Source: an uncultured Clostridia bacterium
Lineage (GTDB): Bacteria > Bacillota > Clostridia > Oscillospirales > Ruminococcaceae
Length of the DNA stretch: 36,079 nucleotides
Direction: 5' to 3'
Assembly (NCBI GenBank): GCA_947627455.1
Contig: CANQWC010000024.1
Coordinates: forward strand, 1 to 36,079
Both the position numbers and the translations under genes were made by a program. The notes below the pieces were generated by a model, which had not been told where the DNA came from, did no database searches, and worked only from the letters and a program-made list of their open reading frames with translations. Positions 1 to 36,079 of this stretch are shown piece after piece. Positions within the stretch are counted from its first letter, which is position 1, and each line of letters starts with the position of its first letter.

Positions 1-941
1 ATGTTGTCCTCAAGCGTGGCGTTTTTGCCGAGGAGGAGCGAATCGTTTTCGCCGCGCATGCCTATCGTTATGAGGTTTTCAAAGTTCTTGCTGCGCTTTA
101 AGCCGTCGCGCCAGAACTCGGTGATGGCTTCTTTGTTGGAAATAAAGCTCCATGTGTTGTCATCGCCGTACTTTTTATAGATGTGCTGCCACTCGGCGCC
201 CGCGCGGCACATGGGCTCGTGGTGGGAGGCGCCGACGATTATTCCGTATGTATCGGCGAGCTCGGCGTTTTTGAGCCCCGGGCCGTCGTCCCAGAACTCG
301 CCTGTCCACATCGCGGGCCAGAGATAGTTGCCCTTTAACCTTAGAATAAGCTTGAAGACGTGGTCGTAGGCCTTGGCGTTATAGCCGCCGAAACGCTTCT
401 TGCTCCAGCCGCCGAACGCGGGCCAGTCGTCGTTGATGAAGAGGCCGCGATATCTGACCGAGGGCTCTTTTGAGATGAAGGAGTCGATGTCGAGAGAGAC
501 CTCGGACTTTTTCTTGGGGACGACGTCGCCCCAATAGACGAGCGGAGAGACGCCGACTCGCTCGGAGAGGTCGAATATTCCGTAGATCGTTCCCCTCTTG
601 TCGCTTCCGCAGACTATCAGCGCGGTTTTTATATCATCGCGGTCTTCAAATGGCCTGTCGACGGTAAAAATTTCGAAGACCTCGCGCATGTCAGATATGC
701 CGTCGGGGCTGAGCTTTGAGCTCGCAATAAGGCGGTCAAGAACAGGGCTTTTGCCGAGCGTCGCAAAAATCACGACGTTTTCGGTGGAAAGCTCATCGGG
801 AGTGGAAACGATTTTCGGCTTTTTGCCGCAGACAAGGCTGACGTCGTTTGAGTGCTCGTCGGCAATAAGCCTTACTCCCTCGAACGCCGCGGCCTCGACG
901 AGAATATCGCATAGAACACCGTTTTTAAACAATTCAAACAT
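1..941 (-). CDS. Glycosyl hydrolase family 115 protein (partial, N-terminal 313 residues)
   Basis: The 5' part of a long gene that runs off the left edge; the family is usually over 800 residues, so about a third is present. GH115 enzymes remove (4-O-methyl)glucuronic acid from xylan side chains. The translation contains the family-typical block RGLFINDDWPAFGGW followed by KRFGGYNAKAYDHVF, LRLKGNYLWPAMWTGEFWDD and GASHHEPMCRAGAEW (about residues 190-270). The start is the ATG at 941, preceded by GGAGAG about seven bases upstream. No signal peptide is visible (it opens MFELFKNGVLCDILVEAA), which suggests a cytoplasmic enzyme acting on imported xylo-oligosaccharides. A TATACT at 978-983 (minus strand) may be its -10 but lacks a clear -35; a small inverted repeat ATTCG-CCC-CGAAT lies just upstream. 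Family assignment is from recognised motifs; the exact substrate is inference. Confidence 0.85.
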   Translation of the reverse strand, partial: MFELFKNGVLCDILVEAAAFEGVRLIADEHSNDVSLVCGKKPKIVSTPDELSTENVVIFATLGKSPVLDRLIASSKLSPDGISDMREVFEIFTVDRPFEDRDDIKTALIVCGSDKRGTIYGIFDLSERVGVSPLVYWGDVVPKKKSEVSLDIDSFISKEPSVRYRGLFINDDWPAFGGWSKKRFGGYNAKAYDHVFKLILRLKGNYLWPAMWTGEFWDDGPGLKNAELADTYGIIVGASHHEPMCRAGAEWQHIYKKYGDDNTWSFISNKEAITEFWRDGLKRSKNFENLITIGMRGENDSLLLGKNATLEDN

Positions 942-1064
942 TTCATTCTCTCCGTTCAAAGATTTTATCGCTGTTTCAGTATATCATATTCGGGGCGAAT
1001 TTTCCATAGTTTTTCGGAAAAATTGTTCTTCCCGCAAATTATAGCCCTCTTTATGCAAAGAAAA

Positions 1065-1083
1065 AGAGCCCGAGACAGGCTCT
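1065..1083 (-). terminator. Rho-independent terminator of the DedA/TVP38 operon
   Basis: On the minus strand an AGAGCC…GGCTCT hairpin with a seven-base loop is followed by TTTTTCTTT. It sits five bases past the stop of the TVP38-like gene and closes that two-gene unit before the GH115 gene. Confidence 0.75.
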
Positions 1084-1087
1084 GAAT

Positions 1088-1801
1088 TCATTGTACTTTG
1101 TTTTTGTACTGCTGTTTGGCGCTTTTGAAGCTGTTGATTATCCTGTCTTTGTAGCAGATTCCGACGATGCCCGCGATTGCGACTATTAAGAACATCACGA
1201 CCGCGATGGCGATATTGCCGTCGCCGAGGCTTGAGCCGAAAACGATGGATATTATCATCGCGGGGGCTCGGGCGGATATCGAGAGAATGAAAAATGTCGA
1301 GGGCTTGATCCTCGTCAGCGGGGCAAGGTAGGTAAGGGCGTCCTTGGGCATGACGGGCATCAGGAAAAGAATAAACACGGCGAGCTCGACCTTTTTGGTG
1401 TCCTGCAAAAAGCTGAGCTTCTTGATGCCCTTTGAATCGAACAGGGCCTCGACTATCGGCATTCCGAGCCACTTTACAAGGTAGAATACCGCCATCTCGC
1501 CCAAAAGAGTGCCGAATATGCAGAGCACCGAGCCCCAGAAGCCGCCGAACAGCACCCCCGCAAGAATCTGGATAAATGCGCCCGGGATCAGCGCGACAAC
1601 TATCTGTAAGACCTGAAGAACGAGAAAAACCAATACCCCGAGCAGGAGATTATTCTCAACGAGGAGCTCGATATTCTGCCTGCCCTCCTCGCTTGTGAGC
1701 ATCGGGACTATCGGCCAGCAGAGAAGCGTCAGCCCGACCATCACGACCGCAAAGAGTATAAGCGCAGCTATGCGTATCGCCAATTTGGTTTTTTCTGACA
1801 T
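1088..1801 (-). CDS. TVP38/TMEM64 (VTT/DedA-superfamily) membrane protein
   Basis: A 237-residue integral membrane protein. It has a hydrophobic N-terminal helix (about residues 9-33), a second around 52-75 and the family's reentrant-loop block PGAFIQILAGVLFGGFWGS (about 74-92), followed by GTLLGEMAVFYLVKWLG. It has further helices at about 140-160 and 185-215. VTT-domain proteins are linked to lipid scrambling or flipping and membrane homeostasis; no specific substrate can be read here. The start at 1801 follows a GGTGAT element. It lies 18 bp after the stop of the upstream membrane gene and ends just before a hairpin terminator, so the two form a small operon. Confident at family level, unknown at function level. 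Confidence 0.85.
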   Translation of the reverse strand: MSEKTKLAIRIAALILFAVVMVGLTLLCWPIVPMLTSEEGRQNIELLVENNLLLGVLVFLVLQVLQIVVALIPGAFIQILAGVLFGGFWGSVLCIFGTLLGEMAVFYLVKWLGMPIVEALFDSKGIKKLSFLQDTKKVELAVFILFLMPVMPKDALTYLAPLTRIKPSTFFILSISARAPAMIISIVFGSSLGDGNIAIAVVMFLIVAIAGIVGICYKDRIINSFKSAKQQYKNKVQ

Positions 1802-1819
1802 AAAATCACCAGTACATTC

Positions 1820-2347
1820 CTATTTTCTTCGGAAAAGCCTTTTTCGCAGTTTTTTGACGTAGTAGGCCGACCAGATGCGTATTCCTGAGTCGTAGAGAAT
1901 CAGCAGGATATTTCCGCAGAGGAGAAAGAGGACCATCGCAAGCTTTGTGAACTCCTCGCTGTCGACCGCGACAAGAACCTTCATCAGTATGAAGTATGAC
2001 ACTATCATCGAGATATTAAACACCGAAAAACGTATCAGATATTTCAGAAATTTCGATCTGAGCCTGTCGGTCTCGATGCTGAGCATCGGGTAGTAGCCGA
2101 AAAATGCCGCAAAGAGCATCGCCGATTCCTTCTCGGGCGAGATAAAAAGAAGCAACGCAGAGGCGCTTATATAGGCCGCTATGCCGATTCGCTTTCCGCA
2201 TTCGATGCTCACGATAAACATTATAAAGCCCGCGATCATCGGGCAGACATATGTAGCGAAAGGTATTACGGCGGCAAGAAGCATTATCAGCACGCAGAGC
2301 GCAGACGCTATTCCGCCGAAAGCGATGCTGAAACTCAGCTTGTGCAT
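1820..2347 (-). CDS. Uncharacterised multi-pass membrane protein
   Basis: 175 residues with about five hydrophobic segments (roughly 8-30, 33-50, 55-85, 105-127 and 137-155) and a very basic tail (KKLRKRLFRRK). I do not assign it to a characterised family. The compact five-helix layout and the opening SFSIAFGGIASALCVLIMLLAAVIPFATYVCPMIAG resemble substrate-binding S components of ECF transporters, but no EcfA or EcfT gene is near. An AGGAG element lies ten bases before the ATG at 2347, and a good promoter lies at 2369-2397. It is first in a two-gene unit with the TVP38-like gene. The conserved GIASALCVLIM start is shared with hypothetical proteins I know from related Clostridia, so it is probably a real conserved gene. 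Confidence 0.7.
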   Translation of the reverse strand: MHKLSFSIAFGGIASALCVLIMLLAAVIPFATYVCPMIAGFIMFIVSIECGKRIGIAAYISASALLLFISPEKESAMLFAAFFGYYPMLSIETDRLRSKFLKYLIRFSVFNISMIVSYFILMKVLVAVDSEEFTKLAMVLFLLCGNILLILYDSGIRIWSAYYVKKLRKRLFRRK

Positions 2348-2368
2348 TGAATTCCGCGCTCCTTTCAG

Positions 2369-2397
2369 ATTATATAATGAAAAAAATTAAGAATCAA
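2369..2397 (-). promoter_or_regulatory. Sigma-A-type promoter for the two-membrane-protein operon
   Basis: Minus strand TTGATT (2397-2392), 17-bp spacer, TATAAT (2374-2369), about 20 bp upstream of the start codon at 2347. It makes the two membrane genes independent of the rluB unit upstream. Confidence 0.75.
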
Positions 2398-2432
2398 TAG
2401 ACAAAAGATTAAGAAATTATTAAGAATATCGC

Positions 2433-2810
2433 TCAGTCTTTGGCACTCTTGCAGCCCTCGCAGCCGCCGAAAACCTCGGAAACAGGCTCTAATACGGTGC
2501 CGCTCTTTATGATGCCGAGGCGCTTTGCGATATCTTCGCTGCCGCGCTCAAAGACGGCTTTTTCAACGCCCTTTACCGCGGCAAGAAAGAGAATGCTCCG
2601 CAAAATGCCGTCGGCAAGCATAAGATCGTCGCCGTGGGAGATCATATATATTGTGAGAGCGTCGGCGGAAAGCTCATAGACGCCGAAGCCGTTGACTTCA
2701 TCGCCGTTGACAGCCTCGGAGACCCTTATATTCGGGTTGCCCGAAAGGCCGAGGTCGGAGATGACCTTTTCATAGCCGTCAAGGCCGTCTTTTTTTATTA
2801 TCTGAAGCAT
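2433..2810 (-). CDS. Hypothetical protein, GNAT-like small domain with C-terminal CxxC
   Basis: 125 residues, unrecognised beyond a weak resemblance to one half of a GNAT-type acetyltransferase fold: alternating short strands, then LADGILRSILFLAAVKGVEKAVFE as a helix-strand pair (about residues 64-87). No acetyl-CoA P-loop is evident, so activity is doubtful. The C-terminus carries GGCEGCKSAKD, a CxxC that could bind a metal or be redox active. The start ATG at 2810 is preceded by AAGGAGAG at good spacing and lies inside the 3' end of the pseudouridine synthase gene (32-bp overlap), implying translational coupling. It is the last gene of the site-2-protease/scpAB/dacF/rluB unit. Confidence 0.6.
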   Translation of the reverse strand: MLQIIKKDGLDGYEKVISDLGLSGNPNIRVSEAVNGDEVNGFGVYELSADALTIYMISHGDDLMLADGILRSILFLAAVKGVEKAVFERGSEDIAKRLGIIKSGTVLEPVSEVFGGCEGCKSAKD

Positions 2811-3546
2811 TTGCGTTCTCTCCTTTTCTGAGACTGTTTTTCAGCGCCGTGAGCTCGGCGGAGGTCAGCTCGCGGTATTCGCCCGGCTTTAACATTCCGA
2901 GCCTCAACGGGCCGACAGAAATTCTTTTCAGCCTTGCGACCTCGAGCCCGACGGCCTCGCACATTTTTCTTATCTGGCGGTTTCGGCCCTCGCGAATAGT
3001 AAGTTGGAGCACTACCCTGCCCTCCTGTTTGTCAAGGACCTGAACCGATGCGGGGAGAGTCTTTTTGCCGTCGATGACGACGCCCTCGCTGAAGGCTTCA
3101 AGCTGATCTTCGGAAATATCGGGGCGGACAGTTACCCGATAGGTTTTTGAAATGTGGCCGCTCGGGTGCATTATTTTGTTCGCAAGGTCGCCGTCGTTGG
3201 TGAACAAAAGAAGCCCCTCGGAATTGCGGTCGAGCCTGCCGATCGGGAAAACGCGCTCGGGGATATCCGAGATGAGATCCATCACGCACTTTCTGTCGAG
3301 CTCGTCGGAGGCGGTGGTGACGTAGCCGCGGGGCTTGTTGAGCATGTAGTAGACGAGCTCTCGCTTTGTCGGGGTGGCGAGGTTTACGCCGTCGACGCTT
3401 ATGATATCGGCCGAAGTGTCGGCCTTATCGCCGAGCTTGCAGGGGTGCCCGTTGACCCTTACCCTGCCCTCGGCGATGAGCTCTTCGGCTTTTCTTCGCG
3501 AACAGTAACCGCTGTCGCTGATTATCTTCTGAATTCTTGTTTCCAT
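2779..3546 (-). CDS. rluB: rRNA pseudouridine synthase, RsuA/RluB family
   Basis: 255 residues, full length for the family. It isomerises a specific uridine in rRNA to pseudouridine. An S4 RNA-binding domain occupies about residues 3-55 (IQKIISDSGYCSRRKAEELI … GRVRVNG). The catalytic domain follows, with the family motif IGRLDRNSEGLLLFTNDG; Asp106 is the expected catalytic aspartate. The IREGRNRQIRKM motif is at about 195-205. The ATG at 3546 follows GGAAG. In Gram-positive genomes rluB/ypuL commonly sits with scpA, scpB and dacF, exactly as here. The C-terminal tail is short, basic and overlaps the next gene. RluB (23S) is preferred over RsuA (16S) on context only. Confidence 0.92.
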   Translation of the reverse strand: METRIQKIISDSGYCSRRKAEELIAEGRVRVNGHPCKLGDKADTSADIISVDGVNLATPTKRELVYYMLNKPRGYVTTASDELDRKCVMDLISDIPERVFPIGRLDRNSEGLLLFTNDGDLANKIMHPSGHISKTYRVTVRPDISEDQLEAFSEGVVIDGKKTLPASVQVLDKQEGRVVLQLTIREGRNRQIRKMCEAVGLEVARLKRISVGPLRLGMLKPGEYRELTSAELTALKNSLRKGENANASDNKKRRP

Positions 3547-3567
3547 TTTATGTCACTTCCGATGTCG

Positions 3568-4644
3568 TTATCGCGGCGATTTTAACTCCTCTGAAAGGCC
3601 GATGTCGGATATCGCGAGGATACCGCCGTCAAGATAATAGATGACCTGACCGACAGGCTCGCCGCACTCGGCGGGGGCGTAGATAAACCTCGGCAAAAGG
3701 ACAGTTTTCTCGACCCTCTCTCCGTCGCCGCTCGGGACGGTGACACCCTTTTCCTCGGAAATCAGCTCAGCGGTGTCGGACGTTCCGCCGACCGCCGCGA
3801 CCCTGTATGTCTCGCCGCCGAGGTCGACATGCTCGAGCACCGAAAAGCCGTGCTCGAACATCGCCTTGTGGTCTATCCAGTCGGTCGAGTCGCTGAGAGT
3901 AACGCAGATGAGATTCACGCCGCCGCGCTCGCAGGCGGATATAAGGCATCGGCCCGCCTTTGTGGTGAAGCCCGTTTTTACGCCGTAGACGCCCTCGCAG
4001 CCCTCAAGAAGCTTGTTGGTGTTGCCGAGCCAAACGCTTCGGCCGCCGAGGTCGAGACTTATTGACTTGGTTCCGCAGATCTCGCGGAAAATCGGGTTTT
4101 TCAGGGCATAGGCGGCAAGCTTGGCCATGTCGTATGCGGTGGAATAGTGGTCGTCGGTATAGTCGTCGAGACCCGACGGCGTCGCAAAATGAGTAGAGCT
4201 CAGGCCGAGCTCTTCGGCCTTTTTGTTCATCATCGCGACGAAATTTTCAACGCTGCCGCCGACAGCCACTGCCGCGGCGTTTGCAGCGTCGTTGCCGCTC
4301 GGGAGCATCATTCCGTAGCAAAGCTGCCTTTTGGTGACGGTGTCGCCCTCCAAAAGACCCATTGATGAGCCCTCGACTTTTATCGCTTCGCTGTCGACGG
4401 TGAACGGGCTGTCAAGATTGCCCGATTCCACCGTCAGGATTGTGGTCATTATTTTTGTCGTGCTCGCCATCTGAAGCTTCTGCTCCATGTTCTTTGAGTC
4501 GACGATTCGGCCGCTGTCGGCGTCCATTATCACATACGCCTTGGCGTTAGTGATGACCTCGTCGGCCCGTATATTTATACAGATAACGGTCGCGATTGCG
4601 CATAGACAGATCAGGCAGACGACCATTTTTCTGATGTATTCCAT
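3568..4644 (-). CDS. dacF: D-alanyl-D-alanine carboxypeptidase, DacF-like (peptidase S11)
   Basis: 358 residues. It trims the terminal D-Ala from peptidoglycan pentapeptides outside the membrane. An N-terminal hydrophobic segment (about residues 7-25) acts as signal sequence or anchor. All three penicillin-binding motifs are intact: S61-TT-K64 (SxxK), S116-G-N118 and K223-T-G225. The C-terminal domain is the PBP5-type beta region. The ATG at 4644 is preceded by GGAGG in AATTCGGAGGAG. In Bacillus and Clostridia DacF is a sporulation-linked carboxypeptidase that shapes spore cortex cross-linking. The neighbouring gerW and scpAB genes match that arrangement, but its timing here is inferred. Confidence 0.92.
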   Translation of the reverse strand: MEYIRKMVVCLICLCAIATVICINIRADEVITNAKAYVIMDADSGRIVDSKNMEQKLQMASTTKIMTTILTVESGNLDSPFTVDSEAIKVEGSSMGLLEGDTVTKRQLCYGMMLPSGNDAANAAAVAVGGSVENFVAMMNKKAEELGLSSTHFATPSGLDDYTDDHYSTAYDMAKLAAYALKNPIFREICGTKSISLDLGGRSVWLGNTNKLLEGCEGVYGVKTGFTTKAGRCLISACERGGVNLICVTLSDSTDWIDHKAMFEHGFSVLEHVDLGGETYRVAAVGGTSDTAELISEEKGVTVPSGDGERVEKTVLLPRFIYAPAECGEPVGQVIYYLDGGILAISDIGLSEELKSPR

Positions 4645-4711
4645 AAACTCACTCCTCCGAATTGAGATTCGGAAGTTAGTTTATGCGGCGAGCTCGGAAA
4701 AATACGCGGGA

Positions 4712-5119
4712 TTATTCGGCGCTGTTTTCGGTCGGAGCGTCGGTCTTGTTCTTTGAAATTATGCCCGAAATTTTATCGACAACATCGGGAATAAGCGCCA
4801 GAGCGGCGTTTTCCTTCGGGGCGTTGATTGTCATCTGGAGAAGCTTTACGTTGCCGTCGGGCATTATGGTAATAAATGCTATCGGCTGAATCGAAACTCC
4901 GCCGCCTGCGCCACCGCCGAAAAGCTCGCCCGCCTGCTTGGTCGGAAGATCGGAACCGCCCGAACCGAAGCCGACAGATATCTTTGAAACGGGAATTATC
5001 GTGGTGCCGTTGCCCGTTACAATCGGCTTGCCGATGACCGTCTCGGTGTCGGCCAGCTCCTTTACCTTTTCGATGGCTGTTTTTACCAGAACTTCAAGGT
5101 TTGTGCTTTTTTCGCTCAT
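4712..5119 (-). CDS. gerW: GerW/YtfJ family sporulation protein
   Basis: 135 residues. Family landmarks are present: an N-terminal helix, then IGKPIVTGNGTTIIPVSKISVGFGSGGSD and a glycine-rich GELFGGGAGGGVSIQPIAFI stretch, followed by a C-terminal IPDVVDKISGII helix. GerW (YtfJ) is a forespore-made protein needed for spore germination with some germinants in Bacillus; its biochemical role is unresolved. The ATG overlaps the stop of the DUF2953 gene by 4 nt, as with ytfI–ytfJ in Bacillus. Its presence is the clearest sign that this organism belongs to a spore-forming lineage. Confidence 0.93.
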   Translation of the reverse strand: MSEKSTNLEVLVKTAIEKVKELADTETVIGKPIVTGNGTTIIPVSKISVGFGSGGSDLPTKQAGELFGGGAGGGVSIQPIAFITIMPDGNVKLLQMTINAPKENAALALIPDVVDKISGIISKNKTDAPTENSAE

Positions 5120-5886
5120 TTTGTTTTCTCCTTTGCCTTATTTTCAAGTTTTTTCATGCTCTTTCTGATTTTAAGATAGTAGATCCCGACATATGCCGCA
5201 AGGGCGATGACCGCGCTCGGACGGACATATATCGCGGTTTTATAATAAAGCTCGGTGACTTTATTTTCAAAATCGCAGGTGATATCGGTCTTGTCGATCT
5301 TCACGCTGAATATGCAGCATAAAAGCGCAAGGACGTTGTAAAACACCGCGTTGACCCTGCCGAAATTAAGCCCCGCTTTGTATGGGTCGTCGCTGCCGAT
5401 TTTAAGCTCGAGGCGAAGGCCGTAGAACCTTATCAGCTTCAAAAGCTTTCGGAAAGCTTTTTTGCCCGCGGGAATGTACTTTTTGTACTCGTTGAACTGC
5501 TCTAAAAGCGTGGGCTTCGGGGACTTTTCTTCTACGGAGGTCTCGGAAGTTTCGTCGGAGGGTTCCTCGGTTTTTTCTTCTTCCGAGGGCGACTTCTCGG
5601 CCTTGTCGGACTCGGCGGCGGGCGCAGCGGGTTCTTCGGTGGAATCAACAGCGGGGATCTCGCTGAGCTCGTAATCATCGGAAGAGGAACTTTGAGCATC
5701 GGAAGCTGCGTCGGGAGTTTTATTCGGAAGAGAGAGCTTGTAAAGCGTAAATCCGAAATACTTTACAACAAGGGAAAAGCGCTTGAGATCGCCCTCTATA
5801 TAAGCTTTTACGGAAAAGTGAAGGAGAACGGTCAGAAGTATTACTATCGCGGCGATGACGCCCAAAATTATCCACAATACAGTCAT
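5116..5886 (-). CDS. DUF2953 domain-containing membrane protein (YtfI-like)
   Basis: 256 residues with one N-terminal transmembrane helix (about 3-22). A long acidic, Ser/Glu/Pro-rich low-complexity linker (about 58-120) follows, then the DUF2953-type core (GLRLELKIGSDDPYKAGLNFGRVNAVFYNVLAL) and a second hydrophobic stretch near the C-terminus followed by a lysine-rich tail. Function is unknown; the family travels with gerW/ytfJ and is usually taken as sporulation related. The stop overlaps the gerW start (ATGA). The start at 5886 follows AAAGGGGAA. The linker looks like a spacer and would be expected to vary between strains. Confidence 0.85.
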   Translation of the reverse strand: MTVLWIILGVIAAIVILLTVLLHFSVKAYIEGDLKRFSLVVKYFGFTLYKLSLPNKTPDAASDAQSSSSDDYELSEIPAVDSTEEPAAPAAESDKAEKSPSEEEKTEEPSDETSETSVEEKSPKPTLLEQFNEYKKYIPAGKKAFRKLLKLIRFYGLRLELKIGSDDPYKAGLNFGRVNAVFYNVLALLCCIFSVKIDKTDITCDFENKVTELYYKTAIYVRPSAVIALAAYVGIYYLKIRKSMKKLENKAKEKTK

Positions 5887-5918
5887 ATCATTCCCCTTTC
5901 GCAGATTTTTTAATCAGG

Positions 5919-6473
5919 TCAGTCCTCGGGCTTGCTTACGTCGTCGAAGGTCATCTGGGAGTTGTCGCTCGGGAGCGGCGGGAGGTCGGCTATCGACGCA
6001 AGGCCGAAGCACCGCAGAAAATTGGCGGTGGTGCAGAACGTCACGGGACGCCCGGGAACATCAAGGCGGCCTGCCTCCTCGATGAGCTCTTTTTCAAGAA
6101 GATTTGAGATTACGCCGCTTGAATCAACGCCCCTGACGTCCTCGACAAAGCTTCGCGTGACGGGCTGGTTGTAGGCGATGATAGTCAGCGTTTCCATCGC
6201 GGCGGGCGAAAGCGTCGCGGTGCGCTTCGGCTCAAGAGCCGCCCTTATGTAGGGCGCGAACGGCTCTTTTGTGGCGAGCTGGTAGGAATTCTCAAGCTTT
6301 AAAACCTCGAGCGCCGAGCCTCTCTCGGAATAATTCGAGTTGAGCAGCGACACAAGCTTATGCATGTCCGAGACCTCGACCCCTGCGCCGAGAGCAAGCC
6401 GCTCAAATTCTATCGGCTCGCCGCTCGCAAAGAGAATGGCCTCGATTATGGAAATCTTTTCGTCAAGTTGCAT
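5919..6473 (-). CDS. scpB: Segregation and condensation protein B
   Basis: 184 residues, typical length. ScpB is the winged-helix kite subunit of the SMC–ScpAB condensin, which compacts and segregates the chromosome. Recognised blocks are IIEAILFASGEPIEFERLA at the N-terminus, the second winged helix LSPAAMETLTIIAYNQPVTRSFVEDVRGVDSSGVISNLLEKELIEEAGRLDVPGRPVTFCTT (about 92-150), and a short proline-rich tail. It starts two bases after the scpA stop, so the two are co-translated. Confidence 0.96.
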   Translation of the reverse strand: MQLDEKISIIEAILFASGEPIEFERLALGAGVEVSDMHKLVSLLNSNYSERGSALEVLKLENSYQLATKEPFAPYIRAALEPKRTATLSPAAMETLTIIAYNQPVTRSFVEDVRGVDSSGVISNLLEKELIEEAGRLDVPGRPVTFCTTANFLRCFGLASIADLPPLPSDNSQMTFDDVSKPED

Positions 6474-6475
6474 TT

Positions 6476-7204
6476 TTATGCCTCGCTTCTTCTATGCCGC
6501 CGTTGTTCGCGGTCAAAGGTTATTTCGGTGTTGTCGTCGTTGAGGGTGATTCGGCCCGACTTCGTGAGCTCTAATATTGCGAGAAACGTCGCGATTCTCT
6601 CGGAACGGTCGGTCATGCCGTCGTAAAGATGGGTCATCTCGCAGCGGCCCGTTCGGTAGAGCTTTCTTAAGACGTAGAGAATCTTTGAGCTTACCGAGAC
6701 TATCCTCTTTGAAACTATCGGGCGGAAAACCGACGCCTGAACGGGGCTTGTCCTGATCTTTCGGCCCGATATGCCGAAGTATGCCGCCAAAAGATCTTCG
6801 GGGTCGTGGGTCTGGGTATAGGTTTTTACGGCGGCGATCTCGGAGGGCTTCTTCACAAAGACGACATCGCCGCAGTAGTTCTCGCGAAGACGCGCGGCGG
6901 CAAGCTTGCAGAGGGAATACTCGATGAGCCTGCCCTGAAGCTCCTGCTTGAGCTCGTTCGCTTCCTCGTGCTTCGGAAGAAGGGAAAGAGTTTTTATGAG
7001 TATGAGCCTTGCGGCCATCTCAAGAAACTCGCCCGCGTATTCAAAATCCTGCTCCTCGATGCCGTCGATGTATTCGAGGTACTGATCAAGAAGAAGAGAG
7101 ATTTTTATGTCGTTGATGTTCAGCTTGTGCTTTGATATCAGGAAAAGCAAAAGGTCGAGCGGGCCCTCAAAGCTGTCGAGCCGATAGGAATATATGGCGC
7201 TCAT
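6476..7204 (-). CDS. scpA: Segregation and condensation protein A
   Basis: 242 residues. It is the kleisin subunit bridging SMC heads and binding ScpB. It opens YSYRLDSFEGPLDLLLFLISKHKLNINDIKISLLLDQYLEYI, the diagnostic ScpA N-terminal domain, and ends with a C-terminal winged-helix region (TGRCEMTHLYDGMTDRSERIATFLAILELTKSGRI). An in-frame extension upstream to 7282 exists but lies inside the protease gene and encodes a non-conserved stretch. The ATG at 7204 forms an ATGA overlap with the protease stop and matches the conserved N-terminus, so it is preferred. Confidence 0.96.
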   Translation of the reverse strand: MSAIYSYRLDSFEGPLDLLLFLISKHKLNINDIKISLLLDQYLEYIDGIEEQDFEYAGEFLEMAARLILIKTLSLLPKHEEANELKQELQGRLIEYSLCKLAAARLRENYCGDVVFVKKPSEIAAVKTYTQTHDPEDLLAAYFGISGRKIRTSPVQASVFRPIVSKRIVSVSSKILYVLRKLYRTGRCEMTHLYDGMTDRSERIATFLAILELTKSGRITLNDDNTEITFDREQRRHRRSEA

Positions 7205-7899
7205 TTGAATATCACGCCGAAGAGAAGATCGACCCAGAAGAACAGCAGCGTGAACAGGTCGTAAACCTTCGAGACAAGCCATGAGAGCGGGCCGCTGAGG
7301 ATTCCGAGGTAAATCAGGGCAAAGAGGCCGATCTGGATATAGTTGGTGTATTTATAGAGGAAGGCGTTTGCCTTTGCGGGCAGGAAGTAGGCAAGGATAT
7401 TCGAGCCGTCGAGCGGACGAATCGGCAGGAGGTTGAATATCGCGAGGGAGAGGTTTATTATCGCGAAATAGTCGAGCGCCATCAGGGCATAGCTTATCGC
7501 GACCGCGGCGGCTTGGCTCAAGAGAACCCTCGCGAAGATGTTATAGAGCACCTTTGAGGCAAAAATGCCTATCAGCGAGCAGATGAGGTTTGATAGAGGG
7601 CCCGCAAACGCGGTTATCGCCATGTCGCGCTTGTAGTTTTTGAAGTTCCTCGGGTTCACGGGGACGGGCTTTGCCCAGCCGAAACCGAAGAGAATCAAAA
7701 GAACCGAACCGACCGGGTGGATATGGGCGAGCGGGTTAAGAGTAAGCCTGCCCGCGATAAGCGCGGTATTGTCGCCGAGCTTTTTAGCGGCATAGCCGTG
7801 GGCATATTCGTGAATCGGGAGAATGGTGAAGACTATCAGTAGCCTTATGCAGAGCATGATCACAAGGTTCGGGCCTGTATTATTCAGAAGAAAAGACAA
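7201..7899 (-). CDS. Site-2 protease family (M50) membrane metalloprotease
   Basis: 232 residues when started at the TTG at 7899. It is a multi-pass intramembrane metalloprotease homologue: HEYAHG supplies the HExxH zinc site in the first hydrophobic region, and FNLLPIRPLDGSNIL gives the third ligand (NxxPxxxLDG) near residue 150. The TTG start is chosen because AAGGAG lies eight bases upstream and conserved hydrophobic sequence begins there. The longer in-frame reading to 8025 would run across the promoter. This short M50 class commonly precedes scpA in Firmicutes; substrates are unknown. It is first in the unit, driven by the promoter at 7943-7971. Confidence 0.9.
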   Translation of the reverse strand: MSFLLNNTGPNLVIMLCIRLLIVFTILPIHEYAHGYAAKKLGDNTALIAGRLTLNPLAHIHPVGSVLLILFGFGWAKPVPVNPRNFKNYKRDMAITAFAGPLSNLICSLIGIFASKVLYNIFARVLLSQAAAVAISYALMALDYFAIINLSLAIFNLLPIRPLDGSNILAYFLPAKANAFLYKYTNYIQIGLFALIYLGILSGPLSWLVSKVYDLFTLLFFWVDLLFGVIFK

Positions 7900-7942
7900 A
7901 AAAATCACTCCTTGGGGTCTTGAAAATGAATCGGTTATTTTT

Positions 7943-7971
7943 ATTGTACTATATTTTTCAGAAAATAGCAA
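7943..7971 (-). promoter_or_regulatory. Promoter of the M50–scpAB–gerW–dacF–rluB unit
   Basis: Minus strand TTGCTA (7971-7966), 17-bp spacer, TACAAT (7948-7943). It lies 44 bp upstream of the TTG start and back to back with the rpmB promoter. Confidence 0.8.
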
Positions 7972-8019
7972 GTTAAAATGGAAAGATTTGAAATAATCAA
8001 AACTTTTTTCAGAAAACAC

Positions 8020-8048
8020 TTGCATTTTATAAAAAAATTTGCTAAGAT
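8020..8048 (+). promoter_or_regulatory. Promoter of rpmB
   Basis: TTGCAT (8020-8025), 17-bp AT-rich spacer, TAAGAT (8043-8048), giving a leader of roughly 35 nt before the rpmB start. Confidence 0.75.
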
Positions 8049-8090
8049 ATACTTTGTGATTCCATGAACAAAATAAAGGAGGTGCTCCTC

Positions 8091-8276
8091 ATGGCTAAAT
8101 GCGAAGTTTGCGGAAAGGGCGTTACTTTCGGAATTAAGGTTTCACACTCTCACCGAAGGACAAACAGAACTTGGAAACCCAATGTAAAAAGAGTTAAGGT
8201 TCTTAAAAACGGTACCCCCTGCCACATTTATGTTTGCTCTCGCTGCCTCAGATCAGGCAAAGTCACAAGAGCATAA
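8091..8276 (+). CDS. rpmB: 50S ribosomal protein L28
   Basis: 61 residues, normal length. A component of the large ribosomal subunit. It begins MAKCEVCGKGVTFGIKVSHSHRRTNRTW and retains a full four-cysteine zinc site (CxxC near the N-terminus, CSRC near the C-terminus), the zinc-binding 'C+' form. The ATG at 8091 follows a near-perfect AAAGGAGGTG. An upstream in-frame ATG at 8064 would overlap that site and is rejected. It is monocistronic between its own promoter and the terminator at 8293-8314. Confidence 0.98.
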   Translation: MAKCEVCGKGVTFGIKVSHSHRRTNRTWKPNVKRVKVLKNGTPCHIYVCSRCLRSGKVTRA

Positions 8277-8292
8277 TAACCCGACAATAAAG

Positions 8293-8314
8293 AAAGCCCG
8301 AGCGGGCTTTTTTT
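8293..8314. terminator. Bidirectional terminator between rpmB and the peptide-binding lipoprotein
   Basis: AAAGCCCG–AG–CGGGCTTT followed by TTTT for the plus strand. Read on the minus strand the same stem is followed by CTTTATT, so it can also end the converging operon. Confidence 0.85.
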
Positions 8315-8333
8315 ATTTTGCCGTGATTTAAAG

Positions 8334-9977
8334 TCAGAACTTTTTCGCGTTTTCAAAGTAAACAGTCTTGGTGAACGGGTCGAAGCTTAGGCCCTCGACA
8401 TCGTCGTCAAAGGCGCAGACGGTGGGAAGATACCAGAGCGGGATAAAATGATACTCGGTGATTATCGCGTTCTCGGCCTCGGAACAGGCATAGCTTGCCT
8501 CGGCCGAGGTCTTGAAGCCTCCCCTGCCCTGCTCGGCGGCAAGAGCTTCGGGAACTCTGATTCCGAACCTTGCCTCGGAGCCGAAGGGCTCGATGAAATC
8601 AAAGGCAGAACCCGAATCGGAGGAAACCGCCGCAAGGATTATATCATAATCGCCGCTTTTGAGCATGTCGGCGTAATCCCTGTCGTTGACTATCTCGATG
8701 CCGAAGTGAATGCCGAAGACGGAATACCACGAGTCGATGAGGTCGTTGAGAAGGTAGGCGTAGCCAAAGCTCTCGGGTACGGTTATGTTCATGCCGATGA
8801 GGTCGGATTTTTCACCGTCGGAGAGCGCAAAGCTCCAGCGATATTCGGCCATTGAGGGGCTGGGCGATGAGGCTTTCGGGTCGAGGCGGGAGGCAAAGCC
8901 CCTTGATAGAATGGCGGGCTCGCTCGGGACAAGGCCGAAGGCGGGCTTTAAAATATCCGAAACAGGCTCGCAGAGGGATGCGCTGTCGGTGGCGAGGGAG
9001 AAGATTTGCCTGATCTCGGGGTCGGAAAAAGCCTTGACCTTTTCGTTGAAAATCAGGCCCGAGACGGCGGTGTAGCCGAGAATGCTGCCGCTTTCGGTGT
9101 TCGGGACGCTACCTGCGGGATAGACAAAAGCCTCGGTGGTGCCGTCGAGAAAGTCGCTCTCGCGCTCGGCGTCGTCCTTCTCGGTGAGGTAGTTTATGCC
9201 CGCGGGGCTGACATAGCTTATTTCACTGTAACCCGAATTTCTTCTGAGCCTGACATAGTTGTCTTTGCCGTAGGGGTCGTGCTGCCAGAATCTTACATAG
9301 AATGGGCCGTTTGAACAGGTAGTCTCGGCCTCGAGGCCGTATTTTCCGCCCGCTGTTTCAAAGAAAAGCTCGCAGCAGGGCATCGACGGGAGCTCGGCAA
9401 GAAGATATAAAAACTCACTGTTAGGGTAGGCAAGCGTGAACTCGACGGTGAAATCGTCAGGCGCCCTGACGCCGATCTCTTCGGGGGAAACTTCGCCGCG
9501 GTTGGCAGCTTCGGCATTTAAAATGCAGAAATATTTCTCAGCATGTGGGGATTCGGTCTTTGGGTCGAAGAGGCGGCGGAAAGCAAATACGAAGTCGTCG
9601 GCGATGACGGGGGCTTCAAAATCCCCTGCCGCGCACCAGTTATAGCCCTTTTTCAGGCTGAATGTGTAGGTCAGGCCGTCGGAAGAGATAGAGTAGTCGT
9701 CGGCAATTCCGACCGCGAGGCGGTCGTCGCTGTCGTAACGCATCAGGCCGAAATAGAGATTTCGGGCGATCATCGCGGAGTTTTCGTCGTCTAAGAGCTG
9801 GGGGTCGAAGGTCTCGGGAATAGAATCTATCGCGATTTTGAAGATGTGTCCCGTGCCGTCATCGACAAAAAAGCCGACGACCTTATCGACAACACCGCAG
9901 GCGACAAAAAGCGCCGACGAGCATATCATAATAACGAGAAGACCGAGGCGCAAAAGCGCGCGTTTACCTGCGCTCAT
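8334..9977 (-). CDS. ABC transporter substrate-binding lipoprotein, family 5 (oligopeptide type)
   Basis: 547 residues. The N-terminal signal with lipobox LFVAC (Cys27) predicts a lipoprotein on the outer face of the membrane. The SBP_bac_5 fold is indicated by IDSIPETFDPQLLDDENSAMIARNLYFGLMRYD, then LTYTFSLKKGYNW and ADDFVFAFRRLFDP (about residues 45-150), and the C-terminal EYHFIPLWYLPTVCAFDD. Such proteins capture peptides for OppBCDF-type importers, but no permease or ATPase gene is nearby. It must use a transporter encoded elsewhere or act as a sensor. It overlaps the DUF4358 lipoprotein stop by 4 nt and is third in a surface-protein operon. Confidence 0.88.
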   Translation of the reverse strand: MSAGKRALLRLGLLVIMICSSALFVACGVVDKVVGFFVDDGTGHIFKIAIDSIPETFDPQLLDDENSAMIARNLYFGLMRYDSDDRLAVGIADDYSISSDGLTYTFSLKKGYNWCAAGDFEAPVIADDFVFAFRRLFDPKTESPHAEKYFCILNAEAANRGEVSPEEIGVRAPDDFTVEFTLAYPNSEFLYLLAELPSMPCCELFFETAGGKYGLEAETTCSNGPFYVRFWQHDPYGKDNYVRLRRNSGYSEISYVSPAGINYLTEKDDAERESDFLDGTTEAFVYPAGSVPNTESGSILGYTAVSGLIFNEKVKAFSDPEIRQIFSLATDSASLCEPVSDILKPAFGLVPSEPAILSRGFASRLDPKASSPSPSMAEYRWSFALSDGEKSDLIGMNITVPESFGYAYLLNDLIDSWYSVFGIHFGIEIVNDRDYADMLKSGDYDIILAAVSSDSGSAFDFIEPFGSEARFGIRVPEALAAEQGRGGFKTSAEASYACSEAENAIITEYHFIPLWYLPTVCAFDDDVEGLSFDPFTKTVYFENAKKF

Positions 9978-10429
9978 GCCTTGAAAGCGGCGTCGACGGT
10001 ATCGACAGCCGAGGAAATGTCGCCGAGAATAAGCAAAACGACATATCTGCCGTAGGTTAAAATCACGCCGTTTTCAATCTTTTCGGCCTCAAACGGAGCA
10101 TAGCCCTCAAAGTCGTGATAGCGGGCGTCTTTGTAGTCGGCGAGGATCTTCTCGGCCTCGGAGACGTAATCGGAATCGGTGAATTTGAACACCGCGGCGA
10201 TGTCGGCATAGCCGCCCTTGCCGCTGTATGCGCAGGAAAAATCCTCGACCTTTTCAAAATCAAGGCCGAATACGGCTTCGGCAGTGGCTTCGTCGCAATA
10301 GGCAGTTTCGGCGATCTCCTGACCGGAGGTTATCTCGCTCATAAGCTCGGAGACATCGGGCTCGGCGTATTCGGAACAGGCGGTGAAAAGAAGCATCGCG
10401 CAGAGAATTATACATAAAAGTTTTTTCAT
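9974..10429 (-). CDS. DUF4358-type lipoprotein
   Basis: 151 residues from the ATG at 10429, chosen because GGGGTG lies five bases upstream and the protein then opens MKKLLCIILCAMLLFTACSEY, a clean lipoprotein signal (Cys18). The soluble part (ETAYCDEATAEAVFGLDFEKVEDFSCAYSGKGGYADIAAVFKF) matches the layout of DUF4358 proteins. These are short extracytoplasmic lipoproteins of unknown function, frequent in gut Clostridia and often beside GDSL/SGNH or MBOAT genes. Here it sits between an SGNH-like gene and a peptide-binding lipoprotein, with ATGA coupling to the latter. Confidence 0.75.
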   Translation of the reverse strand: MKKLLCIILCAMLLFTACSEYAEPDVSELMSEITSGQEIAETAYCDEATAEAVFGLDFEKVEDFSCAYSGKGGYADIAAVFKFTDSDYVSEAEKILADYKDARYHDFEGYAPFEAEKIENGVILTYGRYVVLLILGDISSAVDTVDAAFKA

Positions 10430-10442
10430 CAAAGCACCCCGA

Positions 10443-11279
10443 TCATGAGACATGGCTCAGTATGTAGTCGGAAAGGACGGTATAAGCCGAAAACTTGAAG
10501 TGCAGACCGTCGTTTTCGGCGAGGTCGTCGGGAAGACAGCCGCTTTCATTCTTTAGCGCCGAGCTTACGTCGACATATCGGACGGCGTTATTTTTGGCGT
10601 AGTCAAGAAGCTTTGAATTCAGCTCGTCGATGTCGGAATTCTTTATCGGGGATTCGAGCGAATTCTCCTTTCCGACCGTGACGGGCGGGGTGGAAAGTAT
10701 GTAAAGCTTTGAATCGGGGCAGGCAATCCTCACCTTATTTAAAAACGCCTGATAGTCCTGATAGATATCGGCAACGGTCATGTAATCGGCGCCGTTTGAG
10801 CCGAGCATTACATAGATGTTCTTCGGCTTTATTTCATCGAGCGCCTCGATGACTGTCACCGAGCCGTAAGCGGTGTCGATTTTTTCGGTCTCGATCTTTG
10901 AGACGGACATCGCGATGCTCGACAAAACATTTGACGACGGGACTATTTCATATGAAGCCATGCCGAAGGTTATGAAGTCGCCGATGAATACGCAGTCGTT
11001 GAAGTATTCTGCGCCGAGGGGTTCGCACTCGGGAACGGGGTTGGTTATATCCCCCGATTCGGGAGCGGCGGGAGCGTCATCGGGAGTATCATCAGCCGCA
11101 TCGCCCGAGTTTACGCTGTTGAAAAAGGTTATCTCGCGGTCCTGAGAAAGGACGTCTTCAAGAGTCACCGACTTCATGTATTTATAGAACATCAGCCCGA
11201 AAATAAGAATCACGCCGAAGAAAACAACGCTGAGACGGTATCTTATCCTCAATTTCTTCTTTCTTGTCTGCTCGTACAT
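10443..11279 (-). CDS. Membrane-anchored SGNH/GDSL-fold protein lacking the catalytic serine
   Basis: 278 residues. A basic N-terminus and one transmembrane helix (about 14-34) lead to an acidic/proline linker (about 58-85). An SGNH-hydrolase-like domain on the outer face follows. Recognisable blocks are CVFIGDFITFGM (residues 96-107, where active relatives read GDS), MLGSN (158-162, oxyanion-hole Asn162) and D257-GLH260, the Asp/His pair. Residue 102 is Phe in place of the nucleophilic Ser, so hydrolase activity is doubtful. It is first in an operon with the DUF4358 and SBP lipoproteins. A promoter lies at 11327-11355, and GGGGTG is five bases before the ATG. Family call from motifs; loss of activity is inference. 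Confidence 0.75.
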   Translation of the reverse strand: MYEQTRKKKLRIRYRLSVVFFGVILIFGLMFYKYMKSVTLEDVLSQDREITFFNSVNSGDAADDTPDDAPAAPESGDITNPVPECEPLGAEYFNDCVFIGDFITFGMASYEIVPSSNVLSSIAMSVSKIETEKIDTAYGSVTVIEALDEIKPKNIYVMLGSNGADYMTVADIYQDYQAFLNKVRIACPDSKLYILSTPPVTVGKENSLESPIKNSDIDELNSKLLDYAKNNAVRYVDVSSALKNESGCLPDDLAENDGLHFKFSAYTVLSDYILSHVS

Positions 11280-11326
11280 ATTGCACCCCGAGAAAATAAT
11301 TTAAGCCGAAAATATCTTTAGGATAT

Positions 11327-11355
11327 ATTATATAGCAAAACCTGAATTTTTTCAA
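11327..11355 (-). promoter_or_regulatory. Promoter of the SGNH–DUF4358–SBP operon
   Basis: Minus strand TTGAAA (11355-11350), 17-bp spacer, TATAAT (11332-11327): close to consensus, 47 bp upstream of the start codon. Confidence 0.85.
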
Positions 11356-11415
11356 GGAAATTCCCGAATTTTAATAAATTGTAACCGCTCTGTAACCATA
11401 TTCTGAACTTGTCTA

Positions 11416-11444
11416 TTGAATTTTGCGAAAAAATGTGGTAATAT
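11416..11444 (+). promoter_or_regulatory. Promoter of asnB
   Basis: TTGAAT (11416-11421), 17-bp spacer, TAATAT (11439-11444), 42 bp before the asnB start. The leader is too short for a T-box. Confidence 0.7.
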
Positions 11445-11486
11445 TCTTTTCAGACTTCTATTTTACATATAAGGAGATTTATACCG

Positions 11487-13310
11487 ATGTGCGGAATAAC
11501 AGGTTTTACCAACAAAATCGGCAACGCCGATGAGATCATCGAGAAAATGATGGACGCTATCAAACACCGCGGGCCCGATTCGGAAGGAAAATATATCGAC
11601 GACGGCATCGCGATGGGGTTTCGCAGGCTTTCGATAATCGACCTGTCGACGGGCTCTCAGCCGCTTTTCAACGAGGATCGCTCGCTTGTTCTGACCTTTA
11701 ACGGCGAGATATATAACTATCAGTCTCTGCGCGAGGAACTTATTCGGGCGGGGCACTGTTTTTCAACCAACACCGACTCGGAGGTTTTGCTTCACGGGTA
11801 TGAGGAGTGGGGCAAGGCGATGCTGCCGAAGCTTCGCGGAATGTTCGGGTTCGTTATCTGGAACGTTCACACAAAAGAACTGTTCGGCGCGAGGGATTTC
11901 TTCGGCATCAAGCCGCTCTACTACACAATGATGGGCGACAGCTTCATCTACGGCTCGGAAATCAAGAGCATTCTTTTGCACCCCGACTTCAAAAAAGAGC
12001 TCAACGAGACCGCGCTTGAAAACTATCTGACTTTCCAGTATTCGCCCTGCGAGGAGACCTTCTTCAAGGGAGTATACAGGCTTCTGCCCGCGCATTGGTT
12101 CACCTATCGCGAGGGAGAATTTAAAACAGGAAGATATTGGAATATCAACTTTGACGCCGATGAAAGCGTGACCCTTGACGAATGGGTGGAAAAGATCTCG
12201 GAGACTTTCAAAGACTCTGTCGAGGCGCACAAAATCGCAGATGTTGAGGTCGGGAGCTTTCTTTCGAGCGGCGTTGATTCAAGCTATGTCGCGGCGGTCG
12301 CGAACGTCGACAAGACCTTTACGGTCGGCTTCGGCGAGGACGAAAAATATAACGAAATAGGCTATGCCAAGGAATTTTCAAAATACATCGGCAAGGAAAA
12401 TATCTCGAAAGTTATAACCCCCGAGGAGTATTGGGAGACTTTCCCGAAGATTCAGTATCATATGGACGAACCGCTTGCGGACCCGTCGGCGGTGGCGCTT
12501 TATTTCGTCTGCAAGCTTGCATCGGAGAGCGTAAAGGTTGTTCTCTCGGGAGAGGGCGCCGATGAGATCTTCGGCGGGTACAACATCTATAAAGAACCCG
12601 ACGACGTGGCGATTTATAATAAAATCCCCCGCCCTATCCGCAGATGCATCGGAAAATGCGCCGAGCTTCTTCCTGCGCACCGCGGGCTTAACTTCCTGAT
12701 CAGGCGAGGAAAGGACCTTGAAGAGAGGTTCATCGGGAACGCGTATATCTTCTCGGAAAAGGAGAGAAAGTCGCTTTTGAAGATAAAGACCGACGCGCCC
12801 GACGCCAAGGTGATAACAAAGCCGTTTTATGACAGGGTCGCGGGGAAGGATTCGGTCACGAAGATGCAGTATCTCGACCTCAATATGTGGATGACGGGCG
12901 ACATTCTTCTCAAGGCCGACAAGATGTCGATGGCGAATTCTCTTGAGCTGAGAGTGCCGTTTTTGGACAGACATATCATGGCGCTGGCGGAAAGAATACC
13001 GAAGGAATACCGCGTGACAAAGGAGAATACGAAGTTTGCGATGAGAAAGGCCGCGCTTGCCGCCTGCCCGCCCATCACCGCAAATAAGAAAAAGCTGGGC
13101 TTCCCCGTGCCTATAAGGGTATGGCTCAAACAGGACGAATACTATAATAAGGTCAGAGCGGTATTTGAAAGCAATCGCGCTAAAAAATTCTTCAACACCG
13201 ATAAGCTTGTGGAGCTTCTTGACAAGCATCGCGAGGGAAAATATGACAACTCGCGAAAGATTTGGACGGTGTATACATTCCTCGTCTGGCACGAGGTATA
13301 CTTCGGATAA
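11487..13310 (+). CDS. asnB: Asparagine synthetase B (glutamine-hydrolysing)
   Basis: 607 residues. It makes asparagine from aspartate, ATP and glutamine in the cytoplasm. The N-terminal class II amidotransferase domain starts MCGITGF, so Cys2 is the nucleophile once Met is removed; RGPD, FNGEIYNY and GSE (about 29-158) line the glutamine site. The synthetase domain has the PP-loop SSGVDSS (260-266) and the LSGEGADEIFGGY motif (about 354-366). AAGGAG precedes the ATG. It is monocistronic with its own promoter and a shared bidirectional terminator at 13324-13339. Nothing nearby suggests a dedicated natural-product role. Confidence 0.95.
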   Translation: MCGITGFTNKIGNADEIIEKMMDAIKHRGPDSEGKYIDDGIAMGFRRLSIIDLSTGSQPLFNEDRSLVLTFNGEIYNYQSLREELIRAGHCFSTNTDSEVLLHGYEEWGKAMLPKLRGMFGFVIWNVHTKELFGARDFFGIKPLYYTMMGDSFIYGSEIKSILLHPDFKKELNETALENYLTFQYSPCEETFFKGVYRLLPAHWFTYREGEFKTGRYWNINFDADESVTLDEWVEKISETFKDSVEAHKIADVEVGSFLSSGVDSSYVAAVANVDKTFTVGFGEDEKYNEIGYAKEFSKYIGKENISKVITPEEYWETFPKIQYHMDEPLADPSAVALYFVCKLASESVKVVLSGEGADEIFGGYNIYKEPDDVAIYNKIPRPIRRCIGKCAELLPAHRGLNFLIRRGKDLEERFIGNAYIFSEKERKSLLKIKTDAPDAKVITKPFYDRVAGKDSVTKMQYLDLNMWMTGDILLKADKMSMANSLELRVPFLDRHIMALAERIPKEYRVTKENTKFAMRKAALAACPPITANKKKLGFPVPIRVWLKQDEYYNKVRAVFESNRAKKFFNTDKLVELLDKHREGKYDNSRKIWTVYTFLVWHEVYFG

Positions 13311-13323
13311 TAACAGCAAAAAA

Positions 13324-13339
13324 GCCGCTCGGAAGCGGC
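13324..13339. terminator. Bidirectional terminator between asnB and the HPr-like gene
   Basis: GCCGCT–CGGA–AGCGGC. On the minus strand it is followed by seven Ts (strong terminator for the HPr-like gene). On the plus strand it is followed by CTTTGCTTATT (weaker, for asnB). Confidence 0.85.
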
Positions 13340-13345
13340 CTTTGC

Positions 13346-13579
13346 TTATTCATTGACGATGAATTTCTTTATGCTCTCGAGGAAGCCGCCGCACTCGTCG
13401 GTGTGGGCAACGACATCAACAGGCCTTGAAAGGTCGAGACTGAAAATGCCCATTATCGACTTGGCATCGATGGCGTATCTTCCCGAAATGATGTCGACAT
13501 CGTAATCGCAGAGAGTTACCGCGTTCACGAAATCTTTGACATCGTTTATAGTATTGAGCCTAATCTTGACGTTAGCCAT
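13346..13579 (-). CDS. HPr/Crh-like protein without the phosphoacceptor histidine
   Basis: 77 residues from the ATG at 13579; an ATG two codons earlier is too close to the GGGAGA ribosome site. HPr fold is indicated by the segment AKSIMGIFSLDLSRPVDVV, which matches HPr's KSIMGVMSLGI helix and keeps the regulatory serine (Ser41, the Ser46 equivalent). The active-site region that reads IHARPA in HPr is here INDVKD, with Asn at the His15 position. It therefore cannot carry PTS phosphate on that residue, like Bacillus Crh (Gln15), and is more likely a regulatory partner of CcpA/HPr kinase or a stand-alone HPr-fold protein. It has its own strong promoter and terminator. Confidence 0.85.
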   Translation of the reverse strand: MANVKIRLNTINDVKDFVNAVTLCDYDVDIISGRYAIDAKSIMGIFSLDLSRPVDVVAHTDECGGFLESIKKFIVNE

Positions 13580-13614
13580 AATCATATCTCCCTATGTATA
13601 AAAATTTCAATTCA

Positions 13615-13643
13615 AGTATAGCAGTCCGAAAAATCCCTGTCAA
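13615..13643 (-). promoter_or_regulatory. Strong promoter of the HPr-like gene
   Basis: Minus strand TTGACA (13643-13638), 17-bp spacer, TATACT (13620-13615). It has the consensus -35 and is one of the two best promoters in the window, implying high expression of a small regulatory protein. Confidence 0.9.
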
Positions 13644-13703
13644 GAGTTTTGGCGAGATTTAATCTTTTTCGTGACTCTGCGCAAAATATCGGAAGGATAA
13701 GTT

Positions 13704-14996
13704 ATGTTTGTTTGGTACTATACGTTCGGCTGCAAGGTCAACAGCTATGAAACCGAGCTTCTGAAAGCCAATTTCGAGGCGCACGGAGATATCGCGGTGC
13801 AAAGCCTTAAAGACGCGCAGATCTGCGTTATAAACAGCTGTACCGTCACTTCGCAGTCGGATTTGAAGCTTCGGCAGCTTGTTCACAAGATCAGGCGGGA
13901 AAACCCGTCGGCAATAGTAGCGGTGTGCGGGTGCTATCCTCAGGCATATAAGGGCGCGGCGGCAGATATCCTCGGGGCGGACATTACCGTCGGGCAGGAA
14001 AACAAACAGGACCTGCCGAAATTGGTTGAAAAGTATGTTGAATCGGGAGAACGGATTGTTGAAATTCCTGTTGAAAAGCTGTTATATCCCGCGGGCGAGG
14101 TCATGCCGAGGGGCATCGCGAAGACAAGGGCGATAATCAAGATTCAGGACGGGTGCGACAGGTTCTGCACCTACTGCATTATCCCCTATGCGCGCGGAAG
14201 GTCGCGCTCGAAGAGCATTGAGGCGATCGAGGCCGAGGCGAGGACGCTTGTTTCGGCGGGGCACAAGGAGATCGTCGCAGTAGGGATAAACATCTCGGAC
14301 TACGGCAAAGGGACGGAAAATAACCTTGCGGACGCCCTTGAGGCGATTTCAAGGAGCGGCGTTCAGAGGATTCGGCTCGGCTCGCTTGAACCCGAGGAGC
14401 TTTCCGAGGAAATAATCGCAAGGTTTTCGGAGATTCGGGGGCTATGCCCGCATTTTCACTTGGCGATTCAGAGCGGCTGCGACAAGACACTCAGAGAGAT
14501 GGGAAGAAAGTATGTAAAGGCAGATTACTTGTCAGAAGTTGAGCTTCTGAGAAGGTATTTTCCGAACTGCGCGATAACGACGGATATAATGGTCGGATTC
14601 CCCGGCGAGAGAGATGAGGATTTCAGAGAGTCGCTTGAAACTGTAAAGGAAATTGCCTTTGCAGATGCGCATATATTCCCCTACTCAAAGAGGGCGGGCA
14701 CGCCTGCCGCAAAGCGCACCGACGCTGTTACGCCGAAAATCAAGGAGGAACGCGCAAGAATAATGGCCGAGGCGGTCGCGGAATCTAAGAGAAAATATCA
14801 GGAAAGTCTCATCGGGAAGACGCTGAGCGTTTTGTTCGAGCGAGAAAAGACCCCCGACTATCATCAGGGGCACTCGGCTGAATATCAGGTTGTAAAGGCA
14901 AAGCACTTTACCGACACTCTCTTCCGCGAGCTCAGAGACGTGAAGATAACTTCATGCAGCGGCGGGGTTTTGTTCGGAGAGATCGCTCAGAGATAG
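13704..14996 (+). CDS. mtaB: tRNA (N6-L-threonylcarbamoyladenosine(37)-C2)-methylthiotransferase
   Basis: 430 residues. A radical-SAM enzyme that adds a methylthio group to t6A37 of ANN-decoding tRNAs. The N-terminal UPF0004 domain provides three cluster cysteines (Cys10 in FGCKVNSYE, Cys46 in NSCTV, Cys75/77 in VCGCYP). The radical-SAM CxxxCxxC is at 151-155-158 in DGCDRFCTYCIIPYARG, and a TRAM-like C-terminus follows. The FGCKVNSYE(T) start and overall length favour MtaB over MiaB or RimO. GGAAGGA lies before the ATG. Its last 10 bp overlap the converging methyltransferase gene, with no terminator visible between them. Confidence 0.94.
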   Translation: MFVWYYTFGCKVNSYETELLKANFEAHGDIAVQSLKDAQICVINSCTVTSQSDLKLRQLVHKIRRENPSAIVAVCGCYPQAYKGAAADILGADITVGQENKQDLPKLVEKYVESGERIVEIPVEKLLYPAGEVMPRGIAKTRAIIKIQDGCDRFCTYCIIPYARGRSRSKSIEAIEAEARTLVSAGHKEIVAVGINISDYGKGTENNLADALEAISRSGVQRIRLGSLEPEELSEEIIARFSEIRGLCPHFHLAIQSGCDKTLREMGRKYVKADYLSEVELLRRYFPNCAITTDIMVGFPGERDEDFRESLETVKEIAFADAHIFPYSKRAGTPAAKRTDAVTPKIKEERARIMAEAVAESKRKYQESLIGKTLSVLFEREKTPDYHQGHSAEYQVVKAKHFTDTLFRELRDVKITSCSGGVLFGEIAQR

Positions 14997-16090
14997 TACA
15001 TATAGAGCTGGCATTTGAGCATGCCGTTGTAAAGCTTTCGCTTGCGGTCGGCCTTTTTGCCGAAGAATTTTTCAAATTCCTCGTGGGGCGAAATTATGTA
15101 GCAGGGGTTCTCCTTCGAGGGGTTTAAAACCTCGCCCATTTTTCTGTAAAGCTCTTCAGCTTGACGGACTTCTAACATTCGCTCGCCGTAGGGCGGGTTG
15201 ACGACGGTTATAGCGCCGCTTATCGGCTTGAAGCGCGAAATATCGCGGTTTTCAACGGTTATATATTTTTCGACGCCTGCGTGAGCGCAGTTGGAACGGG
15301 TGAGATTTACCGCGAAGTCGTCGATGTCAAAGCCGTAGGCCCTGAACTCGGCGGTGCGGATATCGGCCTTTGCGGCGTCGCGCTCGGTTTTCCAGACGCT
15401 CTCGGGAATCGACTGCCACTGCTGAGCGGAAAAGCTTCGGTTAAGCCCGGGAGCGATATTCAGGGCTTTATAGGCCGACTCGATCAAGAGCGTGCCGCTG
15501 CCGCACATGGGGTCGCATACCGCGAATGACGCCCGAACCCTCGCAAGATCGACGATTCCCGCGGCAAGCGTCTCTTTTATCGGGGCGTCGTTCGAGGTTC
15601 TTCGGTAGCCGCGCTTGTGAAGGCCATCGCCAGAAGTATCGAGATAAACCGTGACCTCGTCTTTTAAAATATTGAACTGGATTCGGTGCAGGGGGCCTGT
15701 CTCCTCGAAGCGCTGAACGGGATATTTTGTTTTGAGCCGCTCGACCGCGGCCTTTTTTATTATCGATTGGCAGTCGGGAATGCTGAAAAGCTTGGATTTC
15801 AGGCTATGGCCCTTGACGGGGAAGGCGTCTTTTTCGGCGATGTAGCGCTCGAATTCAAGCGCTCGGACGCCGTCGAAGAGTTCAGTGAACGTCTCGGCAT
15901 GAAAGCTGCCGAGCTCGATGAGCACCCTTTCGGCCGTCGCGAGGCGGATATTTGCCCTCGCGAGGATATCAAAACCGCCGTCAAAGGAGATTCGACCGTC
16001 GGAAACGGTGAGATTTTCGCCGCCGATTTTTTTGATCTCATAGCTCAGGACGCTTTCAAGCCCGAAATGGCAGGGACAGCAAAGCCTCAT
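14987..16090 (-). CDS. THUMP-domain class I SAM-dependent RNA methyltransferase (RlmL/YpsC-like)
   Basis: 367 residues from the ATG at 16090, which has GAGGT six to seven bases upstream; an in-frame codon at 16108 lies before that site. A ferredoxin-like/THUMP N-terminus (CPCHFGLESVLSYEIKKIGG … about 1-155) is followed by a Rossmann methyltransferase. The SAM-site block is DPMCGSGTLLIESA and the catalytic motif VVNPPYGERM (NPPY). This family, related to the N-terminal half of E. coli RlmL, makes N2-methylguanosine in 23S rRNA or related RNA. The old label 'N6-adenine DNA methylase' is unlikely. It converges on mtaB with a 10-bp overlap. Confidence 0.9.
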   Translation of the reverse strand: MRLCCPCHFGLESVLSYEIKKIGGENLTVSDGRISFDGGFDILARANIRLATAERVLIELGSFHAETFTELFDGVRALEFERYIAEKDAFPVKGHSLKSKLFSIPDCQSIIKKAAVERLKTKYPVQRFEETGPLHRIQFNILKDEVTVYLDTSGDGLHKRGYRRTSNDAPIKETLAAGIVDLARVRASFAVCDPMCGSGTLLIESAYKALNIAPGLNRSFSAQQWQSIPESVWKTERDAAKADIRTAEFRAYGFDIDDFAVNLTRSNCAHAGVEKYITVENRDISRFKPISGAITVVNPPYGERMLEVRQAEELYRKMGEVLNPSKENPCYIISPHEEFEKFFGKKADRKRKLYNGMLKCQLYMYYL

Positions 16091-16112
16091 TCTTAAACCT
16101 CTTTTCAAAAGA

Positions 16113-16133
16113 AAACCGCTGTTGAAGCGGTTT
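16113..16133 (-). terminator. Terminator downstream of the class A PBP gene
   Basis: Minus strand AAACCGCT–TCAAC–AGCGGTTT stem followed by TCTTTT, placed between the PBP stop and the methyltransferase ribosome-binding site. Confidence 0.7.
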
Positions 16134-16141
16134 CCCGATAT

Positions 16142-18475
16142 TTAATAACTTCCGTCTTTGAGAATGTCGAACACATAGGTGTAGTGGTTTCCCGTGAGCT
16201 CTTCGTAGCGGTTGGTGTCGACGCCGTCGCAGACGATGACCGAGTTGCTTGCGGGCTCTTCGCCGAGGTGGTCGCCCGAGCAGACCCCCGGGATATTTGT
16301 TCGCTTATAGAAGCCGATGGACGTGCTCTCGCAGTTATTGCCCGCGATCAGGCCTGTTGCGGTGCAGAACTCGCGCTGGACGACGTTTGAGGACTCCTGG
16401 AAGGTCTTTATCTCCTCGGCTTCGGCGATGTCGGCAAAGACGTTTTTCCAGATCTTTGCAGAGCTTATATCGGTGCCGATGTCGGCAGGAATGTCATATC
16501 CGACCCAGAGGCCCGTGACATACTCCGGCGTGCAGCCGATGAACCAGATGTCTTTCCAGTCGTTTGTGGTGCCCGTTTTCGCGATGAGCTCGACGCCGTC
16601 AAGCTTTGCGGCGCGGCCTGTTCCTCGCGAGCTTGAAACGACAGTTTCCATCATTCGGTTCATGACATAGGCGGTGCTCTCGGAAATAACCGTTTCGCCG
16701 ATGAAGCTGTGCGAATAAATAACTTCGCCCGTGCTGTCAAGGATTCGCGAGATAAAGGTGGAATCGTGGTACTGGCCGCCGTTGCCGAAGATCTGGTAAG
16801 CGGTGACGATATCTTTAAGAATTACGCCGTTTGTGAGCGCGCCGACAGACATCGGCGAACGCTGAACGTCGGTGCTGCCGTTCTGATAGAGCGCAAGGGT
16901 GTTCAGGTGGAGCTTGTAGTAGAGCTGCTCAAAACATGCCGACGGGGTGAGCATCTCGACTATCTGGGCCGCGGTGGTGTTCAGCGAGCGCTGGAGGCAC
17001 TGATAGGTGAAGTTATACTCGCGGGTCCAGCCCGTTTTTGTGTTCGAGGTCGAATAGTTCTTCGGCCAGACGCCGTAGCCGTTCTCCATCGAGGGGTCCT
17101 CGAAGAGAAGCGGAGCATCAAGAAACTGAGACGACCAAGTGATGAGGTCCTTTTCAACCGCGAGGGAATAGGAAGCTATCGGCTTTATTGACGACCCCGG
17201 CTGGCGGACGGACTGGGTGGCGCGGTTCAGGCAGAGCGGGCTCTCTTTTTTGCCGATGCCGCCGACAACGCCTAAAATTCTTCCGTCATAGTCCATGCAA
17301 ATGAACGCGCTCTGGGGGAAGTCCTCGCTGCCGTCTTCATTAAATGTGGTGTAGTCGAGATATTTGCGCTCGAGCTCCTTCTGAATGTCGAGGTCGACGC
17401 AGGTATAAATCTCATAGCCGCCCGAGCGAAGCTTCTGATAGGCTTCGTCCCAGCTGATGCCGTATTTATCCATGAAGATATCGCAGCACTGGTTCTTTAC
17501 GGCGTCGATATAGTAGGAAGATACGTTGTCGAAGTTGTCATAGACCGAAACGGCGGTGGAATCGTAGCCCTCCTCGCTCGCCTTGTTATAGACCATGCTG
17601 CCGACAAGGTGCAGTTCCTCATTCAGGGCGATGTCGTATTCATGAGAGGTGATCGCTCCGTTGTCGAGCATCTGGTCGAGGATATACTTTTTGCGCTCAT
17701 AGTTGCTCTGAGGGTAGTCGATCGGGTCGTTGTAGGTCGGGCTCTTGGTGATGGCCGCGATGCACGCCGCCTCGCCCAAAGAAAGCTCGCTGACGTCTTT
17801 GTTGAAGTAGTAGTTTGCCGCCGCCTGAACGCCGTAGATGTTGTTGTTCAGCGGGACGAGGTTGAGATAGGTCTCAAGGATATCGTCCTTGGTGTAGTTC
17901 TTTTCAAGCTGAACAGCGCGGTAGAGCTCGCGGATCTTTCTCGCCATGCCCGAGGCAAGGCCGTCGTTAAGATCGGCGCGGTCGTCGGTTATATTCTTGA
18001 CGGTCTGCTGCGTGATGGTGGAAGCGCCGCGCTTGCTGCCCTTTGAGAATATATCCCTGACTGCGGAGAGAATGCCCTGAAAGTCAACGCCGTCATGGCT
18101 GTAAAAGCGCTCGTCCTCGGAATAAACAATGGCGTCCTGAACATACTGGGGTATGTTCTCAAGGCTGCACCAGATGCGCTTCTCGCCCTCGTTTGACATC
18201 AGGTCGTAGGTTATCCACTCGCCCTCGTCATTCTGAGCATAGATATAGGTGGTATAGTTGTTCGAGACGCTGTCGAGGGTTATCTCGCTCGTGCCCTCCA
18301 TGAGGTTCACGATATAAACCGTGAACGCCGAGCCGATTATCGTCGCCGAAAGAACGCCGACCAGAAAAACGCAGAGCAGGCACATCGCAACAGCGCCCAG
18401 AAGCTTTTTTATCGGGCGAAAGATCTTTCGGGCTATTCTTCTTGCCTTTTTTATAAAAGCGGTGAAATTTTCCAT
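16142..18475 (-). CDS. Class A penicillin-binding protein (glycosyltransferase/transpeptidase, PBP1A type)
   Basis: 777 residues. It polymerises and cross-links peptidoglycan at the outer face of the membrane. A basic cytoplasmic N-terminus and transmembrane helix (about 27-58) precede the GT51 domain, with E120-DERF and RGASTITQQTVKN (149-161) as catalytic and donor motifs. The transpeptidase motifs are S428-SI-K431, S497-L-N499 and K633-TGT. The C-terminus is a modest 140-residue extension. GGGGAG lies five bases before the ATG at 18475; another ATG four bases upstream is out of frame. It is monocistronic between a promoter at 18524-18552 and a terminator at 16113-16133. Confidence 0.95.
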   Translation of the reverse strand: MENFTAFIKKARRIARKIFRPIKKLLGAVAMCLLCVFLVGVLSATIIGSAFTVYIVNLMEGTSEITLDSVSNNYTTYIYAQNDEGEWITYDLMSNEGEKRIWCSLENIPQYVQDAIVYSEDERFYSHDGVDFQGILSAVRDIFSKGSKRGASTITQQTVKNITDDRADLNDGLASGMARKIRELYRAVQLEKNYTKDDILETYLNLVPLNNNIYGVQAAANYYFNKDVSELSLGEAACIAAITKSPTYNDPIDYPQSNYERKKYILDQMLDNGAITSHEYDIALNEELHLVGSMVYNKASEEGYDSTAVSVYDNFDNVSSYYIDAVKNQCCDIFMDKYGISWDEAYQKLRSGGYEIYTCVDLDIQKELERKYLDYTTFNEDGSEDFPQSAFICMDYDGRILGVVGGIGKKESPLCLNRATQSVRQPGSSIKPIASYSLAVEKDLITWSSQFLDAPLLFEDPSMENGYGVWPKNYSTSNTKTGWTREYNFTYQCLQRSLNTTAAQIVEMLTPSACFEQLYYKLHLNTLALYQNGSTDVQRSPMSVGALTNGVILKDIVTAYQIFGNGGQYHDSTFISRILDSTGEVIYSHSFIGETVISESTAYVMNRMMETVVSSSRGTGRAAKLDGVELIAKTGTTNDWKDIWFIGCTPEYVTGLWVGYDIPADIGTDISSAKIWKNVFADIAEAEEIKTFQESSNVVQREFCTATGLIAGNNCESTSIGFYKRTNIPGVCSGDHLGEEPASNSVIVCDGVDTNRYEELTGNHYTYVFDILKDGSY

Positions 18476-18523
18476 TCATACTCCCCTTTCACAAACACAA
18501 ACACTTCTTTTCGGGATATCGCA

Positions 18524-18552
18524 ATTATAACATATTTGGGCAAAAATGTTAA
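18524..18552 (-). promoter_or_regulatory. Promoter of the class A PBP gene
   Basis: Minus strand TTAACA (18552-18547), 17-bp spacer, TATAAT (18529-18524), 48 bp upstream of the start. Confidence 0.8.
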
Positions 18553-18590
18553 TAGGAAATCAAAAACTGTAACCTAATTTTAATATTTTC

Positions 18591-18622
18591 AAAAAAACGG
18601 CAGGAGACAGTGTCCCCTGCCG
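18591..18622 (-). terminator. Terminator of the tepA…ispH/rpsA unit
   Basis: Minus strand CGGCAGG/CCTGCCG stem extended inward by GACA/TGTC, followed by TTTTTTT (18597-18591). It lies 13 bp past the ispH/rpsA stop and is the only strong terminator seen downstream of tepA. Confidence 0.9.
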
Positions 18623-18635
18623 CCGAAAAGCAAGA

Positions 18636-20618
18636 TTACTCAGCAGCTTCCTCCGAAGTTTCCTCAGAAGCTTCCTCAACGGGCTGATCGTCCTCGGCCT
18701 CTTCAGTCGGGGCGATGAGCGCCCTGATCGAAAGGCTTACGCGCTTCTTCTCGAAGTCGCACTCGGTGATCTTGGCCTTGACAACATCGCCGACAGAAAG
18801 GAAATCTGCGACGTTGTTGACGCGCTGATCGGCGATCTGGCTGATGTGGATAAGGCCGTCGATGCCCGGGATAATCTGGGCAAATGCGCCGAAGTTGGTG
18901 ATCGAGACGATCTTTGCGTCGACAACCTGACCGAGCTCATAGTTGGCCTTGAAGATGTCCCACGGATTCTCGGACTGCTTCTTGTAGACAAGGGAGACCT
19001 TGCCGTTCTCGGTGTCGATATCCTTGATGGTGACTTCGATGTGATCGCCGACAGAGACAACGTCGGACGGATGCTTTATTCTCGCCCAAGAGAGGTCGGA
19101 CTTTCTGACAAGGCCGTCGACCCCGCCGACATCGACGAATACGCCGTAATCGGTGATCGACTTGACCTCGCCCACTACGGTCGAGCCGACGGCCGCGTTC
19201 TCAAAGAATGCGGCACGCTTTGCGGCCCTCTCCTCGGCAAGAACCTTTCTTATCGAACCGACGGCACGCTTGCGCTGCTCGTTGAGCTCGATGATTTTGA
19301 GGTTCACGGTCTGTTTTAAAAGTGTGTCAAGGCCGACGTCAGCTCTAACGCCTGTCTGAGATGCGGGAACGAATACGCGCATTCCCGATACGACGACGAT
19401 AACGCCGCCTTTGATTACGCTCTGTACGACTCCCGAAACGGTGGTATCGTTTTCAGCCGCCGCTTTGATCTCGTCATAGCCTTTCTGGGCGTCTATCTGC
19501 TTCTTCGAGAGATAGACGATTCCCTCGACGTCGTTGATCTTGGTGACAATTACGTCAATTTCATCGCCGACGGAAACGACATCTGAGGGTTTTGCGTTCG
19601 GGTCTGAGGAAAGTTCAGACTGAGGGATATATCCGGTGTGCTTAGTTCCGATATCGACGATAACTTCTGTTGCGTTGACTGCAGTGACTATGCCGCTTAC
19701 TCTCTTTCCGGTATATATTTTCTTGAAGGTCTGCTCAATTGCTTCTTCAAAGTTGAACTCCTCTTCTTTTGTCAGAATTTCGGTCATGGTTTTTTGTACC
19801 TCCTTAATAATATACGCCGGAGTTGACGCGCCGGCCGAGATCCCGAAAGATCTCGCGTGTGAAAAATCAATATCCTTTAAACCCTCGGCGTTCTCAATCA
19901 GATAACATTCGGTGTTTCGGCTGCAAATATCATACAGCTTTTTGGTGTTCGAGCTGTTACACCCGCCGACGATTATCATCATGTCGCTTTTCTTTGAAAG
20001 CTCAGCCGCTTCGGTCTGCCTCTTCAGTGTTGCGGAGCAGACGGTGTTGTAAACCGTCACCCCTTCCAGCGAATTGGCAAGGGTACTGCAATTTTCCCAC
20101 ATATCAATATTATAAGTTGTTTGTGAGAGAATTGCAACACTTTTTTTAAATTTTTCACAAGTTTTTCTTATAAGTTTCATCATTTCGTCGGCATCTGAGA
20201 AAACATGGCACTCATTTTCGGCATATCCGACAATCCCCTTGACCTCGGGATGATTCGGATCGCCCGCTATAAGTATCACATCGCCGCGTGCGGAGCACTC
20301 TTTCACAATCTGATGAATCTTTTTTACATAGGGACAGGTGGCGTCGACAACCCTCGCGCCGATATCCATGAGCTGTTCATAGACGCTCGGCCCGACGCCG
20401 TGGGAGCGGATTATTACTGTATCCGCAGTGGTAACGCCGTCAAGAGAATCTATCGCCCTGACGCCGACCCTCTCAAGATCGCTCACAACATCGGGGTTGT
20501 GAATTATCGGGCCGAGGGTGTATACCCCTGTATATTTTTCCGCGGCTTCGTATGCAAGCTTCACCGCCCTGTCGACCCCGAAGCAGAAGCCCGCGGTTTT
20601 TGCAACCTTAATATCCAT
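18636..20618 (-). CDS. ispH-rpsA: Fused IspH (HMB-PP reductase) – ribosomal protein S1
   Basis: 660 residues. Residues 1 to about 285 are 4-hydroxy-3-methylbut-2-enyl diphosphate reductase, the last step of the MEP isoprenoid pathway. All three Fe–S cysteines are present (Cys12 in GFCFGV, Cys95 in DATCPYV, Cys194 in NTVCSATLKRQ). From about 303 there are four S1 RNA-binding repeats: GKRVSGIVTAV, DTTVSGVVQSV, GSTVVGEVKSI with YGVFVDV, and GQVVDAKIVSI with FGAFAQI. An acidic tail of Glu/Thr/Ser repeats ends the protein. Such fusions are known in Clostridia. The reading frame is uninterrupted, so it is not an assembly join. The ATG at 20618 overlaps the cmk/plsC stop. Confidence 0.96.
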   Translation of the reverse strand: MDIKVAKTAGFCFGVDRAVKLAYEAAEKYTGVYTLGPIIHNPDVVSDLERVGVRAIDSLDGVTTADTVIIRSHGVGPSVYEQLMDIGARVVDATCPYVKKIHQIVKECSARGDVILIAGDPNHPEVKGIVGYAENECHVFSDADEMMKLIRKTCEKFKKSVAILSQTTYNIDMWENCSTLANSLEGVTVYNTVCSATLKRQTEAAELSKKSDMMIIVGGCNSSNTKKLYDICSRNTECYLIENAEGLKDIDFSHARSFGISAGASTPAYIIKEVQKTMTEILTKEEEFNFEEAIEQTFKKIYTGKRVSGIVTAVNATEVIVDIGTKHTGYIPQSELSSDPNAKPSDVVSVGDEIDVIVTKINDVEGIVYLSKKQIDAQKGYDEIKAAAENDTTVSGVVQSVIKGGVIVVVSGMRVFVPASQTGVRADVGLDTLLKQTVNLKIIELNEQRKRAVGSIRKVLAEERAAKRAAFFENAAVGSTVVGEVKSITDYGVFVDVGGVDGLVRKSDLSWARIKHPSDVVSVGDHIEVTIKDIDTENGKVSLVYKKQSENPWDIFKANYELGQVVDAKIVSITNFGAFAQIIPGIDGLIHISQIADQRVNNVADFLSVGDVVKAKITECDFEKKRVSLSIRALIAPTEEAEDDQPVEEASEETSEEAAE

Positions 20619-21903
20619 TGTCTTCAAGCAGCCCCGCGATCGTGCTCATTATTCTCTCGCCCGCCTCGCGAAGCTCGGTCTTAGACATTGAGGTGATTTT
20701 AAGCTCCTCGGGGCTGAGTGGCTTGCCGAACCTGACGGTTATCTTTGAGCGGAAATGTAGATGCCTCTTGAAAGAAATTCCGACGGGGTAAACGGGAACG
20801 CCGCACTTTGAAGCGATGAACGCAACGCCGCTTCTTGCGCGGCCGATTTTGCCGTCCTTTGAGCGGGTGCCCTCGGGGAAAATAGTGAGGTTATAGCCCT
20901 TTTTGATGTAGCTCTCGGCTCTGCTCAGTGAGGAAACATCGGTGGCGCTTCGCCTCGTCGGAAAGCCGTGAACAAGCTTTATCGCAAGATTGAGAACGGG
21001 GATATCGAAGAGCTCGGCCTTGGCCATGAACGATGAGATATATTTTACCCTTATCGCGATGAGAATCGGGTCGAACCATGTCTGATGGTTTCCCGCAAGT
21101 ATCACCGAGCCGCTCTTCGGGAGGTTTTCGGTGCCCTCGTATTTGATGTTGAACGCGATGTAGAACGGTATCGCAACGATGAACCTCAGCACCGCGTAGA
21201 AAGCGCGGCGGTAGAAAGGTATCACCTTGAAGGTTTTTCTCTTCGCCGCGTCGATGAGCGTCTCGATTTTGTCGACGACTTCATCGACAGACATATTCGT
21301 GGTGTCGATCTCAACGGCGTCGGCGGCCTTTTTCAGCGGCGCGGTCTCGCGGTGAGAATCGTTGTAGTCGCGAAGGTTTATGTCCTTGAGAATATCCTCA
21401 TAGACAACTGTCTGACCTTTCGCGACAAGCTCGTCATATCTGCGGCGGGCCCTCTCCTCGGCAGAAGCGGTCATGAAAACCTTGACGTCGGCGTTCGGGA
21501 GAATCACCGTGCCGATGTCGCGGCCGTCCATGATTATGTCGTTTTTCGCGGCGATATCGCGCTGGAGGCCCAGAAGAAACTCGCGAACGGCGGGAATCGC
21601 CGAGACATTTGAAGCCGCCATAGAAATCTCGGGGGTCCTGATTTGGTCGGAGACGTCTTCGCCGTTTAAAATCACGCGCTGGGCGCCGTCGATGTATTTG
21701 AGCTCGACGCTGATGTCTTTCAGAAGCGGAACGACAGCCTCGGCAGAATCTGCCGCGGCGCCGTTTCTGACGGCATAAAGCCCTATCGAGCGGTAGAGCG
21801 CCCCTGTATCGACATAGACATAGCCGAGCCTTTGAGCCAAAGTCTTCGCGATGGTGGATTTTCCCGCACCGCTCGGCCCGTCGAGTGCACAATTAAGTCC
21901 CAT
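20608..21903 (-). CDS. cmk-plsC: Fused cytidylate kinase – 1-acylglycerol-3-phosphate acyltransferase
   Basis: 431 residues. Residues 1 to about 222 are CMP kinase: P-loop GPSGAGKST at 9-17, VDTGALYRSIGL at 31-42, DGRDIGTVI at 126-134 and a LID-region RARRRYDEL. After a short hydrophobic bridge (about 236-252), the rest is PlsC, which makes phosphatidic acid at the membrane. Its acyltransferase motifs are NH273QTWFD278 (HxxxxD) and FPEGTRSKDG (342-351). Adjacent or fused cmk and plsC occur in Clostridia, always just upstream of ispH/rpsA as here. AAGGAAG lies seven bases before the ATG at 21903. The gene overlaps both neighbours slightly, implying coupled translation. Confidence 0.95.
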   Translation of the reverse strand: MGLNCALDGPSGAGKSTIAKTLAQRLGYVYVDTGALYRSIGLYAVRNGAAADSAEAVVPLLKDISVELKYIDGAQRVILNGEDVSDQIRTPEISMAASNVSAIPAVREFLLGLQRDIAAKNDIIMDGRDIGTVILPNADVKVFMTASAEERARRRYDELVAKGQTVVYEDILKDINLRDYNDSHRETAPLKKAADAVEIDTTNMSVDEVVDKIETLIDAAKRKTFKVIPFYRRAFYAVLRFIVAIPFYIAFNIKYEGTENLPKSGSVILAGNHQTWFDPILIAIRVKYISSFMAKAELFDIPVLNLAIKLVHGFPTRRSATDVSSLSRAESYIKKGYNLTIFPEGTRSKDGKIGRARSGVAFIASKCGVPVYPVGISFKRHLHFRSKITVRFGKPLSPEELKITSMSKTELREAGERIMSTIAGLLEDNGY

Positions 21904-23152
21904 TGTCAAACTTCCTTTTTCTGTTAATTATATCATAGGCGGCAGAGTAAGCCGTCGAAAATGCGATCGTGAGGTTGTAGCCGCCCGTGAAGGCGTCGCA
22001 GTCGATAATTTCGCCTGTAAAGTATAAATTCTTTACAAGCTTTGACTCCATCGAAGAGGGGCTTATCTCCTTCACCGAGACGCCGCCTCGGGTTATGATT
22101 GCCTCATCAAACGGGCGCAGCGCCTTTGGGGTCAGCGAAAAGCCTTTCAGAAAATCTATGATAGCATATCTTTGCTCTCTTGTCAAATTCGAGGAAAGCT
22201 GCGATTTATCAAGGTTTAAAAGCTCAGTGGCGAGCTCTGAAAGCTCTTTCGGCAAAAGCCTGCGGAGCATTTCGCCGAGGTTTTTTCTCGGGCTCTCTTT
22301 TATTTCGCGCTGCAAACGGAGGTCAAGCTGTTCGCGGCTCAGGGCGGGTTTTAAATCGATGACAAGCTTAAAGCCTTTACAGGCATCGATGTAGCAAGAG
22401 GCTGAAATCGCGAGCGGCCCGCCGACGCCGTAGGGCATGAACGTGAGCTCGCCGAGTTCGCTCATGAGCGGTTTTTTCGGCTTTGAGAGGTCATAGAGGC
22501 TGAGGGTGACGTTTTTGAGCGTCAGCCCCGAAAGCGCCGCGCAGAAGTCTTCTTCGGTCTCGATGGGCACCAGCGACGGGCGAACCTCGGTGACGGTGTG
22601 GCCGCACTCTCGGCAAAGAGCATAGCCGCTGCCGTCGGAACCCGTTTTCGGGTAGGACTTTCCGCCCGTTGAGAGCATCACAAAATCGGCATAAAGCGCT
22701 TCACTGCGCGTTTTGACGCCGACCGCAGCGCCGTTTTCGAGAATGATTTTTTCGGCCTTATCGCGAAAAATCTCGACGCCGAATCTATTAAGCTCGGCGA
22801 TTATTGCCTCGGCAACATCGTCGGCCTTATCGCTCACGGGGAAAACACGTCGGCCGCGCTCGGTTTTGAGCGGAACTCCCCTGCCCTCGAACCAGCTCAT
22901 GATCTTCTCGGGCGGGAAGCGGTTCAGGGCGCTGAACAGGAATTTCGGGTTGCGGGGAACGTTCTTCAAAACCTCTTCGGGCGGGCAGTTGTTTGTGAGG
23001 TTGCAGCGGCCTTTGCCTGTTATTCTGAGCTTTCGGCAGAGCTCGCGGTTAGGCTCAATTATCGCGACCCGAAGGCCCGCCTCGGCAAGGTTAGCGGCGG
23101 CAAAAGCGCCCGATGCCCCGCCGCCGATGATTACAACGTCGTATTTTTTCAC
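21893..23152 (-). CDS. NAD(P)/FAD-dependent oxidoreductase, HI0933/BaiN family
   Basis: 419 residues, full length. The dinucleotide-binding GGGASGAFAAANLAEAG (residues 10-26) and the family signature LRITGKGRCNLTNN (about 42-55) identify it. The C-terminal SVKEISPSSMESKLVKNLYFTGEIIDCDAFTGGYNLTIAFSTA closes the FAD site. The name BaiN comes from bile-acid work and later revision; the physiological substrate of most members is unknown, so no bile-acid role is claimed. The start codon is GTG at 23152, forming GTGA with the RpiR regulator's stop. Confidence 0.9.
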   Translation of the reverse strand: MKKYDVVIIGGGASGAFAAANLAEAGLRVAIIEPNRELCRKLRITGKGRCNLTNNCPPEEVLKNVPRNPKFLFSALNRFPPEKIMSWFEGRGVPLKTERGRRVFPVSDKADDVAEAIIAELNRFGVEIFRDKAEKIILENGAAVGVKTRSEALYADFVMLSTGGKSYPKTGSDGSGYALCRECGHTVTEVRPSLVPIETEEDFCAALSGLTLKNVTLSLYDLSKPKKPLMSELGELTFMPYGVGGPLAISASCYIDACKGFKLVIDLKPALSREQLDLRLQREIKESPRKNLGEMLRRLLPKELSELATELLNLDKSQLSSNLTREQRYAIIDFLKGFSLTPKALRPFDEAIITRGGVSVKEISPSSMESKLVKNLYFTGEIIDCDAFTGGYNLTIAFSTAYSAAYDIINRKRKFDNGT

Positions 23153-24018
23153 CGCTCGCCGCCGTTCTTTTCGTAGACCTCGTATTCCTCCCAGATTCTG
23201 TCAAGCTGCTCGAAATTGCGGGAAACGAGCTCTTTATTCTGAATAGAGATCGCGACAATAAGCGCGTTTATGAGGCTTAACGGCGCGACGAGAGAATCGA
23301 CAAACGAGACCATGTCGCTCTTCGCCAAAAGCGCCTTGTCGGCCTTTTGGGCGATCGGCGAGTCGTTTTGGTCGGTGATGGCTATTGACTTTGCGCCGAT
23401 GTCGCGGGCGTAGTTTATCGCCAAAACGGTTTGTTTTGAATATCTCGGGAAGGATATACCGATAAGGACGTCGCGGGAATTCATGTGCATGAGCTGTTCG
23501 TAAAGCTCGCTGCGGCTGCCCGTTTCGATGACGGTGACGTTCGTGAGCATGAATTTGAAATAATAGCCCAAAAACGACGCGAGCGCCGCTGAGCTTCTTA
23601 TGCCCATGATGTAGATGTGCTCGGCGTTGACGATGAGCTCGACCGCAGAGCTGAAATCGGAGGGGTTGGTCTCCTCAAGGGTGCGCCTGATCCTGTCGAT
23701 GTCGTGCATCAGAACGCTCTTGAAAACCTCGTCGCGGCCGAACCTGTCGACGCTTACCTCGATTCTCTGAACAGCGGTCAGGCGGGTGCGCATCTCCTCC
23801 TGAAGCGCCTTTTGCATTTCGGGATAGCCGACATAGCCGAGCTCGGACGCAAAGCGCACGACGGTTGACTCGCTTACGCCGACGGTCTCGCCGAGCTTTG
23901 AAGCGGTCATGAACGCCGCCTTGTCATAGTGAGAAAGAATATAGTCCGCGATCTTGCGATGGCCCTTTGAAAATTCGGGTATGCGCGAGCTCAAAACCGC
24001 GAAAAGATTGCCGTTCAT
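23149..24018 (-). CDS. MurR/RpiR family transcriptional regulator
   Basis: 289 residues. The N-terminal HTH_6 domain (KIADYILSHYDKAAFMTASKLGETVGVSESTVVRFASELGYVGYPEMQKAL, about 20-70) binds DNA. The C-terminal SIS domain (VNAEHIYIMGIRSSAALASFLGYYFKFML … GISFPRYSKQTVLAINYARDIGAKSIAITDQ, about 125-230) senses phosphosugars. No sugar-metabolism gene adjoins it; it is buried in a housekeeping unit, so its target is not evident. The ATG at 24018 is preceded by GGGGGAG nine bases away. Confidence 0.92.
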   Translation of the reverse strand: MNGNLFAVLSSRIPEFSKGHRKIADYILSHYDKAAFMTASKLGETVGVSESTVVRFASELGYVGYPEMQKALQEEMRTRLTAVQRIEVSVDRFGRDEVFKSVLMHDIDRIRRTLEETNPSDFSSAVELIVNAEHIYIMGIRSSAALASFLGYYFKFMLTNVTVIETGSRSELYEQLMHMNSRDVLIGISFPRYSKQTVLAINYARDIGAKSIAITDQNDSPIAQKADKALLAKSDMVSFVDSLVAPLSLINALIVAISIQNKELVSRNFEQLDRIWEEYEVYEKNGGER

Positions 24019-24024
24019 AATCAA

Positions 24025-24237
24025 TCACTCCCCCATCAGTCTTTTTAAAAGTTCGCGCATTTTATCGCGGCGGCTTTTTGTTTCATCGCGAAGGATTTTG
24101 AAGCCCTCATCGGTTTTCTCGACGATGTCGCCCTCGCGGCAGTCGGAAGGAAGCCTGTCCCTCGGAATGTCGATAAAGCCGCTGTCGGTTTCGCAAACCG
24201 CGATATCGCCCTCAAAGCGCTCAACTGTCAGTTTCAT
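24025..24237 (-). CDS. DUF3006 domain small protein
   Basis: 70 residues, opening MKLTVERFEGDIAVCETDSGFIDIPRDRLP, the typical DUF3006 beta-rich start, with a charged helical tail (TKSRRDKMRELLKRLMGE). Function is unknown. The family is repeatedly found beside ComEC-like metallo-beta-lactamase hydrolases, as here, where its start overlaps the hydrolase's 3' end by 17 bp. Two adjacent ATGs (24240 and 24237) are possible; the second has better spacing to GGCGGA. An extension to 24297 would lie inside the neighbour and is not supported. Confidence 0.82.
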   Translation of the reverse strand: MKLTVERFEGDIAVCETDSGFIDIPRDRLPSDCREGDIVEKTDEGFKILRDETKSRRDKMRELLKRLMGE

Positions 24238-25192
24238 CATTTTCCGCCTGTTCCGAAACGGCATATTCGACGCCGCTTCCGTCGGTAGTAAAAACAATAT
24301 TTCCGTTTACATCGGTTCTGAAAATATATGGCGTGTAGTCGCGCATCGCACGGACGGCTTCGCTATGCGGGTGGCCGTAGGAATTTCCCGCGCCGCACTC
24401 GATGACGACATAATCGGGGTCGACGGCCGCAAGCCAGAGCGCGCCCGATGAAGTCGAGCTTCCGTGATGGGCGGCCTTGTAGACCGTCGCGGAAAGATCG
24501 GCGCCGTCGAAAATAAGGCAGTTCTGGGCGTCCTCTTCGATATCGCCCGAGAAGAGAAAAGAGGTCTCGCCGAATTTATATTTCAGAATGACCGAGTAGT
24601 TGTTGAGGTTCTCGCCCGAATAGTCGGCGAGAGTGAAGATGAGCTTTCCGCTGCCGAAATCGACCGTCTCGCTTTTGGCGGTCTGAACCTCGCAGCCCTT
24701 GTCAAGAAGCTCGGTGAGCATTTTTTCGTATACCCGCGTGGTCGGGATATACTCGTCGGGGATCTTCGGCATGATGAATTTCCCGATTTCGATGTCTGAG
24801 CCGATTATGTCGGCCATTCCGCCCATGTGGTCGGAGTGCGGGTGGGAGACGAGCACATAGTCGAGCTGAGTTATCCCCAAAGTATCCAAATAATTCAGCA
24901 CGCGGGAGGAATACTCCTCCTCGCCGCAGTCGATGAGCATTGTGCTGCCGTCGTCGGCGATAATCAGCTCGCAGTCGCCTTGACCCACGTCGATAAAGTG
25001 AACCTGAGCGGTGCCCTCGGCGGCGGGAACAGAGATCTGTTCGGGCGGCGCGGTGTCCTCGGGAATGGTCGGGAGCTTTATATAGCCGTTTTTTAGAAGC
25101 CGATAACCGCCGATGAGAAATATCGCGAGGACTATCGCCGAGGCAAGAATCGGCGAAAAGCTTTTTGTTCTGCGGGATCTTTTTGCCGACAT
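24221..25192 (-). CDS. ComEC/Rec2-like metallo-beta-lactamase-fold hydrolase
   Basis: 323 residues. A basic N-terminus and one transmembrane helix (about 12-30) anchor an extracytoplasmic MBL domain. HFIDVGQGDCELI (65-77), the zinc motif H117-P-H119-S-D121-H122-MGG, FLFSGDIEEDA and AAHHGSSTSS are the standard landmarks. It resembles the C-terminal nuclease-like domain of ComEC without the channel domain, so it may be a secreted phosphodiesterase or nuclease; DNA uptake is not implied. TAATG overlap with the ftsK stop shows coupling. Confidence 0.9.
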   Translation of the reverse strand: MSAKRSRRTKSFSPILASAIVLAIFLIGGYRLLKNGYIKLPTIPEDTAPPEQISVPAAEGTAQVHFIDVGQGDCELIIADDGSTMLIDCGEEEYSSRVLNYLDTLGITQLDYVLVSHPHSDHMGGMADIIGSDIEIGKFIMPKIPDEYIPTTRVYEKMLTELLDKGCEVQTAKSETVDFGSGKLIFTLADYSGENLNNYSVILKYKFGETSFLFSGDIEEDAQNCLIFDGADLSATVYKAAHHGSSTSSGALWLAAVDPDYVVIECGAGNSYGHPHSEAVRAMRDYTPYIFRTDVNGNIVFTTDGSGVEYAVSEQAENDETDS

Positions 25193-27729
25193 TATTCTTC
25201 GGGCTCGGAAACAGGCTCAACAGGCGAACCCATTGAGGTCTTACGCTCGAGCCACTGCTCCTTGGTCATTCTTATCTCGCGGGGTTTTGCGCCGTCGGCA
25301 GGGCCGACAACGCCCATTTCTTCGAGCTCGTCCATTATCCTCGCGGCGCGAGCATAGCCGAGCTTCAGCCTGCGCTGTAAAAACGTCGTCGAGGCGACGT
25401 TTTCGCGGACAATGCACTCGATTGCCCTTTCTATCATATCTGTCTGACCGCTGTCCTGCGGGGTGTCGTCGGTCGAAGCAGAACCGCCCTTTTCGCCCTT
25501 CGGGACGGGAATGTGCTTCTCGATCTCGGAAGCGACTTCGTCGTCGTATTCGGTGGCGGCCTGAGCCTTTAGGAAGTCGACCACCCTGCGGATCTCCTCG
25601 GTAGCGACGTAGCTTCCCTGAATTCTCACGGGTTTGCCGACGCCGACGGGTTTATAAAGCAGGTCGCCGTTGCCCAAGAGCTTTTCGGCGCCGCCCTCGT
25701 CAAGAATAACGCGGGAATCCATCTGGTTTGAAACCTTGAGCGCGACGCGGCTCGGAATATTAGCCTTGATGAGGCCCGTAACGATATCGACACGCGGGCT
25801 TTGGGTCGCGATGATAAGGTGCATACCCGCGGCACGGGCAAGCTGGGCGATGCGGCAGATCGATTCCTCAACCTCTTTCGGGGCGGCCATCATAAGGTCG
25901 GCGAGCTCATCGACAACTATGACGATTTTCGGCAGAGGCGCCATGCCCTCTTTATCCTTGACAAATTCGTTGTAGTCGCCGATATCGCGAACGCCGTTAT
26001 CTGAGAAGAGCTTGTAGCGCTTCATCATTTCGGTGACGGCCCAGCCGAGCGCGCCCGCGGCCTTTCTTGCCTCGGTAACAACGGGGATAAGAAGGTGCGG
26101 GATTCCGTTATATATCGGGAACTCGACCTGTTTAGGGTCGACGAGGATAAGCTTGACCTCATCGGGTGAAGCGTTGTAAAGAATGCTCATTATAATTGAA
26201 TTCGTGAACACCGATTTGCCCGAGCCCGTTGTGCCCGCGATGAGCAGGTGGGGCATCTTCAAGATATCGCCCGTGATGATCCTGCCCTCGATGTTCCTGC
26301 CGACGGGGAAGCCGAGCTTTGACTTCTGGCCCCTGAACTCGTCGGAGTCAATAAGCTCGCGGATACAGACCGTTTCCCTGACCTTGTTGGCGAGCTCGAT
26401 GCCGACAGCGGCTTTGCCGGGTATCGGCGCTTCGATTCTTACGCCTTCGGCAGCAAGGTTCAGCGCGATGTCGTCGGCAAGGCTGGTTATCTTCGACACC
26501 TTGACACCCGCCGCGGGCTGAAGCTCATAACGCGTTACCGACGGGCCCCTATGGGTGTCGATAAGGCGGGTGGTGACGCCGAAGCTTCGCAGGGTTTCAA
26601 CGAGCGTCTCGGAATTCTGCTGAATTTCAAGGCGGGAATCTTCCTCGGAAACCGCGTTCTTGGGCGGGTTGAGAAGATCGATGGGCGGAATGTCATATGA
26701 GGACTTTACCGCCTCTTCGTTCTCAATAAGAGAAGTCTGGCCGTCTTCGTTCACATAAATCGGGTTGACGGCATCGGTTTTTTCGGTGATGATATTCTCG
26801 CCAGAGTCGGCCTTGGGCTCTTCGGGCTTTTCCTCGGGATCTTTGAAAGCGGGGCTGTCAAAGATGGATTTTTTCTTCTTTTTGTCTTCCTTCGGCTCTT
26901 TTTCTTTCTTCTTGGCGTCGGGAATATCTCTGAAAACGGGCTCGTCGGTCTTGGCCGAAACAGGGTGAGCGGGAAGCTCCTCTTCGGGCTTTGATTCGTC
27001 GTCGGTGATGAACTTCGCCACGTCGATGCGCTTGTCCTTCTTGCGCTTTTCCTCGGCTTTCTGCTCCTCGGCAGCCTTTTGCGAGAGAATCAGGTCGCGC
27101 TCCTCGCCGTCCTCACGGATAGCGTCGCCCGCACGCTTGAACATTCCCGCGAAGAAGCGCCAGACATCGACAAAGGTTATATTCGTGAGAAGCATCGTGA
27201 AGAGAAGTATCAGGAGAATTATTATTATGAGTGCGCCTGCGGTGCCGCAAAGCTTTGTGAGCGTTCCGCCGATGAAGATTGAGAGCGCCCCGCCGCCTTT
27301 CATGTTCTTTCCGTTTTCAAAGAGGTTTGAAATCACTGCGCCGAAGCCCTCGCCCTCATAGACGGGGAGTTTGTTTATCAGGCAGTAAATAATCTCGAAC
27401 GCGGGGCAGAGAAGAAACACAAGCACCGCACCCTGAATAACCTTTGTAAGGACGGCGCTCTTTGAGCGGTCCATCGCGAGCATCACGGCGACATAGAGCA
27501 TTATCGGGGCGAAAAGAACCGCAGATATGCCCATAAGGCCCCAGAGCACATTATGCATCCAGAGCCAAACCGCCTGACCTTTTATATATGTAAGAAAAAT
27601 CACAAAGACCGCAAGAATGAAGAGCACCGAGCTCCACATTCTGTTTTTTCTGAGGCGCGCCGCCTCGCTGAGCTCTTTCTTTTGGGGCTCGGCCTTTTTC
27701 TTTGTCTTCTTGGTGGATTTTGCGGGCAT
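25192..27729 (-). CDS. ftsK: DNA translocase FtsK/SpoIIIE
   Basis: 845 residues. It pumps chromosomal DNA through the division or sporulation septum. It has an N-terminal membrane domain with about four helices (roughly 31-50, 57-90, 95-117 and 150-183). A long charged Lys/Glu linker (about 205-345) follows. The motor has Walker A AGTTGSGKS near residue 496 and Walker B IVIVVDELADLMM. The C-terminal gamma winged helix (FLQRRLKLGYARAARIMDELEEMGVVGPADGAKPREI) reads DNA polarity motifs. The tepA–ylzJ–(uppP)–ftsK order parallels Bacillus tepA–ylzJ–spoIIIE, favouring the SpoIIIE-like role. GGAGGAAG precedes the ATG. Confidence 0.97.
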   Translation of the reverse strand: MPAKSTKKTKKKAEPQKKELSEAARLRKNRMWSSVLFILAVFVIFLTYIKGQAVWLWMHNVLWGLMGISAVLFAPIMLYVAVMLAMDRSKSAVLTKVIQGAVLVFLLCPAFEIIYCLINKLPVYEGEGFGAVISNLFENGKNMKGGGALSIFIGGTLTKLCGTAGALIIIILLILLFTMLLTNITFVDVWRFFAGMFKRAGDAIREDGEERDLILSQKAAEEQKAEEKRKKDKRIDVAKFITDDESKPEEELPAHPVSAKTDEPVFRDIPDAKKKEKEPKEDKKKKKSIFDSPAFKDPEEKPEEPKADSGENIITEKTDAVNPIYVNEDGQTSLIENEEAVKSSYDIPPIDLLNPPKNAVSEEDSRLEIQQNSETLVETLRSFGVTTRLIDTHRGPSVTRYELQPAAGVKVSKITSLADDIALNLAAEGVRIEAPIPGKAAVGIELANKVRETVCIRELIDSDEFRGQKSKLGFPVGRNIEGRIITGDILKMPHLLIAGTTGSGKSVFTNSIIMSILYNASPDEVKLILVDPKQVEFPIYNGIPHLLIPVVTEARKAAGALGWAVTEMMKRYKLFSDNGVRDIGDYNEFVKDKEGMAPLPKIVIVVDELADLMMAAPKEVEESICRIAQLARAAGMHLIIATQSPRVDIVTGLIKANIPSRVALKVSNQMDSRVILDEGGAEKLLGNGDLLYKPVGVGKPVRIQGSYVATEEIRRVVDFLKAQAATEYDDEVASEIEKHIPVPKGEKGGSASTDDTPQDSGQTDMIERAIECIVRENVASTTFLQRRLKLGYARAARIMDELEEMGVVGPADGAKPREIRMTKEQWLERKTSMGSPVEPVSEPEE

Positions 27730-27745
27730 TTTACACTTCCTCCTA

Positions 27746-28612
27746 TTACTTGCCGAAGGTTATCGGCTTGCCCATTAGGGCCTCGATTATCGAAATCACT
27801 ATCACGACCAGACCCAAGGCCGCTGTATAGATGTAAAAGATCTTGAACTTGTCGGATTTAATCAGCCACTGAACGAGCTTTATCGCCAAAAAGCCGACTA
27901 TCGCGGCTATCACAACGCCGATGACGCACTGAAGAACACCTGCGCCGCCGCCTGCCTCGATCCCCTCTTTGAGCTCGACGATTCCGCCGCCGAGAATAGC
28001 GGGGATTCCGAGGATAAAGCTGTAGCTGACGGCTTCATCTCTTCTCAGGCCAGAGAAGATGCCCGCAGAAATGGTTGAACCCGAACGGCTTACCCCGGGC
28101 AGAAGCGCCATCGCCTGGAAGAAACCGATTCTCACGGCGTCGCCGTATCTGAGATCGGTCATTCTCTTGCTGCCGTGATCGGTATGATCGGCCATGAAGA
28201 GTATCGCCGCGGTATAGAGGAAGAAGAAGCCCTCGGCAAGAATGCTTGCGTCCTCGGCAAAGCCCTCAAAAACGCCCTTGAATATGTAGAAAGGAATCAG
28301 CACGGCAGTTGAGATTATGAACATGAAGATTACCCTGCGCTCGGGCTCGGCATGTTTTATCGAGAATCTTCCCGTGAAGATGTCCTTTATCATCGCGATG
28401 AATTCGGCGATCAGAACGGCTATCTGCCTGCGGAATACGAATACGACCGCCGCAAGAGTGCCGAGGTGCAAGAGCGCCGAAAACATCAGCGCACCCTCGC
28501 CGCTGTTGCCTGTAAAATGCTGATAGAGCGAAAGGTGCCCCGATGACGACACGGGCAGAAACTCGGTCAGCCCCTGAATTATCGCCTGAAATATTGCGTC
28601 CAAAACTGTCAT
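27746..28612 (-). CDS. uppP: Undecaprenyl-diphosphate phosphatase UppP/BacA
   Basis: 288 residues, multi-pass membrane enzyme that recycles the undecaprenyl carrier for cell-wall synthesis. It contains the family motifs QGLTEFLPVSSSGHLSL (about 12-28) and LPGVSRSGSTISAGIFSGL (about 172-190). The ATG at 28612 follows GGGAGGAA. Its insertion between ylzJ and ftsK is a local variation on the Bacillus gene order. Confidence 0.96.
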   Translation of the reverse strand: MTVLDAIFQAIIQGLTEFLPVSSSGHLSLYQHFTGNSGEGALMFSALLHLGTLAAVVFVFRRQIAVLIAEFIAMIKDIFTGRFSIKHAEPERRVIFMFIISTAVLIPFYIFKGVFEGFAEDASILAEGFFFLYTAAILFMADHTDHGSKRMTDLRYGDAVRIGFFQAMALLPGVSRSGSTISAGIFSGLRRDEAVSYSFILGIPAILGGGIVELKEGIEAGGGAGVLQCVIGVVIAAIVGFLAIKLVQWLIKSDKFKIFYIYTAALGLVVIVISIIEALMGKPITFGK

Positions 28613-28630
28613 TTCAATTCCTCCCATTTG

Positions 28631-28822
28631 TCATTTGATTGTTTTACCCGGTTGATAATCCGCCCTGAGATACATCGACGGATCGGTAGAAAACAAGCCC
28701 ACTATCTTTTTATTCTTTCCTTTGCCGATATATTCAAGCTTGCCGCCGCTGACGTCGAGATAATTTCTTGACGGCGAACGGCTGAAAAATATATCGTATT
28801 CGCTGACGACCGTGTAGAGCAT
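28631..28822 (-). CDS. YlzJ-like small protein
   Basis: 63 residues from the ATG at 28822, beginning MLYTVVSEYDIFFSR, the recognisable start of YlzJ-like proteins. The rest is polar (SGGKLEYIGKGKNKKIVGLFSTDPSMYLRADYQPGKTIK). Function unknown. Both sequence and position (immediately after tepA, upstream of ftsK) match Bacillus ylzJ. GAGGG is upstream, and the start lies next to the TepA stop with a small overlap of signals. Confidence 0.82.
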   Translation of the reverse strand: MLYTVVSEYDIFFSRSPSRNYLDVSGGKLEYIGKGKNKKIVGLFSTDPSMYLRADYQPGKTIK

Positions 28823-28823
28823 T

Positions 28824-29510
28824 TTATTCACCCTCTATCATTTTATACAGGCACTCGATGGCCTCGGAAAGGCCGCCGACCGAATCGATGAGCCCCTCCC
28901 TGACGGCGTCCTCGCCCGTTAAAACGCTTCCGACGTCCATCACGAGCTCGCCCGTTTTAAGCATAAGCTCTTTGAAGCGCTCGGGAGATATCGAGGAGTT
29001 GTCAGAAACAAACCTGACGATTCGCTCCTGCATTTTTTCAAAGTAGGAAAGTGTCTGCGGCACGCCGAGCACAAGACCCGTCATTCTCACGGGGTGAATG
29101 GTCATCGTCGCCGATTTGACGATGAACGAACGCCGCGCGCTGACCGCAAGCGGAACGCCGATAGAATGGCCGCCGCCGACAACTATCGAGACGGTCGGTG
29201 TCTTCATCGACGAGATTAGCTCGGCAAGGGCAAGCCCCGCCTCAACATCGCCGCCGACGGTGTTGATGATGATTATAAGCCCCTCGATCGAGCTGTCCTG
29301 CTCGATGGCGACGAGCGCGGGCATGATGTGCTCATATTTGGTCGTCTTGTTCTGGGGCGGAAGAATATAATGCCCCTCTATCTGGCCGATGACGGACAGA
29401 CAGTGTATCAGATGGCGGGCGCCCGAAATCGCAATATCGCGGTATTTTTCGGATTCATCGCTCTGCTCGCGGGTGACCTCGCCCTCGGTCTCGCTGTATT
29501 CCTGTTCCAA
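28824..29510 (-). CDS. tepA: TepA-like ClpP-fold protease (YmfB family)
   Basis: 228 residues from a TTG start at 29510 (GGAGG seven bases upstream). ClpP/crotonase-fold peptidase, cytosolic or membrane associated, called translocation-enhancing protein in Bacillus. Catalytic landmarks are S116 in GGGHSIG and H139 in [30 protein letters not shown] is the substrate-strand region. It has a hydrophilic acidic N-terminus of about 25 residues. It is first in the long unit ending at ispH/rpsA, driven by the near-consensus promoter at 29596-29624. Confidence 0.9.
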
Positions 29511-29513
29511 AAT

Positions 29514-29561
29514 TCCGCCTCCCCGACAGTGGTATCGGGTATATTGTTGCCGAAAGGCGGA
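29514..29561 (-). promoter_or_regulatory. Possible RBS-sequestering fold in the tepA leader
   Basis: In the transcribed strand TCCGCCT (29561-29555) is exactly complementary to AGGCGGA (29520-29514), which includes part of the tepA Shine-Dalgarno region. A smaller CCCGA…TCGGG hairpin lies between them. This could hide the ribosome-binding site in front of the TTG start. Structure is predicted by eye only. Confidence 0.3.
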
Positions 29562-29595
29562 GTTTTATTCTCAGGCCACAACATATACAATTTAT

Positions 29596-29624
29596 ATTAT
29601 AACCTGAATTATCCGATTAGTCAA
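29596..29624 (-). promoter_or_regulatory. Promoter of the tepA–ylzJ–uppP–ftsK… unit
   Basis: Minus strand TTGACT (29624-29619), 17-bp spacer, TATAAT (29601-29596); predicted leader of roughly 80 nt. Confidence 0.88.
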
Positions 29625-29717
29625 GGAGAAATGCAGTGATTTTGCAAGAAAATATTCAAAAAATTTCATTTTTGAGTGCGCTTATGCGAAAGAGTTCCGC
29701 CTTTGACCATAAAACCC

Positions 29718-29746
29718 TTGACAACGGCTCAGCGATATAATACTAT
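29718..29746 (+). promoter_or_regulatory. Promoter of the aconitase operon
   Basis: TTGACA (29718-29723), 17-bp spacer, TACTAT (29741-29746). A perfect TATAAT at 29736-29741 overlaps but would give only a 12-bp spacer. Confidence 0.8.
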
Positions 29747-29797
29747 ATATGGTATAGTTAAAATTGTCTTTTGACAAAGATATTGGAGGTTTATTCG

Positions 29798-31729
29798 ATG
29801 GGACTTACTCTTGCCGAAAAAATTCTTAAAGCACATCTTGTTGACGGAGAATTCAAAAAAGGAAACCAAATTGCAATACGCATGGACCAGACGCTCACTC
29901 AGGACGCGACGGGCACCATGGCATATATCGAATATGTCGCGATGGGCGTGCCGCGCGTAAGAACCGAAAAAAGCGTCGCCTATATCGACCACAACACACT
30001 TCAGTCGGGGTTTGAAAACGCCGACGACCACCGATTCATCGGCTCGGTAGCGAAAAAACACGGCATAAGCTTTTCTCGCCCCGGCAACGGAATCTGCCAT
30101 CAGGTTCACCTTGAACGCTTCGGCGCCCCGGGGAAAACCCTCATCGGCTCGGATTCGCACACGCCGACGGGCGGCGGCCTCGGAATGATTGCCATCGGCG
30201 CGGGCGGGCTTGATGTCGCGGTCGCGATGGGCGGCGGCGCATATTATATCACCTACCCGAAGATAATTAAGGTCGAACTTCGGGGGAAGCTCTCGCCTTG
30301 GGTCTCGGCAAAGGACGTTATTCTTGAAGTGCTCAGAAGGCTGAGCGTCAAGGGCGGCGTAGGCTATATCGTTGAATACTGCGGCGAGGGCGTGAAAACA
30401 CTGTCCGTTCCCGAGAGAGCGACCATCACCAACATGGGCGCAGAGCTCGGCGCGACTACTTCAATTTTCCCGAGCGATGAGCGAACCCTTGAATTCCTCA
30501 GAGCTCAAGGAAGAGAAGATGTCTATACTCCCCTCTCGGCCGACCCCGACGCGGTTTACGACAAGGAGCTTGTCATCGACCTTTCGGAGCTTGAACCGCT
30601 TGCGGCATGTCCGCACTCGCCAGACAACGTAAAGCCCGTTCGCGAGCTTGCGGGAATGAAGATAGATCAGTGCTGCATCGGCTCATGCACAAACTCGTCG
30701 TTTGTCGATATGATGAAGGTCGCTTATATTCTTGACGGCAAGACCGTCAACCCCGATGTTTCGCTCTCGATTGCCCCGGGCTCGAAGCAGGTTCTTTCAA
30801 TGATATCGCAGAACGGCGCTCTCACAAAGATGATCGACGCGGGCGCGAGGATTCTTGAATCGGCCTGCGGGCCCTGCATCGGAATGGGGCAGTCGCCGAA
30901 TTCAAAGGGAATTTCGCTTCGCACATTTAACCGCAATTTCGAGGGCAGAAGCGGCACCCGCGACGCAGGCGTTTATCTTGTATCGCCCGAAACGGCCGCG
31001 GCATCGGCGCTGACGGGGGTTCTCACCGACCCGCGCACCTTGGGAAAGATGCCCGAATTCAGGCTGCCCGAAAAATTCTCGGTAAACGACAACATGATCA
31101 AGCCGCCAATCTCGGAGGATAAAATGGATTCGGTCGAGATTTTAAGGGGCCCGAACATCGCGGGATACCCCGAGACCTCGCCGCTTAAGGACAGCCTCAG
31201 CCTGCCCTGCTCGCTTAAGGTCGGCGACAACATCACCACCGACCACATCATGCCCGCGGGCGCGAAAATTCTTCCGCTGCGCTCGAATATCCCCGAGATC
31301 TCTAAGCACTGCTTCACCGTCTGCGACGAGAAATTCCCCGAGAGGGCGAAAAAGCTCGGCGCTTCGGTCATCGTCGGCGGGGAAAACTACGGCCAAGGCT
31401 CGAGCCGCGAGCACGCCGCCCTCGCGCCGCTTTATCTCGGCGTCAAGGCAGTGGTCGTGAAGTCGTTCGCGAGGATTCACAAGGCAAACCTCATCAACGC
31501 GGGGATTCTTCCGCTGACCTTTAAAAACCCCGACGACTATGAAAAAATCTCTCAGGGCGACACGCTTGAGCTTTCGGGCCTTCGCGAGACCGTTAAAAAC
31601 GGCGGCGATATCATCGCCAAACTCGGCGAAACTGAAATTCCGCTCTGCCTCGATATCTCGGAGAGAGACCGCGAAATTCTTCTTGCGGGCGGTCTTTTGG
31701 ACTATACCCGCGAGACGCTCGGCAAATGA
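29798..31729 (+). CDS. Aconitate hydratase
   Basis: 643 residues. It converts citrate to isocitrate with a [4Fe-4S] cluster. Cluster ligands are Cys297 (GSCTNSS), Cys357 and Cys360 (ACGPCIGMG); RMDQTLTQDATGTMAY is near the start, and YGQGSSREHAALAPLYLG is in the C-terminal swivel domain. The length and single-chain layout fit the shorter, Aquifex-type aconitase rather than the 890-residue AcnA. GGAGG lies before the ATG at 29798. It is first gene of a five-gene operon with NADP-isocitrate dehydrogenase, giving citrate to 2-oxoglutarate for glutamate synthesis. Confidence 0.96.
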   Translation: MGLTLAEKILKAHLVDGEFKKGNQIAIRMDQTLTQDATGTMAYIEYVAMGVPRVRTEKSVAYIDHNTLQSGFENADDHRFIGSVAKKHGISFSRPGNGICHQVHLERFGAPGKTLIGSDSHTPTGGGLGMIAIGAGGLDVAVAMGGGAYYITYPKIIKVELRGKLSPWVSAKDVILEVLRRLSVKGGVGYIVEYCGEGVKTLSVPERATITNMGAELGATTSIFPSDERTLEFLRAQGREDVYTPLSADPDAVYDKELVIDLSELEPLAACPHSPDNVKPVRELAGMKIDQCCIGSCTNSSFVDMMKVAYILDGKTVNPDVSLSIAPGSKQVLSMISQNGALTKMIDAGARILESACGPCIGMGQSPNSKGISLRTFNRNFEGRSGTRDAGVYLVSPETAAASALTGVLTDPRTLGKMPEFRLPEKFSVNDNMIKPPISEDKMDSVEILRGPNIAGYPETSPLKDSLSLPCSLKVGDNITTDHIMPAGAKILPLRSNIPEISKHCFTVCDEKFPERAKKLGASVIVGGENYGQGSSREHAALAPLYLGVKAVVVKSFARIHKANLINAGILPLTFKNPDDYEKISQGDTLELSGLRETVKNGGDIIAKLGETEIPLCLDISERDREILLAGGLLDYTRETLGK

Positions 31730-32004
31730 AAAAGGCGCTGTACGGCGTATTCACCGCCCTGCCGATGCTCTTGACCCCGCTTGCAATCACGACATGGTAC
31801 TTGGGTTTAGGTACGGTGTTGATATTTCCGCTTGTTATCATAGCGGCGGCGGTGTGGTTTTTCGCGATATTTCGCTCTTATGATAAGCTCACGCGGGGCG
31901 GAAGAATCTTTCTTATCGCGGCGCTTTGGATAATCGCCGCTGCGGCCTGTCTGTCGCCATACGCGGTGATATGGCTCGCGTTTCAAGGAGAGCATCATCT
32001 ATGA
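31726..32004 (+). CDS. Small three-helix membrane protein, uncharacterised
   Basis: 92 residues: hydrophobic segments at about 9-25, 30-48 and 60-86, a short basic loop (RSYDKLTRGGR) between the second and third, and a polar end GEHHL. No family recognised. ATGA overlaps join it to the aconitase stop and to the TraX start, so it is translated as part of the operon and probably functions with the TraX-like protein. Confidence 0.65.
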   Translation: MKKALYGVFTALPMLLTPLAITTWYLGLGTVLIFPLVIIAAAVWFFAIFRSYDKLTRGGRIFLIAALWIIAAAACLSPYAVIWLAFQGEHHL

Positions 32005-32702
32005 ACAGAAATCAGCTTAAATATTTTGCTATCGTCTGCATGACGCTCGACCATATCGCGTGGCTTTTTGTCGACGGTGTAAACCCGCTTGTCGGCGGAA
32101 TTATGCACCTATTCGGGCGGCTTACCGCGCCGATAATGGCGTTCTTTCTTGCCGAGGGCTATGAGCACACCCGCGACGTTAAAAAATACACCGTGCGTCT
32201 CGCGATTTTCGCGCTGATATCATGGCCCGCCTATTCGCTGTTTCAGCACGGGACGCTGCCGATTATTTGGTTCTCGGACGGCGGGCTTGTATTCCTATAC
32301 AAGCAGAGCATGATCTTCACGCTGCTTATGGCGCTTATCGCATTGAGGGTTTATGACTGCGGGCTTAAAAAGTGGGCGAAGGTGCTGATAATCGCCGCTT
32401 TGTGCGTTATATCCTGCATCGGCGACTGGTTTGTATTCCCGATCGGGGCGTGCCTTTTGCTTCACGCATTCAAGGACAGCAAGAAAAAACGCTTTATCGC
32501 CTTTGAGATATGGAGCTTTCTTGTCGCGCTGTCGTCGGTATTTTCGCAGTGGTTCCAGATCGGCGTTGTGTTCGCCCCGATAATCATATACTTTCTGTAT
32601 AACGGCGAATCGGGCTCGAAAAAACCGTTTCACAAATGGTTTTTCTACATATATTACCCCGCGCATCTGCTTATTCTCGGTATTATTAACCTAATCGTTT
32701 GA
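32001..32702 (+). CDS. TraX family membrane protein
   Basis: 233 residues, about seven hydrophobic helices. It opens [26 protein letters not shown] … [33 protein letters not shown], the characteristic TraX-family N-terminus. In F plasmid TraX N-acetylates pilin; chromosomal Firmicutes members belong to a wider acyltransferase-like family with unknown targets. There are no conjugation genes here. The ATG at 32001 overlaps the preceding stop; a longer upstream reading lies within that gene and is not used. Confidence 0.85.
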
Positions 32703-32715
32703 AAGGATGATAAAA

Positions 32716-33930
32716 ATGTCTAAAATCATTATGAAAACCCCGCTCGTTGAGATGGACGGCGACGAGATGACAAGAGTTATCTGGAAGATGATAAAGGAGC
32801 AGCTTATTGAGCCTTACGTCGACCTTAAAACCGAGTATTACGACCTCGGGCTGGTTCATAGAAACGAGACCGACGACCAAGTCACCGTCGATTCGGCCGA
32901 GGCGACAAAAAAATACGGCGTAGCTGTCAAGTGCGCGACCATCACCCCGAACGCCCAGCGCGTCGAGGAGTATAAGCTTAAGGAGATGTGGAAGTCTCCG
33001 AACGGCACCATCAGGGCGATTTTGGACGGCACTGTCTTCCGCAAGCCGATAATCGTCAAGGGTATCACGCCGTTTATTCCGACATGGACCGAGCCGATAA
33101 CCATCGCGCGTCACGCTTACGGCGACATCTATAAGAATACCGAGCTTAAAGTGCCCGAGGGCGCAAAGGCCGAGATCGTAATCACCGACAAGGACGGCAA
33201 CGAGACAAGGGCGCTGATCCACGACTTCAAGAACAGCGCGGGAATCGTTCAGGGCGTACACAACCTCGACAGGTCGATTGCGAGCTTTGCGCGCTCATGC
33301 TTCAATTTCGCCCTCGACGCCAAGCAGTCGCTTTGGTTCGCCGCAAAGGACACCATCTCGAAGACCTATGACCACCGCTTCAAGGACATCTTCGCGGAAA
33401 TTTTTGAGGCGGAATATAAAGAGAAATTCGCCGAGGCGGGAATTGAGTATTTCTATACCCTCATCGACGACGCCGTGGCGAGGGTAATCAAGAGCAACGG
33501 CGGGTTCATCTGGGCATGCAAGAACTATGACGGCGACGTTATGAGCGATATGCTCGCGACCGCCTACGGTTCGCTCGGACTGATGACCTCGGTGCTTGTC
33601 TCGCCTGACGGCAACTATGAATACGAGGCCGCACACGGGACCGTCACCAGACACTATTATAAATGGCTCAAGGGCGAGAAGACTTCGACAAACCCGATCG
33701 CGACGATTTTTGCATGGAGCGGCGCTCTTCGCAAGAGGGGTGAGCTCGACGGCATCGATGAGCTCTGCGACTATGCCGACAAGCTTGAAAAAGCGTCGGT
33801 AGAGGCCATCGAGAGCGGAATTATGACGGGCGACATGGCGGCGCTCTCAAAGCTTGAAAACAAAAAATCGGTCTATACCGAGGAATTCCTCGGCGCGATT
33901 GCTGAAAGGCTTCGGGAGCTCATGAAATGA
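32716..33930 (+). CDS. icd: NADP-dependent isocitrate dehydrogenase (eukaryotic-type)
   Basis: 404 residues. Oxidative decarboxylation of isocitrate to 2-oxoglutarate, making NADPH. The N-terminal [47 protein letters not shown] is the hallmark of the homodimeric NADP-IDH class shared with eukaryotes, distinct from E. coli Icd. Substrate-site [19 protein letters not shown] and the NADP region [10 protein letters not shown] (about 300-309) are intact. GAAAGGATG precedes the ATG at 32716. Its stop overlaps the DUF2441 start. Confidence 0.95.
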
Positions 33931-34508
33931 TTTTGTATCACATGAGCGACACGCTTTGCGTCGGTGATGTTCTCAAAAGAGATTTCAAAGATAATCTTTC
34001 CCTTGCCGAGCCGTTTGTCAAGGCGCTCACGGTGAGCGAAGAATGTTTTAATTCCGTATTTTTGTCGGCGAAATATCTCAGGGCTTCGCTGAAAAAATTC
34101 GGCCTCTGCGATATGCAGACCGACCACATAAAATGGGCGGCCGAGGGTATTTTTGAATACATCAGGCGGGCGGAATTCCCGAAACTCCCCTGCCGCCTCA
34201 CGGGGTCGTATTTCTTCGACAGCATTGAAAGCTGCCGCGAGCTTTTCGAGGAGGACTGGGGAAGCGCCTCGGAAGAAGAGCACTCGAAGATCAGGCTTTT
34301 TGAAGTCGAGCTCGACGACAGCGCCCCGAGAAAGTTTGACATGCGGCTGTTTGATGAAGCCTATGACCTTTTGTGGGAGAACGAAAACCCCGCGGAGATA
34401 ATACCCATCGCGAGAAAGTATTTTTCGGGCGAGATAGTCGGCACCGCAGAGATACTCAGCGAGGCGCCCGCGCGGGTCATTCGGGATATAACAGATCAAC
34501 TTAGATAA
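33927..34508 (+). CDS. DUF2441 domain protein
   Basis: 193 residues, soluble. [20 protein letters not shown] … [61 protein letters not shown] and the closing [11 protein letters not shown] follow the DUF2441 pattern. Function unknown; the fold is thought to be related to RES/ADP-ribosyl-type small domains, but no catalytic set can be shown here. It is last gene of the aconitase operon (ATGA overlap with icd) and is followed by a strong terminator. Confidence 0.8.
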
Positions 34509-34516
34509 AAGCACTT

Positions 34517-34565
34517 GCCCCTCTGACATGAGAATTTGTTTCTTGTGTCGGAGGGGCTTTCTTTT
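34517..34565 (+). terminator. Strong terminator closing the aconitase–IDH–DUF2441 operon
   Basis: GCCCCTCTGACA … TGTCGGAGGGGC (one G-T pair), with an inner GAGAA/TTTCTT extension, then TTTCTTTT. It separates the core operon from the peptide array on the right, so the array needs its own promoter. None is convincing in 34566-34738. Confidence 0.93.
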
Positions 34566-34632
34566 CGGGTTTTGAACGATCGGAACGGCTGTATTGAATA
34601 TTTTTGACGCAGATGACAAGGCACTGACGAAA

Positions 34633-34710
34633 AATTACTGCACTTATGCTGCGAGCGTTGCCCTTCCCGTTGAAGATGAATTATCTCTGTATTGCATGGC
34701 GGGGCTCTGA
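34633..34710 (+). pseudogene. 5'-truncated relic of a double-glycine peptide gene
   Basis: In the frame ending with TGA at 34708-34710 the sequence reads NYCTYAASVALPVEDELSLY then CMAGL, clearly homologous at DNA and protein level to the C-terminal part of the next gene (YCTYAASEALPLGDEFEALY then CML). No leader, start codon or first half of a core precedes it; upstream the frame runs to a TGA at 34573 with unrelated sequence. It is therefore the tail of a lost sixth member of the array, stranded about 70 bp beyond the terminator of the neighbouring operon. Confidence 0.7.
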
Positions 34711-34738
34711 AAGCTTTTTGAACCAGGAGGAAAAGAAT

Positions 34739-35065
34739 ATGGCTAAAGAAATCAAAGAAAACGAACTTACAAATGCCGCGGGCGGCGACAGAGTCATCAA
34801 CGACCTGAACACGGGCATTCTCAGCGACTTTGCAAACACCATCGGCGACCCCGCTATCATTGAGTTTCTCGGCCTTAAAAGGCATAACAGGCTCGATGCC
34901 GCGGATAACTGCCCGATGTTCAAGCCCACAGGTCTGCCCGGCATGCACAACAACGAATTCTGCCGCTACTGCACTTATGCGGCAAGCGAGGCTCTTCCCC
35001 TTGGCGATGAATTCGAGGCGCTGTATTGCATGCTTTTTGAAACAGGAGGAAAAGAATATGGCTAA
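34739..35065 (+). CDS. Double-glycine-leader Cys peptide precursor 1 (read-through C-terminus)
   Basis: 108 residues. Leader MAKEIKENELTNAAGG (1-16) ends in the Gly-Gly typical of C39-peptidase-processed bacteriocin/RiPP leaders. The predicted core is residues 17-108 with DPAIIEFLGLKRHN (37-50), Cys58, Cys75-xx-Cys78 and Cys97. The final LFETGGKEYG comes from what is the spacer and ribosome-binding site of the next gene. The normal 'CM(A/L)GL-stop' ending was lost, apparently by a 15-bp deletion, and the stop TAA now overlaps the next start by 8 bp. AGGAGG lies before the ATG at 34739. No modification enzyme is in the window, so whether Cys residues form disulfides, thioethers or a metal site is unknown. 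Confidence 0.8.
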   Translation: MAKEIKENELTNAAGGDRVINDLNTGILSDFANTIGDPAIIEFLGLKRHNRLDAADNCPMFKPTGLPGMHNNEFCRYCTYAASEALPLGDEFEALYCMLFETGGKEYG

Positions 35066-35327
35066 GGAACTTAACGAAACGGAACTTAACAACGCGTCGG
35101 GCGGATATACCGCCACTAACGTTATCACCGACCCGCAGATAATTGAGATACTCGGCCTGAAAAAGCATGACGAGAACGAGAACGCAAAAGACTGCCCGTC
35201 TTATACGGTGTCGCCGTTTGAAGACCCCGAAGATGTTTATTGGCATAAAAAATGCCGAAACTGCGCTCATGCGGCATATTCCCCTCTTGTGGCAGAGCAT
35301 GTGATTTTCTGTATGCTCGGCCTTTGA
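35058..35327 (+). CDS. Double-glycine-leader Cys peptide precursor 2
   Basis: 89 residues. Leader MAKELNETELNNASGG (1-16), nearly the same as the first gene's. The core carries DPQIIEILGLKKHD (25-38), Cys46, Cys66-xx-Cys69, HAAYSP and a terminal C85MLGL. It is the closest relative of precursor 1: both share DPxIIExLGLKxH and the C…CxxC…C layout, with different spacing between the first two cysteines (17 versus 20 positions start to start). AGGAGG precedes the ATG at 35058. It looks like an intact, uninterrupted member and is the best reference for the array. Confidence 0.82.
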   Translation: MAKELNETELNNASGGYTATNVITDPQIIEILGLKKHDENENAKDCPSYTVSPFEDPEDVYWHKKCRNCAHAAYSPLVAEHVIFCMLGL

Positions 35328-35353
35328 AATCTTTTAAATCGGAGGAATTTGAA

Positions 35354-35605
35354 ATGGCAAAGGAATTACTTGACAAGGATATCGAAGCCGCAAGCGGCGG
35401 CACGGTGAATCCGAACTGCATCGACTATCATACATATTGCAAGCTCGGGCTTAAATTTCACGATATGAAAGACGTCTGCGACGACTTTGTGATGATGCCC
35501 ACGGTTACGAACCCCCGCGATGCGTGTATGAACTACCTTTACGGCGCTATTGTTTTTGACCAAGAAATTCGTAAATCGGGAATAGCCTGCATGATAAATC
35601 ATTAA
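35354..35605 (+). CDS. Double-glycine-leader Cys peptide precursor 3
   Basis: 83 residues. Leader MAKELLDKDIEAASGG (1-16). The core begins TVNPNCIDYHTYCKLGLKFHD, keeping the LGLxxH element, and has Cys22, 29, 42, 58 and 79. The CxxC seen in the others is here CMNY, so the pair is broken while two extra N-terminal cysteines appear. It ends CMINH. GGAGG lies eight bases before the ATG at 35354. The leader is conserved while the core has diverged strongly, the usual sign of diversifying secreted peptides. Confidence 0.8.
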   Translation: MAKELLDKDIEAASGGTVNPNCIDYHTYCKLGLKFHDMKDVCDDFVMMPTVTNPRDACMNYLYGAIVFDQEIRKSGIACMINH

Positions 35606-35618
35606 GGAGGACTAAATA

Positions 35619-35909
35619 ATGACAAAAGAAATCAATGACGAAATGATGGAAAAAGCGGCAGGAGGAACGCCGTCGGCTTTCATAACTTGGGACACCCTTA
35701 ACCTGCTCGGCCTGACGGTCCACGAAGAGGATGACACTTGCGAATCCTTTAAAATGAATAATGTGTTTGAGCTGACCAAAGATCGTGACGACGAAGGCCT
35801 ATGGAGCTATAATCACGAATATAATACCTGCTACTTCTGTTTTTACAGCGCGTGCGTGATAGATCCGCGCACATACAAGAGAACCTATTGCTGCTTCTTG
35901 AAAAAGTGA
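35619..35909 (+). CDS. Double-glycine-leader Cys peptide precursor 4
   Basis: 96 residues. Leader MTKEINDEMMEKAAGG (1-16). The core has TWDTLNLLGLTVHEEDDTC (LGLxxH kept; Cys41), then YNTCYFCFYSACV with Cys71-xx-Cys74 and Cys79. The end is basic, YKRTYCCFLKK, with Cys91-Cys92. At six cysteines it is the most Cys-rich member. AAGGAGG lies eight bases before the ATG at 35619, 13 bp after the previous stop. Confidence 0.82.
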   Translation: MTKEINDEMMEKAAGGTPSAFITWDTLNLLGLTVHEEDDTCESFKMNNVFELTKDRDDEGLWSYNHEYNTCYFCFYSACVIDPRTYKRTYCCFLKK

Positions 35910-35922
35910 GGAGGACATCATT

Positions 35923-36079
35923 ATGGCAAGAGAAATCAACGATGAGATGCTTAAGGATACGTCTGGAGGACTGGAAACGGCGTTTATATGCGTGGATACA
36001 TATTTAGGGCACCACCGCATAATTCCGCTTATAAGCAGTTTTGTAGTAGCAAAGCTGTGTATACGGCATATCGCTTCAT
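35923..36079 (+). CDS. Double-glycine-leader peptide precursor 5 (partial, cut by window edge)
   Basis: 52 codons are visible. Leader MAREINDEMLKDTSGG (1-16) is close to that of precursor 4. The core starts LETAFICVDTYLG, aligning with precursor 4's SAFITWDTLNLLG, but then continues HHRIIPLISSFVVAKLC without the LGLxxH and DxC elements. It may be a more diverged core or may contain an indel; the +2-shifted frame over about 36015-36079 reads FCSSKAVYTAYRF, faintly like the CxxC region of the others. The same 13-bp spacing and GAGGA ribosome site as in precursor 4 show it belongs to the array. Confidence 0.7.
   Translation, partial: MAREINDEMLKDTSGGLETAFICVDTYLGHHRIIPLISSFVVAKLCIRHIAS

Follow-up and report, generated by a model that had tools for sequence, protein, structure and literature searches.

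What are the small, cysteine-rich genes that stand in tandem at the right-hand end of this Clostridia contig, and what could act on their products? The window, meaning the whole stretch of DNA analysed here, is the entire contig C24, which is 36,079 nucleotides long, stops at 36079 and comes from a genome of 1.99 Mb in 40 contigs. At the right end of the window, on the + strand, we found an array in which four small genes are complete and only the beginning of a fifth is present, all of them opening with a double-glycine (GG) leader. The features of this region are as follows.

34517-34557, + strand: terminator-like hairpin 5' of the array, an 18-pair stem followed by a T-rich tail
34594-34710, + strand: open reading frame upstream of gene 1, a 5'-truncated remnant of a sixth copy (core tail without a leader)
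34739-35065, + strand: array gene 1, 16-residue GG leader and 92-residue core with four core cysteines that fit the four-cysteine signature given below
35058-35327, + strand: array gene 2, 16-residue GG leader and 73-residue core with four cysteines
35354-35605, + strand: array gene 3, 16-residue GG leader and 67-residue core with five cysteines
35619-35909, + strand: array gene 4, 16-residue GG leader and 80-residue core with six cysteines
35923-36003, + strand: native 5' part of array gene 5, leader and about 11 core residues
36004-36079, no strand assigned: repeat terminus, 99-100% identical to the ends of contigs C3, C16, C32 and C33

Tandem duplication at a contig end

The array was built by tandem duplication, with the leaders conserved and the cores diverging around fixed cysteines. 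Genes 1 and 2 overlap by 8 bases, the DNA at 34636-34785 aligns with that at 34967-35104 (73% identity, E 5e-24), and genes 4 and 5 share 41 bases around their starts at 78%. The remnant upstream of gene 1, a sixth copy absent from the preliminary description of this DNA, matches the family profile at 34633-34701 (E 0.069). Between genes 1 and 2, dN and dS were 0.18 and 1.16 in the leader and 0.57 and 1.27 in the core; for a gene pair in the relative G021 they were 0.07 and 0.52 in the leader and 0.35 and 0.53 in the core, all of these being rough values from short alignments. Leader dN was lower than core dN in all four gene pairs compared.

The five leaders of identical length that the preliminary description had quoted are all present, in frame and on the + strand, each behind a strong ribosome site of the GGAGG/AGGAGG type. 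Its count of five consecutive genes is correct for four complete ones, but the fifth has only about 27 native codons before the repeat; likewise, cores of 67-92 residues with 3-6 cysteines describe the four complete genes (67-92 residues, 4-6 cysteines) but not gene 5. The cores had also been called different from one another, and variable they are, but their common cysteine pattern and DNA self-similarity mark them as homologous and not unrelated.

From about 36004 the sequence is that of a repeat, which cuts gene 5 short and brings the contig to an end. Since its frame enters the repeat so early, we rejected gene 5 as a further variable core. Four other copies of the repeat were found in the genome, every one at the end of a contig, and the repeat breaks the assembly at this point.

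In the source genome, the array comes after icd and a DUF2441 gene, the latter a small gene at 33927-34508, between icd and the array, with a sub-threshold match to that family. A fixed site for the array in the genus was rejected: neither the DUF2441 gene nor an array was found in 9 of 9 congener stretches after icd, two of which are short and end about 1 and 2.5 kb beyond it. Therefore, the array is a lineage-specific insertion or rearrangement. A hairpin scan gave two sites of the kind seen at 34517-34557, against 1.8 in shuffled sequence, and the evidence that this hairpin is a terminator closing the upstream gene is suggestive only.

The leaders carry a C39 recognition pattern

Relatives of the array genes were collected as 53 leader-bearing ORFs, picked by leader pattern and ribosome site and not by cysteines. 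Three were dropped (an overlapping non-gene ORF, the cut window gene 5 and a gene cut by a contig end), and five more were then removed, four of them from a subfamily with 17-residue leaders and 8-9 cysteines and one a near-duplicate, leaving 45. The selection used GG and a hydrophobic residue at -7; positions -12, -8 and -4 played no part in it. Among the 45 relatives, position -12 was I or L in 44, position -8 was D or E in 40 and position -4 was A in 33, and leader length was 14-16 residues in 44. The window leaders have I or L at -12, mostly E or D at -8 (M in genes 4 and 5), L, I or M at -7, a small residue at -4, and GG, and the same pattern recurs in 37 long Nif11-like leaders of the same loci. 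Window leaders and relatives alike thus display what is expected of a C39/PCAT substrate: hydrophobic residues at -12 and -7, an acidic residue at -8, a small one at -4, and GG. For comparison, the leader consensus in PCAT1-CtA is L(-12)xxxE(-8)L(-7)xxxxGG (PMC6959990), and in LahT a hydrophobic groove takes up Val-4, Leu-7 and Leu-12, no more than 13 leader residues being needed (PMC6363468).

Searches with leader models gave little. PF10439 and TIGR01847 each matched 3 of the 45 relatives weakly (best 3e-4 and 0.0012, respectively). The five window proteins had only sub-threshold leader matches in NCBIfam (the highest reached 14.6 bits, where the cut-off is 29), and none exceeded the cut-off of a curated bacteriocin model. 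Unlike NHLP/Nif11 precursors, the window peptides had no match at E up to 10 to either leader model of those families (TIGR03798 and TIGR03793). As judged by such models, the array peptides fall outside the Nif11/NHLP precursor families and outside curated bacteriocin families.

The cores share four cysteines

Of the 45 relatives, 41 carry the signature C-x2-[FY] ... C-x2-C ... C (among the complete window genes, three of four), compared with 1.3% of shuffled cores; in gene 3 the C-x2-C pair is broken (CMNY). Because this frequency is far above that of shuffled cores, and because of the DNA self-similarity, the likeness within the array is more than chance.

The core family had been described as unrecognised, and no family model that we searched names it. 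None of the five window proteins matched a Pfam family at E up to 10, and the one match in PHROGs was at chance level (0.23). A sequence search of the PDB returned nothing significant; the best match was a high-potential iron-sulfur protein (HiPIP), a resemblance that we rejected as evidence at E 0.72. Gene 2 was predicted, with fair confidence, to be compact (pLDDT 82.6), and comparison of the predicted core model with the PDB gave no fold match. Known metal-binding mini-protein folds (HiPIP, zinc finger) therefore showed no significant match by sequence or by fold. In the general NHLP, Nif11 and PCAT literature, represented largely by titles and the beginnings of abstracts, we found no description of this peptide family.

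A transporter and a radical-SAM enzyme are encoded on contig C12

An exporter had been predicted in the sequence to the right of the array; the contig ends there, and the candidate lies instead on contig C12. A search of the genome found a single C39 domain, in a C12 protein that scores 912.1 bits against TIGR03796, the NHLP exporter model (ABC1 peptidase-permease-ATPase, here PCAT), over the cut-off of 853.3. The preliminary reading of the array products as exported, protease-processed peptides is supported by this C39-bearing transporter together with the recognition pattern in the leaders; the outcome that it had named in advance as fatal, a genome with no protease for GG leaders anywhere, did not occur.

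The neighbours of the PCAT gene on C12 are an ABC2-like gene, a STAS gene, an HlyD-like fragment, and RsbW-like, LytS and LytTR-like genes. Upstream lies a gene for a 475-residue radical-SAM/SPASM protein, between genes for cysteine-rich precursors with GG leaders; at least two of these precursors are Nif11-like, at scores below the cut-off (19-26 bits against 32.3). A member of the array family is located inside this same locus (C12:3594-3821, E 5e-8). The enzyme has Radical_SAM and SPASM domains over their Pfam cut-offs, and none of its 25 best NCBIfam matches listed is over its own (the best is TIGR04250, 120 bits against 400; PapB, 58 against 340), so that, among these 25, no characterised peptide-maturase family claims it. 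A full ABC2 partner (TIGR03797) falls short of its cut-off in the source genome, at 536.7 against 709.4 bits; in the relatives G018 and G302, ABC2 is a 727-residue protein. C12 opens (L002:1-342) with three head-to-tail copies of a 114-nt unit, two of them identical and the third at 82%, and the precursor and radical-SAM genes follow downstream of these copies.

Linkage and co-occurrence in relatives

On one contig of G018 (C8), genes for ABC2 (727 residues), PCAT, LytS/LytTR, short-GG peptides, MATE, formyltransferase and SpoIIE lie together with further short-GG genes, the first array-family match being about 4.5 kb from PCAT. Another contig of this genome (C57) carries radical-SAM, Nif11-like and short-GG genes, and the repertoire of G018 as a whole comprises 22 divergent short-type matches plus 12 long-leader precursors. 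In G302, from the same family, ABC2, PCAT, the radical-SAM enzyme, ten Nif11-like precursors and short-GG genes are all on one contig. In G412, the four-cysteine core type is found on long Nif11-like leaders near an ABC2-like gene (L144:2069-2873, contig C8), a case of leader exchange. Because of the same-locus linkage to PCAT in G018 and G302 and the G412 case, and because a family member lies within the C12 locus, we think it probable that the array encodes cargo proteins of an NHLP-type PCAT, with the leader cleaved, the core exported and, possibly, modified by the radical-SAM enzyme.

Among 31 genomes of the genus, the peptides occur in 6, the radical-SAM gene in 6 (as fragments only in G019 and G021) and a C39 domain over the cut-off in 7. 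By a test that ignores kinship, the peptides go with the radical-SAM gene (5/6 versus 1/25, p 2e-4) and with C39 (4/6 versus 3/25, p 0.014), as does the radical-SAM gene with C39 (5/6 versus 2/25, p 7e-4). There are exceptions: G017, listed as 99% complete, has the peptides without the radical-SAM gene and without C39; G010, also listed as 99% complete, has them without C39; and G002 and G045 have C39 without the peptides. The family itself was rare where it was sought: 6 of the 31 genus genomes have it at E up to 0.01, and at E up to 1e-4 it is present in six of the 394 genomes sampled from the order and in two of the 391 from the class.

We also compared seven complete radical-SAM genes (source genome, G010, G015, G018, G302, L039 and L040), and in four of the seven a short-GG gene lies no more than 6 bases downstream, overlaps or continues in frame. 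The in-frame case is in G010 (L036:1086-2705, contig C4), where the reading frame of the radical-SAM gene, for want of a stop codon, continues through a whole short-GG peptide, for which a separate ribosome site and ATG are also present; this continuity, seen once, may be mere stop loss. Elsewhere in G010 (L134:82-621, contig C11), two family peptide units share a single open frame, and the first of them has GS instead of GG.

Related enzyme loci in other genomes

A scan of named genomes for the enzyme was taken to the best 80 of 108 loci (L038-L117), the nearest of these 80 being in MAGs named 'Lapin', the French word for rabbit. By tblastn at E up to 1e-8, PCAT was detected in 47 and ABC2 in 43 of the best 80 of 108 loci, counts to which any ABC transporter may add. 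Forty-four of the same 80 hold 156 GG-leader precursors, an approximate number, as small ORFs were chosen by a home-made score of length and ribosome site. Zinc-ribbon-like cores with two C-x2-C motifs are present in 89 of the 156; shuffling gives 11.7 on average and at most 21.

Two unusual gene arrangements were seen along the way. A 569-residue gene (L140:4938-6647, L032:3400-5109 and L034:3609-5318) reads as a MATE transporter with an RsbW-like HATPase_c_2 domain at its end; in L032 and L140, the two copies that were scanned, both domains exceed the Pfam cut-off. At L143:8862-18719 (G124, contig C1), short cysteine-rich genes with GG leaders alternate with genes of 412-438 residues, and the one of these larger genes that was scanned has a STAS domain and a sub-threshold match to LCM methyltransferase.

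Decay of the system in this strain

Thirteen G018 proteins were compared with the C12 locus (L002:3892-15717). Twelve were matched. Over the length compared, the frame stays open in six of them (PCAT, radical-SAM, STAS, RsbW-like, a 156-residue protein and part of LytS), and the other six are disrupted or shortened. ABC2 lacks 235 residues in frame, the HlyD-like and LytTR genes have one stop each, MATE lacks about 140 residues and has one stop, SpoIIE is split over three frames, and only residues 1-110 of the formyltransferase are left; the thirteenth protein, DUF142, is absent from C12. Broken parts are also seen in G015 and G021. For all these breaks, those on C12 included, assembly error in draft genomes may be an alternative source. 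The array shows decay of its own, with gene 5 cut, the sixth copy truncated and gene 3 short of a cysteine. Because the locus is partly decayed, activity of the system in this strain is uncertain.

Discussion

In the mechanism that we propose, the 16-residue leader would be about a minimal C39 signal: its amphipathic stretch would settle into the peptidase-domain groove by way of residues -12, -7 and -4, the peptidase would cleave directly behind the double glycine, and the cysteine-rich core of 67-92 residues would be exported, the candidate exporter being the PCAT encoded on a contig separate from the array. Cleavage after Gly16 and export of the cores are likely, given the leader anatomy and homology with LahT and PCAT1. 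Whether the SPASM radical-SAM enzyme of the same system modifies some cores before export we judge to be about an even matter. With part of the machinery decayed in this strain, the array could be a relic or could depend on PCAT alone.

Other readings of the array have to be weighed against this one. One is that the array encodes class II double-glycine bacteriocins of the classical sort, antibacterial proteins that leave through the C39 transporter without modification; the type and size of the leader fit this, as do the weak matches that some relatives have to leader models of bacteriocins. We consider this unlikely: those matches are confined to leaders and the cores have no significant similarity to any bacteriocin model, up to 22 divergent family genes occur in one genome (G018), an unsystematic look beside the arrays turned up no immunity gene, and the tie to the radical-SAM gene is strong. 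Intracellular cysteine-rich proteins with GG at residues 15-16 by chance and no leader at all would be compatible with a cleavage that is so far inferred, but the constant leader length, the C39 motif and the PCAT linkage in G018 and G302 make such an account very improbable. A stronger candidate, to which we give slightly less than an even chance, is that the peptides are RiPP precursors whose cores the co-occurring SPASM enzyme cross-links before export, as in ranthipeptides or sactipeptides. The co-occurrence of peptides and enzyme, their adjacency in four of seven complete loci with one in-frame read-through, and the conserved cysteines all argue for it. Against these stand an enzyme below NCBIfam equivalog cut-offs among the 25 best matches listed, an unmodified gene 2 product that is predicted to be fairly compact with no cross-link needed, and the presence of peptides without the enzyme in G017; cores of 47-92 residues, moreover, are long for ranthipeptide or sactipeptide products.

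The cysteines could also belong to secreted mini-proteins in which the four residues bind metal or form two disulfides, with the radical-SAM enzyme serving only the Nif11-like precursors. The four-cysteine signature in 41 of 45 relatives, the compact predicted model and the two-CxxC cores in 89 of 156 precursors around the enzyme family (11.7 on average when shuffled) point this way, but there is no significant PDB sequence match (best E 0.72) and no fold match, and metal binding is suggested by analogy only; we regard this reading as possible, if on the doubtful side. A similar, tentative weight goes to the array being a non-functional relic of a decayed system in this strain. Six of 12 matched machinery genes are broken, a repeat has entered gene 5 and the sixth copy is truncated, but four array genes keep full frames with strong ribosome sites, dN is below dS for leader and core in genes 1 and 2, and the PCAT and radical-SAM genes are open over their length.

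Cargo of an NHLP-type PCAT, the reading we prefer, has precedents. By analogy, the array would work like the PCAT1-CtA and LahT-LahA systems. CtA of Clostridium thermocellum (PMC6959990) has a 24-residue leader and a 66-residue cargo, close to the 16 plus 67-92 residues found here, and shares with the array the L-12/E-8/L-7/GG leader consensus and a single-chain C39-ABC transporter; unlike PCAT1/CtA, the present system has many divergent cargo genes in arrays, conserved cargo cysteines, a linked radical-SAM gene and an NHLP ABC2 partner. LahT with LahA1-9 (PMC6363468) likewise pairs one C39 transporter with many diverse cores behind conserved GG leaders, but the LahA1-9 leaders are Nif11-type, whereas those here are 16 residues long and not Nif11-type, and the lah products are lanthipeptides, whereas in the loci read here, short of a dedicated search, no lanthionine enzyme was seen. 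The likeness to the NHLP/Nif11 export system lies in a PCAT over the NHLP exporter cut-off. Precursors of that system may lie far from the machinery and have hypervariable cysteine-rich cores, and their NHLP and Nif11 leaders average 83 and 70 residues, compared with 16 here (PMC2887384). Prochlorosins resemble the array in having one enzyme per genome for many diverse precursors; they have Nif11 leaders and the promiscuous ProcM, in whose place stands a radical-SAM enzyme here, its modification being putative.

The secretion system looks like one of a known kind, with a cargo type that looks unfamiliar. A broader proposal, which we rate as rather unlikely, is that one SPASM radical-SAM enzyme and one PCAT serve a large, fast-diverging repertoire on 15-16-residue and ~60-residue Nif11-like leaders, the cores being folded mini-proteins on the C-x2-[FY]...C-x2-C...C frame and together forming a new class of exported, radical-SAM-tailored cysteine-knuckle proteins. 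Such a class, if real, would be a protein-sized counterpart of prochlorosins. If our preferred interpretation is right, the array is a genome-encoded library in which many cargoes share a single export signal and exporter, and perhaps a single tailoring enzyme, and it would offer a large natural set for learning what SPASM radical-SAM enzymes accept. It would also mean that folded cargo of protein size, rich in cysteines, is handled by the NHLP/PCAT systems of gut Clostridia on a leader of 15-16 residues, close to the minimum.
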